From contig NZ_JAALJI010000003.1 in the NCBI RefSeq assembly GCF_011064595.1, positions 124,001-188,000 of the forward strand: a DNA stretch of 64,000 nt. Reading direction: 5' to 3'. This document shows positions 1 through 64,000 of this stretch, in pieces. How positions within the stretch are numbered: the first letter of the stretch is position 1; each line of letters begins with the position of its first letter. The notes below the pieces were generated by a model. The model did not search any database. It had not been told where the DNA came from and saw nothing but the letters and a program-made list of their open reading frames with translations. Made by a program: the position numbers and the translations under genes. The DNA comes from Paludisphaera soli (GTDB lineage Bacteria > Planctomycetota > Planctomycetia > Isosphaerales > Isosphaeraceae).

Positions 1-183
1 CGCGGCTCGCGATCGCCCTGCGTCGGACCGGATACCTGTCGGGCTGCCGAGGGCCTTAGGCTCGCCGGCGCCCGGCATCAAGGATCGGCCCGCGATCGCC
101 GGCTTGCCCGGCCGCCCCCTCCGACTCGCCGTCATCCCAGCGTCGGTCCCACGAGGGACATTCGTCGTCGAGAGGAGCCGGTC
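1..183 (+). other. 5' leader of the SPFH-RT cassette (cut by window edge)
   Basis: No gene is visible in these 183 bases. They hold two exact copies of CGCGATCGCC (8-17 and 91-100), each containing the palindrome GCGATCGC, and a perfect 5-bp hairpin GTCCC-ACGA-GGGAC at 146-159 just upstream of the ribosome binding site AGGAG (173-177). Retron-type reverse transcriptases are normally preceded by a structured ncRNA template. Here the region upstream of the SPFH gene is the nearest place such an RNA could lie, but I cannot fold or compare it and it may begin outside the window. Confidence 0.35.
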
Positions 184-912
184 GTGTTGCGCCGCACCGT
201 GATCGTCCGCGAATATGAGCGGGGCCTGCTCTACGAGCACGGCCGGTTCCTTGAGACGCTCCCGCCGGGCCGCTATCGGTCGTGGTTCTGGCAGGACCGA
301 AACATCGAACGCATCGACGTCCGCGAAGTCAGCGAGACCGTCGAGGCGCAGGAGATCCTCACCAGCGAGAAGATCGGAGTCCGCGTCACCCTGATCGCGC
401 AATATCGGGTCGCGGATCCGGTCGCCGCGAAACACCGGGTCGAGGATTATCACTCTCAGCTCTATCAGGACCTCCAGCTCACGCTCCGCGAAGCCATCAC
501 CGGGCGGACCCTGGAAGAGCTGTTGAAGGAGCGCGAGCTGCTGGGGAAGAACCTGTTCGAAAGCGTCGCGCCCCGGGCGACGTCCTACGGCCTGGAGCTG
601 ACCCGGGTGGGCGTCAAGGACATGGTGCTGCCTGGCTCGGTCCGCTCGGTCTTCCTGCAAGAGGTCGAGGCCGACCTGAAAGGACGGGCCGGCCTGGCCA
701 CCGCTCGCCACGAGGTCGCCGCGGCGCGGGCCCGGGCGAACACGGCTCGACTCTTCCAGGAGAATCCCCTGCTCCTGCGGCTACAGGAGTTGGAGATGCT
801 GTCCCGGCTCGCCTCAAAGTCCGGGAACGTCGTCATCATCCCCGGCCTGGACTCATTCCTGGCGAAGCCGCCGATGGTTTCCCCACCCTCCGAGCCGGAC
901 CGCCCGGCATGA
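184..912 (+). CDS. SPFH/band-7 (slipin-like) protein
   Basis: A 242-aa SPFH/band-7/stomatin-type protein. The N-terminal part (residues about 6-30, with EYERGLLYEHGRF and LPPGRY) and the following segment on basic/hydrophobic alternation to about residue 150 match the band-7 core seen in slipins. Residues about 160-200 are Ala/Arg/Glu-rich and likely form the usual coiled-coil oligomerisation helix. Unlike classical stomatins there is no hydrophobic N-terminal hairpin, so it may be soluble or only peripherally membrane-bound. The GTG start is chosen because AGGAG lies 6 nt upstream. Its stop overlaps the start of the downstream reverse transcriptase gene (ATGA), which implies translational coupling and a shared function. 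SPFH proteins scaffold membrane microdomains or proteases; what this one does next to an RT is unknown. Confidence 0.85.
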   Translation: MLRRTVIVREYERGLLYEHGRFLETLPPGRYRSWFWQDRNIERIDVREVSETVEAQEILTSEKIGVRVTLIAQYRVADPVAAKHRVEDYHSQLYQDLQLTLREAITGRTLEELLKERELLGKNLFESVAPRATSYGLELTRVGVKDMVLPGSVRSVFLQEVEADLKGRAGLATARHEVAAARARANTARLFQENPLLLRLQELEMLSRLASKSGNVVIIPGLDSFLAKPPMVSPPSEPDRPA

Positions 913-1850
913 GCCCCTGGCGTCCGCTCGGCCGCCTGATCCCGACGGCCTTGCGGTCGATCCTGCCCAGGTTCGAGCACGATTCCGGCGCGATGGGACG
1001 ACTTTCCACGATCCTCGGGTTGTCCGAGGACGAACTCCGCGCGTTCCGCCTGGGCCCTCGCTACCACTATCGCCCGTTCACGATCCCCAAGCCCGACGGC
1101 CGCAACCGACGGCTCCTCGCCCCATCCGCCGCCCTGAAACGACTCCAGCGAAGTTTGCTCGACGAGTACCTTGGCCGGCTTCCGGTCCATCCCTGCGCGA
1201 CGGCTTTTCATCCCGGGGCGTCGACGGTGCGGCATGCGCTCCCCCACGCCCGCGGGACGCGGATCGCCACGGTCGACCTCCGCGACTTCTTCGAGTCGAC
1301 GACCGCGGCGCGAGTCCGTCGGTTTTTCGTCTCGAAAGGTTGGCGAGGCGAATCGTTGGGCGTGCTGATGCGCCTCTGCACCTACCGCGGCTGCCTGCCG
1401 CAGGGCGCGCCCACGAGCCCTTGCCTGAGCAATCTCGTGAACGAGCGGCTCGACGATCGGCTTCGGGTCCTCGCCCGCCGATCGGGAGGGCGCTACACGC
1501 GTTACGGCGACGACCTGGCGTTTTCCTGGGTCGAACGGCCCATGCCGGCGGGGTTTCAGCGATCCATCGAAGCGGCCCTGGAACGATCGGGCTATTCCAT
1601 CCAGCCGCGCAAGGGCTGGCTCGTCAGGGAGGCCCGCGGACGGCCGCAGGTCACGGGGGTGGTCCTCGCCGGGGACGGGCGATTGCACGTCCCCTGGCGA
1701 TACCGACTTCGGACGGCCTGGCTGCGCTGGCGAGGCTTCTGGAGCCGAGACCCCCACGTGCGGGCGCAGTGGAGGGGCCGCCAAGCGTATCGGCGGATGG
1801 TCGAGCGGGGGAAGGCCGGGCCACGTCGCCGACCTGGGAGAAGCAGCTGA
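909..1850 (+). CDS. Retron-type reverse transcriptase (RNA-directed DNA polymerase)
   Basis: A 313-aa RT domain protein with all the fingers/palm motifs of the retron-like lineage. These are IPKPDGRNRRLL (RT1), FHPGAST (RT2), VDLRDFF with catalytic D123 (RT3), LPQGAPTSPCLSNL around residue 164 (RT4), YTRYGDDLAFS with catalytic D201/D202 (RT5) and QVTGVVL at about 247 (RT7), followed by a basic thumb (RYRLRTAWLRWR). The YGDD box replaces the YADD common in retrons. No maturase, HNH endonuclease or fused C-terminal effector is present, and no group II intron structure flanks it. The ATG at 909 overlaps the TGA of the SPFH gene, and no Shine-Dalgarno is seen, so translation is probably coupled. 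A retron or retron-like defence RT is the best guess; a domesticated RT of other function is possible. Confidence 0.88.
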   Translation: MSPWRPLGRLIPTALRSILPRFEHDSGAMGRLSTILGLSEDELRAFRLGPRYHYRPFTIPKPDGRNRRLLAPSAALKRLQRSLLDEYLGRLPVHPCATAFHPGASTVRHALPHARGTRIATVDLRDFFESTTAARVRRFFVSKGWRGESLGVLMRLCTYRGCLPQGAPTSPCLSNLVNERLDDRLRVLARRSGGRYTRYGDDLAFSWVERPMPAGFQRSIEAALERSGYSIQPRKGWLVREARGRPQVTGVVLAGDGRLHVPWRYRLRTAWLRWRGFWSRDPHVRAQWRGRQAYRRMVERGKAGPRRRPGRSS

Positions 1851-1909
1851 GCACGCCGCGGCCCGTGGGAAGCCACCGCGGCGGGGTCGATTGAAAGCCG
1901 GAGGCAGGA

Positions 1910-2314
1910 TCAGGACTTGCGCGAGCGGGCGCGGCGGGCGGTGTCGTGACGCAGGGCCGCGACGAGTTCCAGGGTGGCCTTCGCGAAGGGGCGAAGCGCG
2001 GGCTGGCGGCCCACCCATTCCTCGGCGTTCGGGAGTGCTGCGAAGACGTGGCGGCCGTGACGCACCGTCCATTCGACGGCGCCCTGGTCGACCAGATACA
2101 GGAGCACGGCAAGCCTGCGGTGGAGCGAGACTCGCGACCAGTACTCGGAACGGCAGAGATCGTTTTCCAGGTGAAGGCCGACGAAGCGGCGCGTCTCTTC
2201 GTACAGCGCGTTCAGATGCTCATCATTACGATGCGTGTTGTAGTGGGCCAGGCGGCCCGTCCAGTGGCTTGAGAGCTCGCGAAGCGATGAAAGCGACAAG
2301 GCAGGTTTCCTCAA
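1910..2314 (-). CDS. Conserved-looking hypothetical protein, 134 aa
   Basis: A small soluble, probably all-helical protein, rich in Leu, Arg and His, with several Trp and Tyr. It has balanced amino-acid use, unlike the Arg/Gly/Pro-rich shadow frames on the other strand, which is why I consider it real. I recognise no family. The start is uncertain: the first available codon is TTG and no good ribosome site precedes it. It is convergent with the reverse transcriptase (59 bp between stop codons) and divergent from the MMPL exporter. Whether it belongs to the SPFH-RT cassette cannot be told from the sequence. Confidence 0.55.
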   Translation of the reverse strand: MRKPALSLSSLRELSSHWTGRLAHYNTHRNDEHLNALYEETRRFVGLHLENDLCRSEYWSRVSLHRRLAVLLYLVDQGAVEWTVRHGRHVFAALPNAEEWVGRQPALRPFAKATLELVAALRHDTARRARSRKS

Positions 2315-2623
2315 GGGCCCATTCTCGGGCCGGATGTTCGGCCCGATCCGTCTCTTCTAGAGCATAATACTCCTCATGGCAAGTTTCAGGCCAAGCTAGC
2401 CGACGGGTTCCGGGTGCGGCGGCCTCGACCGATCTCCGAAAGATGCCAGACCCCGCCCGCCGGGGGGTTTCGCTTTGACAGCGGCACGGGTATCGACTAT
2501 GCTCGTCCCGATCAACCAAAAAGCTTGCCGTGGGACGACTTGGGACCGGTCGACGGCTGGTCCTCACGACGACTTCAAGGTGGAAGTCGCTCGATCGCAC
2601 CTCCTCGGGAAACCAGTCCGACC
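2315..2623. other. Intergenic region, 309 bp, divergent
   Basis: This stretch separates the minus-strand 134-aa gene from the plus-strand MMPL exporter. It contains the exporter promoter (2475-2503) and a relatively AT-rich patch at 2355-2400. No gene is supported. Confidence 0.6.
2475..2503 (+). promoter_or_regulatory. Sigma70-like promoter for the MMPL exporter
   Basis: TTGACA at 2475-2480, a 17-bp spacer and TATGCT at 2498-2503, a near-consensus match in a GC-rich background. The predicted transcript start near 2510 leaves a leader of roughly 115 nt before the ATG at 2624. Confidence 0.65.
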
Positions 2624-5125
2624 ATGTTTCCTTTTCTCGCCGGTCTGGTGCAGCGTCGGTCCTGGGTGATCCTCCTGCTCTGGATCTCGGCGACGGCCCT
2701 GCTGTTTCTTTACGCACCGCGATGGGAAGAAGTGACCAAGGACGACGACGTCCGCTTCTTCCCCAGCGATTACCCGAGCGTCGTCGGCCAGAATCTCCTG
2801 GAGCGTGGCTTCCCGCGCGACGCCTCCAGCTCTCAGGTCGTCTTCATCTTCGACCGGAAGTCCGGGCCGCTGACGCCGGAGGATCTGGCGTTCGTCGAGA
2901 AGCACGCGGCCGAGTTCTACAAGTGGAGCGAGGCCGACCCCACGCTCGGCGTCAAGAAGCTCGACACCCACCGATCCCCGGTCATCGGCCCCCGCCTGAT
3001 CGGCAAGGACCCGGACGGCCCCGGCCAGGCCGTGCTCTCGATCGTCTCGCTGAACGGGACCTACCTGTCGCGGAAGACCCGGATCGCCGTCGACAAGATC
3101 CTGGAATACCTCGCGGCCCAGCCCCCGCTCCCGGAGGGGCTCACCCGATCGGTGTCGGGCTCGGCGGTCGTCGGCCACGACATGAACACGGCGGCGAACG
3201 AGAGCATCGAGAACACCACGACGGCGACGATCGTCCTGGTGGTCGCCATCCTCCTGATCGTCTACCGATCCCCCCTGCTAGCCATGGTCCCCCTGGTGAC
3301 GATCGCGTTCTCGGTCCTCGTCTCCATGAAGGCGATCGCGGCGCTCACGGTGATCCCCTGGATGTCGTTCCAGGTGATCAACATCACGCGAGTCTTCGTG
3401 GTGGTGGTGCTCTTCGGGGCCGGGACCGACTACTGCCTGTTCCTGATCGCCCGATACCGCGAGGAACTGGCGCGCGGCAGGTCGCGGCACGACGCCTTGC
3501 GCGAGGCGATCGAGCAGGTCGGCGGAGCCCTGGTGGCCAGCGCGGGGACGGTCATCGTCGGCCTGGGGATGCTCTACTTCTCCAGCTTCGCGAAGATCCG
3601 TTACACCGGGCCCGCCATCGCGCTGAGCCTGACCATCGCCCTGCTGGCCGCGCTGACGCTCGCCCCGATGCTGCTCTCGTGGCTGGGCGGGATCATCTTC
3701 TGGCCGTTCCGACCGCCGCACCACGAACGGGGGGCCGACCGCGAGGCCGAGAGCCTGGACGAGATGCCGATGTCCGGCTTCTGGGTGGCCGTGTCGAGCC
3801 TGGTGGTCCGACATCCTATCTGGATCCTGCTCATCAGCCTGTCCGCGCTGGTGCCGCTGGCGGTGATCGGGGCGGGGACGACCTCGAATTACAGTCAGCT
3901 CGCGGACCTGTCGCCGGATCGGCCGAGCGTGATCGGGGCCTCGGTGATCCGCCGCTACTATGCGGTGGGCGAGTTGAGCCCGACGATCGCGGTGGTGGAG
4001 AACCCCAGGCTCGACTTCCGCTCGCCCGAGGGCCGGGCCCGCGTGGCCGAGGTCACGCAACGTCTGCTGGCCGTCCCCGGCGTGGCCGAGGTCCGCTCGC
4101 TCTCGCAGCCGCTCGGGAAGCCGCCCATCCCCGAAAGCGACATGACGTTCCTCCAGAAGATGGCCGACCGGGCCCTCCGCGCGGCGGCCGACGGTCGCTA
4201 CGTCAGCATCAATCCCGCCGAAGAAAAGCTGCCGGGCCAGCCGGATTCCGCCCCCACGAAGTCGCGGAACCACATCACCCGGTTCGACATCGTCTTCAAG
4301 ACCGACCCGTTCTCCAAAGCCAGCCTGGACTCGCTCTCACTGGTCGAGGAGACGCTCCAGGCCGCGAGCCGACCCGAGGGCCCGCTCAACGGCTGCGTCG
4401 GCATCGGCCTGGCCGGATCGACGTCGGCCGTGAACGACCTGATGCGGGTCACGACGGGCGACGAGCACCGGATGTACTTCCTCGTGACCTTCGGGGTCTA
4501 TGTCATCCTGGTCGCCCTGATCCGCCGGCCGGGGACGTGCCTCTACCTGATCCTGACGGTGGTGCTGGGCTACCTTGCCTCGCTGGGGATCACGGAGTTG
4601 GTCTTCAAGAACCTTCACCACGGGACCGAGCCCTGGGGCGGGCTGGACTGGACCGTCGGCTTCTTCCTGTTCGTGATCCTGGTGGCCGTGGGGGAGGACT
4701 ACAACATCCTGCTCATGGCCCGGGTGATCGAGGAGGAGGCGAAGTACGGCGTCGTCGAGGGGACCCGGCGCGCGGTGGCCCACACCGGCGGAATCATCAG
4801 CTCGTGCGGGCTCATCATGGCCGGCACCTTCGGGTCGATGCTCACCGGCAGCCTGACGTCGCTGCGCGAGTTGGGCTTCTCCCTGGGCCTCGGGATCCTG
4901 CTCGACACTTTCCTCGTCCGGCCGATCCTCGTGCCGGCCTTCGTGGTCGTCGTCGACAGGCTCTGGAACGACGTTCCGGCCCCTGCAAAGCCGGCGGCCC
5001 CAGCCTCGGGACCGCAGATGCCCGCGTCCGTCTCTCCCAACGGCGAGACCCCGGCGGCCGACAAGGACAAGTCGCTCGTCCCCGACGCCGTCGACTCCTG
5101 CCTGGGCGAATTCTACGAGGAATGA
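2624..5125 (+). CDS. MMPL/RND family transporter
   Basis: An 833-aa integral membrane protein of the MMPL branch of the RND superfamily, which exports lipids or other hydrophobic compounds using proton motive force. It shows the duplicated RND plan. TM1 is at residues 13-31, followed by a periplasmic loop. A TM cluster starts around residue 200 (TIVLVVAILLIVYRSP) and includes the intramembrane GAGTDYCLFLIARYREE box; a second loop and a second cluster from about residue 616 contain VGEDYNILLMARVIEE. The GxxxDY/GEDYN boxes are the family's proton-relay signature. The ATG at 2624 is chosen because the protein then begins directly with the TM1 segment; the upstream in-frame extension is not family-like. 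The C-terminal tail is Pro/Ala-rich and cytosolic. It is a single-gene unit behind a strong promoter. The substrate is unknown. Confidence 0.9.
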   Translation: MFPFLAGLVQRRSWVILLLWISATALLFLYAPRWEEVTKDDDVRFFPSDYPSVVGQNLLERGFPRDASSSQVVFIFDRKSGPLTPEDLAFVEKHAAEFYKWSEADPTLGVKKLDTHRSPVIGPRLIGKDPDGPGQAVLSIVSLNGTYLSRKTRIAVDKILEYLAAQPPLPEGLTRSVSGSAVVGHDMNTAANESIENTTTATIVLVVAILLIVYRSPLLAMVPLVTIAFSVLVSMKAIAALTVIPWMSFQVINITRVFVVVVLFGAGTDYCLFLIARYREELARGRSRHDALREAIEQVGGALVASAGTVIVGLGMLYFSSFAKIRYTGPAIALSLTIALLAALTLAPMLLSWLGGIIFWPFRPPHHERGADREAESLDEMPMSGFWVAVSSLVVRHPIWILLISLSALVPLAVIGAGTTSNYSQLADLSPDRPSVIGASVIRRYYAVGELSPTIAVVENPRLDFRSPEGRARVAEVTQRLLAVPGVAEVRSLSQPLGKPPIPESDMTFLQKMADRALRAAADGRYVSINPAEEKLPGQPDSAPTKSRNHITRFDIVFKTDPFSKASLDSLSLVEETLQAASRPEGPLNGCVGIGLAGSTSAVNDLMRVTTGDEHRMYFLVTFGVYVILVALIRRPGTCLYLILTVVLGYLASLGITELVFKNLHHGTEPWGGLDWTVGFFLFVILVAVGEDYNILLMARVIEEEAKYGVVEGTRRAVAHTGGIISSCGLIMAGTFGSMLTGSLTSLRELGFSLGLGILLDTFLVRPILVPAFVVVVDRLWNDVPAPAKPAAPASGPQMPASVSPNGETPAADKDKSLVPDAVDSCLGEFYEE

Positions 5126-5129
5126 GACG

Positions 5130-5145
5130 AGGCCGATGTCGGCCG
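5130..5145 (+). terminator. Weak hairpin after the MMPL gene
   Basis: GGCCG-ATGT-CGGCC (about 5131-5144), five to six base pairs, lies directly after the stop codon. There is no T-tract, so termination is uncertain. Confidence 0.3.
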
Positions 5146-5168
5146 ACGCTCCCCATAACCCATCATCC

Positions 5169-5546
5169 TCAAGAGTCGGCTCGTGTCCGGGCCGAGGACG
5201 GGGCGTTGGGTTCCGGATCGTTGAAGTCGATGGATTTGATCGACTTGGGCCGGATCAGGCTCCGTCGACCGTCGGAAAGTTGGATCAAGATCATCGCCCG
5301 CAGTTCCAACGGAATGTCGCTGAACTTGGATAGCTCATCGGGGAGGTTCCCCAGATAGCGAGCGTCTTTCAGGATGCCACCGTCGACGAGGTGGATCGTG
5401 ATCGACGCTTCGGGCCTCAGCAGGTCTCGCGAGCCGAAGACCCCCCGGGCGAGCGAGCCGCCTCTCCTGCTCAGCCAGCTCAAGAGGCCGAAGAACAAGG
5501 TCAGAACGACCACGACCACGATGATCGCGGCGGCGACGCTGAGCAT
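5169..5546 (-). CDS. Small single-pass membrane protein, unknown function
   Basis: About 125 aa. Residues 1-26 form one strong hydrophobic segment (VAAAIIVVVVVLTLFFGLLSWL), followed by a soluble domain of about 90 residues. That domain reads like a small beta-sheet fold (ITIHLVDGGILKDARYLGNLP, then AMILIQLSDGRRSLIRPKSIKSIDF). The composition is clearly protein-like. I recognise no family. The ATG at 5546 follows a GTG at 5549 that is an equally possible start. It is convergent with the MMPL gene (43 bp) and lies downstream of clpC on the same strand, separated by a terminator-like hairpin. Confidence 0.7.
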   Translation of the reverse strand: MLSVAAAIIVVVVVLTLFFGLLSWLSRRGGSLARGVFGSRDLLRPEASITIHLVDGGILKDARYLGNLPDELSKFSDIPLELRAMILIQLSDGRRSLIRPKSIKSIDFNDPEPNAPSSARTRADS

Positions 5547-5679
5547 CACGGTCAGGGCTTCGATGACGCACCACCCTTAGCGAGGATGTGAATGATTCGC
5601 CGAGGCAGGCCGCTCGAGGCGGCTCGGCGCTCGAAATAGGACGGACCCGCCCCGGGGCCTCGCCGGCTTCGAACGCGAA

Positions 5680-5701
5680 GAGGGGGGCCGGGGCCCCCCT
5701 C
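5680..5701 (-). terminator. Terminator-like hairpin downstream of clpC
   Basis: A perfect 8-bp G/C stem (GAGGGGGG at 5680-5687, CCCCCCTC at 5694-5701) with a 6-nt loop, 42 bp beyond the clpC stop codon. No T-run follows, as is common in GC-rich planctomycetes. Confidence 0.5.
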
Positions 5702-5743
5702 TCGTCGACTGCGATGCTGCCGTAGGACGGCTAGCTGGTCGGG

Positions 5744-8260
<2,517 letters not shown>

Positions 8261-8341
8261 GCGGTCTACTCCGATCCCACGTTCTAAGCGGCGACGGGCC
8301 GACGTCCCCATCGAGGCGACGAGCCGTTCCTTGATGCTTTC

Positions 8342-8372
8342 ATTGTACACCCGGGGACGGTCGTCCGTTCAA
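8342..8372 (-). promoter_or_regulatory. Possible clpC promoter with inverted repeat
   Basis: On the minus strand TTGAAC (8372-8367) and TACAAT (8347-8342) are separated by 19 bp (17 if TGTACA is taken as the -10). Between them sits the inverted repeat GGACG-GT-CGTCC (8355-8366), a possible operator. It is not a CIRCE element and not a CtsR heptad repeat. Confidence 0.4.
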
Positions 8373-8517
8373 TACGGCCTACGCCGCCGGTCGGGTTTTC
8401 CGCCGCCGCCGGCACCGCCCCTCGTCCCGACCGCCGCGTCGCCAATCCCCGCCGGCCCGCCCCGTCGGCCGTCCGCGCTTCCCGGTCGAAGACGATCCGG
8501 ACCTCGCTCGGCGTTGC

Positions 8518-9048
8518 TCAGGAATCCGGCCGATCGAGCGATCGGAGGGCCCGCTCGACCTCCCATCGCCACTTCGCGCCGCCGTCCTGTTCGAGGCATT
8601 GCCGGAACGCGCGCCGCGCCAGTTCCGGCTGATGGGTCCGTACGTGGATCGCGCCGAGTTGCAGCAGCGCGTCGGCGTCGGTGTCGTCCAGGGCCAGGAT
8701 CCGCTCCACGCGGCGTCGCGACTCGTTCCAACGCCCTTGCAGGTAGGCCTCGACGGCCTCATAGTACAGCCGTTCGATCTCGGCGCGATGCCGTTCGGGA
8801 TGGCAGAGCCAGACCCACCAGACCGTGTAGCAGAACGAGGCCGACCAGGTCAGGACGGCGGCCGCGGCGAAGAAGTCGGCCCAGCCTGGGGCGAACGCCT
8901 CCACCCAGACCCACCGGGCGGCGATCGCCAGGTTCACGGTCGACGCGAACAGCCCGGCCAGCAGCAGCCCGAAGACCTCCTGCCCGGTCCAGATCTGCGG
9001 CAGTCCCGGCCAGAAACACAACAGCCCGATCCAAGCTCGCCTCGGCAC
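8518..9048 (-). CDS. Membrane protein with C-terminal tetratricopeptide repeats
   Basis: 176 aa. Two to three hydrophobic segments fill the first 95 residues (IGLLCFWPGLPQIW, FGLLLAGLFASTVNLAIAA and AAAVLTWSASFCYTVWWVWL). A cytosolic TPR-like stretch follows (EAYLQGRWNESRRRVERIL, then DADALLQLGAIHVRTHQPEL). The GTG at 9048 is preceded by GGAGGAG. TPR membrane proteins act as scaffolds; no specific role can be named. It lies 257 bp upstream of clpC on the same strand. Confidence 0.78.
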   Translation of the reverse strand: MPRRAWIGLLCFWPGLPQIWTGQEVFGLLLAGLFASTVNLAIAARWVWVEAFAPGWADFFAAAAVLTWSASFCYTVWWVWLCHPERHRAEIERLYYEAVEAYLQGRWNESRRRVERILALDDTDADALLQLGAIHVRTHQPELARRAFRQCLEQDGGAKWRWEVERALRSLDRPDS

Positions 9049-9322
9049 CGTGGGCTCCTCCCTGGATTCTCGCGCCTCACAAACGAGGCTCGAACGTCCT
9101 GATTCTAGGTTCCGTCGTGCCGTGAATCAAGATTCCGACACATGCATGCAATCGCAAGCCCTTGGCTTCTCCCGGCGTGGGAGATCGTCGTGGCGGGGCC
9201 CGGACCTGCGGCTCGTGCGTGTCGTTCAGATCGGACTGGACGACCTCGCGCTATCAGGCGAAACGACCGGACACGCGGAGGCGAGCCGTCAACGGCGTCG
9301 CAGGTCGCACAGTCGGGGGCCT

Positions 9323-10627
9323 TCAGCGCAGGAGCTTGTCGCGAATTTTTCGGCCGAGGAGCTCGCGGTCGAGGAGCTTGAGCCGCTGCTTGTCGGGGGT
9401 GGAGTTGAGTCCGTCGAGGGGGGCCTGCGTGGACGCGTCGCGGCCGAGGACGCTCACGTTCAGGTCGTCCACGGTGCCGCTGAGCCGGAGGCTGCTGAGG
9501 GCGTCGACGTCCAGGTCCAGTTCGGCGAGGAGTTGTCGAGCCCGGGCCGGGACACGTTCCGAGATCCCTTCGAGGCTCATCCGATAGTCGAGGCGGCCGT
9601 CGAAGTCCGTCCAGCCCGTGATGACCAGCGGGGCCTTGGCGATGTTCAGGGCAAGCTTGCTCGTGTTCACCCGCCCCTCTTTCACCGTGAAGTCGGTGCG
9701 GAGCGAGCCCATGCGGCTCTTGGTGGGGAGGGTGACGGTCTTCTCGACCTCGGCGAGCAGCTCGGTGCCGTCGAGCTCGATCGGGTCGATCAGGATGCGG
9801 CCCTGGCCGACGAGCGTCTGCTTGAGGAGCTCGCGGGTCTCGCCGTCGCCCCGGAGGTAGAGATCCATCGTCAGGTCGCCCTGAACGCGGGGGGTGGCGC
9901 CGGCGAGGACCGGGACCAAGTAGCGGAGGAACGACATCCCGTCGTCGAGGACGACGCGGTCCGCCCACAACTGACCCTCGAAGCTGGGACGGCCCGGGAT
10001 GCGATTGAGCGACCCCGAGAACTGGAACTCGCCGTGATTGACCTCGCCGCTCAGGCTGCCGGCGATCGTCTTGCCTTCCTCCCAGGTCCCCTCCCCGCCG
10101 ACGTCCTTCAGCACGACGTCGGTCTGGGTGGGCTCGTCGATCAGGTGGACCTCGCCGCGCTGGACGCGGATCTGGAGATTCGTGGGGCCGCAGGAGGGCT
10201 CGTTCCCCGAGGGAGGCGCGGCGGGCTCCTGAGAGTGGACGAGGTCGGCCAGTTCGAACGTCCCATCGGCACGCCGCTGAACGCGCAGCCGGACCCCATC
10301 GACGTCCAGTGAAGTCGCGTCGAGCCGGCCGCAGACGAGCTGAAGGATGCTGACGTCGATGTGGACCTTGTCGGCGTCGAGCCAGGGGTCTCCCGCCGAT
10401 CCGGGCGCGCCGATCTTGAGGTTCTCCAGGTCGAGCCCGCCGCCGAAGCAGAGTCGCAGCTTCTGCAAATCGACCGTCCGACCGCTGGAGCGTTCCAGTG
10501 CGGCGATGACATGCTTCCTCGCCCAGTTCGTCGGAGCGACCAGGACGAGCAGGGACCAGATCAGGACGGGCGCGACGGCGATCCCAAGGGGGACCAGCAG
10601 GAGCCGGCGGAACCAACGGCATCTCAT
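9323..10627 (-). CDS. AsmA-like envelope protein
   Basis: 434 aa. One N-terminal membrane anchor (residues about 8-32, LLLVPLGIAVAPVLIWSLLVLV) is followed by a long beta-rich domain. It has the AsmA/DUF748 pattern, with the N-terminal AALERSSGRTVDLQKLRL box, repeated DLxIDxxxLxGxxLxVxR strands, and a C-terminal TSKLALNIAKAPLVITGWTDFDGRLDYRMSLEGI segment matching the AsmA C-terminal region. AsmA-family proteins bridge inner and outer membranes and are linked to lipid transport and outer-membrane assembly. The start at 10627 has a strong GGGAGGG site; a longer reading frame upstream is non-homologous. It is transcribed divergently from the CehA-like gene. Confidence 0.78.
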   Translation of the reverse strand: MRCRWFRRLLLVPLGIAVAPVLIWSLLVLVAPTNWARKHVIAALERSSGRTVDLQKLRLCFGGGLDLENLKIGAPGSAGDPWLDADKVHIDVSILQLVCGRLDATSLDVDGVRLRVQRRADGTFELADLVHSQEPAAPPSGNEPSCGPTNLQIRVQRGEVHLIDEPTQTDVVLKDVGGEGTWEEGKTIAGSLSGEVNHGEFQFSGSLNRIPGRPSFEGQLWADRVVLDDGMSFLRYLVPVLAGATPRVQGDLTMDLYLRGDGETRELLKQTLVGQGRILIDPIELDGTELLAEVEKTVTLPTKSRMGSLRTDFTVKEGRVNTSKLALNIAKAPLVITGWTDFDGRLDYRMSLEGISERVPARARQLLAELDLDVDALSSLRLSGTVDDLNVSVLGRDASTQAPLDGLNSTPDKQRLKLLDRELLGRKIRDKLLR

Positions 10628-11044
10628 CGGAATCCCTCCCGAGCACCCGAGGGGCCCGGCCCTTCCCCGGCCCTCCCGGCCGGTGCGACGAACGCGTCGA
10701 GAAACGACGAGCGTCGTCCCCGATAGGCCGCGAACCATAAGCGAATCATCTGGAGGGTGCAAGAAGACTTTGACCGGGCGGGCCCCTCGATCAACCTCGG
10801 GCCCCAGGCTGATCGTCCGGGCGGCCCCGCGCCCGTAGCGAGCGGGCCGTCCTGAGGGTCGAGGCGTTGGATCGAGCCCTGACGAATCCGACGCCGCCTC
10901 AGGATCGAAGTCCGACCCGATCCGGTCCCGGCCCGTCGCCCGATGCGTTGAGCCTGACGGTTGCTTCGCCCCCTGGGATGCGACACAATCGTCGCCTGCG
11001 GACGCTCTTCAGGATCTCCATCGTCCCCATCGAGACCGCCGACC
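10628..11044. other. Divergent intergenic region, 417 bp
   Basis: It separates the AsmA-like gene (minus) from the CehA-like gene (plus). Apart from the plus-strand promoter candidate at 10961-10989 it is GC-rich and I see no gene. Confidence 0.5.
10961..10989 (+). promoter_or_regulatory. Possible promoter for the CehA-like gene
   Basis: TTGCTT (10961-10966), a 17-bp spacer, CACAAT (10984-10989). The implied transcript start near 10996 gives a leader of about 50 nt before the ATG at 11045. Confidence 0.4.
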
Positions 11045-13342
11045 ATGACATCGCGCGCGCGCCTGGCCTCGCTGCTGTTCGTCGGACTGGCACTCTCCGC
11101 GTCGATCGGCGTCGGTCCGGCGGTCGCGGACGCGCTTCCCATCGTGGCGGACGTGGAATTTCAGCCATTAGCCGCCCAGGCCCGCCGGGTCGTCCAGGCC
11201 CTGGATATGCTGGGCCAGCCGTTGAGCCCCGAGGAGAAGGCCGGGATCGACGCCGCCGTCGGGGCGGGCGAGGACGGGCCAGGGGTCAAGGCCATCCAGG
11301 AGGTGCTGGACGCCCACTGCCTCGTCGGCGTCGGCATCAATCCCGAGAGCCGGGTGAAGTCGATGCAAGGACCCGCCGCGCCCAGGCTGGTCCAGGGCGG
11401 CTGGACCGTCTTCCTGGTCAAGGTCCACAACGAGCCCGGGGTCACCGCCGAGCTGCTCGTGGAGAGCCCCAACGCCGGGCCGATGTACAAGCAGTCGACC
11501 AGCAGCGCCGAGCCGAAGGCGACGATCCGCAAGGCCGACCTCGTGGAGCGCTGGTGCGACGCCGTCCTCTACCGCGATCGCCCCATGACGCGGACGCTTT
11601 CCGGGCTGTCGGTGGAGTACCGGATCCTCCAGGTCGCCAGCCGGGACGCCGGCCGTCGCGAGGCGAAGTTCTCCTTCAGCGTCGGGCAAGGTAGCCAGGA
11701 CCTGGGGTTCCGCAGCGACGTCGACATCCTCTTCACCTGCGAGCCCGCCGTCGCGGTGACCCTTGACGTCCGCGACGAGGACGGCCGGCCGACGACGGCC
11801 TCTTTCATCTTCCGCGACCGCCTGGGCCGGGTCTATCCGTCCCCCAGCCGGCGGCTCGCCCCCGATTTCTTCTTCCATCCCCAGATCTACCGGGCCGACG
11901 GCGAGACCGTACTCCTGCCCGCCGGCGAATTCCAGGTCGAGTACACCCGAGGGCCGGAGTATCAGGTCCTCACGAAGTCGATCACGGTCCCGAAGGCGAG
12001 CGAGCATCGAGAGGGCTTCAAGCTCGAACGCTGGATCCACCTTGCGAAGCGGAACTGGTTCTCCGGCGACCACCACGTCCACGCGGCGGGCTGCGCCCAT
12101 TATGAGAGCCCGACCGAAGGGGTGACGCCCGACGATATGTGGCGGCACATCCTCGGCGAGGATCTCGACGTCGGCTGCGTCCTGAGCTGGGGACCGTGCT
12201 GGTACGCCCAGAAGGCGTTCTTCGACGGCCAGGTGCACAAGCTCTCCACGCCGGAGAACCTGATGCGCTATGACGTGGAGGTCTCCGGCTTTCCTTCGTC
12301 CCACGCCGGCCACCTCTGCCTGCTGCGGCTCAAGGAGGACGACTTCCCCGGCACGACCCGGATCGAGGAATGGCCGAGCTGGGACCTGCCCGTGCTCAAA
12401 TGGGGCAAGGAGCAAGGCGGAGTCGTCGGCTTCTCCCACACCGGATGGGGCCTGAAGACGAAGTCGGACGCGATCCCGAACGACGAGATCCCGCCGTTCG
12501 ACGGCATCGGCGGCAACGAGTACATCGTGGACGTGGTGCACGACGCGGTCGACTTCCTGTCCGCCGTCGACACCCCGATCCCCTGGGAATTGAACATCTG
12601 GTATCACACGCTGAATTGCGGTTACCGCACCCGGATCAGCGGCGAGACCGATTTCCCGTGCATTTACGGCGAGCGGGTGGGCCTCGGCCGCGTCTACGTC
12701 CAGTTGGAGGACGGCAAGCTCGACTTCGACCGCTGGTGCCAGGGCTTGAAGGACGGCCGATCGTACGTCTCGGACGGCAAGAGCCACCTCATCGACCTGA
12801 CCGTCGACGATCGCGAGCTCGGCGACGCCGGCAGCGAGTTGAAGCTGGCGGGCCCCGGCAAGGTCAAGCTTCGCGTGAAAGCGGCGGCGATGCTGGCGCC
12901 CTCGCCCACGATCGACACCGAGTCGATCCGGAGCAGGCCGCTGGACGTGCAGCCGTACTGGCACGTCGAGCGGGCGCGGGTGGGGGCCACCCGCAAGGTC
13001 CCCGTCGAGGTCGTCGTCAACGGCCTGGCCGTGGAACGTCGCGAGATCGAGGCCGACGGCTCGGTGCAGGACCTGGAATTCGAGGTCCCCGTCGCCAAGT
13101 CGAGCTGGGTGGCCGTCCGCATCTTCCCGACGTCGCACACCAACCCCGTGTTCGTGGTGGTCGGCGACAAGCCGATCCGGGCGTCCAGGAAGTCGGCCGA
13201 GTGGTGCCTCAAGTCGGTCGATCAGTGCTGGTCGCAGAAGGAACCGGCCATCCGCACCTCCGAGAAAGAGGCCGCCCGCCAGGCGTACGACGCCGCCCGC
13301 GTCGCTTATCGCAAGATCCTGGAGGAATCCGAAGGCGACTGA
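11045..13342 (+). CDS. Secreted CehA/McbA-like metallohydrolase (PHP superfamily)
   Basis: 765 aa. Residues 1-28 form a signal peptide (LASLLFVGLALSASIGVG, then a cleavage site near VADA). A beta-rich N-terminal half is followed by the metal-binding WFSGDHHVHAAG box at residues about 338-349, the hallmark of CehA/McbA-type PHP enzymes. Downstream GFSHTGWG (about 465) and further His/Asp residues complete a phosphoesterase-like site. A C-terminal beta domain (residues about 590-730) ends in a helical tail. The family hydrolyses phosphoester, carbamate or related bonds in the periplasm; planctomycetes carry many paralogues of unknown substrate. The ATG at 11045 is chosen because it starts directly with the signal peptide. 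It is followed by two methyltransferase genes on the same strand (134-bp gap, so not clearly co-transcribed). Confidence 0.82.
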   Translation: MTSRARLASLLFVGLALSASIGVGPAVADALPIVADVEFQPLAAQARRVVQALDMLGQPLSPEEKAGIDAAVGAGEDGPGVKAIQEVLDAHCLVGVGINPESRVKSMQGPAAPRLVQGGWTVFLVKVHNEPGVTAELLVESPNAGPMYKQSTSSAEPKATIRKADLVERWCDAVLYRDRPMTRTLSGLSVEYRILQVASRDAGRREAKFSFSVGQGSQDLGFRSDVDILFTCEPAVAVTLDVRDEDGRPTTASFIFRDRLGRVYPSPSRRLAPDFFFHPQIYRADGETVLLPAGEFQVEYTRGPEYQVLTKSITVPKASEHREGFKLERWIHLAKRNWFSGDHHVHAAGCAHYESPTEGVTPDDMWRHILGEDLDVGCVLSWGPCWYAQKAFFDGQVHKLSTPENLMRYDVEVSGFPSSHAGHLCLLRLKEDDFPGTTRIEEWPSWDLPVLKWGKEQGGVVGFSHTGWGLKTKSDAIPNDEIPPFDGIGGNEYIVDVVHDAVDFLSAVDTPIPWELNIWYHTLNCGYRTRISGETDFPCIYGERVGLGRVYVQLEDGKLDFDRWCQGLKDGRSYVSDGKSHLIDLTVDDRELGDAGSELKLAGPGKVKLRVKAAAMLAPSPTIDTESIRSRPLDVQPYWHVERARVGATRKVPVEVVVNGLAVERREIEADGSVQDLEFEVPVAKSSWVAVRIFPTSHTNPVFVVVGDKPIRASRKSAEWCLKSVDQCWSQKEPAIRTSEKEAARQAYDAARVAYRKILEESEGD

Positions 13343-13476
13343 CGGCCCGCGAGCCTCGGTCCGCATTGACGGGCGTCGAGGGTTGATTAAGATCGGCGGC
13401 GCGCGAGGGATCGCGCGCCTCGCCCCGCCGCGGTCGTGCGATGCGGCGTCAGGATCGGCCGGGGCGACGCCCGAAC

Positions 13477-14625
13477 ATGGAGGCATCCAGGAAGATGATC
13501 GAAACGACTGGCAGTCTCGACGCGGTCAAGGTGGAAGGCGACACGTTGACCCTGGAGGGGTGGTCGGCCACCCGGGGCGCTGGTCGAATCGACGATTTCC
13601 GGGTCAGCCTACGCGGCCGCGACCTCCCCCTGGTCTCGGGCGATCGCGATCGTCCCAGCCCCGACGTGAAGGCCGCCCACCCCAGCCTCGACCACGCCGA
13701 CGCCTGCCGTTTCCGCCTGAAATACCGCCTCGACCCCGCCCAGGTCGCCGAGGCCGAGACGGGGGTCATCGCGGTGACCCCGCTCGTCCAGGGCCGTCGG
13801 GGCAAGGTGCACATCCACCTGGCGAAGACCTCGCTGCCCGAGCCGAGCGTCGAAGACATCAACATGATCGGCGTAGGGTTCCTGGACGTGTCCAAGGAGT
13901 TCCTGACGCACTTCATCCAGCTCGCCGACCTCAAGTCGGACGCCGACGTGCTCGACGTCGGCTGCGGCGTGGGCCGGATGGCCTACATGCTCGCCCACTA
14001 CCTGAAGCCCGAGGCGCGGTACGAGGGGTTCGACATCATCGACCAGCTCGTGAACTGGGCCTCGGCCAAGATCACGCCGAGCTACCCCAACTTCCACTTC
14101 CAGAAGGCCGACGTCTACAACAAGCATTACAACCCCCAAGGCGCGTTCAAGGCCGAGGAATTCCGCTTCCCCTACGAGGACGAGAGCTTCGACTTCATCT
14201 TCCTCACGTCGGTCTTCACCCACATGTTCGGCAAGGACGTTCGGCATTATCTGGACGAGTTCCGTCGCGTCTTGCGACCAGGGGGACGCTGCCTGACGAC
14301 CTGCTTCCTGCTGAACGACGAGTCGCGACCGCTCATTCGCGCGAAGAGGAGCACGTTCGAGCTCGTCCATCCGGTCGGGGACGGATACACGAGCAATCCT
14401 GCGGACCCGGAAGACGCCATCGGCTTCGACGAGGGCGACCTGCTGGGCTGGCTGGCCGAGCGAGGCTTCGAGGTCGAGGGCAAGCACTACGGTGCCTGGT
14501 GCGGCCGGCCGAACTTCCTGAGCTTCCAGGATGTCCTGGTCTACCGTAAGGGCGACCTGCCCGCCCAGCGTCCCACCCCCCCCAGCAAGTTCCGCAAGGC
14601 CCTCCGGGACCTTTTCGGGAGTTGA
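13477..14625 (+). CDS. SAM-dependent methyltransferase, class I
   Basis: 382 aa. The first 115 residues form a separate beta-rich domain (EGDTLTLEGWSAT, IDDFRVSLRGRDLPLV), followed by a Rossmann methyltransferase with motif I VLDVGCGVGRMAY at residues about 157-169, YEGFDIID (motif II), ESFDFIFLTSVFTHM (motif IV) and RVLRPGGRCLTTCF (motif V). The non-catalytic N-terminal domain resembles those of glycan-associated methyltransferases. The start could also be the ATG at 13495, which has GGAGG 11 nt upstream. It is followed after 13 bp by another methyltransferase gene, so the two are probably co-transcribed. The acceptor is unknown; a surface sugar is the contextual guess. Confidence 0.85.
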   Translation: MEASRKMIETTGSLDAVKVEGDTLTLEGWSATRGAGRIDDFRVSLRGRDLPLVSGDRDRPSPDVKAAHPSLDHADACRFRLKYRLDPAQVAEAETGVIAVTPLVQGRRGKVHIHLAKTSLPEPSVEDINMIGVGFLDVSKEFLTHFIQLADLKSDADVLDVGCGVGRMAYMLAHYLKPEARYEGFDIIDQLVNWASAKITPSYPNFHFQKADVYNKHYNPQGAFKAEEFRFPYEDESFDFIFLTSVFTHMFGKDVRHYLDEFRRVLRPGGRCLTTCFLLNDESRPLIRAKRSTFELVHPVGDGYTSNPADPEDAIGFDEGDLLGWLAERGFEVEGKHYGAWCGRPNFLSFQDVLVYRKGDLPAQRPTPPSKFRKALRDLFGS

Positions 14626-14638
14626 GGCCGAGTCCGCC

Positions 14639-15406
14639 ATGAACGACGCCCACGACGAGAACCTCTCCGAAGCCTTCGATCACCAGGCCGCTCGATTCGA
14701 AAAGGCCCCCGTCCAGACCGACCCGACGGCCCTTGAGAGTCTCGTCCGCGCGGCCGATTTCCACCCCGCCGCCCGCCTCCTGGATGCGGGCTGCGGCCCG
14801 GGGCTGGTGAGCGAGGCCTTCTTGAAGGCGGGGTTCCAGGTCGTCGGCGTCGACCTCTCGCCCGTCATGGTGGACCGAGCGCGATTGCGTTGCGGATTCG
14901 CGCGCGAGTCCGCTCGGTTCCTCCAGGGCTCCGTCCATGGCCCAGCGCTCGACGAGTTGGCCCCGTTCGACGGGGCCTACTCGCGATACGTCCTGCACCA
15001 CGTCGTCGACCCGCGCGACTTCCTCGCGCGGCAGGTCGAGCTGATCCGACCGGGCGGGATCGTGGTCCTGTGCGACCATCTCACCGATCCCGACCCGGCC
15101 CTCGCGCGGCTGCATCAGAAGCTGGAGGTCGCGCGAGACCGCACCCACACCCGCAACTTGACCGGCGGCGAGATCGTCGACCTGTTCGCCGCCGCGGGCC
15201 TTCGCGACGTCCGGTACGTCGAGGAGGAATTCACGCTCGACTTCGACGAGTGGTTCGATCGCGGAACGCCCGGCGAGGCCAAGGACGACGTCCGCGAGGC
15301 CATGCTCCGCGGCCTCGATGCGCGAGGCTTCCGGACGGTCCCCGAGGCCGGCAGTTCGATCCGCCTCGACTGCGTCCGGGCGATCGTCCGCGGCGTGAAG
15401 CGCTGA
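14639..15406 (+). CDS. UbiE/COQ5-like SAM methyltransferase
   Basis: 255 aa, about the usual size of a stand-alone class-I methyltransferase. Motif I LLDAGCGPGLVSEAF is at about residue 47, VVGVDLSPVMVDRAR binds the SAM ribose, and APFDGAYSRYVLHHV and LIRPGGIVVLCDHL are motifs IV and V. The insert between motif V and the C-terminus (RDRTHTRNLTGGEIVDLFAAAGLRDV) resembles small-molecule/quinone methyltransferases, but the true acceptor is unknown. It starts 13 bp after the previous methyltransferase and ends 24 bp before the convergent beta-helix gene. Confidence 0.85.
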   Translation: MNDAHDENLSEAFDHQAARFEKAPVQTDPTALESLVRAADFHPAARLLDAGCGPGLVSEAFLKAGFQVVGVDLSPVMVDRARLRCGFARESARFLQGSVHGPALDELAPFDGAYSRYVLHHVVDPRDFLARQVELIRPGGIVVLCDHLTDPDPALARLHQKLEVARDRTHTRNLTGGEIVDLFAAAGLRDVRYVEEEFTLDFDEWFDRGTPGEAKDDVREAMLRGLDARGFRTVPEAGSSIRLDCVRAIVRGVKR

Positions 15407-15430
15407 GCCTCGGGCGTCGGGTCCGGACGA

Positions 15431-17485
15431 TCAGCAGGGGTGGGTGGCGAGCGCGGGGTCCAGGGCGACGCCGTTGCGCCGATAGATGTTCCCCAGGATC
15501 ACGAAGTTCGGACACCCCAGGTTCTGGAGCGGCGTGCCTCCGGTGTGGCTCGGGTCGATGGACAGGTAGTTCGGGAAGTCGTCGAAGACGTTCTGCTCGG
15601 CGCCCGACCCGCCGATCTGAGCGTTCACGAGACGCCCGACGCCCGCGACGCCGAAACGCTCCTGGCCTAGGTTCGCAGGAACCCTGAAGCGGTTCCCGAG
15701 GATCTGGACGTTCGCCGCGTTGGTCTCGGCGAAGAAGTTGAGGCCGATCAGGTTCGAGTCGAACACGTTCCCGACGACCCGGATCAGGTTGGGCGCGCTG
15801 CCGATGAAGAGGCCGTTGGCCGTGTTCCCCCGGAAGTTGTTTCCAGTCACCGAGGCGTAGCCCACGAAGTTGACGTAGAACTCCACGCCGTTGAAGCCGG
15901 AGACCGCGCCGAAGGTCCTGCCGTTGTTCGCGAACGTATTCCCACTCAGTATCGCAGTGGTCGCGCCGAAGAAGAGTGCTCCGTTGCCCTGGATGCTGTT
16001 CGCCGAATACGAGCCGCTCATCTCGACCCGAGCCGAGTCGTGGGCGATCAGGCCCGAGTTGAGGTTGCCGATGAAGGTGGTCCCGACGATCCGCGCCGTC
16101 GTGTTCGAGACGAGGACCATCCCGCCGCTGTCGGCCCGGGGATTGGCGCCCAACCCGTTGCCGTTGACCGTGCAGCCGATCAGCACGGCGTTCGTCCCGC
16201 TCTGGAGATAGATCCCCTGCCCGACCTGGACGCCGTCGAACCGGCTGTACCGAGCGTCGAGCGTCGTGGCGCGGCCGGGAGTATCGGTGGCGAGGACGCC
16301 GATCCAGCGCGTCAGGTTGGTTCGGACCAGGCCGGTGTCGGCCGACGAGCCGATCAGCACGAGCCCGCGACCGTCGGTCCCCGCCGCGGCGAACCACAAA
16401 TTGTCGAACGAGATGTTGTCCGAGCTGTGGACGAGGACCGCGTCGCCTCGGGTCGGGTAGATGACCGACGACTGCAGCCCGGTGCCGACGATCTTCAAGT
16501 TCGCTTTGCGAATGATCTGGACGTTCTCGACATAGGCTCCCGACATGAGTCGGATGCTCGTCCCGGGGGCCGCCGCCGCGACCGCCGCGTTGATGGTCCG
16601 ATAGGGCGCGGCGTACGTCCCGGCTCCCGACACGTCGGCCCCCGTGGACGGGTTGACGAACAGCGAGTTGGCCGTTGAGAAATAGCCGCTGATCGGCCGA
16701 TCGCCGGCGACGCCGAAGTTGTACCGGCCGACCGTCCGGCCGTCGCGGTTCGGGTTGATGTACCACATCAAGGAGCCGTTCGCCTGCGGTGCGGCCACGG
16801 CCAGGGCGGGATCGTGCGTCCCGTAAAGGTCGAAGATCAAGGGGGTCGCCCCCGGGGCGAAGCCGCCGAACGAATAGACTTGGTCGGGGATGCGATCGGA
16901 GTTGGTGTCCACGAGCCACTGGCCGTTGTTGTAGATGACCGGGTCGGCCTTGCCGTCGTGATTGAAGTCCGCGAGCAGCGGCACGTCGCCGTTCGATCCT
17001 CCGTAGCCGAAGGAGACCGAAGCGCGACCGCTCAGGTCAGTGCAGAACTGCCAGACGCCATTGGAGGGGTTGTAGACCCCCAGGTCCGTGGTGCCGTTGC
17101 CGTCGATGTCGCCGGTGACGGGGAGCCAGCCGGGGCCGCCGAACGGGACGGCGATCGTCGTCGAGCCGTCGTTCCTGAGGTCCAGGTGCCACGTCCCGGT
17201 CGAAGGACGGTAGACGCCGATGTTCGTCAAAGTCGTGCCCGCGAAATCGCCGAAGACCGGGACGTCGGAGGCCAGGCCGTAGCTTCGGATCGTGTCGACT
17301 CGGCCGGTGATGGTGTTGTCGATGTGGTATGTCTGGTAGCCATTGAACGCCCGCGAAACCCCGAGGCCGGGAGTCAGGCCGGAAGGGCAAAGCCTGGCTT
17401 CGACCGCCTCCAGGTGCGGCACCACGGCCCGCCGCCGCCCGATCATCCCCGCCGAGGATCGCTGACGATCGAGCCGCCTCTTCAT
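15431..17485 (-). CDS. Secreted right-handed beta-helix protein with FG-GAP-like repeats
   Basis: 684 aa. The N-terminus is basic (MKRRLDRQRSSAG) and carries VVPHLEAVEARLCPSG, the LExLExR-type leader box found on many planctomycete surface proteins. Residues about 60-250 contain three FG-GAP/VCBS-like repeats (GDFAGTTLTNIGVYRPSTG, GDIDGNGTTDLGVYNPSNG, ADFNHDGKADPVIYNNG) that should bind Ca2+. From about residue 270 a right-handed parallel beta-helix begins (SIRLMSGAYVENVQI, then many GNxFxxN-type coils). Beta-helix domains often bind or cleave polysaccharide, but no catalytic triad is obvious. Start: the ATG at 17485 is preferred over a TTG at 17503. It is flanked by methyltransferases and glycosyltransferases, which suggests a cell-surface or glycan role. 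Confidence 0.8.
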   Translation of the reverse strand: MKRRLDRQRSSAGMIGRRRAVVPHLEAVEARLCPSGLTPGLGVSRAFNGYQTYHIDNTITGRVDTIRSYGLASDVPVFGDFAGTTLTNIGVYRPSTGTWHLDLRNDGSTTIAVPFGGPGWLPVTGDIDGNGTTDLGVYNPSNGVWQFCTDLSGRASVSFGYGGSNGDVPLLADFNHDGKADPVIYNNGQWLVDTNSDRIPDQVYSFGGFAPGATPLIFDLYGTHDPALAVAAPQANGSLMWYINPNRDGRTVGRYNFGVAGDRPISGYFSTANSLFVNPSTGADVSGAGTYAAPYRTINAAVAAAAPGTSIRLMSGAYVENVQIIRKANLKIVGTGLQSSVIYPTRGDAVLVHSSDNISFDNLWFAAAGTDGRGLVLIGSSADTGLVRTNLTRWIGVLATDTPGRATTLDARYSRFDGVQVGQGIYLQSGTNAVLIGCTVNGNGLGANPRADSGGMVLVSNTTARIVGTTFIGNLNSGLIAHDSARVEMSGSYSANSIQGNGALFFGATTAILSGNTFANNGRTFGAVSGFNGVEFYVNFVGYASVTGNNFRGNTANGLFIGSAPNLIRVVGNVFDSNLIGLNFFAETNAANVQILGNRFRVPANLGQERFGVAGVGRLVNAQIGGSGAEQNVFDDFPNYLSIDPSHTGGTPLQNLGCPNFVILGNIYRRNGVALDPALATHPC

Positions 17486-17890
17486 GAACGAAGTATTAAA
17501 CAAGGTGCGTCCCCCATCGACTGTTGCGGCGCTCGGTGATCCGGCCTCTCTACGAAGGAAGGTAGGTCATATCCGCATCGAGGAGCGTCGTAGGAGAGGT
17601 TATTCGTCGGCTTTATCGCCCGATCTCCGGCCATGATAACCGTTCGGGCTGAACCAGCCCAGGACCTCGGCGGGTCGGACGACGTCCCCGGTTCGGCCAT
17701 CCTCCGGCCCAAACCGCAAATCTGACCCCGGCCGGGTTCACGAGGTTTTCGGCGATGGCCCGTGCAGGCGGCTCTCTCGGAGAGTCATCCAGGAGCGACC
17801 GGCCGGGCGGTATGCGACTACGGGCGCATAGCGAAGCCCCGGCCGATGGTCGGCCGGGGCTTGCATGTCGACATCAGGACGCAACTCGGG
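17486..17890. other. Intergenic region, 405 bp
   Basis: It lies between two minus-strand genes. It holds the terminator hairpin at 17834-17862 and, nearer the beta-helix gene, a moderately AT-rich patch (17510-17650) that presumably contains that gene's promoter. I could not fix a -35/-10 pair there. No gene is supported. Confidence 0.5.
17834..17862 (-). terminator. Strong hairpin downstream of the tandem methyltransferase
   Basis: AAGCCCCGGCCGA and its exact complement TCGGCCGGGGCTT form a perfect 13-bp stem with a 3-nt loop, 28 bp past the stop codon at 17891. Confidence 0.7.
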
Positions 17891-19633
17891 TCAGTCGGCC
17901 TTCTTGACGATCCACAGGTCCTGGTGGTACCACCACTCGGCCTGCCGGAAATCGGCGATCGGGGCGCCGACGGACTTGTGCACGATCGGCACGACGTACT
18001 GCGGCAGGCTCAGGGTCAGGCCGTACTCGGCGGCGTCGAGGTCGTGCTGCTCGCTGCGGGCCTGGAACCAGAAGCCCTCCTCGTCGGCGTCGTCGAGCGT
18101 GATCTGCAGTCCCTGGCAGCTCTTCACGCCGTGGGTCGTGAACAGCAGGTAGCCGCCGGGCTCCAGAGAATCGTACAGGGCCTTGATCCAGCGCCCGAAG
18201 GTCGACTTCGGCATGTGGGAGAAGAACGACAGGCAGAAGATCGCGTCGTACTTCTTCGGCGTGGCGAAGCCTTCCGGGGTGTGGGCCGACTGCAGCGCGT
18301 GGACGCCGATCTCGTTCGTGAGGAACTCGATCGCCTCGGGGTGGATGTCGCAGCTCGTCAGGTCGAACCGGGGGTTCTTTTTGAGGTGCCGCGAGACGCA
18401 GCCGTAGCCGGAGGCGAATTCGAGCAGCTTGATCGGCTTCTTCTCCTCGCCGAACAGCCGGGTCAAGTGGCCGTCGAGCTTGGCCGCCGAGCGGGCGCCG
18501 TCCTCGAAGTAGTACTTCGTGGCGTTCTCCAGCGACATCTCCGGGTGGGTGGCCACGAACCAGAAGATGAAGTCCTTCGGGTGGACGCTCGCGGTGACCT
18601 GCTCCTGCTCGGCCCAGTGCCGGTTGAGGCGGAGCATCTCCTCGGTCAGGGCGCCGTCGTTGGGCGGGACCGGGACGCCGCCGGTCTTGGGCTTGGACGC
18701 CTCGGCGACCTCGGCCTCGCTCTTGACGCCGCCCACGTTCACGATGGTCGTCGCCGGGCTGCCCGGCTTGACCTTGAAGAGCATCGCGTACTGGCCCAGC
18801 ACCTCGCCGAGCTTGACGGCGAGCTGGAGTCCGGCGTCGTCGCACATCTCAACGAAGTAGTCGATGTCGACGTCGATCTTGACCTCGTCGCCCGAGTAGC
18901 GCGTGCCCGGGGCCGGGTGGATGTGGATCGTGGGCAGAAACATGCCGGCCGGCGCCAGGGTGCGACGGACCTCGCGCAGGTAGTGCCGCGCGTCGGGCTC
19001 CAGGAGGTGGGTGAAGAGCGAGCATCCCCAGGCGAAGTCGACCGAGCCTTCCTTCGCCGGGAAGGTCACCTCGGTGGGCTTGATCGCCCCTTGGGGGTTG
19101 TAGCACGACAGGACGTCAAGATGGTGGAACTCGAACTTGTCGCCGATCCGGGGGACGAGCACCTGGTTGCAGAAGTCGATCGAGTCCTTGAGGACGTCGA
19201 ACCCGACGTACTTGCGGACGTGCGGATGGTAGGCGAGATTGCGGGCCATCTTGCCGCTGCCGCAGCCGATGTCCAGCAGCAGCGAGTTCGGCTTGAGGAA
19301 CTTGCTGATGAGGATCTGCCAAGCGTCCGCGCTGAGGATGTAGCCCGCCATCGACGGCGAACCGGCGGTCGCCCGGACGCCGGCGGCCGGGATCGGCGGG
19401 ATGATCGCCGACAGGTGCTCGGTCCCGAGGACGTACGGGTCCGGCCCCTCGAACTGGGCCTGCTCCTTCTGGTACTGGGCGAGCTGCATCTTCAGCCAGG
19501 AGATTTCCATCTCCAGGGCCTGCACGTTCGCCGACTTGCCCGCGCCCTCGCCGGCGAGGCCTACGGCGGACATCCGCGGGAAGAGCGTGCCGAGCAGGCC
19601 CTTGCGGGGCTGAGTCGCATTCAGGTTCGCCAT
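17891..19633 (-). CDS. Tandem (two-domain) SAM methyltransferase
   Basis: 580 aa with two complete class-I methyltransferase domains in one chain. Residues 33-60 form a short coiled coil (ALEMEISWLKMQLAQYQKEQ). Domain 1 has motif I LLLDIGCGSGKMARNL at 118-133 and YVGFDVL; domain 2 has LLEFASGYGCVSRHL at 403-417 with LTSCDIHPEAIEF and LEPGGYLLFTTHG. A Pro/Lys linker at about 320-340 separates them. Both SAM sites look intact, although the second has GYG rather than GCG. The ATG at 19633 is preceded by an AAAGG site. Similar double methyltransferases occur in polysaccharide and O-antigen loci, where they methylate terminal sugars. Its position beside two giant glycosyltransferases supports that role here (inference). 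Confidence 0.85.
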   Translation of the reverse strand: MANLNATQPRKGLLGTLFPRMSAVGLAGEGAGKSANVQALEMEISWLKMQLAQYQKEQAQFEGPDPYVLGTEHLSAIIPPIPAAGVRATAGSPSMAGYILSADAWQILISKFLKPNSLLLDIGCGSGKMARNLAYHPHVRKYVGFDVLKDSIDFCNQVLVPRIGDKFEFHHLDVLSCYNPQGAIKPTEVTFPAKEGSVDFAWGCSLFTHLLEPDARHYLREVRRTLAPAGMFLPTIHIHPAPGTRYSGDEVKIDVDIDYFVEMCDDAGLQLAVKLGEVLGQYAMLFKVKPGSPATTIVNVGGVKSEAEVAEASKPKTGGVPVPPNDGALTEEMLRLNRHWAEQEQVTASVHPKDFIFWFVATHPEMSLENATKYYFEDGARSAAKLDGHLTRLFGEEKKPIKLLEFASGYGCVSRHLKKNPRFDLTSCDIHPEAIEFLTNEIGVHALQSAHTPEGFATPKKYDAIFCLSFFSHMPKSTFGRWIKALYDSLEPGGYLLFTTHGVKSCQGLQITLDDADEEGFWFQARSEQHDLDAAEYGLTLSLPQYVVPIVHKSVGAPIADFRQAEWWYHQDLWIVKKAD

Positions 19634-19919
19634 GCGGGCTATCTACCTTTCTCGTGACCGGGGGAGGTGACCGACGAAGTGATCGACGCCCTGGCCCGAC
19701 GCGAGGCGCCTTGAGGGCGGGTTTGGCGCGGGATTATAGCCGGGCCGCCCGGGCGGGCAAGGCGAGTTTGAGCCGTCGCCCACCTCGCCCGACCCGCCTT
19801 GACCGGCCGGTCGGGGGGATGGTACACAAGCCGCCGTCCGCGCCGCCACGGAAGGCGAAAACGGCCCGGCCAGCGAGCCTCTGGGCCGGGTCGAATCCAG
19901 AGATTCATCGGAGGAAGAC

Positions 19920-22900
19920 ATGGCCCAGGAACGATCCGCCGACGTCATCGTGCCCGTCACGCTCGGCGGACCAGCGATCCTGAGCCGACTCCGCAGGATC
20001 CTGGACTGCAGCGGCCCCCCCCTGCGACGACTTCTGGTCGTCGACGACGGCTGCGCCGATCGCATCCTCTCCCAGGGGCTCGCGGAGCTGTGCGAGACGG
20101 ACCCGAGACTCCAGCATCTGCGGTGTCCGCGAAGCCTGAGCTGGGCCGATTACGCGAACCGCGGGCTCACGGAACGCGGAGGCGACGTCATCCTGCTCGC
20201 CCCCGACGCGCTGCCGACCGCCGGTTGGATCGAGCCCCTGGCGGACGCGGCCCACTCCGAGGAGCGCGTCGCCCTGGCCGTCCCGCTGACCGACGGCGAC
20301 GGCTTCGACGGCGCGGCGGGATCTGACGAGACGGCGGTGAAGCTGGCCATCACGGGGCTGCCCGAGAGCGTCTTCACGCCTCGGTCCGGCGCGGTGTGCA
20401 GCTACCTCCGGGGCGACGTCCTCGACGCTGTGGGCCTGCTGGACCCGTCGCTGAGCTCGCCACGCGCGGCCTTGGACGATTGGCTGATGCGGGCGTGTTC
20501 GCTGGGCTTCTTCGCCAAGCGCTCCGGCCGGTCGGTGGTTCTTCGAGACCCCGACGGGGCCGACGACGCCAAGGGCGACGAAGTTGCGGACCGAGGGATC
20601 CTCGACGCCCGCCATCGCTACATGAGCGGGCAGGCGAGTCGGGATGCCGGCACGCTCGACGGCTCCCTGGCGGCCCACGCGGTGGAGTTCCAATCGACCG
20701 GACGCATCAAGGTCGCCCTGGACCTCCGGCACCTCCCCCTGGAGATGAACGGCACGAAGATGTATGCCGTGAACCTGGGCAAGGCCCTCGCGGCGACGCC
20801 CGAGGTCGACCTGACGCTCCTGGCCGTCCATCCGTTGCAGGCCGACGGGATCGAGGGGCGCCTGGTCTCGCCCGACGAATGGGCCGACGACGTGGCGATC
20901 GTCCACAAGCCCGCCCAGATCTTCGACCGGACTCACGCCCGGCTGCTTTTCGAATCGCGGGCCCACGTCGTCTTGACGTATCAAGATCTAATCGCCTATC
21001 GCATGGCGCACGTCTTCGCGGACGAGGTCGAATACAACGCCTACCAGAAAACGAGCCGGCTGACCCTCCCGGCGGCGCAGGCCGTCCTGACCTACTCGCG
21101 GAACACCGCGGACGAGGCGGCGTCGGAATTCGGCCTCGACCCCGAGGTGATCCACCCGATCTTCCTCGGCGTCGACGTCGAGGCGTTCGCTCTCGACGTC
21201 GACGTGGAGGAGACCGTCTCGACGCTCGCGAAGTTCGATCTTCCCGGCCGATTCTTCCTGAGCCTGGCGTCGGACTACCCGCACAAGAACCTCGCGGGGC
21301 TGCTGGACGCCTACGCCATGTTCCGCAAGTGGTGCACCGCGGGCGAGCCCCCCGCGCTGGCCCTGGCCGGCCGCGCCCCGCGATCCGAGGCCGGTTTCGC
21401 GGACCGTCCCGGAGGCGCGATCCCGGGCGTCCACTTCCTGGGCGTGGTGAGCCACGAGGAATTGCGGGTCCTTTATCAGATGACGGAGGCCCTCGTCTTC
21501 CCATCCCTGTATGAAGGCTTCGGCCTCCCGCCGCTGGAGGCCATGGCCGCGGGCGCGCCGGTGATCGCGATGCCCTTCTCGTCGATCCCCGAAGTCTGCG
21601 GCGACGCGGTCCTGTATGCCGAAGGCCTGTCGCCGGTCGACCTCGCCCGGGCGATGCAACGGATGGCGGCCGAACCGGACCTGCGCCGTGAGCTTCGATC
21701 CCGAGGTCGGGGGCGGGCGGAAGGGCTTTCGTGGGAGAAGACCGCGAAAGAGACGGTGGAGGTCTACCGCAAGGTCCTCCTGAATCCCTCGCCCCGGACG
21801 CTCCAGGCCCGACGTTCCCTGAGCGAGGCCATCGTCCTCTGGTCCCGGCCTCCCGCCGAGACGACGATCCCGGCTCCTGAGGTCGCCGAGGTCGCCGAGG
21901 TCGCCGTCGAGGTTCCGAGCAAAGCGGAGGTCGAGGTCGAGATCGTTCCGGAGCCGATCGAGGCGATCGAGTCCGAGCCAGCGCTCCAGGTTGAAACCCA
22001 ACCGTCCGCTCCGGTCGAGGTCCCCATCGCCGCCTTCATCGACCCTCCGCCGACGATCGAGCCCGAGCCTCTGGGCGTCATTGGCGCCTGCCAGGCCCTG
22101 AAGGCGGCCGTGGGACGCCGGGCTCGGCGCGACCTGACGCGTCGGGCGACGATCCAGCGGGCCCGCCTGGCCCGATTGAAACGGCTCACGCATCGCTTCC
22201 TCCAGGTCGCCAGGACCGACGGGCTGCGGGCCGCGTACGGCAAGGCGACGCGCAAGGCCAAGAACAAGGTTCGGCACACCGTGCGTCGGCTCTGGCCCGC
22301 GCGGACCGCTCGGGGATCGGGCTGTTCCTATTTTCGGCCCGAGCAGCCCCTCGAAGCCTATGAAGCCTGGCGGCTGATCAACGGCCCCTCGGCCTTACGG
22401 GCCGCGAGCCTCGCCGAGAAGGTCGAGGCCCTCGACCGGCCGATCGCGTTCTCGATCCTCGTGCCGGTGTACAACACGGCGCCCGAACTTCTCGACGCGG
22501 CCGTCGCGAGCGTGCTGGGCCAATCCTACCAGGATTGGGAGTTGATCCTGGCCGACGACGCCAGCACCGATCCGTCGCTGGCCGCGTATCTTGCGACGGG
22601 CCTGCCGCGAGACCCTCGCATCAAGCTCGTACGTCGCGAGGTCAACGGCAACATCTCGGCCGCCACGAACTCGGCCGCCGAGCTGGCCACCGGGGAGTTC
22701 TTCGTCCTCCTGGACCACGACGACGTGCTCCATCCCGAGGCCCTGTCCCACCTGGCGATCGGGTTGGCTGGGGCGGAGGACGTCGACCTTGTCTATTCGG
22801 ACGACGACAAGTTGGGCACGGACGGTACGCGCCTCGCCCCGCAATTCAAGCCGGACTGGTCGCCCGAGCTCCTGCTGTCGTTCTGTTACACCGGCCATTT

Positions 22901-25331
22901 GACCGCGGTGAGGGCGAGCCTTTACCGCGAAGTCGGCGGGATGCGGCTGGGGTTCGAAGGGTCGCAGGACCATGACTTCTGGCTGAGGGCGTCCGAGAAG
23001 GCGCGACGGATCGAGCACATCCCGCAGCTCCTCTACCACTGGCGGGTGCTCCCGGGCTCCACGGCGGCGAGCGGACACGAGAAGCCGCACAGCTTCGAGG
23101 CCGGCCGCCGCGCCGTCCAGGAAGCGTTCGCGCGCCGGGGCGTCCCCTGCCGCGTCGAGCAGCCCGAGTGGGCGGTCGCGGCCGGATGCGGGATCTTTCA
23201 ACCCGTCATGCCCGACGACGGTCCGTCGGTCGCCATCCTCATCCCGACGAGAAACCAGAAGAAGCTCCTGCACAACCTCCTCAGGTCGCTGGAGAAGACG
23301 AGCTATCGCAACTACCGGGTCTACATCATCGACAACGAGAGCGACGACCCCGAGACGCTCGATTACCTCGCGAAGGTCCCTCACACGGTCCTTCACATCC
23401 CCAACGTCGACGGTTGCTTCAACTACGCGGCCATCCACAACACGGCCGTGGCCCGCGTGCAGGAGGAGATGCTGCTCTTCCTCAACAACGACGTCGAGGT
23501 CATCGAGCCGCGCTGGTTGAGCCAGATGGTCGGATGGGCCATGCTGCCGGGCGTCGGCACCGTCGGGGCGCGGCTGCTCTACTCGGACCGGAGGATCCAG
23601 CACGCGGGGATCGTTCACGGGCTCCACGAGGGCCTGGCCGGTCACGCGTTCAAGCTCCTCCCGTGGTGGGACGGCGGCGCGATGGGGCTGGCGCGGGTCA
23701 CGCGCGACTGCCTGGCCGTAACCGCCGCCTGCATGCTCACGCCTCGCAAGCTGTTCCTGGATCTGGGCGGCTTCAACGAGGCGGAGTTCGGCGTCGCCTA
23801 CAACGACGCAGACTACGGCTACCGCATCCACGACTCGGGCCGTCGCAACGTCTTGTGCGCCGAGGCCGAGCTGTTCCACCATGAAGGCGCGACGCGAGGG
23901 TTCGGCGACAACCCCCGGGAGGAGGCGAACTATCGACGCATCCACGGCCATCGCCGCGACCCGTACTTCAGCCCCCACTACGACGCCCTGAGCGAATCCT
24001 TCGAGATCAAGCCGACCGTCGTCCCGGTCTCCGCGGCCGGACGGCCCGTGCGAGTACTGGCCGTCTCGCACAATCTGAATTGGGAAGGGGCGTCGCGTTT
24101 CGAATTGGAGCTGACGAGCGGGCTCAAGGCGTCGGGCGAGGTCGATCCGATCGTGGTGAGCCCGGTGGACGGACCGCTTCGCGAGGAGTACGAAAAGGCG
24201 GGCGTCGCCGTCCGCATCGACCCCTCCATCGTCTGCCTGTTCGGAGGCGAAGTCGCCTATGCCGAGGCCCGAGATCGGACGATCGGCCTGCTGGCCGAGC
24301 AGGGTTGCGACGTCCTCCACGCCAACACGCTCCAGGGCTTCTGGGCGGTCGACGCGGCGCGGCGGGCACGCGTCCCTTCGATCTGGAGCATCCACGAGAG
24401 CGAATCGTGGCAGACCTACTTCGACCAGTTCCCGGCAGAGATCGGCCGCATCGCCCTGGGCTGCATGGCGGACCCTTACCGCGTCGTTTTCACCGCTCGG
24501 AGTTCGGCCGAGGTCTGGAAAGACCTGAATACCCGGGGGAACTTCGACCTCGTCCGCTACGCCCTGAACGTCGGGCGATTCCAGGCCGAGTTGGCCGACT
24601 GCCCGCGCGACTCCGCCCGCGCGGCGTTGGGTTTGTCGATGGATGAGGTCTGCGTCCTGCTGCTGGGCACGGTCTGCGACCGCAAGGGTCAGCACGATCT
24701 CGTCCACGCCTTCCGAAGCCTGTCACCCGACGCGGCGAGCCGGATTCGGTGCGTCGTCGTCGGGGCTCGGGACTCGCTCGAATACAGCCGCCACCTGAGG
24801 CGGCTCGCGTCCGAACTCGGGGCCGATCGTCGCGGTCGTTTCCACATCGTCGACGAGACCGGGGCCACCGCGCCCTACTGGCAGGCGGCCGACGTCTTCT
24901 GCTGCACGTCGAGGGTGGAGAGCTACCCCCACGTCATCCTGGAGGCGCTCGGCCGGGGCTTGCCGATCGTCTCGACGCCGGTCTACGGGATCCCCGAGCA
25001 GGTCAGGCCGAACCTCAACGCGTTGTTCTATGGGCCCGGCGACGTGCGGGCGCTGGCGAAGCATCTGGAGGTCCTGGCCCGCGACGACTCGAAGCGGGCC
25101 GCGATGGCCGAAGCCTCGTCCTGGATCCTCCGCGCCCTCCCGAGCCACGCCGACATGATCGAGCGCTATGGCAAGCTCTTCCGCGCCGCGGCCGAGAGCT
25201 CCGTGGCCGGCGAGGCGTCGCGACCGATCCCCGCCGCTTCCGGAGGGGCCGACGACCTCTATCGACTCGATCAAGGGCACGCGAGCATCCTGCGTGTTCG
25301 GACGTCGATCTCGGCCACGATCTCCGAATAG
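19920..25331 (+). CDS. Giant multi-domain glycosyltransferase (GT2/GT4/GT2/GT2/GT4)
   Basis: 1803 aa, several times a normal glycosyltransferase. Reading order: an N-terminal GT2-like domain (residues 1-250; VDDGCADRILSQG and LAPDALPTAGW); a GT4 domain starting at RIKVALDLRHLP (262) with its donor-site box SLYEGFGLPPLEAMAAGAPVI near 528; an acidic Glu/Val/Pro hinge (about 650-725); a basic helical stretch; a GT2 domain (FSILVPVYNTAPELL at 844, DHDDVLHPEAL); a second GT2 (SVAILIPTRNQKKLL at 1103, FLNNDVEVI); and a final GT4 (VRVLAVSHNLNWEGASR at 1377, SRVESYPHVILEALGRGLP). GGAGG lies 5 nt before the ATG. Such fusions assemble repeat-unit polysaccharide at the cytoplasmic face of the membrane; no transmembrane segment is seen. 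Linkage and sugars are unknown. Confidence 0.9.
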   Translation: MAQERSADVIVPVTLGGPAILSRLRRILDCSGPPLRRLLVVDDGCADRILSQGLAELCETDPRLQHLRCPRSLSWADYANRGLTERGGDVILLAPDALPTAGWIEPLADAAHSEERVALAVPLTDGDGFDGAAGSDETAVKLAITGLPESVFTPRSGAVCSYLRGDVLDAVGLLDPSLSSPRAALDDWLMRACSLGFFAKRSGRSVVLRDPDGADDAKGDEVADRGILDARHRYMSGQASRDAGTLDGSLAAHAVEFQSTGRIKVALDLRHLPLEMNGTKMYAVNLGKALAATPEVDLTLLAVHPLQADGIEGRLVSPDEWADDVAIVHKPAQIFDRTHARLLFESRAHVVLTYQDLIAYRMAHVFADEVEYNAYQKTSRLTLPAAQAVLTYSRNTADEAASEFGLDPEVIHPIFLGVDVEAFALDVDVEETVSTLAKFDLPGRFFLSLASDYPHKNLAGLLDAYAMFRKWCTAGEPPALALAGRAPRSEAGFADRPGGAIPGVHFLGVVSHEELRVLYQMTEALVFPSLYEGFGLPPLEAMAAGAPVIAMPFSSIPEVCGDAVLYAEGLSPVDLARAMQRMAAEPDLRRELRSRGRGRAEGLSWEKTAKETVEVYRKVLLNPSPRTLQARRSLSEAIVLWSRPPAETTIPAPEVAEVAEVAVEVPSKAEVEVEIVPEPIEAIESEPALQVETQPSAPVEVPIAAFIDPPPTIEPEPLGVIGACQALKAAVGRRARRDLTRRATIQRARLARLKRLTHRFLQVARTDGLRAAYGKATRKAKNKVRHTVRRLWPARTARGSGCSYFRPEQPLEAYEAWRLINGPSALRAASLAEKVEALDRPIAFSILVPVYNTAPELLDAAVASVLGQSYQDWELILADDASTDPSLAAYLATGLPRDPRIKLVRREVNGNISAATNSAAELATGEFFVLLDHDDVLHPEALSHLAIGLAGAEDVDLVYSDDDKLGTDGTRLAPQFKPDWSPELLLSFCYTGHLTAVRASLYREVGGMRLGFEGSQDHDFWLRASEKARRIEHIPQLLYHWRVLPGSTAASGHEKPHSFEAGRRAVQEAFARRGVPCRVEQPEWAVAAGCGIFQPVMPDDGPSVAILIPTRNQKKLLHNLLRSLEKTSYRNYRVYIIDNESDDPETLDYLAKVPHTVLHIPNVDGCFNYAAIHNTAVARVQEEMLLFLNNDVEVIEPRWLSQMVGWAMLPGVGTVGARLLYSDRRIQHAGIVHGLHEGLAGHAFKLLPWWDGGAMGLARVTRDCLAVTAACMLTPRKLFLDLGGFNEAEFGVAYNDADYGYRIHDSGRRNVLCAEAELFHHEGATRGFGDNPREEANYRRIHGHRRDPYFSPHYDALSESFEIKPTVVPVSAAGRPVRVLAVSHNLNWEGASRFELELTSGLKASGEVDPIVVSPVDGPLREEYEKAGVAVRIDPSIVCLFGGEVAYAEARDRTIGLLAEQGCDVLHANTLQGFWAVDAARRARVPSIWSIHESESWQTYFDQFPAEIGRIALGCMADPYRVVFTARSSAEVWKDLNTRGNFDLVRYALNVGRFQAELADCPRDSARAALGLSMDEVCVLLLGTVCDRKGQHDLVHAFRSLSPDAASRIRCVVVGARDSLEYSRHLRRLASELGADRRGRFHIVDETGATAPYWQAADVFCCTSRVESYPHVILEALGRGLPIVSTPVYGIPEQVRPNLNALFYGPGDVRALAKHLEVLARDDSKRAAMAEASSWILRALPSHADMIERYGKLFRAAAESSVAGEASRPIPAASGGADDLYRLDQGHASILRVRTSISATISE
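21879..21905 (+). repeat. Three tandem 9-nt repeats in the hinge of the giant glycosyltransferase
   Basis: GAGGTCGCC is repeated three times exactly, in frame, encoding EVA-EVA-EVA from residue 654. It lies in the acidic linker between the first GT4 and the following GT2 domains, a place where length can vary without harm. Confidence 0.75.
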
Positions 25332-25846
25332 TTCGAGGGATCGAGAGCGTTCTCGGTGGGAAACCCCGAGGCTTATGCTTTTCGGGCTCGCGGCATCAAG
25401 ACGGACGAGAAGCGTTGCCGTTCGAGGAACCGAGCCGTCTCGACTTCGCGATGCAAGCGGATTGTGAACAGGCTCGGCCGCAGGCAACCAAACCCGCGGG
25501 GCCGATGATCGCGGGACCCACCCTGATCGCATCGGCGAGGGTCCGGGCCTGAGCGTTTCCAAGTGGGCCTCTCACCGCAAACGACCAGACGGCCGCCCTC
25601 GCATCATCGCGACGGCGGCCGTCTGGTCGATTCAGGATCCAGCCTCACTCCGAAAAGCGATCGTCAGAAGGCGAAGGACGCAAAGATACAGGCCGGCGAT
25701 CCGAAACCCTTCGCTCGGTTCTCGATTGCTACCTGCATCGGGGTGGTGACGCCGTAGATGCTGAAACGAAGGATCCTATCCGGGGCCGGCTGCCTCGGTC
25801 GACCCGGAGCCTCGGCGGGCGACTTGGTCGCGCGAACGTTCTGGCG
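25332..25846. other. Convergent intergenic region, 515 bp
   Basis: It separates two convergent giant glycosyltransferase genes. Apart from the large hairpin at 25582-25629 I see no gene, promoter pair or repeat. Short reading frames exist on both strands but none looks like a protein. Confidence 0.5.
25582..25629. terminator. Bidirectional terminator-like hairpin, 16-bp stem
   Basis: CGACCAGACGGCCGCC (25582-25597) and its exact complement (25614-25629) flank a 16-nt loop. It sits between two convergent genes and could terminate both. No long T-tract is present. Confidence 0.6.
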
Positions 25847-28800
25847 TCAGGCGCTCTCGCGAGAGGCGCAACTCGTCCGCTCGGGGGCGCTGGTCGTCGG
25901 AAGTCCCTCGCGTGGGAAGACCAGGAAGTCGCGGGCGTGGAAATAGGCTTCGACGCAGACGTGGGCCGCGTGTCGGACGTCGAACCGAGCCTCGAAGAGC
26001 TGTCGTGCCCTGCAGACGTGGTCGGCGTGGAGGTCGGCCTGGCGAAGGTAGCGGAGCATGGCCGCGACCATGCGGTGCACGTCCAGCCCTGTGTGCTCAT
26101 TCGCTTTCGGGGCGATCCCGGCCGTGCAGCCGTCGAGCGTCAGCATGTCGTGGATCGGCCCTCTGTTGGGGGCGATGACGGGGAGGTGGCTCGCCAGGGC
26201 CGCCGCGACGTGAATCGACGTCTCGGCCGAGAGTTCCCCGGCCGGAGCCAGGGCCGCGTCGCACTGGCCCAAGAGACAGCGGAGGTCGCGGTCCGCGGAC
26301 GCGGCGATAGCGGAATCTCGGGGGTCGGCTCCGGGCTCCGTGAGAACCAGTCGCACGCGGCGACCGCCCCGCTCCACGGCCGGTAGTCGATTGAGGATTC
26401 GGACGGCCGTCATCGCGTCCCGGCTCGCCCGGGACGAGCCCGCGCCCCCGGGGACCAGATAGACGAGGAACTCGCCTTGCCTCTTGACGATCGGGCCCGT
26501 CTTCTCAACCCGCGTGTCGTCGTTCTTGAGGCCCGGGAAGAGCAGGAGCCAGCGGCGCGAGGCCAGCTCGGCCCAATGCTCGTCCAGGGCCGGCGCGACG
26601 GGAGTCTGGTGGAAGACGCCGGAGATCAATTCCTTCGTTCGAGCTGGACGCAGTTCCGGGCTGGAGCATCCCGCCTCGTGGTGGACGAACCAGGGGAGGT
26701 TCAGATCGGCGTTGATCTGCGCGACGAGCCGGTCGCCCGAGGGATTGAGGGAGTGGACGACGTCGATCTCGTGGAATCGGATCAATTCCTGGAGGACCGT
26801 GACGCGTACGCGACCGGCGATCGAGCCTTCAGGCGCCTCGGAGGCGGACCAGGGAGTCGTGCCGAGGGTCCCTTCGAGGAGGACGACGCGATCGCTCAGT
26901 CGCTCCTGCAAGGCCAGCCCCGCCTCGCCGGGAGCGGCCGCGCAGAGGAACACGCGATGGTCGCGGGCCAGCTCGTCGGCGAGGTCGATCGTGGCGGTCG
27001 CGGCGAGGCCGGATTCGGAGCCGTCGACGACGAGCAGGATCTTCAACTCGCCGGTCGCGTCGAGCTTGCGGCGGAAAAGCTCGCGGATCTCGCCCAACGG
27101 ACGTCCGGTGCGAGGGTTGTTCATCAGCGAGGGACGTTTGAGGGCGAACCGCTCCGTCATCAGCTCGTATTCGAACAGGGTCTGGCCGAGGCTGCGCGCC
27201 ATGGCGTTGAGCGAGACGTCGAACGTCTCGAAGATGCGTCGCTTGACGTGGAGCGTTTCCTCGGCGTGGGTGTCGGCCTTGATCGACTGGAAGGAGACGG
27301 TCTGCTCGTGTCGCCGGTAGTCGTTGAGCGACTCGGGCACGAACGCGATCTTCCCGCCGCGGATCATCAACGCATAAAACAGCCAATCGCCGGCGAACCG
27401 CATGCCCGCCAGCTCGTCGGCGAAATCGAGCCGCTCTGGCTTGCGGAAGAGGACGGCGCTGGCGTTGGGGACCGTGTTCTTCTGGCTCAGCGCGACCTCA
27501 GCCTCCTCGGCCGCCTCGGCGCGGTAGGCCTTCCGCCATCTCGCGACATCCAGGTCGTCGGTGTGGCCGAGGAAGTCGGCCGCCCAGCGCTCGTCGTTCG
27601 GGCCGATGAGCCCCGACTGGCAGTAGGCCAGGATCACCTCGGGGTCGTGAAACTCGGGGATCAGACGTTCCAGGAACTGGGGCCGGCAGGAGTCGTCGGA
27701 CTCGGCGAACCAGATCAGGTCTCCGGTGGCCAGGTCCATCCCCTTCATCCACTGGCGGAAGGTGCTGCCGCTGTTCTCCTCGTTGACGATGATCCGCATC
27801 GGCACGGGCGACTCGGGCGCCAGGCGTCGCGCCACCTCCACGCTGTCGTCGGGCGACGCGTCGTCGAGGAAGATGATCTCATGCGGCCGGACGGTCTGCT
27901 CGAACAGGCTTCGCAGCCGCGTCTCGAGGAAGGGGGCGTGGCGGTAGTTCGGCACGATCACCGAGACCTTGAGGCTCGGCGCCGGACTGTAACCGTAATC
28001 GGCGCGGAGGATCGTCAGGAACTCGTCCATGAAGCGCGGCCAGGTGAACAGGCTGCGGACGACGGTCCGTCCTCGACGGCCCATCGTCGACCTCGCGTCG
28101 TCGTCGTTCAGGAGCTCGCGGATCGCGCGGGCCATCGCGGGGACGTCCAGGTACGGGACCGCGACGCCGCCGCCGTCGAGCACCTCGGGCGCTCCACCGG
28201 AGCCCTGGAAGGCGACGACCGGCAAGGCGCTCTCCATCGCCTCCAGGTTCGCGAACGGGCAAGGGTCCTCTCGCGAGGTCAGGGCGAAGACGTCGGCGGC
28301 GAGAAAATACGGAGACAGGTCGCCGCGGACGCCGGCGAAAAGGATCCGATCGGCGAACCCGGAAGCCTCGACGTCGTGCCGGAGCCACTGGAAGAAGTCC
28401 GGCAGGACGACATGGCCGAACCAGACGAAATAGGTCCGCTCGGCCAGATCGGCGGTACTCGGGTCGGAGAGGACCGTCCGCGCGGCCTGGACGAAGAGAT
28501 CGGCCCCCTTGCGGAGGTCGATCGTGCCGCATCCGAGGATGATCCGCGCGTCGTCGGGCAGGTTCAGCTCGGCCCGCACGCTCTCGCGCATCTCCTCGCG
28601 CGAGAGGCCCCGCGTCTTCGCGTCCAGGCCGTATCGGACCGTCTGGATGCGGTCGGCGCCGACGTCGAATCGGTTGATGAGGGCGTTGCGAACGACCTCG
28701 GCGGGGACGATCGTTCGACGGCTCGCGGCCTTGATTCGTTCGATCGCCTCGACGCCGCCGAGGATCTCGATGAAGGTCGGAAGCTCGTGGATCCAGGACA

Positions 28801-30472
28801 GGACCGGGACGTCGGCGGCCTCGAAAGCCTCGTGGAACTCGCTCACGGCCATCGTATTGCAGACCGCCGCCCCATTGCGGGCGTACTCGCGGAATCGCTC
28901 GGCGATGACGGACGGGGCAGCAGCCCAGGACGCGATGCCGGCTTCGACGACCTTGGCGAGGACCAGGGTCGGCGCCCGACGGGCGAACTCCGCCACCAGA
29001 TCACCGCCGGTCTTCAGGACGACCCAGCACTCGATCCCCGGGACACGCGACAGCTCCTCGCAAAGCCGGAGGAGGCTGAAGGGGGCGCCGGTGCGGCAGG
29101 CCGAATGAGAGACCAGGAGAACCTTGAACGACGCCTGCACCCTCGAGGCGGCGTCGTCGGAATCGACCCGGGGTTTGCTCCACGGGAGATCCTCGAAGCG
29201 GGGCGGCGCGGTGGGAGTCGCGACAGGCGCGGCGAGTTCGGCTTTCGCGGCGGGCTCGACCTGGACGCCGAGCGACTTTCCGACCTTCCGGAACAACCGG
29301 CGGGAGGCTCGACTCAGGGCCGGCCGGGGTCCTTCGGAGACCGCCACGCGGAGGAACCGGATCGAGAGGGCGACGCAGCGGCCGTGAAGCCGGGTTTCCG
29401 GAAAGAACCGAGTCTTCACGCCCCGACAACGCTCGATCCATCTCGATGCCGTGCTTCGACGCAAGACTTCCAGCTGGGCCATCGCGGCGGCGTGATGATA
29501 CTGGTAGTGGGCCAGGTGCTGCCGCAGACCGGGGATCTCGCGGCCCTGGTTCGCGTGCTCGATCGAGATCGCCCGGTGCCGCTCCTCCAGGATCGCCAGT
29601 TCCTCACGGAGCACGTGCACTTCCTCGCGGAGGGCCAAGGCCTCCTCGACGGTGTTCGTCCTAGGCGGCGAGGACCAGTCCGGCGTCGATCCCCCGCCAT
29701 CTGCGTCGGCGTCCCCGCCGCCCAGTTCGAGGATCGCGGAGTCGGCGTCCAGCCCTTCGGATTCGATCGCCATGCGATCGGCCAGGCTCCGGCCCAGCCT
29801 CGCGTAGACGGATCGGATCTCGTTGCGACGCCCGGGGACGGCGTCGGCGTCGAACAGGCCCTTGAGCCGCTCGGGGGGATTGGGACCCAGCGCGACGAGA
29901 CCGAGACCTTCGCCGTGCGTGAACTCGAAGCTCGGATGCCGCTCGGCCAGGTCGCGAAATGCGGCGTGGGAGCCGAACCGACGACCCTGGACGCAGGTCC
30001 GCGACAGGATCAGGACGGCCCGGTCGGAGAGCTTCGCTCGCCATCGATCAAAATCTTCGAGGAACGATTCGAGGTCCGCTCCGTCCGACGGGTGGACGAG
30101 GTCGAGGGACCGGTCGTCGAACGCCTCGACTCCGACGGCATGGTGGCGGAGCAGCTTCGAGAATGAGGAGTAGCGGCGGTCGTGGGCGTCCCGAACGCGC
30201 TGGATCGAGGCTTCCAGGAAGGCCGAGCTCGAGGAGTCGTCGCGTTCCGGCTCCAGGGCGACGCATCGGGCGTCGAGGCCGAGTCGACGAACGGCCTCGC
30301 ACATCGAGAAGTAGACGGCGGGCTCGCGAAATCCGAGCTGCGCGACCCTTCGCGGCCGGGCCGCGTCCACCGTCCAGAATATCATGGGGCTGAACTGGGC
30401 GTGCGCGATCGGATCGAAGGCGTGATCGGGCGTCCAGAAAGACGCCGGCGACAGATATTGTGAGACGTCCAT
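25847..30472 (-). CDS. Giant glycosyltransferase with N-terminal methyltransferase-like domain (MT/GT4/GT2/GT4)
   Basis: 1541 aa. Residues about 40-230 form a methyltransferase-like Rossmann fold (RVAQLGFREPAVYFSMCEA, VALEPERDD, ILSRTCVQGRRFG) with no classic GxGxG, so activity is doubtful. Residues about 273-341 are a coiled coil (EEALALREEVHVLREELAIL). A GT4 domain (FKVLLVSHSACRTGAPFSLL at about 449) has the donor box EDPCPFANLEAMESALPVV. A GT2 domain follows (KVSVIVPNYRHAPFLETRL at about 833, with DDASPDDS and ESDDSCRPQFLERL), then a further GT4-like domain (LKILLVVDGSESGLAATA at about 1143). The ATG at 30472 has GAGGAG upstream; the longer in-frame extension is rejected. With the 1803-aa enzyme next door it probably makes the same surface polysaccharide (inference). 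Confidence 0.88.
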   Translation of the reverse strand: MDVSQYLSPASFWTPDHAFDPIAHAQFSPMIFWTVDAARPRRVAQLGFREPAVYFSMCEAVRRLGLDARCVALEPERDDSSSSAFLEASIQRVRDAHDRRYSSFSKLLRHHAVGVEAFDDRSLDLVHPSDGADLESFLEDFDRWRAKLSDRAVLILSRTCVQGRRFGSHAAFRDLAERHPSFEFTHGEGLGLVALGPNPPERLKGLFDADAVPGRRNEIRSVYARLGRSLADRMAIESEGLDADSAILELGGGDADADGGGSTPDWSSPPRTNTVEEALALREEVHVLREELAILEERHRAISIEHANQGREIPGLRQHLAHYQYHHAAAMAQLEVLRRSTASRWIERCRGVKTRFFPETRLHGRCVALSIRFLRVAVSEGPRPALSRASRRLFRKVGKSLGVQVEPAAKAELAAPVATPTAPPRFEDLPWSKPRVDSDDAASRVQASFKVLLVSHSACRTGAPFSLLRLCEELSRVPGIECWVVLKTGGDLVAEFARRAPTLVLAKVVEAGIASWAAAPSVIAERFREYARNGAAVCNTMAVSEFHEAFEAADVPVLSWIHELPTFIEILGGVEAIERIKAASRRTIVPAEVVRNALINRFDVGADRIQTVRYGLDAKTRGLSREEMRESVRAELNLPDDARIILGCGTIDLRKGADLFVQAARTVLSDPSTADLAERTYFVWFGHVVLPDFFQWLRHDVEASGFADRILFAGVRGDLSPYFLAADVFALTSREDPCPFANLEAMESALPVVAFQGSGGAPEVLDGGGVAVPYLDVPAMARAIRELLNDDDARSTMGRRGRTVVRSLFTWPRFMDEFLTILRADYGYSPAPSLKVSVIVPNYRHAPFLETRLRSLFEQTVRPHEIIFLDDASPDDSVEVARRLAPESPVPMRIIVNEENSGSTFRQWMKGMDLATGDLIWFAESDDSCRPQFLERLIPEFHDPEVILAYCQSGLIGPNDERWAADFLGHTDDLDVARWRKAYRAEAAEEAEVALSQKNTVPNASAVLFRKPERLDFADELAGMRFAGDWLFYALMIRGGKIAFVPESLNDYRRHEQTVSFQSIKADTHAEETLHVKRRIFETFDVSLNAMARSLGQTLFEYELMTERFALKRPSLMNNPRTGRPLGEIRELFRRKLDATGELKILLVVDGSESGLAATATIDLADELARDHRVFLCAAAPGEAGLALQERLSDRVVLLEGTLGTTPWSASEAPEGSIAGRVRVTVLQELIRFHEIDVVHSLNPSGDRLVAQINADLNLPWFVHHEAGCSSPELRPARTKELISGVFHQTPVAPALDEHWAELASRRWLLLFPGLKNDDTRVEKTGPIVKRQGEFLVYLVPGGAGSSRASRDAMTAVRILNRLPAVERGGRRVRLVLTEPGADPRDSAIAASADRDLRCLLGQCDAALAPAGELSAETSIHVAAALASHLPVIAPNRGPIHDMLTLDGCTAGIAPKANEHTGLDVHRMVAAMLRYLRQADLHADHVCRARQLFEARFDVRHAAHVCVEAYFHARDFLVFPREGLPTTSAPERTSCASRESA

Positions 30473-30627
30473 GTCCTTCACGCTCCTCGCATCCCCCCCT
30501 CGCCCTACGATCCGCGAGGCCGGCCCGATCGCCCGGGCGTCCCGTCGATCGGACGCTCGCGCCGTCGGTTGCTCGCCGTCGCCTCGTACTTCGGGAGGTG
30601 GGAACGACCGCTCCTGAGTCATCCGGA

Positions 30628-30658
30628 CTTAAATGCCATCGCGCCCGCCCCGTGTCAA
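30628..30658 (-). promoter_or_regulatory. Possible promoter for the 1541-aa glycosyltransferase
   Basis: On the minus strand a perfect TTGACA (30658-30653) is followed after 19 bp by TTTAAG (30633-30628). The -35 is consensus; the -10 and spacing are weak. Confidence 0.35.
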
Positions 30659-30856
30659 TCCGAAGGCCGATCCGTCCGAGGGCTCGCAAGTCAGGATCGT
30701 AGCATCGGGGTCATGGTCGTCATCCTGGTCATAACCGTCCTGGCTTATTTCGGCCTCCGGCATCCGCTTCTTCAGATTTCTCGATCCGAAGGCCCTCCCC
30801 GACGACTCGCGCCGCGACTCCTCCGAGCCCGCCGCCCCGCGTCGGCCCGGCGTCGA

Positions 30857-30885
30857 TTGACAGGGATTGCGAGAGGGTTTAGATT
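30857..30885 (+). promoter_or_regulatory. Sigma70-like promoter for the GT8-like/wecB operon
   Basis: TTGACA (30857-30862), a 17-bp spacer and TAGATT (30880-30885), a near-consensus pair. The transcript would start near 30892, giving a leader of about 210 nt before the ATG at 31106. Confidence 0.65.
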
Positions 30886-31105
30886 CACGCGGCCGCGAGG
30901 TGAAGCGGACGAGCACGGCACTCGGCCACCTCGCGCAGGACGTCGTCCGCGATGGATTCGAGGCGCGACGTCCGCCTCAGGTGGACTGGATTCTCCCGAC
31001 GCCCGCGACGGCCCAGGATGGGACCCGCCGCCCTTGCATGCATCGCAGAGCCTCGGCTCCAGGCCCGGCCGACGCCGCTATCCCGTCTGACGCAAAGGAA
31101 TGCCC

Positions 31106-32311
31106 ATGCACGTCTTCACGAGCATCACGGCCAATTACCTTCCCAAGGCCGCGGCGCTGGCCCACTCCGTCAAGCGTGTGCATCCCGAGGCGGTCTTCCA
31201 CATCGTGCTCTCGGACGACATGCCGGATTGCCCGGACGAGGTGACGGCGGCCTTCGATTCGATCATCAACATCCGCGAGCTGCCGATCCCGGACCTCCCG
31301 CGCTTCATTTTCCGTCATCGCGTGGTCGAGCTCTGCACGGCCGTGAAGGGGAGGGCGTTCCAGCATATCGCCGACGTCCACGGCGCGGATCGCATCTACT
31401 ATTTCGACCCGGACATCATCGTCACCAACAGGCTCGACGACCTGGAACGGGCCCTGGACTCGGCGAGCGTGCTGCTCACGCCGCACTCGATCGAGCCCGA
31501 GACCGATCCGATGGCGATGATGGACAACGAGATCACCTGCCTCAAGCACGGCGTCTACAACCTGGGCTTCCTGGCCGTACGCATGGATCCGGAAGGCCGC
31601 CGATTCATCGACTGGTGGGCCGACCGCCTGACCCGCTGGTGCTACGACGAGGTCCCCGCCGGTCTCTTCACGGACCAGCGGTGGGTCGACCTCGCCCCCG
31701 CCATCTTCGACGGGATCAAGATCCTTCGCGACCCCCAGTACAACGTCTCCACCTGGAACCTGAGCCACCGCCGAGGGACCGGCGAGGCCCCCTACGACAT
31801 CGCGATCAACGGCCGACCGCTGGTCTTCTACCATTTCTCCGGCTTCGACAGCGGCGCCCAGCTCATGATGCTGGACCGCTACGGCTCGCACAGCCCGGTG
31901 CTCTACGAGTTCCGCGAGTGGTATCTGGATCAGTGCGAGCGGTTCGGCCAGTCGACCCTGGGCAAGATCCCCTGTCGCTACACCCGGTACGCCGGCGGCT
32001 CGAAGATCGAGGACGCCCATCGGGTGACCTACCGCCGACGCGACGACCTGATGACTTACTTCGCCGACCCATTCGACGATTCGGACCCGTCGAACTCGTA
32101 CCGCGACTGGTATCGGGTCCACGTCGAGGCGCCCGCCTCCCCGGCACCGGTCGAGCCTCGGCCTGGATCGGAACCCGAAGGCCGAGACCTCGCCCCCGCG
32201 GAATCGGCCCCGAGTCTCCGCCGGGCGTTGCGAGCCCACGCCCCCGAGCCGGCGATCAAGGCCTTTCGGTCGGTACGGTCGGCCTGGCGGAAGCTGGCCA
32301 AGGTCGACTGA
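31106..32311 (+). CDS. GT8-like glycosyltransferase
   Basis: 401 aa. A GT-A fold enzyme: MHVFTSITANYLPKAAALAHS at the N-terminus is the nucleotide-sugar binding strand typical of GT8-type transferases, and RIYYFDPDIIV (residues about 92-102) supplies the DxD-like metal site. YNLGFLAVR and WVDLAPAIFDGIKIL follow as expected. A C-terminal extension rich in Pro/Ala/Arg is not part of the fold. The ATG at 31106 is preferred over 31100 because AAAGGA then has normal spacing. It is followed after 53 bp by the UDP-GlcNAc 2-epimerase gene on the same strand. Donor and acceptor are unknown. Confidence 0.8.
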   Translation: MHVFTSITANYLPKAAALAHSVKRVHPEAVFHIVLSDDMPDCPDEVTAAFDSIINIRELPIPDLPRFIFRHRVVELCTAVKGRAFQHIADVHGADRIYYFDPDIIVTNRLDDLERALDSASVLLTPHSIEPETDPMAMMDNEITCLKHGVYNLGFLAVRMDPEGRRFIDWWADRLTRWCYDEVPAGLFTDQRWVDLAPAIFDGIKILRDPQYNVSTWNLSHRRGTGEAPYDIAINGRPLVFYHFSGFDSGAQLMMLDRYGSHSPVLYEFREWYLDQCERFGQSTLGKIPCRYTRYAGGSKIEDAHRVTYRRRDDLMTYFADPFDDSDPSNSYRDWYRVHVEAPASPAPVEPRPGSEPEGRDLAPAESAPSLRRALRAHAPEPAIKAFRSVRSAWRKLAKVD

Positions 32312-32364
32312 ACGGTCCCGACGAGCCCATCCGCACTTGATGATCGACTCCAGGGAGGGATGTC

Positions 32365-33516
32365 ATGATTTCGAGCGATCCTGAGCGTCGACGCACGAAC
32401 GTCGTCTGCGTCGTCGGGACGAGGCCGGAGGCGATCAAGATGGCGCCGGTCGTCCGGGCCCTTCGCGACCAGTCGTGGGCCCGCTGCCGGCTCGTGTTCA
32501 CGGCCCAGCATCGCGATCTGGCGGATCCGATCTTCGAACTCTTCGACGTCCGGCCGGACGTCGACCTGGATGTGATGCGGCCGGGCCAGTCGCTCCCGGA
32601 CCTGAGCAACCGACTGCTGGTCTCCGTGCATCAGGCCCTGATGCGCGAGAGGCCGGACTGCGTGGTCGCCCAGGGGGACACCACGACGGTCCTGGCCTCG
32701 GCCCTCGCGAGCTACATGCTGGGCATCCCGTTCGCGCATGTGGAGGCCGGGCTGCGCACGCACCGGCTCGACGCCCCCTTTCCCGAGGAGGCCAACCGCG
32801 TCGCGGCCACCCACCTCGCGTCGATCCACTTCGCGCCGACGCCGACCGCGCGGGAGAATCTACTCCGCGAGGGGATCGCGCCCGAGGCCGTCCATCTGAC
32901 GGGCAACACGGGCATCGACGCCCTCCACTTCGCGGCCGAGCGCGAGGCCGCCCTGCCTCACGGGCCGGCCCCCGGGGCCCGCTTCGTCCTGGTCACCGTC
33001 CACCGCCGCGAGAACCTGGGCGAACCGCTTCGGCGGATCTGCGAGGGCGTCCGCCGCCTGCACGACCTCCATCCCGACGTCGAATTCCTCTGGCCGGTCC
33101 ACCCCAATCCCGGCGTGGAGCCCGTCGTCCGCGAGGCGCTCGGGAGCCTGGAACGAGTCCATCTTTCGCCGCCGCTCGATTACGGGCCGTTCGTGACGGC
33201 GATGAAGCGAGCGACGATGATCCTCAGCGACAGCGGCGGCGTCCAGGAGGAAGCCACGGCGCTCCGGACGCCGGTGCTGGTGCTCCGCGACGTCAGCGAG
33301 CGTCAGGAGGCCGTCCGCTGCGGCGTCGCGAGGCTGGTCGGCGCGGATCCGGACGCGATCGCTCGAGAGGGCGGGCGACGGCTCGCCGAGGCGACCGACG
33401 GAGATCGTCGCTCGGACTTCGCGACCCCGTTCGGCGACGGCCGGGCCGCGGCCCGGATCGCTTCGATCCTTCACCGCAAGCTCCACGTCGAGGCGCCGAC
33501 GACCGTCGGCGTCTGA
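32365..33516 (+). CDS. wecB: UDP-N-acetylglucosamine 2-epimerase (non-hydrolysing)
   Basis: 383 aa, the usual size of WecB/MnaA. It interconverts UDP-GlcNAc and UDP-ManNAc, the entry to ManNAc-containing surface glycans. Seen: VVGTRPEAIKMAPVVRAL (N-terminal family box), VVAQGDTTTVLASALASY, FAHVEAGLRTHRLDAPFPEEANR, LTGNTGIDAL, VHRRENLG and DSGGVQEEATALRTPVLVLRD, covering the substrate-binding and catalytic residues. GGGAGGG lies just before the ATG. It probably forms an operon with the upstream GT8-like gene and ends 15 bp from the convergent sulfotransferase gene. Confidence 0.95.
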   Translation: MISSDPERRRTNVVCVVGTRPEAIKMAPVVRALRDQSWARCRLVFTAQHRDLADPIFELFDVRPDVDLDVMRPGQSLPDLSNRLLVSVHQALMRERPDCVVAQGDTTTVLASALASYMLGIPFAHVEAGLRTHRLDAPFPEEANRVAATHLASIHFAPTPTARENLLREGIAPEAVHLTGNTGIDALHFAAEREAALPHGPAPGARFVLVTVHRRENLGEPLRRICEGVRRLHDLHPDVEFLWPVHPNPGVEPVVREALGSLERVHLSPPLDYGPFVTAMKRATMILSDSGGVQEEATALRTPVLVLRDVSERQEAVRCGVARLVGADPDAIAREGGRRLAEATDGDRRSDFATPFGDGRAAARIASILHRKLHVEAPTTVGV

Positions 33517-33531
33517 AACGACGGGCGAGGA

Positions 33532-35067
33532 TCAGATCGGTCGGTCCACTCGCGAGGACCTCGGCTCGCCGTTCGGCCCCAGATGCCGGAACTTGAGCCA
33601 GATCTGCTTAATCTGCCGCTTCCCCTTCACGGCGGCGCCGATCAGGGCGTTCGACTCGAATCGGTCCAGCCTGCGACGTAGGGCCACGTTTTCCTGCCAT
33701 CGCTTCTCCTCGCGCTCCAGCGAGCGGACAAGCTGCTGCTCCTTGCGAGTGGCCGTCTCCTGGAGTTTCGCCGCCTGATCCAGAGCGACTTCGAGACGAG
33801 TCCGATCGGAATCCCAGCCCCCCTGCGACGTGGCGAGCGCCTGCTGGAACAGCTTGAGACTCCGCTCCTGCCGGTCGAGCGACTCGGCGAGTCGACGCTG
33901 CGTCTCCAGAAGCGCCTGCTCCTTGTGAGCCAGGATCCCCTGGGTATGGGCGAGCAGCTGCTCGGCCTGGACGCGCCGTTCTTGATTGGAGACCGAGTAC
34001 TCCATGACGCGACAGAGCTGCTTCTCGGTCTGTTCCAGGCACGATTTGGCGAGGAGAAAGGCCTTCTCGGTCTCGTTGAGGGCCTGTCGGGTCGTGGCGA
34101 GTCCATGCTCGGCGAGCGCGGCCCTGTGCTCCAGGTCGTGGATTCTTTCCGCTGGGTTGTTCCGTTCGGCCTCGCGGAGCAGCACGATCGTCTTGCCGAG
34201 TTCCGCTCGGGCCGCCTTGAGCTGGCCGTGCATCGCGGCCTCGTAACGGCGGGCGTCGCGGGCGATTCGCTGGGCGTTGGCCTCGGGGTCGACTTCGATC
34301 CAGGCCTCGCGTCCCAGGGCGTTCAGAGTGTCCTGGGCCTGGTGGGCGACGACCGCCGGCAAGTGATGTACGCAAGACTGGTCGTAGAGGCGACGTACGG
34401 TGTCCTCGCACCAGGGCAACCCGCAGGCGTCGGCCAGCTCTTGCATGTCTTCCCAGAACGCGGGCGTCCCGAAACGGACGACGAGCGATCGGCTCTCCTC
34501 GTCGGACGCCGCCTTCATCCTCGACAGGTGGACGCCCACCACGTCCAGCGCGTTCCAGTACGACATGCTGCCCTGGCTTCGGGTGCAGAGGCTCATCGCG
34601 ATCTCGTGCGGCGACCGGAGGAGCGATGAGGCGACGACGTCCACGCCCTGGAATCGGGAGAACACCTGTCGCCAGAACGGCCAGACGAGCACCGTACGGG
34701 GGTCCTTGAATCCCGACACCGGGCCGCTCTCGATCAGAAGGCGCGTGATGTGCTCGCCCTCGTCGAGCCAGTGTTCCGGGACGAGGCGGTCGGTCGGCCA
34801 CTCGCCCTGGGATTCCAGGAATCGAGCGAGGACCGCCGGTTCATCCGGGATGTCGTCGGCGAACCCGAAGGCCCATTCCTGGACTCGACGGTTGAGAGAG
34901 TGGAACGGGATGGCCTCGAAGTGACCGTATGGGTTGCTCGGAGCCGCCTCGATCAGTTCGAACGGACCGAGAGACAGGCCCAGTTTCTGCAGGATGTTCG
35001 CCGTCAGGCTCGAACCGCTGCGATGCATGCACAAGAGGACGACGAGCTTGCGATTCGGTCCATCCAT
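33532..35067 (-). CDS. Sulfotransferase-family protein with long C-terminal coiled coil
   Basis: 511 aa. Residues about 8-30 (LVVLLCMHRSGSSLTANIL) form the PAPS-binding P-loop of the sulfotransferase superfamily, and VVASSLLRSPHEIAMSLCTR (about 145) resembles the 3'-phosphate-binding region. The transferase domain ends near residue 260. From about 285 to 480 the chain is a continuous heptad-rich coiled coil (AERNNPAERIHDLEHRAALA, LLETQRRLAESLDRQERSL), with a basic tail. Coiled-coil extensions of this length are unusual for sulfotransferases and suggest a scaffold or length-control role. The ATG at 35067 has GAGGTGG at good spacing; a GTG at 35076 is the alternative. Sulfation of the surface polysaccharide is the contextual inference. 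Confidence 0.75.
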   Translation of the reverse strand: MDGPNRKLVVLLCMHRSGSSLTANILQKLGLSLGPFELIEAAPSNPYGHFEAIPFHSLNRRVQEWAFGFADDIPDEPAVLARFLESQGEWPTDRLVPEHWLDEGEHITRLLIESGPVSGFKDPRTVLVWPFWRQVFSRFQGVDVVASSLLRSPHEIAMSLCTRSQGSMSYWNALDVVGVHLSRMKAASDEESRSLVVRFGTPAFWEDMQELADACGLPWCEDTVRRLYDQSCVHHLPAVVAHQAQDTLNALGREAWIEVDPEANAQRIARDARRYEAAMHGQLKAARAELGKTIVLLREAERNNPAERIHDLEHRAALAEHGLATTRQALNETEKAFLLAKSCLEQTEKQLCRVMEYSVSNQERRVQAEQLLAHTQGILAHKEQALLETQRRLAESLDRQERSLKLFQQALATSQGGWDSDRTRLEVALDQAAKLQETATRKEQQLVRSLEREEKRWQENVALRRRLDRFESNALIGAAVKGKRQIKQIWLKFRHLGPNGEPRSSRVDRPI

Positions 35068-35210
35068 GACATCCACCTCGAACCATCCGTGATTGGTGCG
35101 CGAATCGCCCGGCGTCTCCCGGGGCGGAGACCTGCGTTACATTTTTTCGGCCGTTCGTGCCGCTCGGCATCACGACTTTATCGATTAAGCCGGAGGTGGC
35201 GACCCCGTTT

Positions 35211-36800
35211 TCAGCGGGCCTCCACCTTCGGGAACAACGGCGTGGGCTTCCCTTCCACCACGGGAGCGGCCACCCGCAACGGCTGCCCGGCGGAGTAAGG
35301 CCTGGACGCCGAGCCGTAGGACACGGCCTCCCAGGGCTGATGCGACTCGAAGTTGAACGCTCGATGGAACGTCTCGGCGGTCTTCGGCAGGAACGGCTTG
35401 ATCAAGATGGCCGTCACGCGCATCCAGTCGGCCAGGTTGGCCAGCACGACGCGCGTGGCTTCCAGGTCCGTCTTGGCGAGCTTGAACGGCTGCGTCTCCT
35501 GGATGTACTTGTTCGCGGCGTCGACGACCTCCAGCCAGATCCGTTGGAGCGCCGTGGTGTAATCGAACGCGCCGACCCGATCGCGGAGCGTTTCGACCAG
35601 GGCGGGGAGATCCAGACCGCGCCGCCAGGCGGTGAGGTCGACCTCGCCGACCTCGCCGAGGTCGCCTCCGAAGTACTTGAGGCACATCGTCAGGATTCGG
35701 CTGTAGAGGTTGCCGAGGTTGTTGGCGAGCCCGCTGTTGTAGGCGTCGGCGAACCGCTCGAAGGAGAATTCGCCGTCGCCGCTGAAGGGGCACTGGCTCA
35801 TGAAGTAGTACCGGAAAGCCTCGGCGGAGAAGTCGTTGATGAGGTCCATCGGCTCGACGACGTTGCCCATGCTCTTGCCGATCTTCGCGACCTCGCCGCT
35901 CTCCTCGTTCTTGCGATACACGAACCCGTGGCCGAAGACCTTGCGGGGCAGCGGCACGCCGGCGGACATGAGCATGGCCGGCCACAGGGCGCAGTGGAAC
36001 CGCGTGATGTCCTTGCCGATGACGTGGACGTCGGCCGGCCAGGTCCGCTCGAACCGCGCCTCGTCGGTCCCGTATCCGGCGGCCGTCACGTAGTTGAGCA
36101 GGGCGTCGAACCAGACGTAGATCGTGTGTTCGGGGTCGAACGGGACCGGAATGCCCCAGGTGAAGCCCTTGCGAGAGATCGCGACGTCCCGAAGCTCGGT
36201 CTCCACCAGGCTGACGATCTCGTTGCGGCGCGACTCCGGGCGGATGAAATCCGGATTGGCCGAGTAGAAGGCCAGCAGGCGGTCTCGGTAGGCCGAGAGG
36301 CGGAAGTAGTAGTTCTCCTCCTCGACCATCGAAAGCTCGGCGTTGGGGTGATTCGGGCAACGGCCGTTCCCCTCGGCGACCTCTTTCTCGGTCTTGAACG
36401 ACTCGCATCCGACGCAATAGTGGCCCGAGTAGACGCCCTTGTAGATGTCGCCGGCGTCGAAGACCGCCTGGATGAACTTGCGACAGCCGACATGGTGCCG
36501 CTCCTCGCTCGTCTGGATGAAATCGTCGTTCGAGATCTCGAGCGCGGACCACACTTCCTGGAACTGCCGGGCCATCTCGTCCACGTAGGCCTTGGGATCC
36601 TGGCCGAGTTCTCGGGCCCGGATGGTCACCTTGATCGTGTTCTCGTCGTTGCCCATCAGGAAGTGGACGGCCGCCCCTTCCATGCGACGGAATCGGGCCT
36701 GGACGTCCGCGCCGATCTTCTCGAACGCGGTGCCGATGTGTGGGCGGCTGTTGGGATAGTCGATGGCCGTGGTGATGTAGAAACGCTGCTGCTCGTCCAT
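35211..36800 (-). CDS. metG: Methionyl-tRNA synthetase, short form
   Basis: 529 aa cytosolic class-Ia aminoacyl-tRNA synthetase that charges tRNA-Met. HIGT at residues 21-24 is the HIGH box (preceded by FYITTAIDYPNSRP), and KIGKS at about 304-308 replaces KMSKS. A zinc knuckle lies at C127/C130 with a second CPNH pair near 147. The anticodon-binding helical domain (YNSGLANNLGNLYSRILTM, LKPF-type segment) is complete, but the C-terminal EMAP/Arc1p-like tRNA-binding domain found in many MetRS is absent; this is a recognised short form. It lies on the same strand 134 bp from the sulfotransferase gene. No separate T-box leader is seen. Confidence 0.95.
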   Translation of the reverse strand: MDEQQRFYITTAIDYPNSRPHIGTAFEKIGADVQARFRRMEGAAVHFLMGNDENTIKVTIRARELGQDPKAYVDEMARQFQEVWSALEISNDDFIQTSEERHHVGCRKFIQAVFDAGDIYKGVYSGHYCVGCESFKTEKEVAEGNGRCPNHPNAELSMVEEENYYFRLSAYRDRLLAFYSANPDFIRPESRRNEIVSLVETELRDVAISRKGFTWGIPVPFDPEHTIYVWFDALLNYVTAAGYGTDEARFERTWPADVHVIGKDITRFHCALWPAMLMSAGVPLPRKVFGHGFVYRKNEESGEVAKIGKSMGNVVEPMDLINDFSAEAFRYYFMSQCPFSGDGEFSFERFADAYNSGLANNLGNLYSRILTMCLKYFGGDLGEVGEVDLTAWRRGLDLPALVETLRDRVGAFDYTTALQRIWLEVVDAANKYIQETQPFKLAKTDLEATRVVLANLADWMRVTAILIKPFLPKTAETFHRAFNFESHQPWEAVSYGSASRPYSAGQPLRVAAPVVEGKPTPLFPKVEAR

Positions 36801-36917
36801 AACCCGTTCCTTGCCTAGAAGCAGGCGAAGCTCCCTGTATCTCGGAGCGTTCGCTCGCGTCGAGGGTTCGCCGGCCGCCCGCGCGCGAGTGCCAAGTGTA
36901 CCAGAATCCCCAAAGAC

Positions 36918-37526
36918 CTACCGCGACGAGGCCCTTTCCCGGAGTCGACGCATCCCGATCGCTCCGGCGGCCCCCAGCGCGATCACCAGGAACGCCGAGG
37001 GTTCCGGGACGACCGGGGGGATGACGCTCGGGACCGGCGGCAGGAGGGGAGGGTCGACGGGGATGCTGGGGACGTCGACCGGCGGGGTCAGCGGCGGGAC
37101 GACCTGGGGTACGGGCGGAATCAGGCCCTGGGGTAGCCTGGGACCCACGAAGGGATGGTAAAAGTCGAACCGGGCGACGTCCAGGTTCCGACGCCAGAGC
37201 ATGTACTCGATGAGCGGGCTGGAGGCCGCGATCGACGGATCGCCGTTGACGAGGCGAAGGACCGCCTGACGTACGGCCGTCGTGAACGGTGGAGAAGGCC
37301 GCGAAGCCCAGGTCGATTCGCCCCCCGACAGGAAGGAGGCCCAGGCGTTCGGGGCCGTCCGGACGCTCGCCGCTCCGAGCTGCTGCGCGGCGACGCGGGG
37401 CCGCGGGCTCCAGCGGATCGGGGCGGCCTCCGCCGTCGCGGCCGAGTGGACGAGGAAGATCGCCGCGAACGCCGCGCCGCCTCGTCGCCTGGCTCGAATG
37501 TTCCACGTCGCCCCGTTCGCGTCCAT
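36918..37526 (-). CDS. PEP-CTERM sorting-domain protein, exported
   Basis: 202 aa. It has an N-terminal signal peptide (AFAAIFLVHSAATAEA) and a proline/valine-rich spacer (residues about 130-170, PPVPQVVPPLTPPVDVPSIP). The C-terminal PEP-CTERM signal is complete: VPEPS, a hydrophobic stretch FLVIALGAAGAIG, then RRLRERASSR. PEP-CTERM proteins are cut by an exosortase and often glycosylated or retained in the exopolysaccharide matrix. Its presence near a glycan neighbourhood is consistent with that. No exosortase gene is in the window. No other domain is recognised in the middle region. Confidence 0.78.
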   Translation of the reverse strand: MDANGATWNIRARRRGGAAFAAIFLVHSAATAEAAPIRWSPRPRVAAQQLGAASVRTAPNAWASFLSGGESTWASRPSPPFTTAVRQAVLRLVNGDPSIAASSPLIEYMLWRRNLDVARFDFYHPFVGPRLPQGLIPPVPQVVPPLTPPVDVPSIPVDPPLLPPVPSVIPPVVPEPSAFLVIALGAAGAIGMRRLRERASSR

Positions 37527-37818
37527 GCGTCACCCGCCTTGCCGTCGGTTGGGATCCATCCCTCAACGTCCATCCGATGCACGTCCGATCGCCTCGCGTG
37601 CCACCAGAAAAATCGGCCCATCCGGCCTCGCCTATTGACGCGAATCGAAGGATTGCAGCGGGGAGCTTGCGGGTTGTAGCACTCGTCCGAGGGCCGCAAC
37701 CTCTCCCCGGCCGTTCGGGTCTCGTTGTGCGCGGCCGCCGCTCGGAGTATCGTGAGGCGGAGGGTCGCTTCACGCCTGACCGCCACGCTCCCTCGCCCAT
37801 CTCACGGAGAGTCCGAAA

Positions 37819-39294
37819 ATGCCCCCCGCCACGACCGACGCCAGCACCCAAGCCTTCCCCACCCGGATGTACATCGACGGCGTCTGGCGCGACGGAGACG
37901 GCGGGAAGACGCTGGCGGTGATCAATCCGGCCGACGAGTCGACCGTCGCCGAGGTCGCCTACGCGGGGGGAGACGAGGCGAAGCAGGCGATCGAGGCCGC
38001 CTCGCGGGCGTTCCCGGCCTGGCGTGCCGCCTCCGCTTACGACCGTGCGAAGATCCTCAAGCGGACGGCCGAGCTGATGCGCGAGCGGGCCGACCGAATC
38101 GCCCGGGCGATGACCATGGAGCAGGGCAAGCCTCTCGCCGAGGCGAAAGCCGAGACGCTGCACGCGGCGGACACGTTCGAGTGGTTCGCCGAGGAAGCCA
38201 AGCGCGCCTACGGTCGCATCATCCCCCCCACGAACGTCGCCAAGCGCTATTACGCGATCAAGCATCCTGTGGGCGTCGTCGGCACGATCACCCCCTGGAA
38301 CTTCCCGGCCGCCCTCCCCAGCCGCAAGATCGGCCCGGCGCTCGCCGCGGGCTGCACCGTGGTCAGCCGCCCCGCCGACCAGACGCCGATCACGCTGATC
38401 CTGATGTTCGAATGTCTGGCCGACGCCGGCCTCCCCGCCGGCGTCGCGAACCTCGTCGTCGGCCCGGCTCGGCCCTTCGCGGACGCCCTGTTCGAGCACC
38501 CCGCGGTCCGCAAGATCAGCTTCACCGGCTCGACCGAGGTCGGCAAGGAGTTGATTCGACGTTCGGCCGATCAGGTGAAGCGCATGAGCCTCGAACTCGG
38601 GGGCCACGCCCCCCTGATCGTCTTCCCGGACGCCGACGTCGAGCAGGTGGCCCAGGCCGCGGTCATCGGCAAGTTCCGCAACAACGGCCAGGTCTGCATC
38701 GCCCCCTCGCGCTTCTACGTCCACGACAAGATCGCCAAGGACTTCACCGAGGCCGCCGTCGAGTTGACGAAGAAGCTCAAGATCGGCAACGGCCTTGAGG
38801 AAGGCGTGCAGGTCGGGCCGATGTTCGAAGCCCGGGCCCTGGACAAGACCCAGGGGCTCATCGACGACGCCCGTGGCAAGGGCGCTCAGGTGCTCACCGG
38901 CGGCGGCAAGTCCTCGAAGTTCGACAAGGGCTACTGGTTCGAGCCGACGGTGCTCACGAACGTCGACGGTTCCATGAAGTTGCTGACCGAGGAGCCGTTC
39001 GCCCCGGTGATGCCGATCCTCGACTTCAGCAAGCTCGACGACGTGATCGCCGCCGCGAACGCCACGCCCTACGGGCTGGCGGCCTACGTCTTCACCAACG
39101 ACCTGACGGTCGCCACCCGGATGGCCGAGGGGCTGGAAGCCGGGATCATCGGCATCAACGACCCGATCCCCGCCACGCCGCAATGCCCGTTCGGCGGCAT
39201 GAAGGAGTCCGGCATGGGTCGCGAACTGGGCAGCGAGGGCCTCGACGCCTACTTCGAGACCAAGTACGTCGCCGTCGGCCTCCGCCAGAACTGA
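37819..39294 (+). CDS. gabD: NAD(P)-dependent succinate-semialdehyde dehydrogenase
   Basis: 491 aa, the normal length of the aldehyde dehydrogenase superfamily. ITPWNFPAALPSRKIGPALA binds the cofactor and ISFTGSTEVGKEL is the Rossmann turn. LELGGHAPLIV supplies the general-base Glu and NNGQVCIAPSR the catalytic C293; PFGGMKESGMGRELGSEGLDAY is the C-terminal signature. The KxAxAL(G)CT-to-SRPADQTPI pattern fits the GabD-like clade, which oxidises succinate semialdehyde to succinate in GABA/4-aminobutyrate or polyamine degradation. Substrate identity within the clade cannot be proved from sequence. Single-gene unit ending in a strong shared terminator. Confidence 0.85.
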   Translation: MPPATTDASTQAFPTRMYIDGVWRDGDGGKTLAVINPADESTVAEVAYAGGDEAKQAIEAASRAFPAWRAASAYDRAKILKRTAELMRERADRIARAMTMEQGKPLAEAKAETLHAADTFEWFAEEAKRAYGRIIPPTNVAKRYYAIKHPVGVVGTITPWNFPAALPSRKIGPALAAGCTVVSRPADQTPITLILMFECLADAGLPAGVANLVVGPARPFADALFEHPAVRKISFTGSTEVGKELIRRSADQVKRMSLELGGHAPLIVFPDADVEQVAQAAVIGKFRNNGQVCIAPSRFYVHDKIAKDFTEAAVELTKKLKIGNGLEEGVQVGPMFEARALDKTQGLIDDARGKGAQVLTGGGKSSKFDKGYWFEPTVLTNVDGSMKLLTEEPFAPVMPILDFSKLDDVIAAANATPYGLAAYVFTNDLTVATRMAEGLEAGIIGINDPIPATPQCPFGGMKESGMGRELGSEGLDAYFETKYVAVGLRQN

Positions 39295-39305
39295 GGGGTC
39301 GAATG

Positions 39306-39340
39306 CGAAACGCCCCGGCGGATCGAGCCGGGGCGTTTCG
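39306..39340. terminator. Bidirectional intrinsic terminator between gabD and ispG
   Basis: CGAAACGCCCCGGC (39306-39319) pairs exactly with GCCGGGGCGTTTCG (39327-39340), a 14-bp stem with a 7-nt loop and T/A-rich outer ends on both strands. It sits between the two convergent stop codons. Confidence 0.8.
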
Positions 39341-39367
39341 GTTGATCGGGATTTCGGGCGGCGGAAA

Positions 39368-40537
39368 TCAGTTCAGGACCGGGAGGCCGGCCTTGGCCTG
39401 CTTCTGCTTCTCCTTCTCGACGAAGGAGGCGAGCGGCTTGGTCTCCTCGTCGAAGCGTTCGACCTCTTCCAGGAGCGCCTGGACCATCTCCGCCTCCTTG
39501 ACCTGGCGGATGGGGACGCCGCGCTTGAAGATGATCCCCTTCCCGGAGCCGGCGGCGATCCCCAGGTCGGCCTCCTTCGCCTCGCCGAAGCCGTTGACCA
39601 GGCAGCCGAGGATGCTGATCCGCAGCGGGGCGGTCAGGTTCTTCATCTGCGCCTCGACCTCGGCGACGATCCGCTCCAGGTCGATATCGAGCCGGCCGCA
39701 GGTCGGGCACGCGACGACCTCGGGCTTGGTCACCCGGCGGTCGCAGGCGCGGAGGATGTCGAAGCCGGCCTCGATCTCGGGGACGGGGTCGCCCAGCAGC
39801 GAGACCCGGATCGTGTCGCCGATGCCCCTCAGCAAGATGGCCCCGATGCCGGCGGCGCTCTTGAGCGTGCCGTACTCCTTCGACCCGGCCTCGGTGATGC
39901 CGACGTGGGTCGGGTAGTCGGCCTTGGCGGCGTATTCGGTGTAGCAGGCGACGGCCGTGGGGACGTGGCTGGCCTTGAGGCTGATGATCATCTGCTTGTA
40001 GCCGAGCCCCTCGGCCATCTCGATATACCGCAGTGCGCTCTCGACCATGGCCTCCGGGCAGGGGAAGCCGTATTTCTCGACCAGGTCCTTCTCCAGGCTG
40101 CCCGAGTTGACGCCGATCCGCATCGGGACGCCGGCGTCGCGCGCCTTGCGGACGACCTCCTTGAATCGCTCCTCGCCGCCGATGTTGCCGGGGTTGATCC
40201 GGATCTTGTCGACAGCGCGGCGGCCCGACGGGGTGCGGGCTTCGAGGCAGGCGAGGGCCATCCGGTAGTCGAAATGGATGTCGGCGATCAGCGGGATCTT
40301 GATGTGATCGCGGATCGCCTTGACGCCCTCGACGTCCTCCTTCTTGGGGACGGTGACGCGGACCACCTCGCAGCCGGCCTCTTCCAGCCGGCGGATCTGC
40401 GCCAGCGTGGCCTCGGCGTCGAACGTGTTTGTCGTCGTCATGGACTGGACCAGGATCGGGCTGTCGCCGCCGACGACATGGTCGCCGAGCCCGACCTCCT
40501 TCGTCTTGTGGCGCTGGACGGTCGTCGCGTAGGCCAT
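39368..40537 (-). CDS. ispG: 4-hydroxy-3-methylbut-2-en-1-yl diphosphate synthase
   Basis: 389 aa. IspG (GcpE) converts MEcPP to HMBPP in the methylerythritol phosphate isoprenoid pathway using a [4Fe-4S] cluster. It has the N-terminal TIM-barrel start SPILVQSMTTTNTFDAEATLAQIRRL, the barrel segment IADIHFDYRMAL, and the cluster-binding C-terminal region CPTCGRLDI (about 276-284) with ISILGCLVNGFGEAKEADLG (about 307). The three Cys ligands and the catalytic Glu are present. The protein lacks the insertion domain of plant/Chlamydia forms. It has a well-formed promoter on its own strand. Confidence 0.96.
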   Translation of the reverse strand: MAYATTVQRHKTKEVGLGDHVVGGDSPILVQSMTTTNTFDAEATLAQIRRLEEAGCEVVRVTVPKKEDVEGVKAIRDHIKIPLIADIHFDYRMALACLEARTPSGRRAVDKIRINPGNIGGEERFKEVVRKARDAGVPMRIGVNSGSLEKDLVEKYGFPCPEAMVESALRYIEMAEGLGYKQMIISLKASHVPTAVACYTEYAAKADYPTHVGITEAGSKEYGTLKSAAGIGAILLRGIGDTIRVSLLGDPVPEIEAGFDILRACDRRVTKPEVVACPTCGRLDIDLERIVAEVEAQMKNLTAPLRISILGCLVNGFGEAKEADLGIAAGSGKGIIFKRGVPIRQVKEAEMVQALLEEVERFDEETKPLASFVEKEKQKQAKAGLPVLN

Positions 40538-40607
40538 TGATCGTCGCCCTAATTTGTCGTCAAATCAGACTTTAACGCGCACATCGTCGTCGTGGACGCA
40601 TGAATCG

Positions 40608-40636
40608 ATCGTAATCGACGGCCGTCCCACGGTCAA
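40608..40636 (-). promoter_or_regulatory. Sigma70-like promoter for ispG
   Basis: On the minus strand TTGACC (40636-40631), 17-bp spacer, TACGAT (40613-40608). The implied leader to the ATG at 40537 is about 65 nt. Confidence 0.6.
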
Positions 40637-40666
40637 CCCTGCGCGAGCCGGCCGGACCCTCCCGAC

Positions 40667-41563
40667 ATGAGCAAGATCCCCCTGCCCCGCGTCGTCAAGC
40701 GTCCCCTGGTGAGGGCCTGGAACGAGGCCCACCGCCTGGGCTGGCTGGCCCGCGACTACGCCTCGGCTATCGCCTCGGGTCGTCACGAACATTGTACGGT
40801 GTGCGGGAAGACGGGCCGGATGTTCTATCGTCGTCGCGTGATTCCTCCCCGGCTCGTCCAGCTCTGGGGCCTGACGGAACGCCAGGCCGAGGCCCTCGCC
40901 CGCAAGGAGTCGTGCGACTGCGCCAACTGCGGAGCCAAGCTCCGCGCGCGTAGGATGGCGGAAGTCCTGCTCGACCTCTACCCGATCAACGGTCGACGCG
41001 CGTCGGATCTTCGAACCTGGGCCGGGAGCCACGAGGCGGGCCGCCTGCGGATCGCCGAGATCAACCGGATCGACGGCATCCACGAGACGCTGCACGACCT
41101 GGCCCATTTTCATCCGTCCGACTTCATCCCCAACGCCCACCGGGGCGGTTACGTCCACGGAGTCCGACACGAGGACCTCGACGGTTTGACCTACGAGGAC
41201 GACCGATTCGACCTCGTGCTGACGTCCGAGACGCTGGAGCACGTTCCCGACCTCGGCCGGGCCCTGGCGGAGGTCCGCCGCGTCCTCGTCCCGGGCGGCT
41301 CGCACGTCTTCACGGCCCCCGTCGCGCCCCATGTCGCGAGGACCTTCCCACGCGCCCGGCTGCGTCGGGACGGTTCGGTCGAGGAACTCGCCCCTCCGAT
41401 CCGCCACCCGGGGGGGGACGTCGGCTACCAGGTTTTCACCGATTTGGGGATGGACTTCCCGGAGATCCTTCGCGACGCGGGCTTCGAGACCGAGGTTCGC
41501 TTCGGCCCCGTCTCCGACGACGATCTCGCGCAGGTGTACGTCTGCCGCAAGCCTACGGGTTGA
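40667..41563 (+). CDS. SAM methyltransferase with N-terminal zinc-ribbon-like segment
   Basis: 298 aa. An N-terminal CTVCGKTG pair and a later CDCANCGAKLR form a likely treble-clef/zinc-ribbon (about residues 43-90). The methyltransferase part is short of a clear GxGxG: the region HETLHDLAHFHPSDFIPN replaces motif I, while FDLVLTSETLEHVPDLGRAL and RRVLVPGGSHVFTAPVAP are good motifs IV and V. Similar Zn-plus-methyltransferase proteins occur in polysaccharide clusters. The final 11 bp overlap the 3' end of the convergent GT39 gene. The acceptor is unknown. Confidence 0.78.
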   Translation: MSKIPLPRVVKRPLVRAWNEAHRLGWLARDYASAIASGRHEHCTVCGKTGRMFYRRRVIPPRLVQLWGLTERQAEALARKESCDCANCGAKLRARRMAEVLLDLYPINGRRASDLRTWAGSHEAGRLRIAEINRIDGIHETLHDLAHFHPSDFIPNAHRGGYVHGVRHEDLDGLTYEDDRFDLVLTSETLEHVPDLGRALAEVRRVLVPGGSHVFTAPVAPHVARTFPRARLRRDGSVEELAPPIRHPGGDVGYQVFTDLGMDFPEILRDAGFETEVRFGPVSDDDLAQVYVCRKPTG

Positions 41564-43691
41564 GGAGCGGCGCCGCGCGGGCCACGTCCTCCGGGCTGAG
41601 TTTGTAGATGTAAATCGAATGGCCGATGCGATCGATGGGTTCGAACAGGCGGAAGTAGCCGAAGGCCTCGTTTCGACTCGACCAGGCGGGGGGCCAGGCT
41701 TCGTAGAAGGCGGGGGTCGGGTCGTAGAGCCTCCAGTGGAGACCGTAGACCAGGGTGGCGCTGACGGCGTAGTAGCCGGGGACCAGGCTTTTCGCCGGGC
41801 CGATGAGTCGGGTCTCTGGATTCGTGTACGTCCCCGTGATCGCGCCCGGCTTGACCGGCGGCAGGAACCAGTTGAGACGATCGCCCCGCGCCGCGAAGAT
41901 CCCCGGATTGATCTGACCGAAGTACGCAAAGCCGATCGGCTCGTTCGGGATGTTCGTTCGACACCATTCCCGAAGGCCGACCAGATCCTGGCCCCAGTCG
42001 AGATTGCTGTCGATCAGCCTCGCGGGAGTGCGGTCCGGGCCTCCGGAGGCCTGGTTGAAATACGCGAGGTAGTGAGGATGGATGCTCAGGGTTGAAAGGG
42101 CCGTGAGCCCAAGGCAGCCCACCAGCGCCGCCCGACCGGCGAGCCTCCCGCGTCGGCCGAACGACTCGACCCAGGGGACGAGCTTCCCCGTCTGCACGTA
42201 AACGTAGGGAAAGATCGCGAGCACGTAACGCAGGCCGAGGTTGATGTCGGTGAGGAAGCTCATCGCGAAAAGAACGGCCGAGGGCACGGTCCAGAGCGCG
42301 ACTTCGTCGGCCCAGGCCGCGCCGGGGCGACGAACGGCCGCGAGCGCGAGCAAGGAGGCCAGCACCAGCGTCCAGGTCCCTTCGGGGACCTTGTAGGCTA
42401 GGGTCGCCAGGTAGTAGTACCACCAGCCCGAATCGCGCAGGACGCCGTTGAGATAGACGGGGTATCCGGACACGGAGCGGTCCGGCGAAGCGGCCTCGCG
42501 GCGGGCGAGATCCACGTCCCCCGACCGCAGGGCCTCGCGGGCCCGCACGAAACGCAGCGGAATCCCGTCGGCCTCGATCTTCTGCTCGTCGAAGCCGAGC
42601 AGGTAATGCTCCGGCAGGGGGGCCGGAAAGTTCTCCAGGATGGTCCCCCGGAACCGATTTCGGGCGAAGGGCCAGATGGTATCGAAGAGCGGATTCATCG
42701 TCGCCGGCGGCGTCCTCACGCCGCCCGGCGGGGGGCTCGTCAGGCTCTTGCTCGCGAACTCGAAGCTCCCCAGCGGTTTTCCAACGCCCTCGAAGAGATA
42801 GCCGGCGTCGATCACGAGGATGCTCAACGCCACGACGAGGGCACCATGACCGGCGGCCTGGCCGATCCGACGCAAAATGCGGCCCGCGTCGGGCGTCAGG
42901 GCCAGTCGCACGAGCCAGAGGAACGGCCAAACCGCATACAAGAGCAGCAAGCTGAACTTGGAGAGCTGGGCCACGCCCAGGGCGAAGCCCGCGAGCGCCG
43001 CCCTCGCCCAGCTCGGTCTCGTGAGGTATCGCCAGAAGAGATAGGTCGCCGCCGCCCCGAGCGCCGCCGAGCCGACGTCCGAGGTGATCAGCCGGCCGTG
43101 AGCCAGGATGTTCGGGCAGGTGGCCCAGAGCGCGAGGCTCAAGAGCCCTCCGAAGGCCCCATAGAGCCGGCTCGACCAGGCGAAGACGACGACGCCCCCG
43201 ACGATCGAGAACAAGGGCATGACCATCCGTCCGAGTGTGAACAGCTCGAAGTAGCGGTCGGCGTTGACGAACGCGAAATCCTGCGAGAAGCTCGTCTGCG
43301 ACGGGTTGCGGTCGCTCCAGGACTTGCGCTGATAGAGCGGCTCTAAAACCGGCCCCGCGAGCCAGACCGGCAGCGACGCGACGAGCTTCACGAGCGGCGG
43401 GTTGTGGGGGTAGAGCCGGAACGTGTGGCGGTCCCAGTACGTCAACCCGGCCGGCATGTGCACGACCTCGTCGACGGTGGGATTCTCGGTCAGCAGGCTC
43501 CGCTCAGCGAGCGCCAGGTGCAGGCCCAGCATTGCGACGACGGCCAGTCCGATCCACAGTCTGCGGCGTCCGAGACCGCCGCCGTCCTCCGGCCCCGAGG
43601 GATCGGGGGGGGCCGGAGCCGGCGGTGGAGCGGGAAGGGGACGATCCGGCTCTCGGCGGCGGTCGCCCGCGCCTCGGGGCTTGCGAGCCAA
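41553..43691 (-). CDS. GT39/PMT-like membrane glycosyltransferase
   Basis: 712 aa polytopic membrane protein. After a Pro-rich cytosolic N-terminus (residues 1-45) come TM1 and the first extracytoplasmic loop with NPTVDEVVHMPAGLTYW. That loop carries the acidic DE pair of the PMT/ArnT/GT39 superfamily, which uses polyprenyl-phosphate sugars on the outer membrane face. About 10-12 hydrophobic segments follow (LFSIVGGVVVFAWSSRLYG, ALAGFALGVAQLSKFSLLLL, and more). RLIDSNLDWGQDLVGLREW near the C-terminus is a planctomycete-type conserved box. It lies 34 bp behind the xylulokinase gene, so it may be the last gene of that operon. It could glycosylate proteins, lipids or the polysaccharide. Confidence 0.8.
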   Translation of the reverse strand: MARKPRGAGDRRREPDRPLPAPPPAPAPPDPSGPEDGGGLGRRRLWIGLAVVAMLGLHLALAERSLLTENPTVDEVVHMPAGLTYWDRHTFRLYPHNPPLVKLVASLPVWLAGPVLEPLYQRKSWSDRNPSQTSFSQDFAFVNADRYFELFTLGRMVMPLFSIVGGVVVFAWSSRLYGAFGGLLSLALWATCPNILAHGRLITSDVGSAALGAAATYLFWRYLTRPSWARAALAGFALGVAQLSKFSLLLLYAVWPFLWLVRLALTPDAGRILRRIGQAAGHGALVVALSILVIDAGYLFEGVGKPLGSFEFASKSLTSPPPGGVRTPPATMNPLFDTIWPFARNRFRGTILENFPAPLPEHYLLGFDEQKIEADGIPLRFVRAREALRSGDVDLARREAASPDRSVSGYPVYLNGVLRDSGWWYYYLATLAYKVPEGTWTLVLASLLALAAVRRPGAAWADEVALWTVPSAVLFAMSFLTDINLGLRYVLAIFPYVYVQTGKLVPWVESFGRRGRLAGRAALVGCLGLTALSTLSIHPHYLAYFNQASGGPDRTPARLIDSNLDWGQDLVGLREWCRTNIPNEPIGFAYFGQINPGIFAARGDRLNWFLPPVKPGAITGTYTNPETRLIGPAKSLVPGYYAVSATLVYGLHWRLYDPTPAFYEAWPPAWSSRNEAFGYFRLFEPIDRIGHSIYIYKLSPEDVARAAPLLNP

Positions 43692-43725
43692 GCGAAGACT
43701 CCTGCGGGTGGTCGGGGAAGCTGGC

Positions 43726-45267
43726 TCAGAGGCCCTCGGCCACCAGCTCGCTGATCTCCCGGAAGCTCCCCTTCAAATGGCTGTAGAGGCCCCGGTAGAC
43801 CGTGTAGGCTCGATCGTAGTACGCCTTCACCCGGGGATCAACGTTCGTGCTCTCGACGGTCATGATCGTGGCGTCGCACGCCTCGGGGACCGACGAGAAC
43901 CCGCCGGTGCCCACCTGGGCGAGTAAGGCCACGCCAAACGCCGGGCCTTCGCTGGCATTGATCGTGTGGACGTCCGCGCCGTAGACGTCGGCCTGGATCT
44001 GCCGCCAGAGGGCGTTGCGGGCCCCGCCGCCGGAGACGCGGATCTGCTCGATCGCGACGTTCATGTCGCGGATCAGCTCCAGGCTGTCGCGCATCGCGAA
44101 CGTCGCCCCTTCGAGCACCGCGCGGATCATGTGCGGACGGCCGTGGCGGACCGTCAGGCCAATCCAGCCCCCCTTCGCGTCGGGGTCGAAATGGGGGGAA
44201 CGCTCGCCGGTGAGGTAAGGCAGGAAGAACAGGCCCTCGGCCCCGGGCCCCGCGAGCGCCGCCTCGGCCGTGAGGATCTGGTAAGGGTCCACCCCCTGCG
44301 ACTTCGCCAGCGCGACCTCCGCCTTGCCCAGCTCGTTGCGGAACCACTGCAAGCTGCCCCCCGCGGAGAGCACCACGCCCATGACGTGATAGGCGCCCGG
44401 CACGGCGTGGCAGCCCCGTTGCAGCCTCCCCGCCGGGTCGAAGCCGAGGTGGTCCGAGTGGGCGAAGATGACGCCCGACGTCCCCATCGTCGCGGAGACC
44501 ACCCCCTGCCTCACGATGCCGTTCCCGACCGCCCCGGCCGGCTGGTCGCCGCCACCGCCGACGACGGGCGTGCCGACGGGGAGCCCCGTGGCCTCGGCCC
44601 CGATCGCCCCCACGGTCGCGGAGACTTCCTGGCTCTCGAAGCACTCGGGCAGCAGCGCCGGGTCGAGATCGAGCTTGCCCAGCAGTTCGCGGCTCCAGCG
44701 TCGGTTGGCGACGTCGAGCATCAGGGTCCCGGACGCGTCGCTCACCTCGGTGGCGTAGGTCCCGGTCAGGCGGTAGCGGATGTAGTCTTTCGGCAAGAGC
44801 ACCTGCCGGACGCGATCCCAGTTCGCCGGCTCCTCCTTGCGGACCCAGAGCAGCTTGGGCGCGGTGAAGCCGGTCAGCGCCCGGTTGGCGACCATGCGGA
44901 TGAGGGCCTCGCGGCCGCCGGCCCGCTCCTCGATCTCCGCGCACTGGGCGGCCGTCCGCTGATCGTTCCAGAGGAGCGCCGGCCGAACGACCTGACCGTC
45001 GGCGTCGAGGAAGACCGAACCGTGCATCTGGCCGCTCAGCCCGACGCCGGCCACGTCCGATGGCTTGAACGCTCCGGAGTTCAGCACCGAGCCCAGCGTC
45101 TCGCGGGTCGCCTCCCACCACAGCTCCGGGTCCTGCTCCGACCAGCCCGGCCTCGGGTGCGAGCACGGATACTCCGACGAGGCCGAGGCCAGGATCCGCC
45201 CCGATTCGTCGATCGCCAACGTCTTGGTCCCGGACGTTCCGACGTCGATGCCGATTGTGACGCTCAA
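43726..45267 (-). CDS. xylB: Xylulokinase (FGGY carbohydrate kinase)
   Basis: 513 aa. The FGGY kinase phosphorylates D-xylulose for the pentose phosphate pathway. TIGIDVGTSGTKTLAID is the N-terminal phosphate loop, GVGLSGQMHGSVFLD and LLWNDQRT are xylulokinase-specific, GGGGDQPAGAVGNGI holds the catalytic Asp, and SGGGARNALWRQIQADVYG is the C-terminal ATP-binding signature. The start is read as TTG at 45267, overlapping the TGA of the upstream gene (TTGA), which places M directly before SVTIGID; a longer frame begins at 45294. The overlap implies coupled translation. A close alternative is another FGGY sugar kinase. Confidence 0.9.
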   Translation of the reverse strand: MSVTIGIDVGTSGTKTLAIDESGRILASASSEYPCSHPRPGWSEQDPELWWEATRETLGSVLNSGAFKPSDVAGVGLSGQMHGSVFLDADGQVVRPALLWNDQRTAAQCAEIEERAGGREALIRMVANRALTGFTAPKLLWVRKEEPANWDRVRQVLLPKDYIRYRLTGTYATEVSDASGTLMLDVANRRWSRELLGKLDLDPALLPECFESQEVSATVGAIGAEATGLPVGTPVVGGGGDQPAGAVGNGIVRQGVVSATMGTSGVIFAHSDHLGFDPAGRLQRGCHAVPGAYHVMGVVLSAGGSLQWFRNELGKAEVALAKSQGVDPYQILTAEAALAGPGAEGLFFLPYLTGERSPHFDPDAKGGWIGLTVRHGRPHMIRAVLEGATFAMRDSLELIRDMNVAIEQIRVSGGGARNALWRQIQADVYGADVHTINASEGPAFGVALLAQVGTGGFSSVPEACDATIMTVESTNVDPRVKAYYDRAYTVYRGLYSHLKGSFREISELVAEGL

Positions 45268-46118
45268 GGGCGGATCTCCCAGCGCTCGCCGCACTGCAGG
45301 ACCTTGGGCTCGACCCCGGAGGGCAGGCGACGCGCCTGATGTTCGAACTCCTGGGCGGGCACCGTGTTGAAAGTGAACATGTCGTAGTGGTGCGGCACCA
45401 CGTACCGCGGTCGGACGCGCCGGGCCAGGTCGACGGCCTCGGTCGCGCTCATGTTGCCGGCGACGCCCCGGCTGGGGTTGCGGCCGTTGATCGGCAGGAA
45501 GAGGGCGTCGAAGCCCTCATTGCCCAGTGACTCGGCGAGCCCTTCGTAGGCCAGCGTGTCGCCGCTGTGGTAGATCCTCAAACTACCGGACTCGATGATG
45601 AACCCGAGATAGGGGTGCCGGCCTCGCGCGTCGCGGTCGAACTCCTCGTGCGCCGAGGGGACCGCGCGGATGCGAAACCCCGCCCCCCGGACCTCCGAGC
45701 CGGCGTCCACGGGGATCATCCGATCCTCGGGCAGGCCCAGGCTCATCGCATAATCCCGGATCGACTCCGGAAGGACGAGCATCGCGGACGGCGAGGCGTT
45801 CAGGAGGTCCGGTGCCGTCCCCGGGTCCAGGTGGTCGGAATGCTTGTGGCTCGCCAGCAGCAGGTCGACCGACTTGAGATCTGCGCCGTGCAGGGGCGAG
45901 CGCGTCATCCGCACATGGGGGCGATTCGTGGACTCGTACTTCCGGGTTAGGTGCTCGGATAGGTAGAGATCGACCGCGAGCAGCCCCTGGGCGGACTTGA
46001 AAAGAAAACCGCTCTGGCCGGTCCACCAGACCGCCAGGCCGTCTCGCGGCGGGTCGACCGCTTCGATCTCGCGGATCAGGGCTTCGCCCATCCGCACGGG
46101 TTCAATCATCGTGCTCAC
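45264..46118 (-). CDS. UlaG-like MBL-fold metallo-hydrolase
   Basis: 284 aa. A metallo-beta-lactamase-fold protein: LLASHKHSDHLDPG is the HxHxDH metal site, with further His in VPSAHEEFDRD, an Asp in YHSGDTLAYEG and His in VVPHHYDMF. The length and layout match UlaG/L-ascorbate-6-phosphate lactonase relatives. It lies between a MetE-like gene (18-bp gap) and xylulokinase (4-bp overlap), so it is co-transcribed with both; a sugar-phosphate lactonase role in pentose or ascorbate-like catabolism fits but is inference. Confidence 0.85.
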   Translation of the reverse strand: MSTMIEPVRMGEALIREIEAVDPPRDGLAVWWTGQSGFLFKSAQGLLAVDLYLSEHLTRKYESTNRPHVRMTRSPLHGADLKSVDLLLASHKHSDHLDPGTAPDLLNASPSAMLVLPESIRDYAMSLGLPEDRMIPVDAGSEVRGAGFRIRAVPSAHEEFDRDARGRHPYLGFIIESGSLRIYHSGDTLAYEGLAESLGNEGFDALFLPINGRNPSRGVAGNMSATEAVDLARRVRPRYVVPHHYDMFTFNTVPAQEFEHQARRLPSGVEPKVLQCGERWEIRP

Positions 46119-46136
46119 CCCGTCTGGACTGATGGA

Positions 46137-47165
46137 TCAGGACCGCCCCAACTCGCGGCGGACCAGCGCCGCCCCCTCGGCGAGCGACCGGGCCTTCGCC
46201 ACGGCGATGTGTCGCGAGGTCTGCGAGAACCCGCAGTCGGGCGTCACCGAGACTCGCTCCGGGGCGATGTGCCGCAGGACCTCGCGGAGCCGTTCGGCGA
46301 CCAGCTCGGCCGGCTCGACCCAGGTATTCTTGACGTCCACGAGCCCCACCGCCACGTCCATCCCCTCGGGAAGCTCTGCGAGGATCGCGACCTCCGCCAT
46401 CTCACGGCTGGCGAACTCCAACGCCAGCTGATGGACCTTCGCGCGGCCGATATGCGGGAAGAGGGGCCGATACGAACGACGGCCGACCGCCCGGGCCCGG
46501 TAGTTCCCGAAGCACATGTGCATGCTGATGTAGGCGTCGACCCCTTCGACGGTCCGAGCGACCACATCCAGGAAATAGTCCGGAGCGTCGGGGTGACAGG
46601 CGAAGCTCGGCTCGTCGAGCTGGATGAAGTCCACCCCCGCGGCCGCGAGCGCCCTCAATTCCGCCCCGACGATCGGGATCAGGGCCTCGGCCACCGCCTG
46701 GCGGTCGGGATAAACGTCCCCGCCGTCGATGCAGCCGGCGAGGGTGAACGGGCCCGGGACGGGCGACTTCACCGGCGCCGCGACGTATTCGCGCAACCGA
46801 TGGTACTCGGTCAGGACGCCGAGGCCGTCGGGCGCGGAGAGCGGGGCGACGCAGCGGTAGCGGTCGCGCTGGTCGTGGGCCGGAGCGCCCCAGTGCCTCG
46901 CCTTCCGCAGAGGCTCCAGACCGCCGAGATACTCGTAGAACCCCAGGTTGAAATCGACCCGCTGCATCTCGCCGTCGGTGATCCGATCGAGCCCCGCGCG
47001 GAGTTGATCATCGACCACCAGGCGGACGGCGTCGCGGACGGCCTCCTCGCGATCCACGGGGCCGTAAAGCTCGGGATGCTCCTTCACGTCGAGCACGAAT
47101 TTCTCGTACCAACCGGGGAAGGACCAGCTTCCGATCACCGTGGCGGGTAGGAACACGTCCGCCAT
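46137..47165 (-). CDS. MetE C-terminal-domain-like (cobalamin-independent methionine synthase family) protein
   Basis: 342 aa, equal to only the catalytic C-terminal half of MetE. PATVIGSWSFPGWYEKFV, DRITDGEMQRVDFNLGFYEYL, FTLAGCIDGGD, FIQLDEPSFACHPD, SMHMCFGNYRARA and SVTPDCGFSQT match the barrel. The zinc ligands His/Cys (HMCFGN) and Cys (PDCGF) are present. Stand-alone MetE-like proteins transfer methyl groups to homocysteine or related thiols from donors other than methyl-folate. First gene of the run with the UlaG-like protein and xylulokinase; this partnership is odd and the biochemical link is unknown. Confidence 0.85.
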   Translation of the reverse strand: MADVFLPATVIGSWSFPGWYEKFVLDVKEHPELYGPVDREEAVRDAVRLVVDDQLRAGLDRITDGEMQRVDFNLGFYEYLGGLEPLRKARHWGAPAHDQRDRYRCVAPLSAPDGLGVLTEYHRLREYVAAPVKSPVPGPFTLAGCIDGGDVYPDRQAVAEALIPIVGAELRALAAAGVDFIQLDEPSFACHPDAPDYFLDVVARTVEGVDAYISMHMCFGNYRARAVGRRSYRPLFPHIGRAKVHQLALEFASREMAEVAILAELPEGMDVAVGLVDVKNTWVEPAELVAERLREVLRHIAPERVSVTPDCGFSQTSRHIAVAKARSLAEGAALVRRELGRS

Positions 47166-47411
47166 CGCTCATCCTTTCTTCTAGTTCTTCAAGCCCGGTC
47201 GAAATCTGGACGATCCCTCAAGGGAAGCGGGGGTGCGAGCCCGCGACTCTTAAGATATCCCAGTCAACTTGGCTGACCGGCCCGGAAATCGCAGGTGGTG
47301 CGGCTTCCGCGCCCTTTGGCACGACCGTCCGCCAATCTACCCCCGTCGCCTCGGCGACGCCAGGGCTTGCCAGGCGGAGCAAGACGCCCACGCACTAATG
47401 CTTGATTGAGT

Positions 47412-47437
47412 CGTGTCACGGAGTTTGTCCTGACACG
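47412..47437. promoter_or_regulatory. Inverted-repeat operator candidate overlapping a -35 box
   Basis: CGTGTCA (47412-47418) and its complement TGACACG (47431-47437) form a 7-bp inverted repeat, with inner GGA/TCC pairs (47420-47422, 47428-47430). The right half overlaps the -35 hexamer TTGTCC (47425-47430) of the promoter for the downstream gene, as expected of a repressor site. Confidence 0.5.
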
Positions 47438-47453
47438 TTAAATTGTCTATAGT
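47425..47453 (+). promoter_or_regulatory. Sigma70-like promoter for the glycoamylase-family gene
   Basis: TTGTCC (47425-47430), 17-bp spacer, TATAGT (47448-47453). The transcript would start near 47460, about 100 nt before the ATG at 47558. Confidence 0.6.
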
Positions 47454-47557
47454 CATTCATAGAGAACGCGCCGCGCCGACGCTTCGATCCGATGGGTTCG
47501 TGGGGAATCGCCGCGGATCCCCCGCATCGACCAACACCTTCTTCCCGAGGTGGTGCG

Positions 47558-49117
47558 ATGACTCGATCGCCTGTTTCGCGGTCCGTCCGGATGCTTCTGG
47601 CCTGCTGCGTGCTGGGGACCCTCGGCGCGACGTCGCCGAGGGCCCAGGATCGGGGGCCGGGATTGACGGCGGAGGATCGGGTCCAGCTCCGACGATACGC
47701 CGCAGACACCTGGCGGTCGATGGAGAAGCTGGCCTTCCCGAGCGGGCTCCCTGCGGATCGGGTCCATCGCGACGGGGCGGGTTGGCGTGAGCCGGTCTTC
47801 GAGACGACGCCCACCAACATCGCGTCCTACATCTGGAGCGTCATCGGGGCGGAACGGCTGGAGCTGATCAGCCCGGAGGAGGCCAGGTCGAGGCTGACCC
47901 GGACTCTCCAGACCCTCGAATCGATGAACCGGCCGCACGGTTTCTTCGTCAACGACATCGACCCGAGGGACGGCAAGGCGCTTTCGGCCTCTCCGGTCGA
48001 CGGCTCGCCCCGGCGTCCCCTGCTCTCCACGGTCGACAACGCTTGGCTCGCCCTGGCGCTCACGCTGATCGTCAACACTCAGCCCGAACTCGCCCCCGGC
48101 GCCAACCGGCTGCTCGACGCGATGGACTTCGGTTTCTTTTACGACTTCTACGACGAGGAAGACCCGATCCACCAGCCCGGCCTGCTCCGGGTCGGATACT
48201 GGGTGGACGAGAGCGCCTTCTATGGCCACTACGGGATGCTCAACACCGAGGCGCGCATCGCCAGCTACCTCGCGATCGCCCGTGGACAACTCCCGCCCGA
48301 CCACTATTACCGCATGTACCGGACCCTGCCGACCGAGGTGGCCCCCCAGAGCCAGACCCCGACCGGCTTGGTCCGGGATTACCAAGGCGTCCGCGTGTTT
48401 GAGGGCGCTTATGAGTACCTCGGCTCCCGCGTCGTCCCCAGTTGGGGCGGCAGCATGTTTGAGGCCCTCATGGTCACGCTGTTCCTGCCGGAGGCCGAGT
48501 GGGCCCCGAAAAGCTGGGGCGTCAATCATCCCCTGTACGTCCGAGGCCAGATCGAGCACGGCCTGCGGGAGATGAATTACGGCTCCTGGGGCTTCTCGCC
48601 GGCCTTCCGTCCCACCGGCGGTTACGAGGTCTACGGCGTGAAGGGGCTCGGGACCAGCTCGGAGGGCTACCTGTCCTACGATGTGGCCTGGGGACAGCCC
48701 GCTTTCCTGGCGACCTTGACCACCCAGGCCGTTCACGGCGTCGTCACGCCCCACGCCTCGTTCCTCGCGCTCCCGTTCGCCGCCCGCGAGGCGATGGACA
48801 ACCTCCGGACCCTGGAAGACCGCTTCCCCATCTACGGCCCGCTCGGGTTTCAGGATTCGGTCGATGTCAGCACGGGCCTGGTTTCGGGCTATGTGCTCGC
48901 GCTCGATCAGGGGATGATCATGGCGGCCGTCACCAACGCCCTGGCGGACGACTATCTCCAGAAAGCCTTCTCCACGGGGGCCGTCGACCGCCTGATCCGA
49001 CCCCTCATCGCCGACGAGGAGTTCACGGCCGGCCCCCCCGGACGGTATCCGGTCGGCCACCTGCTCGAGCCTCAGCTGACGCGGCTCTCGCGGAACACCC
49101 CGGCGGTCGACCGATAA
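47558..49117 (+). CDS. Secreted glycoamylase/DUF3131-family protein
   Basis: 519 aa. Residues 1-31 are a signal peptide (MLLACCVLGTLGATSPRAQ). The mature part shows the all-helical toroid of the glycoamylase (PF10091-like)/GH144-type family: TPTNIASYIWSVIGAERL, STVDNAWLALALTLI, WGGSMFEALMVTLFLP, NYGSWGFSPAFRPTGGYEVYG, GVVTPHASFLALPFAAREAM and the C-terminal DSVDVSTGLVSGYVLALDQGMIM. Relatives degrade beta-1,2-glucans or other glucans, or are uncharacterised. The start has GAGGTGG 4 nt upstream and is preceded by its own promoter and operator candidate. The gene ends in a very strong intrinsic terminator, so it is a single-gene transcription unit. Confidence 0.82.
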   Translation: MTRSPVSRSVRMLLACCVLGTLGATSPRAQDRGPGLTAEDRVQLRRYAADTWRSMEKLAFPSGLPADRVHRDGAGWREPVFETTPTNIASYIWSVIGAERLELISPEEARSRLTRTLQTLESMNRPHGFFVNDIDPRDGKALSASPVDGSPRRPLLSTVDNAWLALALTLIVNTQPELAPGANRLLDAMDFGFFYDFYDEEDPIHQPGLLRVGYWVDESAFYGHYGMLNTEARIASYLAIARGQLPPDHYYRMYRTLPTEVAPQSQTPTGLVRDYQGVRVFEGAYEYLGSRVVPSWGGSMFEALMVTLFLPEAEWAPKSWGVNHPLYVRGQIEHGLREMNYGSWGFSPAFRPTGGYEVYGVKGLGTSSEGYLSYDVAWGQPAFLATLTTQAVHGVVTPHASFLALPFAAREAMDNLRTLEDRFPIYGPLGFQDSVDVSTGLVSGYVLALDQGMIMAAVTNALADDYLQKAFSTGAVDRLIRPLIADEEFTAGPPGRYPVGHLLEPQLTRLSRNTPAVDR

Positions 49118-49142
49118 CGTCGAGACGACAGTCCTCTCGAAC

Positions 49143-49184
49143 AAATCCCGCAGTCGCGCCAAAAATGGCGCGACTGCGGGATTT
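49143..49184 (+). terminator. Rho-independent terminator after the glycoamylase gene
   Basis: A perfect 19-bp stem (49143-49161 with 49166-49184) closes a 4-nt AAAA loop and is followed by a T-run. It is the clearest intrinsic terminator in the window. Confidence 0.9.
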
Positions 49185-49270
49185 TTCTATCAGAGTGCTG
49201 TCGCCGCGGTTCGATCGACCATCGGTTTCGGAAATCGCGCCAACGGCGACCGATTCGCCGACGTAAGATC

Positions 49271-49298
49271 TTGCGTTCTCGCCGACTTGTTTGATAAT
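49271..49298 (+). promoter_or_regulatory. Possible promoter for the DUF1501/PSCyt operon
   Basis: TTGCGT (49271-49276), 16-bp spacer, GATAAT (49293-49298). The leader to the ATG at 49511 would be about 205 nt. Confidence 0.45.
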
Positions 49299-49510
49299 AA
49301 TTCTACCCGCCTCGACGCATGATCGCTTCCATCCCGGCGCGAAGACCGCACCGGCGGTGGCCCGACGTCGAGGCCCAAGCCCGCTAGCAAGCGCCGTCGC
49401 CCGCCAGGCCGCTCCTCGCAAGACGCGACGCGACCTCCCCCCGTCGCGGCCCCCGAGACAAGCCCGGCCGGCCGACGCCCCACCCCAGATCCCCTGAAGG
49501 AGACTCGAAG

Positions 49511-50818
49511 ATGGCGACCGGATGTCAAGGGCCGATGAGTCGTCGAGGTTTCCTGACCGTGGGCGCCCTCGGGCTGGGGAGCTTGACGCTCGCCGACCTC
49601 CTGCGAAGCCAGGCGCGGGCGGACCTCAAAAACTACGAGGCGATTCAGGCGACCGCCGACTCGGTCATCCACATCTTCCTGCCGGGGGGCATCGCCCACC
49701 AGGAGACGTTCGACCCCAAGCCCTTCGCCCCGGTCGAATACCGCGGCGACATGGGCTCGATCGCGACCAAGCTCGACGGTGAGAAGTTCAGCGAGACGCT
49801 TCCCCAGACCGCGCAGCTCGCCGACAAGCTGACCGTCATCCGGTCGATGACCCACGGCGAGGCCGCCCATGAGCGCGGCACGCACAACATGTTCACCGGC
49901 TACCGCCCCAGCCCGGCGCTCCAGTACCCCAGCTTCGGCAGCGTGGTGTCCCACGAGTACGGCCCGAAGAACAACCTACCCCCCTACGTCTGCATCCCCC
50001 GGATGCCGAACGTCTACGCCGGTACCGGCTACCTCAGCTCAGCCTTCTCGCCCTTCAGCCTGGGGAGCGACCCGGCCTCTCAGGGTTTCCGGGTCCAGGA
50101 CCTGAACCTCCCCGAGGGGATCGACGACAATCGTTTCTCCTCGCGTCGCACGGTGCTCGACTCCGTCAACTCCTACTTCCGAGAGCGCGAGAAGAGCGAC
50201 AACATCGAGGCGATGGACACGTTCTACGATCGCGCCTACAGCCTGATCAGCTCGCAGAAGGCCCGCGAGGCGTTCAACATCGCCGCCGAGCCGGACGCGA
50301 TCCGCGACGAGTACGGCCGTAACCCGGCCGGACAGCGGATGCTCCTCGCCCGTCGCCTCGTGGCCGCCGGGGTGCGGATGGTCACGCTCGAATACGGCAG
50401 CTGGGACCTCCACAGCCAGATCGTCTCCGGCATGAAGAACCAGATGCCGCCGTTCGACCAGGCCTTCGCGACGCTGATCCGCGACCTCGACCGCCAGGGG
50501 CTGCTCGCCCGCACGCTCGTCATGGTCTCCAGCGAGTTCGGCCGGACCCCGAAGATCAACAAGGACGGCGGCCGCGACCACTGGCCGAAGGTCTTCAGCG
50601 TCGTCCTCGCCGGCGGCGGGGCCAAGCAGGGGTTGATCTACGGCTCGTCGAACGCGACCGGCACCGAGCCCGAGAAGGACCCGATCGGCCCCGAGGACCT
50701 GGCGACCACGGTCTACCACATGATGGGCATCGTCGCCGACAAGGAGCTGATGGCCCCCGGCGACCGCCCGATCGAGATCGTCGACGGCGGCAAGGTGGTC
50801 AAGGAACTCCTCGCCTGA
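49511..50818 (+). CDS. DUF1501 domain protein with Tat-type signal
   Basis: 435 aa. Residues 9-38 form a twin-arginine-like signal (SRRGFLTVGALGLGSLTLADL). The rest matches DUF1501, a sulfatase-like alkaline-phosphatase-fold family: SVIHIFLPGGIAHQETFDPKP, SMTHGEAAHERGTHNMFTGYRP, TLEYGSWDLHSQI, SSEFGRTPKINKDGGRDHWPK and a C-terminal GEDLATTVYHMMGI-like box. Metal-binding His/Asp residues are conserved. Planctomycetes pair this gene with DUF1549/DUF1553 cytochrome-type proteins, as here. AAGGAG precedes the ATG. The enzymatic activity of the family is unknown. Confidence 0.92.
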   Translation: MATGCQGPMSRRGFLTVGALGLGSLTLADLLRSQARADLKNYEAIQATADSVIHIFLPGGIAHQETFDPKPFAPVEYRGDMGSIATKLDGEKFSETLPQTAQLADKLTVIRSMTHGEAAHERGTHNMFTGYRPSPALQYPSFGSVVSHEYGPKNNLPPYVCIPRMPNVYAGTGYLSSAFSPFSLGSDPASQGFRVQDLNLPEGIDDNRFSSRRTVLDSVNSYFREREKSDNIEAMDTFYDRAYSLISSQKAREAFNIAAEPDAIRDEYGRNPAGQRMLLARRLVAAGVRMVTLEYGSWDLHSQIVSGMKNQMPPFDQAFATLIRDLDRQGLLARTLVMVSSEFGRTPKINKDGGRDHWPKVFSVVLAGGGAKQGLIYGSSNATGTEPEKDPIGPEDLATTVYHMMGIVADKELMAPGDRPIEIVDGGKVVKELLA

Positions 50819-50928
50819 GCCTCGGCCCGCATCCGGGGGGACGGCCCGCCGGCCTCCCCCCGCCACTCCCCGCCCCAGCCGTCGCGCCGCGTTCCACCGC
50901 TCGACCCGCCCCCCCGAGAGCCTCGACC

Positions 50929-53391
50929 ATGCGCCGACCTCGCCCCGCCAGCCTGCCTCGCCTCGTCGTCGCCTTGACGCTCGCCGCCGCATTCGCGTCC
51001 GCCGCCCGGGGCTCGTCCCCCAGCCTGACCGCGATCCGGCCGATGGGAGGCCAGCGCGGGACCGAGGTCGAGGTCGTCTTCTCGGGCGCCCGGCTCGGCG
51101 ACGCGCAGGAGGTGCTCTTCTACCAGCCCGGCGTCGTCGCGACCGGGATCGCCAAGGTGGACGACAACAGCTTCAAGGCCAAGCTCCAGATCGCGGCCGA
51201 CTCCCCGCTCGGCTACCACGACCTCCGCGTCCGCACGGCGACCGGCGTCAGCGAGCTTCGCGGCTTCAGCGTCGGCGCCATGCCGGACGTCGTCGAGGTG
51301 GAGCCCAACAACGACTTCGAGGCGCCTCAGCCGATCGCCATGAACGTCGTGGTCAACGGGGTGGCCGAGAACGAGGACGTGGACTACTTCGTCGTCGAGG
51401 CCAAGAAAGGCGACCGGATCTCCGTCGAGGTCGAGGGGATGCGGCTGGGCATCACCCTGTTCGACCCCTACGTGGCGATCCTGAATACCAAGCGGTTCGA
51501 GCTGGCTTCCAGCGACGACGCGGCCTTGCTCTGGCAGGACGGCTTCGCCTCGATCGTCGCGCCCGAGGACGGCAAGTACGTGGTCCAGGTCCGCGAGAGC
51601 GCCTACGCCGGGAACGCCTCCTGCCTTTATCGGCTCCACGTCGGCAACTTCCCCCGGTCCACGGGCGTCCTGCCGGCCGGCGGCAAGCCGGGCGAAACCG
51701 TCGCCGTCCGCTGGATCGGCGATCCGTCGGGCGACTCGTCGTCCGAGCTTCCTCTCCCCGCCGAGGCTCGACTGGGCTGGGGCCTCCAGCGCCAGGACGA
51801 CAAGGGAGTCTCGCCCTACCCCAACGCCTTCCGGCTGACGAATCTCGACAACGCGATGGAGGTCGAGCCCAACAACGACCAGGCGACCGCTACGCCCTTC
51901 ACCGCCCCCGCCGCCCTGAACGGCGTCCTGGAAAAAGCAGGCGACGTCGACCATTTCGTCTTCACCGGCAAGAAGGGGCAGGTCTTCGACTTCAAGGTCT
52001 ACGGCCGCCAGGTCCGCTCGCCGATCGACGCCGTGATGTATCTGGCGAAGAAGGGGAGCGGGGCCATGATCGGCAGCGACGACTCCACCGGTCCCGACAG
52101 CTATTTCCGACAGGCCCTGCCCGAGGACGGCGAGTACGTCGTCTCGATCGTCGACCAGCTCGGCAAGGGGGGGCCGGACTATGTGTACCGCATCGAGGTC
52201 ACCGTCCCCGAGCCGAAGCTCACCGTCGCCACCCCGGCCGAGCAGATCATGCTGGGCACCGGCGTCATGGCGGCGAGCGTCCCCAAGGGGGGACGACAGG
52301 CGGTCCTGATCCAGGGGAGCCGGGCCGACTTCGGGGGCGAGGTCCAGTTCAGCGTCGACGGCCTGCCGCCGGGCCTGGAGATGGAGGCCCCCCCCCTGGC
52401 CGCCAGCCAGGCGATCGTGCCCGTGCTCTTCTCCGCCAAGGCCGATGCCGCGCCCGCCGGGGCCCTGGTGGAGGTCGTGGGCAAGTCGGTCGACCCCAAC
52501 GTCGCCGTGAAGTCGGAGTTCAACGCCCTCTCCGCCTTCGTGCTGGCGCCGAACAACAACGGGATCATCATGTGGTCCCGCTCGGTGGACCGGCTGGCCG
52601 TGGCCGTCACCGAAGAGGCGCCCTTCGCGATCGAGATCGTCCAGCCCAAGGTCCCGCTCGTCCGCAGCGGCCAGATGGGGCTGAAGGTCCGAGCGATCCG
52701 CAAGCCGGATTTCAAGGCGGCCATCGCGGTCTCGCTCCCCTGGAACCCGCCGGGCGTGGGCTCGGGGGGCGGCGTCGCGATCCCCGATGGTCAGGACGAG
52801 GCGGTCATCCCCATGAACGCCGACGGCAACGCCGAACTTCGCACCTGGAAGATCGTCGTCAACGGCTCGTCCAGCGGCCCGACCGGGCCGATCATGGTCT
52901 CCTCCCAGCTGGCCGACCTGACCATCGCCGCCCCCTACGTCGGGCTGACCTACCAGGCCGCCAGCGTCGAGCAGGGCAAGGAGACGGACATGGCCGTCGC
53001 CGTGGCGAAGAACCAGGACTTCGCGGGCGAGGCGAGCGTCACGCTCGTCGGGCTCCCGAACAAGGCCACGACGGACCTCAAGACGATCACCAAGGACACC
53101 ACCGACCTGATCTTCCACATCAAGACCGACCCCGCCTCGCCGGTCGGCAAGCACGCCAACCTCTTCTGCCAGGTGGTCGTCACCCAGGACGGCGAGCCGA
53201 TCGTGCACAACATCGGCACCGGGATCCTCCAGATCGACGCCCCGCTCCCTCCCAAGGCCGACGCCGCGCCCGCACCGGCCCCGGCGCAGGCCGCCGCGCC
53301 GGCCCCGACCGAGGCCCCCGCCAAGCCGCTGAACCGTCTTGAGAAGCTGCGCCTCGAGGCCAAGCAGAAGCAGGCCGGCGGCACGCCGTGA
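50929..53391 (+). CDS. Secreted protein with two bacterial pre-peptidase (PPC) domains
   Basis: 820 aa with a signal peptide (LVVALTLAAAFASAARG). An N-terminal Ig/TIG-like domain (AIRPMGGQRGTEVEVVFSG) is followed by PPC-type domains beginning VEVEPNNDFEAPQPIAMNVV (about residue 123) and MEVEPNNDQATATPFTAPAA (about residue 309), each with a DVDYF/DVDHF core. A further beta-rich region leads to a Lys/Ala/Pro-rich C-terminus (about 775-820). PPC domains are carbohydrate/protein-binding beta sandwiches. It is the second gene of the run, 110 bp after the DUF1501 gene, and its TGA overlaps a possible upstream GTG of the next gene. Confidence 0.85.
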   Translation: MRRPRPASLPRLVVALTLAAAFASAARGSSPSLTAIRPMGGQRGTEVEVVFSGARLGDAQEVLFYQPGVVATGIAKVDDNSFKAKLQIAADSPLGYHDLRVRTATGVSELRGFSVGAMPDVVEVEPNNDFEAPQPIAMNVVVNGVAENEDVDYFVVEAKKGDRISVEVEGMRLGITLFDPYVAILNTKRFELASSDDAALLWQDGFASIVAPEDGKYVVQVRESAYAGNASCLYRLHVGNFPRSTGVLPAGGKPGETVAVRWIGDPSGDSSSELPLPAEARLGWGLQRQDDKGVSPYPNAFRLTNLDNAMEVEPNNDQATATPFTAPAALNGVLEKAGDVDHFVFTGKKGQVFDFKVYGRQVRSPIDAVMYLAKKGSGAMIGSDDSTGPDSYFRQALPEDGEYVVSIVDQLGKGGPDYVYRIEVTVPEPKLTVATPAEQIMLGTGVMAASVPKGGRQAVLIQGSRADFGGEVQFSVDGLPPGLEMEAPPLAASQAIVPVLFSAKADAAPAGALVEVVGKSVDPNVAVKSEFNALSAFVLAPNNNGIIMWSRSVDRLAVAVTEEAPFAIEIVQPKVPLVRSGQMGLKVRAIRKPDFKAAIAVSLPWNPPGVGSGGGVAIPDGQDEAVIPMNADGNAELRTWKIVVNGSSSGPTGPIMVSSQLADLTIAAPYVGLTYQAASVEQGKETDMAVAVAKNQDFAGEASVTLVGLPNKATTDLKTITKDTTDLIFHIKTDPASPVGKHANLFCQVVVTQDGEPIVHNIGTGILQIDAPLPPKADAAPAPAPAQAAAPAPTEAPAKPLNRLEKLRLEAKQKQAGGTP

Positions 53392-53456
53392 CCGGCCTCC
53401 CGAAACACGCTGGGAACACTCGTCGAACCACCCCGGACCCTGTTGAGGACGCTTTC

Positions 53457-55997
53457 GTGATGATCCAGTCGACCGCGGCCTTCGCCCGAGCGCTCCGAAC
53501 GTCCCTCGCGGGCCTCGTCCTGGGCGGCCTGACGCCGACCGTCGCGACCGCCGGAGCCGGCGGGCCGAACGCCCCCGACCTCGCGGCCAACGCGCCCCTC
53601 CCGGACGAGCCGTTCGCCCCCGAACCCGCCCCGACCGCCGGGCTGGTCGAGATCCAGGTCTCGCCCCCGGCGATCGACCTGACCACCGCCCGCGACCGCC
53701 AGTCGATCGTCGTCCAGGGCTTCTACGCGGACGGCCTGACCCGCGACCTCACGCGCGAGTCCGCGTTCACCGCGGCGAATCCCGACCTGACGGTCCGCGA
53801 CGGGGCGCTTTTCACCCCGAAGGCGGACGGCGAAACCACTTTGACCGTCGCCTTCGGAGGCAAGTCGGCGACGATCCCGGTCAAGGTCGCCCGGTGTGCG
53901 ACCTCCGACCCCCTCAGCTTCCGTCTCGACGTGATGCCCGTCTTCCTCCGAGCCGGCTGCAACACCGGCAGCTGCCACGGGGCGGCCCGGGGCAAGGACG
54001 GCTTCCGCCTCTCGCTCTTCGGCTTCGACGCCGAGGGGGACTACTTCCGCCTCACCCGCGAGATGGTCGGTCGCCGCGTCAACCTGGCCGTCCCGGCCGA
54101 CAGCACGCTCCTGGAGAAGTCCATCGGCGCGGTCCAGCACACCGGCGGCAAGCGGTTCGAGCTGGGCGACGCGCTCTACAACACGGTTCACGAATGGATC
54201 ACGGCCGGCGCCCCCAACGACGACGTCGCCAAGCTGCCGAAGGTCGTCGGCGTCGAACTCTTCCCCAAGGCGGGCGTCCTGGATGGCAAGGGGGCGCGGC
54301 AGCAGATGACCGTCCTCGCCAGGTATTCGGACGGCACCGACCGCGACGTCACCGGCCTGGCCCTGTTCCTCACGAACAACGACTCGTCCGCCGCCGTCTC
54401 GCCGGACGGCCTCGTCACCGCCGGCGAGCGCGGCGAGGCCTTCGTGATGGCCCGCTTCGAGACCTACACCGTCGGGTCGCAGTTCATCGTCCTGCCGAAG
54501 GCGCTCCAGTTCACCTACCCCGACGAGTCGACCGGCAACTACATCGACGAGCTGGTGGCCGACAAGCTCCGCAAGCTCCGCATCGCCCCTTCCGAGATCT
54601 GCGACGACGGCACGTTCGTCCGCCGCGTGTTCCTCGACATCGTCGGCCTCACCCCGACGGTCGAGGAGTTCGACGCCTTCATGTCCTCGGCCGACCCGGA
54701 CAAGCGGGCCAAGCTGGTCGACGAGCTGCTCCAGCGGAAGGAGTTCTCCGAGATCTGGGTCAGCAAATGGGCGGAGCTGCTCCAAATCCGCACCAGCCTC
54801 ACGGTCAGCTACAAGTCGATGTTCTTGTACTACAACTGGCTCGTCGAGCAGCTCTCGAAGGACATGCCGATGGACCAGATGGTCCAGGAGCTGCTCGGGG
54901 CCAACGGCGGCACGTTCAAGAACCCGGCCACCAACTTCTACCAGACCACGACCGAGACGCTGCCGCTCACCGAGAATGTGGCCCAGGTCTTCATGGGCAT
55001 GCGGATCCAGTGCGCCCAGTGCCACAACCACCCGTTCGACCGCTGGACCCAGGACGAGTACTACCAGTTCGCCGCCTTTTTCTCGCAGATCGGCCGCAAG
55101 CAGGGCGAGGACTACCGCGAGCTGATCGTCTTCAACGCCGGCGGCGGCGAGATGAAGCACCCCGTCGACGGCAGGGTCATGGCGCCCAAGTTCCTCGGCG
55201 GCGAGTCCCCCGACGTGGCCGGCAAGGATCGTCGCGTGATCCTGGCGAAGTGGCTCGCCTCCTCCCAGAACCCCTGGTTCGCTCCCTCGTTCGCGAACCG
55301 CGTCTGGGCCCACTTCATGGGCGTCGGCGTGGTCGAGCCGGTGGACGACTTCCGGATCAGCAACCCCGCCTCCAACCCGGAGTTGCTCGAGGCGCTCGGC
55401 AAGCGGTTCACCGAAAGCAACTACAACCTCAAGAGCCTGGTCCGCGACATCTGCACCTCGCGGGCCTACCAGCGGTCGACCCATCGCAACGACAGCAACG
55501 CCGGCGACGACAAGAACTTCTCCCACGCCCTGGTGCGCCGGATCAAGGCCGAGAACCTGCTCGACGCAATCAGCCACGTCACCAACACGAAGGACAAATT
55601 CGGCGGGCTGCCGCTGGGCGCCCGGGCGGTGCAGATCGCCGACGGCAACAGCTCAACCTACTTCCTGACCACCTTCGGCAGGGCGACTCGCGAGACCCCC
55701 TGCTCGTGCGAGGTCAAGATGGAGCCGACGCTCTCGCAGGCGCTCCACCTCCTCAACGGCGACACGGTCAACGCCAAGATCAAGCAGGGGGGCGTGCTCG
55801 ATGAGGTCATGAAGGCCCGGCCGACGGCCGAGGAGCGGCTCACCGACCTGTATCTCCGGTGTCTCTCACGCAAGCCGACCCCGGACGAACTGGCGAAGCT
55901 CACTCCGGTCGTCTCCCAGGCCGCCGACCAGGCCCAGGCGTTGGGCGACGTCTTCTGGGCGTTGCTCAACAGCCGCGAGTTCCTGTTCAACCACTGA
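53457..55997 (+). CDS. PSCyt1/DUF1549/DUF1553 protein with Ig-like domain
   Basis: About 846 aa, exported. After a signal peptide (LRTSLAGLVLGGLTPTVATAG) there is a Big2-like beta domain (VEIQVSPPAIDLTTARDRQS), then the planctomycete cytochrome-like box RAGCNTGSCHGAARGKDG, a CxxxCH-type haem motif. DUF1549 (YIDELVADKLRKLRIAPS, RRVFLDIVGLTPTVEEFDAF) and DUF1553 (the final 250 residues with FANRVWAHFMGVGVVEP and LVRDICTSRAYQRS) follow. CAQCHNHPFDRWTQDEYY is a second CxxCH motif, so one or two haems are likely. The GTG at 53457 has GAGGA at ideal spacing; ATG at 53460 and an overlapping GTG at 53388 are alternatives. The electron-transfer partner is unknown. Confidence 0.88.
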   Translation: MMIQSTAAFARALRTSLAGLVLGGLTPTVATAGAGGPNAPDLAANAPLPDEPFAPEPAPTAGLVEIQVSPPAIDLTTARDRQSIVVQGFYADGLTRDLTRESAFTAANPDLTVRDGALFTPKADGETTLTVAFGGKSATIPVKVARCATSDPLSFRLDVMPVFLRAGCNTGSCHGAARGKDGFRLSLFGFDAEGDYFRLTREMVGRRVNLAVPADSTLLEKSIGAVQHTGGKRFELGDALYNTVHEWITAGAPNDDVAKLPKVVGVELFPKAGVLDGKGARQQMTVLARYSDGTDRDVTGLALFLTNNDSSAAVSPDGLVTAGERGEAFVMARFETYTVGSQFIVLPKALQFTYPDESTGNYIDELVADKLRKLRIAPSEICDDGTFVRRVFLDIVGLTPTVEEFDAFMSSADPDKRAKLVDELLQRKEFSEIWVSKWAELLQIRTSLTVSYKSMFLYYNWLVEQLSKDMPMDQMVQELLGANGGTFKNPATNFYQTTTETLPLTENVAQVFMGMRIQCAQCHNHPFDRWTQDEYYQFAAFFSQIGRKQGEDYRELIVFNAGGGEMKHPVDGRVMAPKFLGGESPDVAGKDRRVILAKWLASSQNPWFAPSFANRVWAHFMGVGVVEPVDDFRISNPASNPELLEALGKRFTESNYNLKSLVRDICTSRAYQRSTHRNDSNAGDDKNFSHALVRRIKAENLLDAISHVTNTKDKFGGLPLGARAVQIADGNSSTYFLTTFGRATRETPCSCEVKMEPTLSQALHLLNGDTVNAKIKQGGVLDEVMKARPTAEERLTDLYLRCLSRKPTPDELAKLTPVVSQAADQAQALGDVFWALLNSREFLFNH

Positions 55998-56062
55998 TCC
56001 GACCCCGATCCCGACGGCCGACCGCCCCCCGCCTTCGTTCGACCTTCGAGAGGCCCGACGCC

Positions 56063-58414
56063 ATGCGATCCCGAACCCAGTCCGCCCCACTGCTCGCGCT
56101 GCTCGCCCTCGGCGCCGCCACCACGGCGGGAGCCGAGGAAGGGGCCGCCAAGATCACCTTCATGGATCAGGTGTCGCCGATCTTCCGGAATCATTGCGGC
56201 TCCTGCCACAACCCGGATAAGGCCAAGGGGGGCCTGAATCTGGAAACGTTCGGCGGCACGATGCAGGGAGGCGGATCTGGCGCGGTGGTCGAGCCCGGCG
56301 ACCCGGATTCGAGCACGCTCCTCGCGGTGATCCTGCACACCGAGGAGCCCAAGATGCCCCCGAATTCGGCGAGGATCCCCGACGCCGAGATCGAGGTGAT
56401 CAAGAAGTGGATCGAGGGGGGCGCGCTCGAGTCCTCGGGGAGCAAGGTCGCGGCCAAGGCCAAGCCCAAGATGGAACTGAAGCTCGACCCGAACGCTCTG
56501 GGCAAGCCTGCCGGCGAGCCGGCGATGCCCGGGAACCTGGCCGTCGAGCCGTTCACTCCCGGGGCCCGTCCCGGCGCGGTCGTCGCCCTGGCGGCGAGCC
56601 CCTGGGCCCCCCTGCTGGCCGTTGGCGGCCATAAGCAGGTTTTGCTCTACCGCACGACCGACCAGCACCTGATGGGGGTCCTCCCCTTCCCGGAGGGGAC
56701 GATCCACGTCCTCAAGTTCAGCCGGGGCGGCGACGTGCTCCTCGTCGGCGGCGGTCGCGGCGGCCAGTCGGGCATCGCGGTCGGCTTCGACGTGAAGACC
56801 GGCGAGCGGGTGTTCGAGGTCGGCCGGGAGTACGACGCGGTCCTGGCGGCCGACGTCAGCCCGGATCAGAGCCAGGTCGCGCTCGGCGGGCCGGGCCGGA
56901 TCGTCCGGGTCTACAGCACGGCCGACGGCAGCCCCCTCTACGAGATCAAGAAGCACACCGAGTGGATCACGGCGATCGAGTTCAGCCCCGACGGCGTCCT
57001 CCTCGCCACCGGTGACCGCAACAACGGCCTCCTCGTGTGGGAGGCCGAGACGGGCCGGGAGTATCTGGAGCTTCGCGGCCACACCGGGTCGATCACCGAC
57101 GTCTCGTGGCGTCTCGACTCCAACGTGCTCGCCTCGTCCAGCGAAGATGGCACGGTCAAGCTCTGGGAGATGAACGAGGGGAAGGCGATCAAGAACATCG
57201 CTGCCCACCCGCCGGGGACCGCCGCCGTCCAGTTTGCGAAGGACGGCCGGCTGGCCACCGCCGGCCGGGATCGGGTCGTCCGGATCTGGGACGCGAACGG
57301 CGGGAAGCAAACGGAGCTTGAGCCGTTCGGCGACCTGGCCCTCGCCGTCGCCCTGACGCACGACGAATCGGCGGTCGCGGGATCCGACTGGTCCGGGGCG
57401 ATCCGGCTCTGGGACGTGAAGGACGGCCGCCGCTTGGCGTCGCTCACCCCGGCCCCCGCGCCGATCGCCGTCCGGATCGACCTGGCCCAGAAGGAGCTGG
57501 CCGCCGTGACCGCCGAGGCCGAAGCGCTGACGAAGGAACTGCCGGCCCTCCAGGCGGCCGTCGTCCCCGTCGTCGAGGCCCAGTCCCAGGCCCAGCAGGC
57601 GTTGACGGCCGCCGAGGCGGCGTCGGCCCAGCAGGCCGCCCTGGTCGTCGAACGGGAAGCGGCCGTGAACGCCAAGGCGGCCGCCGTGGCCGACGCCGCC
57701 GCCACGGCCCAGGCCGCCGAACAACTCGCCGCCCAGGCTCGCGAGGCGCAGGCCGCCGCCGAGAAGGCGGTCGCCGACGCCGACGCCGCCGGGACGGCCG
57801 CCGCCGCGGCCCTCGAAGCCTCGAAGGCCGCCGTGGCGAAGGCCCTGGCCGACAAGGCGGCCCACGACGCGGCCCTGGCCGCCTCCGCCGAAGCCCTCGC
57901 CAACGCCGCCGATCCCGACGCCGCGACCGCGGCCGCCGAGGAACTCGGTCGACAGACCCAGAAGGCCGGCGAGCTTCTCCAGGCCCTCGCCGCCGCCGGG
58001 ACGGGCCGTTCCGCCGCCGCCGCCTCGGTCAAGCAGGCCGCCGCCGCCAAGGCCGCCGCGCCCCAGGCGGTCCCGCCGACCCAGCTCCGCACCCGAGCCG
58101 CCGCCCTCGGGCACGCCGCCGCCGTCGCGGTCGTCCAGGGCCTCGAAGCCCAGAAGGCGGAGGCGGACAAATCGCTGGCCGACGCCCGCGCCGCGGCGCA
58201 GTCGGCCGTGGCCGTCGTCGCCGACCTCAAGGCCAAGCTCGACCAGGCGACGGCCGCCCGCACCGCGGCCGAAAAGATTCTGGCCGACAAGGCCAACCCG
58301 GCCGCCGCCGCGCAGGTGCGGGCGCAGGCCCTCAAGGTCGAGCTGGAGTTGCTCGACAAGGAGAAGGAGCGAGCCGCCCCGGCCAAGGACGGCCTGGCCG
58401 CCGCCGCTCCCTGA
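56063..58414 (+). CDS. c-type cytochrome/WD40 protein with alanine-rich coiled-coil tail
   Basis: 783 aa, exported (signal LLALLALGAATTAGAEEG). Three parts can be seen. Residues about 30-130 are a PSCyt1-type cytochrome (ITFMDQVSPIFRNHCGSCH, a CxxCH haem site). Residues about 160-470 are WD40 repeats (WITAIEFSPDGVLLATGDRN, SITDVSWRLDSNVLASSSED, VVRIWDANGGKQ). Residues about 475-783 are an extremely Ala/Glu/Lys-rich coiled coil (LAAVTAEAEALTKELPALQA, then long AAAxxAAQ runs). The tail is low-complexity and probably rod-like, possibly for oligomerisation or cell-wall spanning. Last gene of the four-gene run; it ends in a good terminator. Confidence 0.85.
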   Translation: MRSRTQSAPLLALLALGAATTAGAEEGAAKITFMDQVSPIFRNHCGSCHNPDKAKGGLNLETFGGTMQGGGSGAVVEPGDPDSSTLLAVILHTEEPKMPPNSARIPDAEIEVIKKWIEGGALESSGSKVAAKAKPKMELKLDPNALGKPAGEPAMPGNLAVEPFTPGARPGAVVALAASPWAPLLAVGGHKQVLLYRTTDQHLMGVLPFPEGTIHVLKFSRGGDVLLVGGGRGGQSGIAVGFDVKTGERVFEVGREYDAVLAADVSPDQSQVALGGPGRIVRVYSTADGSPLYEIKKHTEWITAIEFSPDGVLLATGDRNNGLLVWEAETGREYLELRGHTGSITDVSWRLDSNVLASSSEDGTVKLWEMNEGKAIKNIAAHPPGTAAVQFAKDGRLATAGRDRVVRIWDANGGKQTELEPFGDLALAVALTHDESAVAGSDWSGAIRLWDVKDGRRLASLTPAPAPIAVRIDLAQKELAAVTAEAEALTKELPALQAAVVPVVEAQSQAQQALTAAEAASAQQAALVVEREAAVNAKAAAVADAAATAQAAEQLAAQAREAQAAAEKAVADADAAGTAAAAALEASKAAVAKALADKAAHDAALAASAEALANAADPDAATAAAEELGRQTQKAGELLQALAAAGTGRSAAAASVKQAAAAKAAAPQAVPPTQLRTRAAALGHAAAVAVVQGLEAQKAEADKSLADARAAAQSAVAVVADLKAKLDQATAARTAAEKILADKANPAAAAQVRAQALKVELELLDKEKERAAPAKDGLAAAAP

Positions 58415-58440
58415 TCGACGTCGACGCTCTTGGTGATGCG

Positions 58441-58473
58441 AAAGAGGGCGTCCCCCCTGGGGCCGCCCTCTTT
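58441..58473 (+). terminator. Intrinsic terminator after the DUF1501/PSCyt operon
   Basis: AAAGAGGGCG (58441-58450) pairs with CGCCCTCTTT (58464-58473), 10 bp, 13-nt loop, followed by a T-rich stretch. It lies 26 bp after the operon's last stop codon. Confidence 0.8.
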
Positions 58474-58502
58474 TCGTTTCCAACGTAGGTGGACTCGACG
58501 GA

Positions 58503-59918
58503 TCAGTGCAGACGCGGGTCGGTGGCCGCGATGATCGCGGAGACGGCCTGCTGGTTGAAGCCCTTGTAACCCTCGCGGCGCTGGAGGTTCTCCAGGTGGC
58601 TGCCGATGGTCCCTTCCTTGACGAATTTGTCTCGCTGTTCCTGGGTGATCCAACCTGCGGCCAGCGCCCGATCGGCCCGCCTCGGCGAGACGGACCAGCG
58701 TTCGCCGGCGGTGAACGCCTGGCGCAGGAAAGGGAAATCGGAGAACGGCTTCATCGTCTCGATTCCAGCCTGGGCCTTCAGGCCGTCGCGCAGGGCGTCG
58801 AACTCGAACTGGGCCTCCAGGTGGTGCAGCCCGGCTTCGAGGATCGATTCGCCGTGGAGCGCGACCCACAGGCCGACGGTCCCCGGCCTGGGGAGGTCGG
58901 GGAGCGACCGGCGGGCGAAATCCTGGTTCGCTTCCTCGGGGGCGAGGTCGAGGTCGGCGAAGATCACGATCCCGGTCGTGGGATGCTCCAGGACCTGGGC
59001 GCCCCATCCCGCGTGCTCGCCGGCGTGGAAGCTCTCCCGGAGGAAGAAGCCCAGCTTCGTGAAGATGCGGATGAGGTTCGGGAAGAACTTCCGCGAGCTG
59101 CGGAACGTGTGGTGGTCGTGGTTCGCCCACCCGAGTCCCAGCCGGTCCTGCCGGGCCTTCTGGACCTGGGCGGCGCGGTTGCGCGACTCCCAGTACTGGC
59201 GCTCGACCTCGAAGATCAGGTGGCAGGCCAGGTCGGCCGACCCGGCCGTCTCGATCACCTCGTCCACGAGCGCCTCGGTCGCGGCGAAGCCCTCGGCGTC
59301 GTCTTCGAAGCGACGGCGGCGGGCCAGCCACAGGTCGCGGGCGGCGAGCGCCTCCCGCGCGGCATGGGGCTTCATCAGGCCCTGCTTCGCGGCGGCCGTG
59401 GGATAGTTCTCAAATCCCAGATAGGCCCGACGCTCCACCACGACGAAATCGACCCGCTCTCCGGCGAGTCGGGCCGAACGGAGAGGCCCCATCGGGTAGC
59501 CCTGGAGCTTGAGCCCCAGGCCGTGCGCGCCGGAGAAGGCGGCGACCGATTCGACCTTGATCCCGACCTCCTTCACGACCGCCCCGCTCCCTCCCGCCTT
59601 CGAGGAGACGGCGATTCGGGGGAAAACGCCTCCCGGATGCGCGTAGACCGGGACGCCGACGCCGTGCACGTCGGCCGTCCGCTCGTATCCGAGCGTCACC
59701 AGCCGATTGGCGAACGAGGGGGGAGCGGCGACCAGGAAATGGTCCAGCCAGTTCTCGAAGATCGTGCCCGTTTCGGGGATCAGGCGTTCGGCCAGTTCGT
59801 TCGCGAACGCGTGGCCGTCGAGCGCCTGGCGTGTCAACTCGTTGATCAACGTCTCGGTGTCGGGCCACCGCCGCCACTGGAACGGCGCGGCCTTCTCCGG
59901 CTCGGTCGCGAGCACCAT
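58503..59918 (-). CDS. 471-aa protein, possible VOC-fold (2-oxoadipate dioxygenase/DUF1338-like) enzyme
   Basis: I recognise no family with certainty. Residues 52-120 (FENWLDHFLVAAPPSFANRL, a repeated GVGVPVYAHPGG region) and 264-330 read like two halves of a vicinal-oxygen-chelate metalloenzyme. The second half has NHDHHTFRSS with H269/H270 and R273, then FTKLGFFLRESFHAGEHAGW and VIFADLDLAPEE. The length matches 2-oxoadipate dioxygenase (HglS, about 460 aa), whose His-xxx-Arg element looks similar. The C-terminal GTIGSHLENLQRREGYKGFN is strongly patterned and looks conserved. It lies 22 bp downstream of the class-III aminotransferase gene on the same strand, so the two are co-transcribed; aminoadipate-to-2-hydroxyglutarate catabolism is a possible joint pathway (inference only). 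Confidence 0.6.
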   Translation of the reverse strand: MVLATEPEKAAPFQWRRWPDTETLINELTRQALDGHAFANELAERLIPETGTIFENWLDHFLVAAPPSFANRLVTLGYERTADVHGVGVPVYAHPGGVFPRIAVSSKAGGSGAVVKEVGIKVESVAAFSGAHGLGLKLQGYPMGPLRSARLAGERVDFVVVERRAYLGFENYPTAAAKQGLMKPHAAREALAARDLWLARRRRFEDDAEGFAATEALVDEVIETAGSADLACHLIFEVERQYWESRNRAAQVQKARQDRLGLGWANHDHHTFRSSRKFFPNLIRIFTKLGFFLRESFHAGEHAGWGAQVLEHPTTGIVIFADLDLAPEEANQDFARRSLPDLPRPGTVGLWVALHGESILEAGLHHLEAQFEFDALRDGLKAQAGIETMKPFSDFPFLRQAFTAGERWSVSPRRADRALAAGWITQEQRDKFVKEGTIGSHLENLQRREGYKGFNQQAVSAIIAATDPRLH

Positions 59919-59940
59919 CTCGAAGCTCCTTCCCGGGGCG

Positions 59941-61239
59941 TCAGACGCCCGCCTTGTCGGCCGTCCGGACGTCGACCATGGCGGCGCCCAGCAGCTTCAG
60001 CCCGATTTCAACCTGACGCTCCGTCAGGCACAAGGGGGGACAGAACCGCAGGGTGCTGGGCCCGCAGGGAAGGAGCAGCAGGCCGTGGTGGAACGCGGCG
60101 TCGATGATCCGATCCCGAAGCTCCGGCGCGGGCAGGCCCTCCTCATCCTGGATCTCCATACCGATCATCAGCCCCCGGCCGCGGACCTCGCGGACGTGCG
60201 GGTCGCCGACGGCCAGCTCCTGCAAGCCCGCGACCAGCTGACCGCCCCGGACGACGGCGTTCCGGGCGTACTTGGCCTCGATCAGGTCGATCGAGGCCAG
60301 GGCCGCGGCGCAGGCCACGGGGTTGCCGCCGAAGGTCGAGGCGTGGCTCCCCGGCGGCCAGTCCATCACGTCGGCCCTGGCGACGATCGCGCCCAGCGGC
60401 AGGCCGTTGGCGATCCCCTTGGCCAGGCAGAGGATGTCGGGCTCGACGCCCCATTGCTCGCAGGCGAACATCGTGCCCGTTCGCCCGAAGCCGGCCTGGA
60501 TCTCGTCGACTACCAGCAAGATGCCGTGCTCGTCGCAAATCTTCCGCAGGCCGGGAAGGAAGTCGTCGTCGGGGACGATGTACCCCCCCTCCCCCTGGAT
60601 CGGCTCGACGAAGATCGCGGCGGTCTCCTCGGGCGAGCAGACCGTCTTGAACAAGCGCCTCACGCTCTCTAGGTCGTTGTAGACGGCGTGGTGGATGTCG
60701 GCAACCAGCGGGGCGAACCCTTGGCGATGGAGCGGCTTCGAGGCCGAGAGCGACATCGCCCCGTAAGTCCGGCCGTGGAAGGCCCGCAGGAACGCGATCA
60801 CCCGGGGGCGCCCCGAGTGCTTCCGCGACAGCTTGAGCGCCGCCTCGATCGACTCGGCCCCGCTGTTGGTGTAGAAGACTCGCTTCGGCCCCGTCCCCGG
60901 GGCGATCGCGGCCAGCTTCTCCGCCAGCTTGATCTGAGGGGCGTAGTAGAAGTCCGTGCCCGACATGTGGATCAGCCGCTTGCTCTGGCGGACGATCGCC
61001 TCGACCACCTTGGGGTGGGAATGCCCGACGTTCGTCACCGCGATGCCGGCGGTGAAATCCAGGAATCGGTTCCCGTCCATGTCCTCGATCATCGCCCCCT
61101 TCGCCCGACGCACCACCAGGGGGTACGTGCGGGTGTAGGACGGCGACATCACGCGATCGTCGCGCTCGAGCCAGGCCGCGCTCTTGGGTCCCGGCAGCGG
61201 CCCGAGGATCCGGGGTTCGTCTCGATGCAATGCGACCAT
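59941..61239 (-). CDS. Class-III PLP-dependent aminotransferase
   Basis: 432 aa. It belongs to the acetylornithine/4-aminobutyrate/lysine aminotransferase family, cytosolic. Seen: FLDFTAGIAVTNVGHSHPKV (N-terminal box), FYTNSGAESIEAALKLSRKH, GAMSLSASKPLHRQGFAPLV, VEPIQGEGGYIVPDD, LLVVDEIQAGFGRTGTMFA with the PLP-ring Asp, and CLAKGIANGLPLGAIVA with the PLP-binding Lys at about residue 274. The FTKC-less SHASTFGGNPVACAAALA box is typical. The ATG at 61239 has GGGAG upstream; the longer in-frame N-terminus is not family-like. The first gene of a pair with the 471-aa protein. The exact substrate (acetylornithine, GABA, lysine or aminoadipate) cannot be fixed from sequence. Confidence 0.88.
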   Translation of the reverse strand: MVALHRDEPRILGPLPGPKSAAWLERDDRVMSPSYTRTYPLVVRRAKGAMIEDMDGNRFLDFTAGIAVTNVGHSHPKVVEAIVRQSKRLIHMSGTDFYYAPQIKLAEKLAAIAPGTGPKRVFYTNSGAESIEAALKLSRKHSGRPRVIAFLRAFHGRTYGAMSLSASKPLHRQGFAPLVADIHHAVYNDLESVRRLFKTVCSPEETAAIFVEPIQGEGGYIVPDDDFLPGLRKICDEHGILLVVDEIQAGFGRTGTMFACEQWGVEPDILCLAKGIANGLPLGAIVARADVMDWPPGSHASTFGGNPVACAAALASIDLIEAKYARNAVVRGGQLVAGLQELAVGDPHVREVRGRGLMIGMEIQDEEGLPAPELRDRIIDAAFHHGLLLLPCGPSTLRFCPPLCLTERQVEIGLKLLGAAMVDVRTADKAGV

Positions 61240-61857
61240 CGCCTTCTCCCTTTCTTTGAGCGGATCGTCCAGGATTTTCGAACCCATGACGCGAGATGGA
61301 CATGCGGATTCGACAAATGCGTCTGCGGAAGTCGGCCGGCCTTCGAGGGACGTCCGGACGGACCTTCGCAGCGACCTTTCAACACGCCGACGGAGCGGAC
61401 CGGGCGTCGTCGCCGGCCGGGAGAAGGCTCGCGTGGCATGCAAGTATTATCTCCGAAACGACGCCCATCGTCAAATCGAATTTCATCGATCGAATCGCCG
61501 GAACCCCTTGCCCAGACAGAGGTCAGGCAAATGTAGGTTTAATTCCTTAGTTGATCGAACCGCTTGCGGCCACGCCTGGTTCCGCACCGCCGCGAGCCGC
61601 TCGATCGGCCGCTGGGCCGAGGGGGTTGCGTCAGCGATTCGACCGCCGGATGCATCGCGGGCGTCGCTCCTGGATCATCCGAGCCCGCGTCGCCGCGCGG
61701 GGTCGGCCCCGGCCCGCGATCGCGAGAGACGGCTGATCTCGCAGACCGGGCTCGCACGTCGCGCGCCCCGTCGCGATACTGGGAGGTTCAGGATTTCGGG
61801 GTCGTCGGGCCGAGCGGTTCGAGCCCCGCCCTCGACTCCTCATGCGATCTCGTCTCC
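61240..61857. other. Divergent intergenic region, 618 bp
   Basis: It contains the minus-strand promoter at 61446-61474 and about 200 bp of leader between it and the aminotransferase ATG. The rest (61480-61857) has an AT-richer patch around 61530-61560 and no clear gene or plus-strand promoter for the following oxidoreductase. Confidence 0.5.
61446..61474 (-). promoter_or_regulatory. Sigma70-like promoter for the aminotransferase
   Basis: On the minus strand TTGACG (61474-61469), 17-bp spacer, GATAAT (61451-61446). The leader to the ATG at 61239 is about 200 nt, long enough for post-transcriptional control. Confidence 0.65.
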
Positions 61858-62910
61858 ATGATTCGAACCGTCGTCGTCGGATACGGCATGGCGGGGCGTG
61901 AGTTGCACGTCCCGCTGATCCTCCGCCAGCCGGAAATGAGCCTCCACGGCGTCGTCGCGCGGAAGCCCGAGGTCCGGGCGCGCGTCGAGGCCGAGCGCGG
62001 CGTGAAGACGTTCGCGGACCTCGACGAGGCGCTGGACGACCCGCAAGTCGACCTCGTCGTCCTGGCGACTCCGCACGACGTTCATGCCGAGATGGCGGGC
62101 CGCGTCCTCGACGCCGGCCGGCACTGCGTGGTCGACAAGGTCATGGCGCTGACGACCGCCGAGGCCGACCGAATGATCGCGGCCCGCGACCGATCGGGCC
62201 GGATGCTCTCGGTCTTCCACAATCGCCGCTGGGACTGGGACTTCGCCACGATCCGGTCGCTCTTCCGCGAGGGGACGATCGGCCGGCCGTTGTTGATCGA
62301 GAGCGCCGTCTGCCGCTTCAAGGCCCCGCAAGGTTGGCGTGGCGAGCTTGGCGCCTCGGGGACGATCCTCCACGACTGGGGCGCGCACATGGTCGACCAC
62401 GCGCTCCAACTCGGCCTGGGCCCCTGCCGACGCGTGACTTCCTGGCTGTTCGAAAGCCCGTGGGAGGGCGTCGACATCGGCGGCCATGGTCGCCTGATCT
62501 TGGAGTTCGACCGCGCCATATTCCAGGCCGAGACCAGCCGGATCTGCCGCATCGACCGCCCGCGATGGTGGGTCGTCGGCTCGGCGGGGGGCTACGTCAA
62601 GTACGGCGTCGACCCGCAAGAAGAGGCCCTCCGCGCCGGCGACATCGACGCGGCCTACGAGACGGAGAGCCAGCAGGGCTATCTCTGCACGGCCGCGGAC
62701 CCCGCCCCCGACACGCGCGATCCGGAGACCTTGCGGCGTCGTCTCCCCTCGGTGCGGACGCACTGGGACGGCTACTATGCGAACATCGCCGCGCACCTGA
62801 CTCGTGGCGAGCCGCTGGCCGTGACGGCCGAGCAGGCTCGCGAGGTCGTGCGGGTGCTGGAAGCGGCCGTCGAATCCTCGCGCGAGCATAAGTCGGTGGA
62901 AGGTCCCTAG
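61858..62910 (+). CDS. Gfo/Idh/MocA-family oxidoreductase
   Basis: 350 aa. The N-terminal Rossmann domain begins MIRTVVVGYGMAGRELHVP with the GxGxxG dinucleotide loop. LVVLATPHDVHAEMA and RHCVVDKVMALTTAEAD follow; DKVMA takes the place of the usual EKPM box, keeping the catalytic-site Lys (K94). The C-terminal domain has LHDWGAHMVDHALQLG, the substrate-binding D/H pair (D/H..H) common to the family, and WWVVGSAGGYVKYG. Enzymes of this family oxidise or reduce sugars, inositols or biliverdin-like compounds with NAD(P). The ATG at 61858 starts directly with the Rossmann strand. The substrate is unknown. Confidence 0.85.
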   Translation: MIRTVVVGYGMAGRELHVPLILRQPEMSLHGVVARKPEVRARVEAERGVKTFADLDEALDDPQVDLVVLATPHDVHAEMAGRVLDAGRHCVVDKVMALTTAEADRMIAARDRSGRMLSVFHNRRWDWDFATIRSLFREGTIGRPLLIESAVCRFKAPQGWRGELGASGTILHDWGAHMVDHALQLGLGPCRRVTSWLFESPWEGVDIGGHGRLILEFDRAIFQAETSRICRIDRPRWWVVGSAGGYVKYGVDPQEEALRAGDIDAAYETESQQGYLCTAADPAPDTRDPETLRRRLPSVRTHWDGYYANIAAHLTRGEPLAVTAEQAREVVRVLEAAVESSREHKSVEGP

Positions 62911-62961
62911 GGTTCTTGAGGCGACGCCCCGGGGGGCGAGCTTCGGAGGGTTGTTTCGTTG

Positions 62962-64000
62962 GTGATCCATTGCCCCTCGTGTCGGCACCCGATCCGCGTC
63001 GTGGACGTCCATCCCGGCCGATTCACGCCCAAATGCCCGAGCTGCCGGGCGCCGTTCATCCTGACGATCCCGGATGGGGACGGCGGCGGGCCGATCGTGG
63101 AGACCACGAGGACCGGGAACGCCGACGCCTCGGCCCCGTCGCTTGAGGCGATCCCGACGACGCTCGACGCGCCGGCGGCCGTCCTCGGCTACGGTCGGCT
63201 CCCCCGCGGCGTGCCGCGCCTCCTCGGCCGCTGCTTGGTCCTCAAGCTGCTCGGACACGGCCCGCGAGGGAGATCGCTGCTGGCGCGTCCCCTTTCGCTC
63301 GCCGGCCGGGTCGTGCTCAAGGTCGTCTCCGCCGACCGCGACCGCGACGCCGTCTTCGTCGAGCGTTTCCTGCGCGAGGCGCTGGCGACCGCCCAGCTTT
63401 CGAGCCCGCACATCATCCCGATCGTCGACATCGGCCGCGATCGGTCCTCGACGTTCACGGCCATGGAGTACGTCCCCGGCTCGTCGCTCGCCGAGGAGCT
63501 GGCCAGGCGAGTGAAGATCGAGCCCCGCACGGCGGCCGCGTGGATCCTGCAGGCGGCGCGCGGGCTGGCCGTCGCGCACGCCCAGGGGATCTGGCATCGC
63601 GACGTGAAGCCCGAGAATCTCCGGCTCACGCCCGACGGCCTGGTGGTCGTCGACGACCTGGGGCTGGAGACCACCCCCTCGATGGCGGCGGCCGAGAGCG
63701 CTCGCGACGCGGCCGGTCGTCGCGGCCCGAAGGGACGGGGCAAGACCGCCTCCGAAGACGCCCCGGCGAAGCCCCCGACGATCCAGCGCGCCGCCGCCGG
63801 CACGCCGGCCTACATGGCGCCCGAGCAGGCGCGCGACGCCCTGGTGATCGACGGCCGGGCCGACGTCTACGCGCTCGGCTGCACGTTCTACCAGCTCGTC
63901 ACCGGCCGGGCGCCGTTCGCCAAAACCACGGCGACCGAGCTGATCGCCAGCCATCAGGACCAACCGCTCATCCCGCCGCAAGAGTTCGCGCCGGGCCTTC
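62962..64000 (+). CDS. Ser/Thr protein kinase with N-terminal zinc ribbon (3' end outside window)
   Basis: At least 346 residues, open to the window edge. Residues 4-28 are an MJ0042-like zinc ribbon (CPSC at 4-7 and CPSC at 25-28). A Hanks-type kinase follows: VVLKVV with Lys120, FLREALATAQLSSPHIIPIVD, IWHRDVKPENLRL with catalytic D214, and VVDDLGL with D232 taking the DFG position as DLG. AAGTPAYMAPEQARD is the activation-segment end, and RADVYALGCTFYQLVTGRAPF comes next. A basic insertion of about 35 residues separates the DLG box from the activation-segment end. GGAGGG lies upstream; either GTG 62962 or TTG 62959 may be the start. Planctomycetes carry many such kinases; a role in sensing or cell-envelope signalling is typical. 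Confidence 0.88.
   Translation, partial: MIHCPSCRHPIRVVDVHPGRFTPKCPSCRAPFILTIPDGDGGGPIVETTRTGNADASAPSLEAIPTTLDAPAAVLGYGRLPRGVPRLLGRCLVLKLLGHGPRGRSLLARPLSLAGRVVLKVVSADRDRDAVFVERFLREALATAQLSSPHIIPIVDIGRDRSSTFTAMEYVPGSSLAEELARRVKIEPRTAAAWILQAARGLAVAHAQGIWHRDVKPENLRLTPDGLVVVDDLGLETTPSMAAAESARDAAGRRGPKGRGKTASEDAPAKPPTIQRAAAGTPAYMAPEQARDALVIDGRADVYALGCTFYQLVTGRAPFAKTTATELIASHQDQPLIPPQEFAPGL

Follow-up and report, generated by a model that had tools for sequence, protein, structure and literature searches.

The 64,000-nucleotide stretch of Paludisphaera soli DNA analysed here, which we refer to as the window (positions 124,001 to 188,000 of contig NZ_JAALJI010000003.1), carries on its minus strand the gene for a giant protein of 1541 amino acids. 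Its parts and neighbouring genes are listed below in order of position; residue numbers of lost sites, here and throughout, follow the intact relative L027.

17891 to 19633, minus strand: tandem class I methyltransferase, syntenic and 75-91% identical in 5/5 orthologous loci
19920 to 25331, plus strand: multi-glycosyltransferase of 1803 amino acids with GT4 and GT2 domains; syntenic homologue, cut by the locus end, in 5/5 orthologous loci
25847 to 30472, minus strand: giant gene, 1541 codons, with full-length orthologues and a conserved SD motif and MDV start
25943 to 27112, minus strand: third module, GT4-like but degenerate; none of the six orthologues has EX7E, and Pfam does not recognise the second half of the window's copy
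27113 to 27976, minus strand: GT2 module; SDD and GDW motifs kept in 6/6
27977 to 29152, minus strand: first GT4 module; RKG loop and DX7E in 6/6
29153 to 29437, minus strand: post-coil linker, common to the glycosyltransferase homologues of sister genera, with matches in L091, L093 and L094
29438 to 29647, minus strand: predicted coiled coil, 70 amino acids in five of six orthologues and 77 in the sixth
29648 to 29791, minus strand: variable linker, 27-62 amino acids among orthologues, 0/48 positions invariant
29792 to 30472, minus strand: predicted pseudo-methyltransferase domain of Methyltransf_24 fold, residues 1-227 from the ATG at 30472
29999 to 30004, minus strand: former H169-D170, Ser-Arg in the window; D170 is Arg in 5/6 and Lys in 1/6
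30077 to 30088, minus strand: former metal/catalytic motif D141-x2-H144, SDGA in the window; both residues lost in 6/6
30326 to 30340, minus strand: former motif I, with QLGFR for ELGTH; Gln replaces E56 and Arg replaces H60 in 6/6
32365 to 33516, plus strand: UDP-GlcNAc 2-epimerase family, syntenic and called in 4/5 orthologous loci (not in L022)

The open frame on the minus strand covers 25847-30622, or 1591 amino acids when counted from its first ATG. The ATG at 30472, which the original prediction had taken as the start, is likely the true one, since MDV begins the protein in all six genomes of this planctomycete genus (window genome counted in) with 'agga' just upstream, as gaagga or a close variant, and none of the 50 residues ahead of it is invariant among the six orthologues. 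Use of the in-frame ATG at 30622 is unlikely, and this start was rejected, as conservation begins only at MDV, 51 residues in; the similarity RSVKD that precedes MDV in five orthologues is explained by a translated ribosome-binding site. The span 25847-30472 is a real gene, with a full-length orthologue in each of the six genomes; the five others are 57-70% identical to the window protein. An assembly fusion was rejected, as the long frame is full-length in all six, and so was an antisense frame of 1229 amino acids, since GC by codon position (0.70/0.49/0.86) favours the minus strand.

The orthologous loci compared here extend some 5-9 kb to each side of the giant gene. The tandem class I methyltransferase (17891-19633) is better conserved than the giant proteins, and a relative of 354 amino acids with 62% identity lies in the G059 cluster (L091:6631-7695). 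Two further genes, 31100-32311 on the plus strand and 33532-35076 on the minus strand, are syntenic and have no match in Pfam (E 0.001) or NCBIfam (E 0.01); the start of the latter presumably resembles a P-loop sulfotransferase. In one genome the orthologous cluster also holds MBOAT and AlgX-like genes, recognised by Pfam (L024:671-3376).

The N-terminal domain is very probably a methyltransferase by descent and fold, and not by activity, as judged from its sequence and from a structure model. In the window protein it reaches 17.5 bits (E 0.0081) against Pfam Methyltransf_24 (PF13578), and the orthologues L022 and L026 reach 22.8 and 24.6 bits, all below the gathering cut-off of 26.3. It is 37-40% identical to its nearest relatives in the same family, and by alignment and tree it is nested among intact Methyltransf_24 members. 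L027, L028 and L029, stand-alone relatives of the same family and class, match Methyltransf_24 with E 9e-26 to 1.5e-29; in each, the methyltransferase domain is followed by a tail resembling a coiled coil. A model of domain plus coil, built from a six-row alignment including intact relatives, which guided it, has pLDDT 70 and pTM 0.64. The modelled domain adopts a Rossmann-like class I methyltransferase fold: Foldseek returns O-methyltransferases (best E 1.9e-8), and VIA-align superposes 175 residues on an O-methyltransferase with Z 14.3 and rmsd 3.9, and gives Z 13.8 for MeT1. A PDB sequence search with the profile of the six orthologous N-terminal domains gave a best E of 1.4, and among the 25 NCBIfam matches listed for the giant protein there are general glycosyltransferase models alone, below their cut-offs. 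In the window genome, the profile of the intact family matches only the giant gene at 1e-10 among the matches listed, and the broader Pfam Methyltransf_24 model matches four other genes, two above the cut-off. A pattern search of the named genomes returned five loci, one of them within the genus. The proposal of a methyltransferase-like Rossmann N-terminus lacking the classic SAM loop is thus borne out, with Methyltransf_24 homology and a replaced motif I; it was to fall if the domain proved unrelated to methyltransferases and the coil unconserved, and on inspection the domain is related and the coil conserved.

The catalytic equipment of this fold has been lost throughout the genus. The Asp-x2-His and His-Asp residues of the active site are absent from all six orthologues, as are E56, H60, G62 and S64 of motif I. 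The alignment has 56 columns shared by at least 21 of 23 relatives chosen as intact (four degenerate relatives having been set aside beforehand); all six orthologues have lost 20 of these and kept 14, and the remaining 22 are mixed. The lost ones include E56, H60, G62, S64, W87, D141, G142, H144, H169 and D170. In contrast, of 27 Methyltransf_24 domains outside the genus, 22 keep the four key residues D141, H144, H169 and D170, one (L032) keeps three and four are degenerate (the second copy in L051, L054, L055 and L105), in a non-random sample where L098/L099, L052/L053 and L054/L055 are near-copies. The D141/H144/D170 of the intact relatives align with IDGGH...IHD of MeT1 (6g7d). They also have the same spacing (+3, +29) as D275/H278/D304, named as the active site of ThnM1 and MycE in the accessible part of PMC9275233, a match by spacing and not by alignment. 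Three of the positions are replaced uniformly: in 6/6 E56 has become Gln and H60 has become Arg, and D170 is now Arg in five orthologues or Lys in one. The window protein carries these as Gln45, Arg49 and Arg158. The sequence suggests that the old pocket has turned basic (His60Arg, Asp170Arg/Lys), and it may therefore grip a phosphorylated carrier or a nucleotide instead of SAM and metal; SAM may also be bound through residues other than the known ones.

Despite these losses the domain is under constraint. Among the six orthologues 66 of 227 positions are invariant, the length is 224-228 amino acids, the mean pairwise identity is 57% and every pair is at least 50% identical. Mean pN/pS is 0.48 for the domain, 0.24 for GT2 and 0.55 for the decayed third glycosyltransferase module, figures that are rough because pS is 0.48-0.63, near saturation.

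Behind the domain and the variable linker lies the coiled coil that had been noted ahead of the glycosyltransferases, and it is indeed there at near-constant length in the six orthologues. The 70-residue stretch, its boundaries set by eye, shows a/d heptad periodicity above that of shuffled sequences in 6/6 orthologues (p 0.0008 to 0.011); for the first 36 residues, p is below 0.05 in 4/6, the window's own value being 0.12. Low-confidence helices are predicted by the model at 275-309 and 315-342. In the orthologue L026 (8726-13288) the coil is longer by exactly seven residues, or one heptad (77 vs 70).

The C-terminal part was originally read as GT4/GT2/GT4, and its first two modules stand by Pfam and by motifs. 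The first GT4 (Pfam E 2.5e-23) has DPCPFANLE, with the acidic residues of the E/DX7E motif, in 6/6 orthologues. The GT2 (PF00535, E 1.3e-24) is a GT-A match with its acidic motif and, at a mean pairwise identity of 81%, is the best conserved part of the giant protein. The third module is instead a degenerate GT4: EX7E is found in 0/6, the single Pfam match to a C-terminal GT4 half in the window protein lies inside the first module, and the Glyco_transf_4 match is below the cut-off in the window, although that of the orthologue L022 passes. Of the four longer homologues known from beyond the genus, three (L092, L093 and L094) also have a shortened module that has lost its second half. A PDB sequence search gave no sensible match for it (best E 0.34), and we make no claim about its fold because its structure model, with pLDDT 37, is unusable.

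A conserved domain without catalytic residues at the end of a coil of near-constant length invites a reading as a passive ruler or stop module, in which the dead domain would hold on to the chain end, leaving it unmodified, and the reach of the chain would be set by the coil. The constraint on the domain, the coil length and the uniform new residues in the former pocket all agree with such a device. In E. coli O9a, however, wbdD mutants make polymer without exporting it, and termination is needed for export (PMC3482155, accessible part), which argues against a stop without a cap, and we consider this reading quite unlikely.

Known systems in which the same kinds of parts act as an active terminator offer a closer comparison. 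As far as the accessible part of PMC11231755 describes it, the O7 protein ORF6 of Klebsiella pneumoniae joins a methyltransferase-kinase terminator, shown to be active, to a coil, two GT2 modules and a predicted CBM in an ABC-transporter pathway. It resembles the window protein in carrying a terminator-type domain, a coil and polymerising glycosyltransferases on one polypeptide, in the same order. It differs in its active methyltransferase-kinase, its CBM and its ABC pathway; a kinase, a CBM and a transporter were not found for the window protein. WbdD of E. coli O9a likewise combines an N-terminal methyltransferase fold with a coiled coil in glycan assembly and differs in having a kinase and an active methyltransferase, with the polymerase in the separate WbdA (PMC3482155, accessible part); WbdD is absent among the PDB matches listed for the family profiles. 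By sequence, the intact family's nearest relative of known structure is MeT1, the mycobacterial methylmannose polysaccharide 1-O-methyltransferase (6g7d/6g80; E 0.0014 with profile A3 and 0.021 with A4), an active stand-alone enzyme with IDGGH...IHD, residues which the window domain lacks.

The wider family consists of Methyltransf_24-coil proteins, stand-alone or fused to GT2, GT4 or RgpF, in which a homologous N-terminal domain is followed by a coil as in the window; fusions to glycosyltransferases are found in L031, L097, L098, L101, L102 and L104. Ten plasmid loci were taken out of 50 and 43 matching records, chosen mostly for fused annotations; nine have the four key residues intact and one (L105) is degenerate. 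On an incomplete gene table, at least five of the ten have a permease and an ABC ATPase within 5 kb (four of the nine intact loci, plus L105) and at least one more has a permease alone. dTDP-rhamnose genes occur in nine of the ten, including eight of the nine intact ones. In L097, L100, L102 and L106, the gene for an intact Methyltransf_24-coil-GT protein, annotated as no more than 'glycosyltransferase' or 'rhamnan synthesis F', immediately follows ABC permease and ATPase genes, and both ATPases scanned (L097 and L102) carry Wzt_C. By their sequence and gene context, these four proteins are candidate methyl-capping chain terminators. The degenerate L105 protein, a 'hypothetical protein' of 980 amino acids from a plasmid of Jannaschia sp. 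M317 (L105:4947-7889), also lies beside ABC transporter genes.

The idea of a chain terminator or ruler therefore holds well for part of the family, because the intact fusions beside ABC genes (permease and ATPase directly upstream in four of nine intact loci) fit the scheme in the accessible part of PMC11231755, and is weakened for the window protein. An active terminator in the manner of WbdD, O7 ORF6 or WbbB, whose N-terminal domain caps the chain once it spans the coil, could draw on the O7-like order of parts, on these ABC neighbours and on a coil of 70 residues or exactly one heptad more. Against it, the catalytic residues are gone in 6/6, Pfam finds no kinase in the giant protein, and a scan of 31 of the 37 called window genes (the other six encode 94-347 amino acids) found no ABC transporter family. 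Wzt_C genes are present in all six genomes of the genus, over the cut-off in five, and are located away from the giant gene: on other contigs in five genomes (these are drafts, so another contig may still be linked beyond the stretches read) and, for one of two in G003, about 470 kb off on the same contig. With its active site dead, and with no kinase or transporter found in the vicinity, the window protein is unlikely to terminate chains by methylation, and we regard an active terminator as very unlikely.

Sister genera give an indication of how the protein arose. Among 148 genomes of the class, the glycosyltransferase part is found at E <= 1e-60 in at least 12, namely the six of the window genus and at least six of other genera of the family. 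The methyltransferase domain is absent (BLASTP, E 1e-3) from all six homologues inspected outside the genus (L091-L096, from five genomes, leaving out a copy in G060), and L095 and L096 are also without the first GT4. Five of the six listed non-genus genomes with a glycosyltransferase homologue, G034 being the exception, carry a separate intact methyltransferase-coil gene, compared with 8 of 39 genomes of the family outside the genus that have any match to such a gene. The two genes are about 6 kb apart in G059 and G016 and about 2 Mb apart in G028; G060 and G062 have them on separate contigs. Phylogenetically, the six dead domains fall into a single clade (support 100/100) with a long stem branch of 1.17. 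This clade adjoins L027 and L050, intact proteins of G028 and G059, with support of 92/78, below the starred threshold. The simplest history would be a fusion of two proteins, followed by loss of catalysis before the genus diversified; alternatively, the glycosyltransferase core of the sister genera could have lost the domain rather than never having had it. That the domain is merely decaying after fusion and functionless, as the long stem and the decaying third glycosyltransferase module (shortened in relatives too) might imply, is highly improbable, as after the stem its frame has stayed open at 224-228 amino acids with at least 50% identity in all pairs, and 66/227 of its positions are invariant vs 0/48 in the neighbouring linker.

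Degenerate domains are also found elsewhere in the family. L051:17810-19901 encodes a degenerate Methyltransf_24 fused to a GT2, in a frame that runs off the stretch, with an intact copy (7032-8933) in the same 20 kb. L054:7022-7777 and L055:6228-6995 encode stand-alone degenerate relatives of 251 and 255 amino acids in one genus of the family, the former just after the gene for transcription-repair coupling factor. The tree needs two changes, and the long branches of L105 and L054/L055 join with weak support; a single origin of all degenerate domains is possible. With comparable losses in L051, L054/L055 and L105, dead methyltransferases of this kind could conceivably turn up repeatedly in glycan machinery.

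We favour, as reasonably probable, the reading of the giant protein as a two-site glycosyltransferase with a methyltransferase-coil partner kept as a pseudoenzyme scaffold. In the proposed model, a methyltransferase-coil protein and a glycosyltransferase protein would have been joined in, or before, the ancestor of the genus, and the dead domain would no longer methylate. It would instead oligomerise or position the enzyme via the coiled coil, holding an acceptor or partner while GT4 and GT2 add sugars, and its basic former pocket may have exchanged SAM and metal for a phosphorylated carrier or a nucleotide as ligand. Scaffolding or docking is the likeliest role of the dead domain, which is probably a holding or docking part and not a cap-adding part, and the product is probably a surface glycan. 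A tentative extension, which we consider unlikely, is that a captured terminator module was killed and rebuilt as a basic pocket at the far end of the coil, forming a non-catalytic sensor or anchor that reads a phosphorylated carrier or chain end and so sets where, or for how long, the two glycosyltransferase sites work.

The giant protein is a fusion, conserved in the genus, in which a probable pseudo-methyltransferase and its coil precede a two-site glycosyltransferase. We found no published title describing such an arrangement, which is a weak test, as subscription journals were mostly uncovered. The family context is useful in itself, as the intact fusions beside Wzm/Wzt-type genes at four loci look like methyl-capping terminators. 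In some bacterial surface glycans, chain length is controlled by terminator enzymes atop coiled coils; if the scaffold reading is true, fusion of a dead terminator-like domain to its glycosyltransferases would uncouple measuring or holding from the capping step, and would do so testably.
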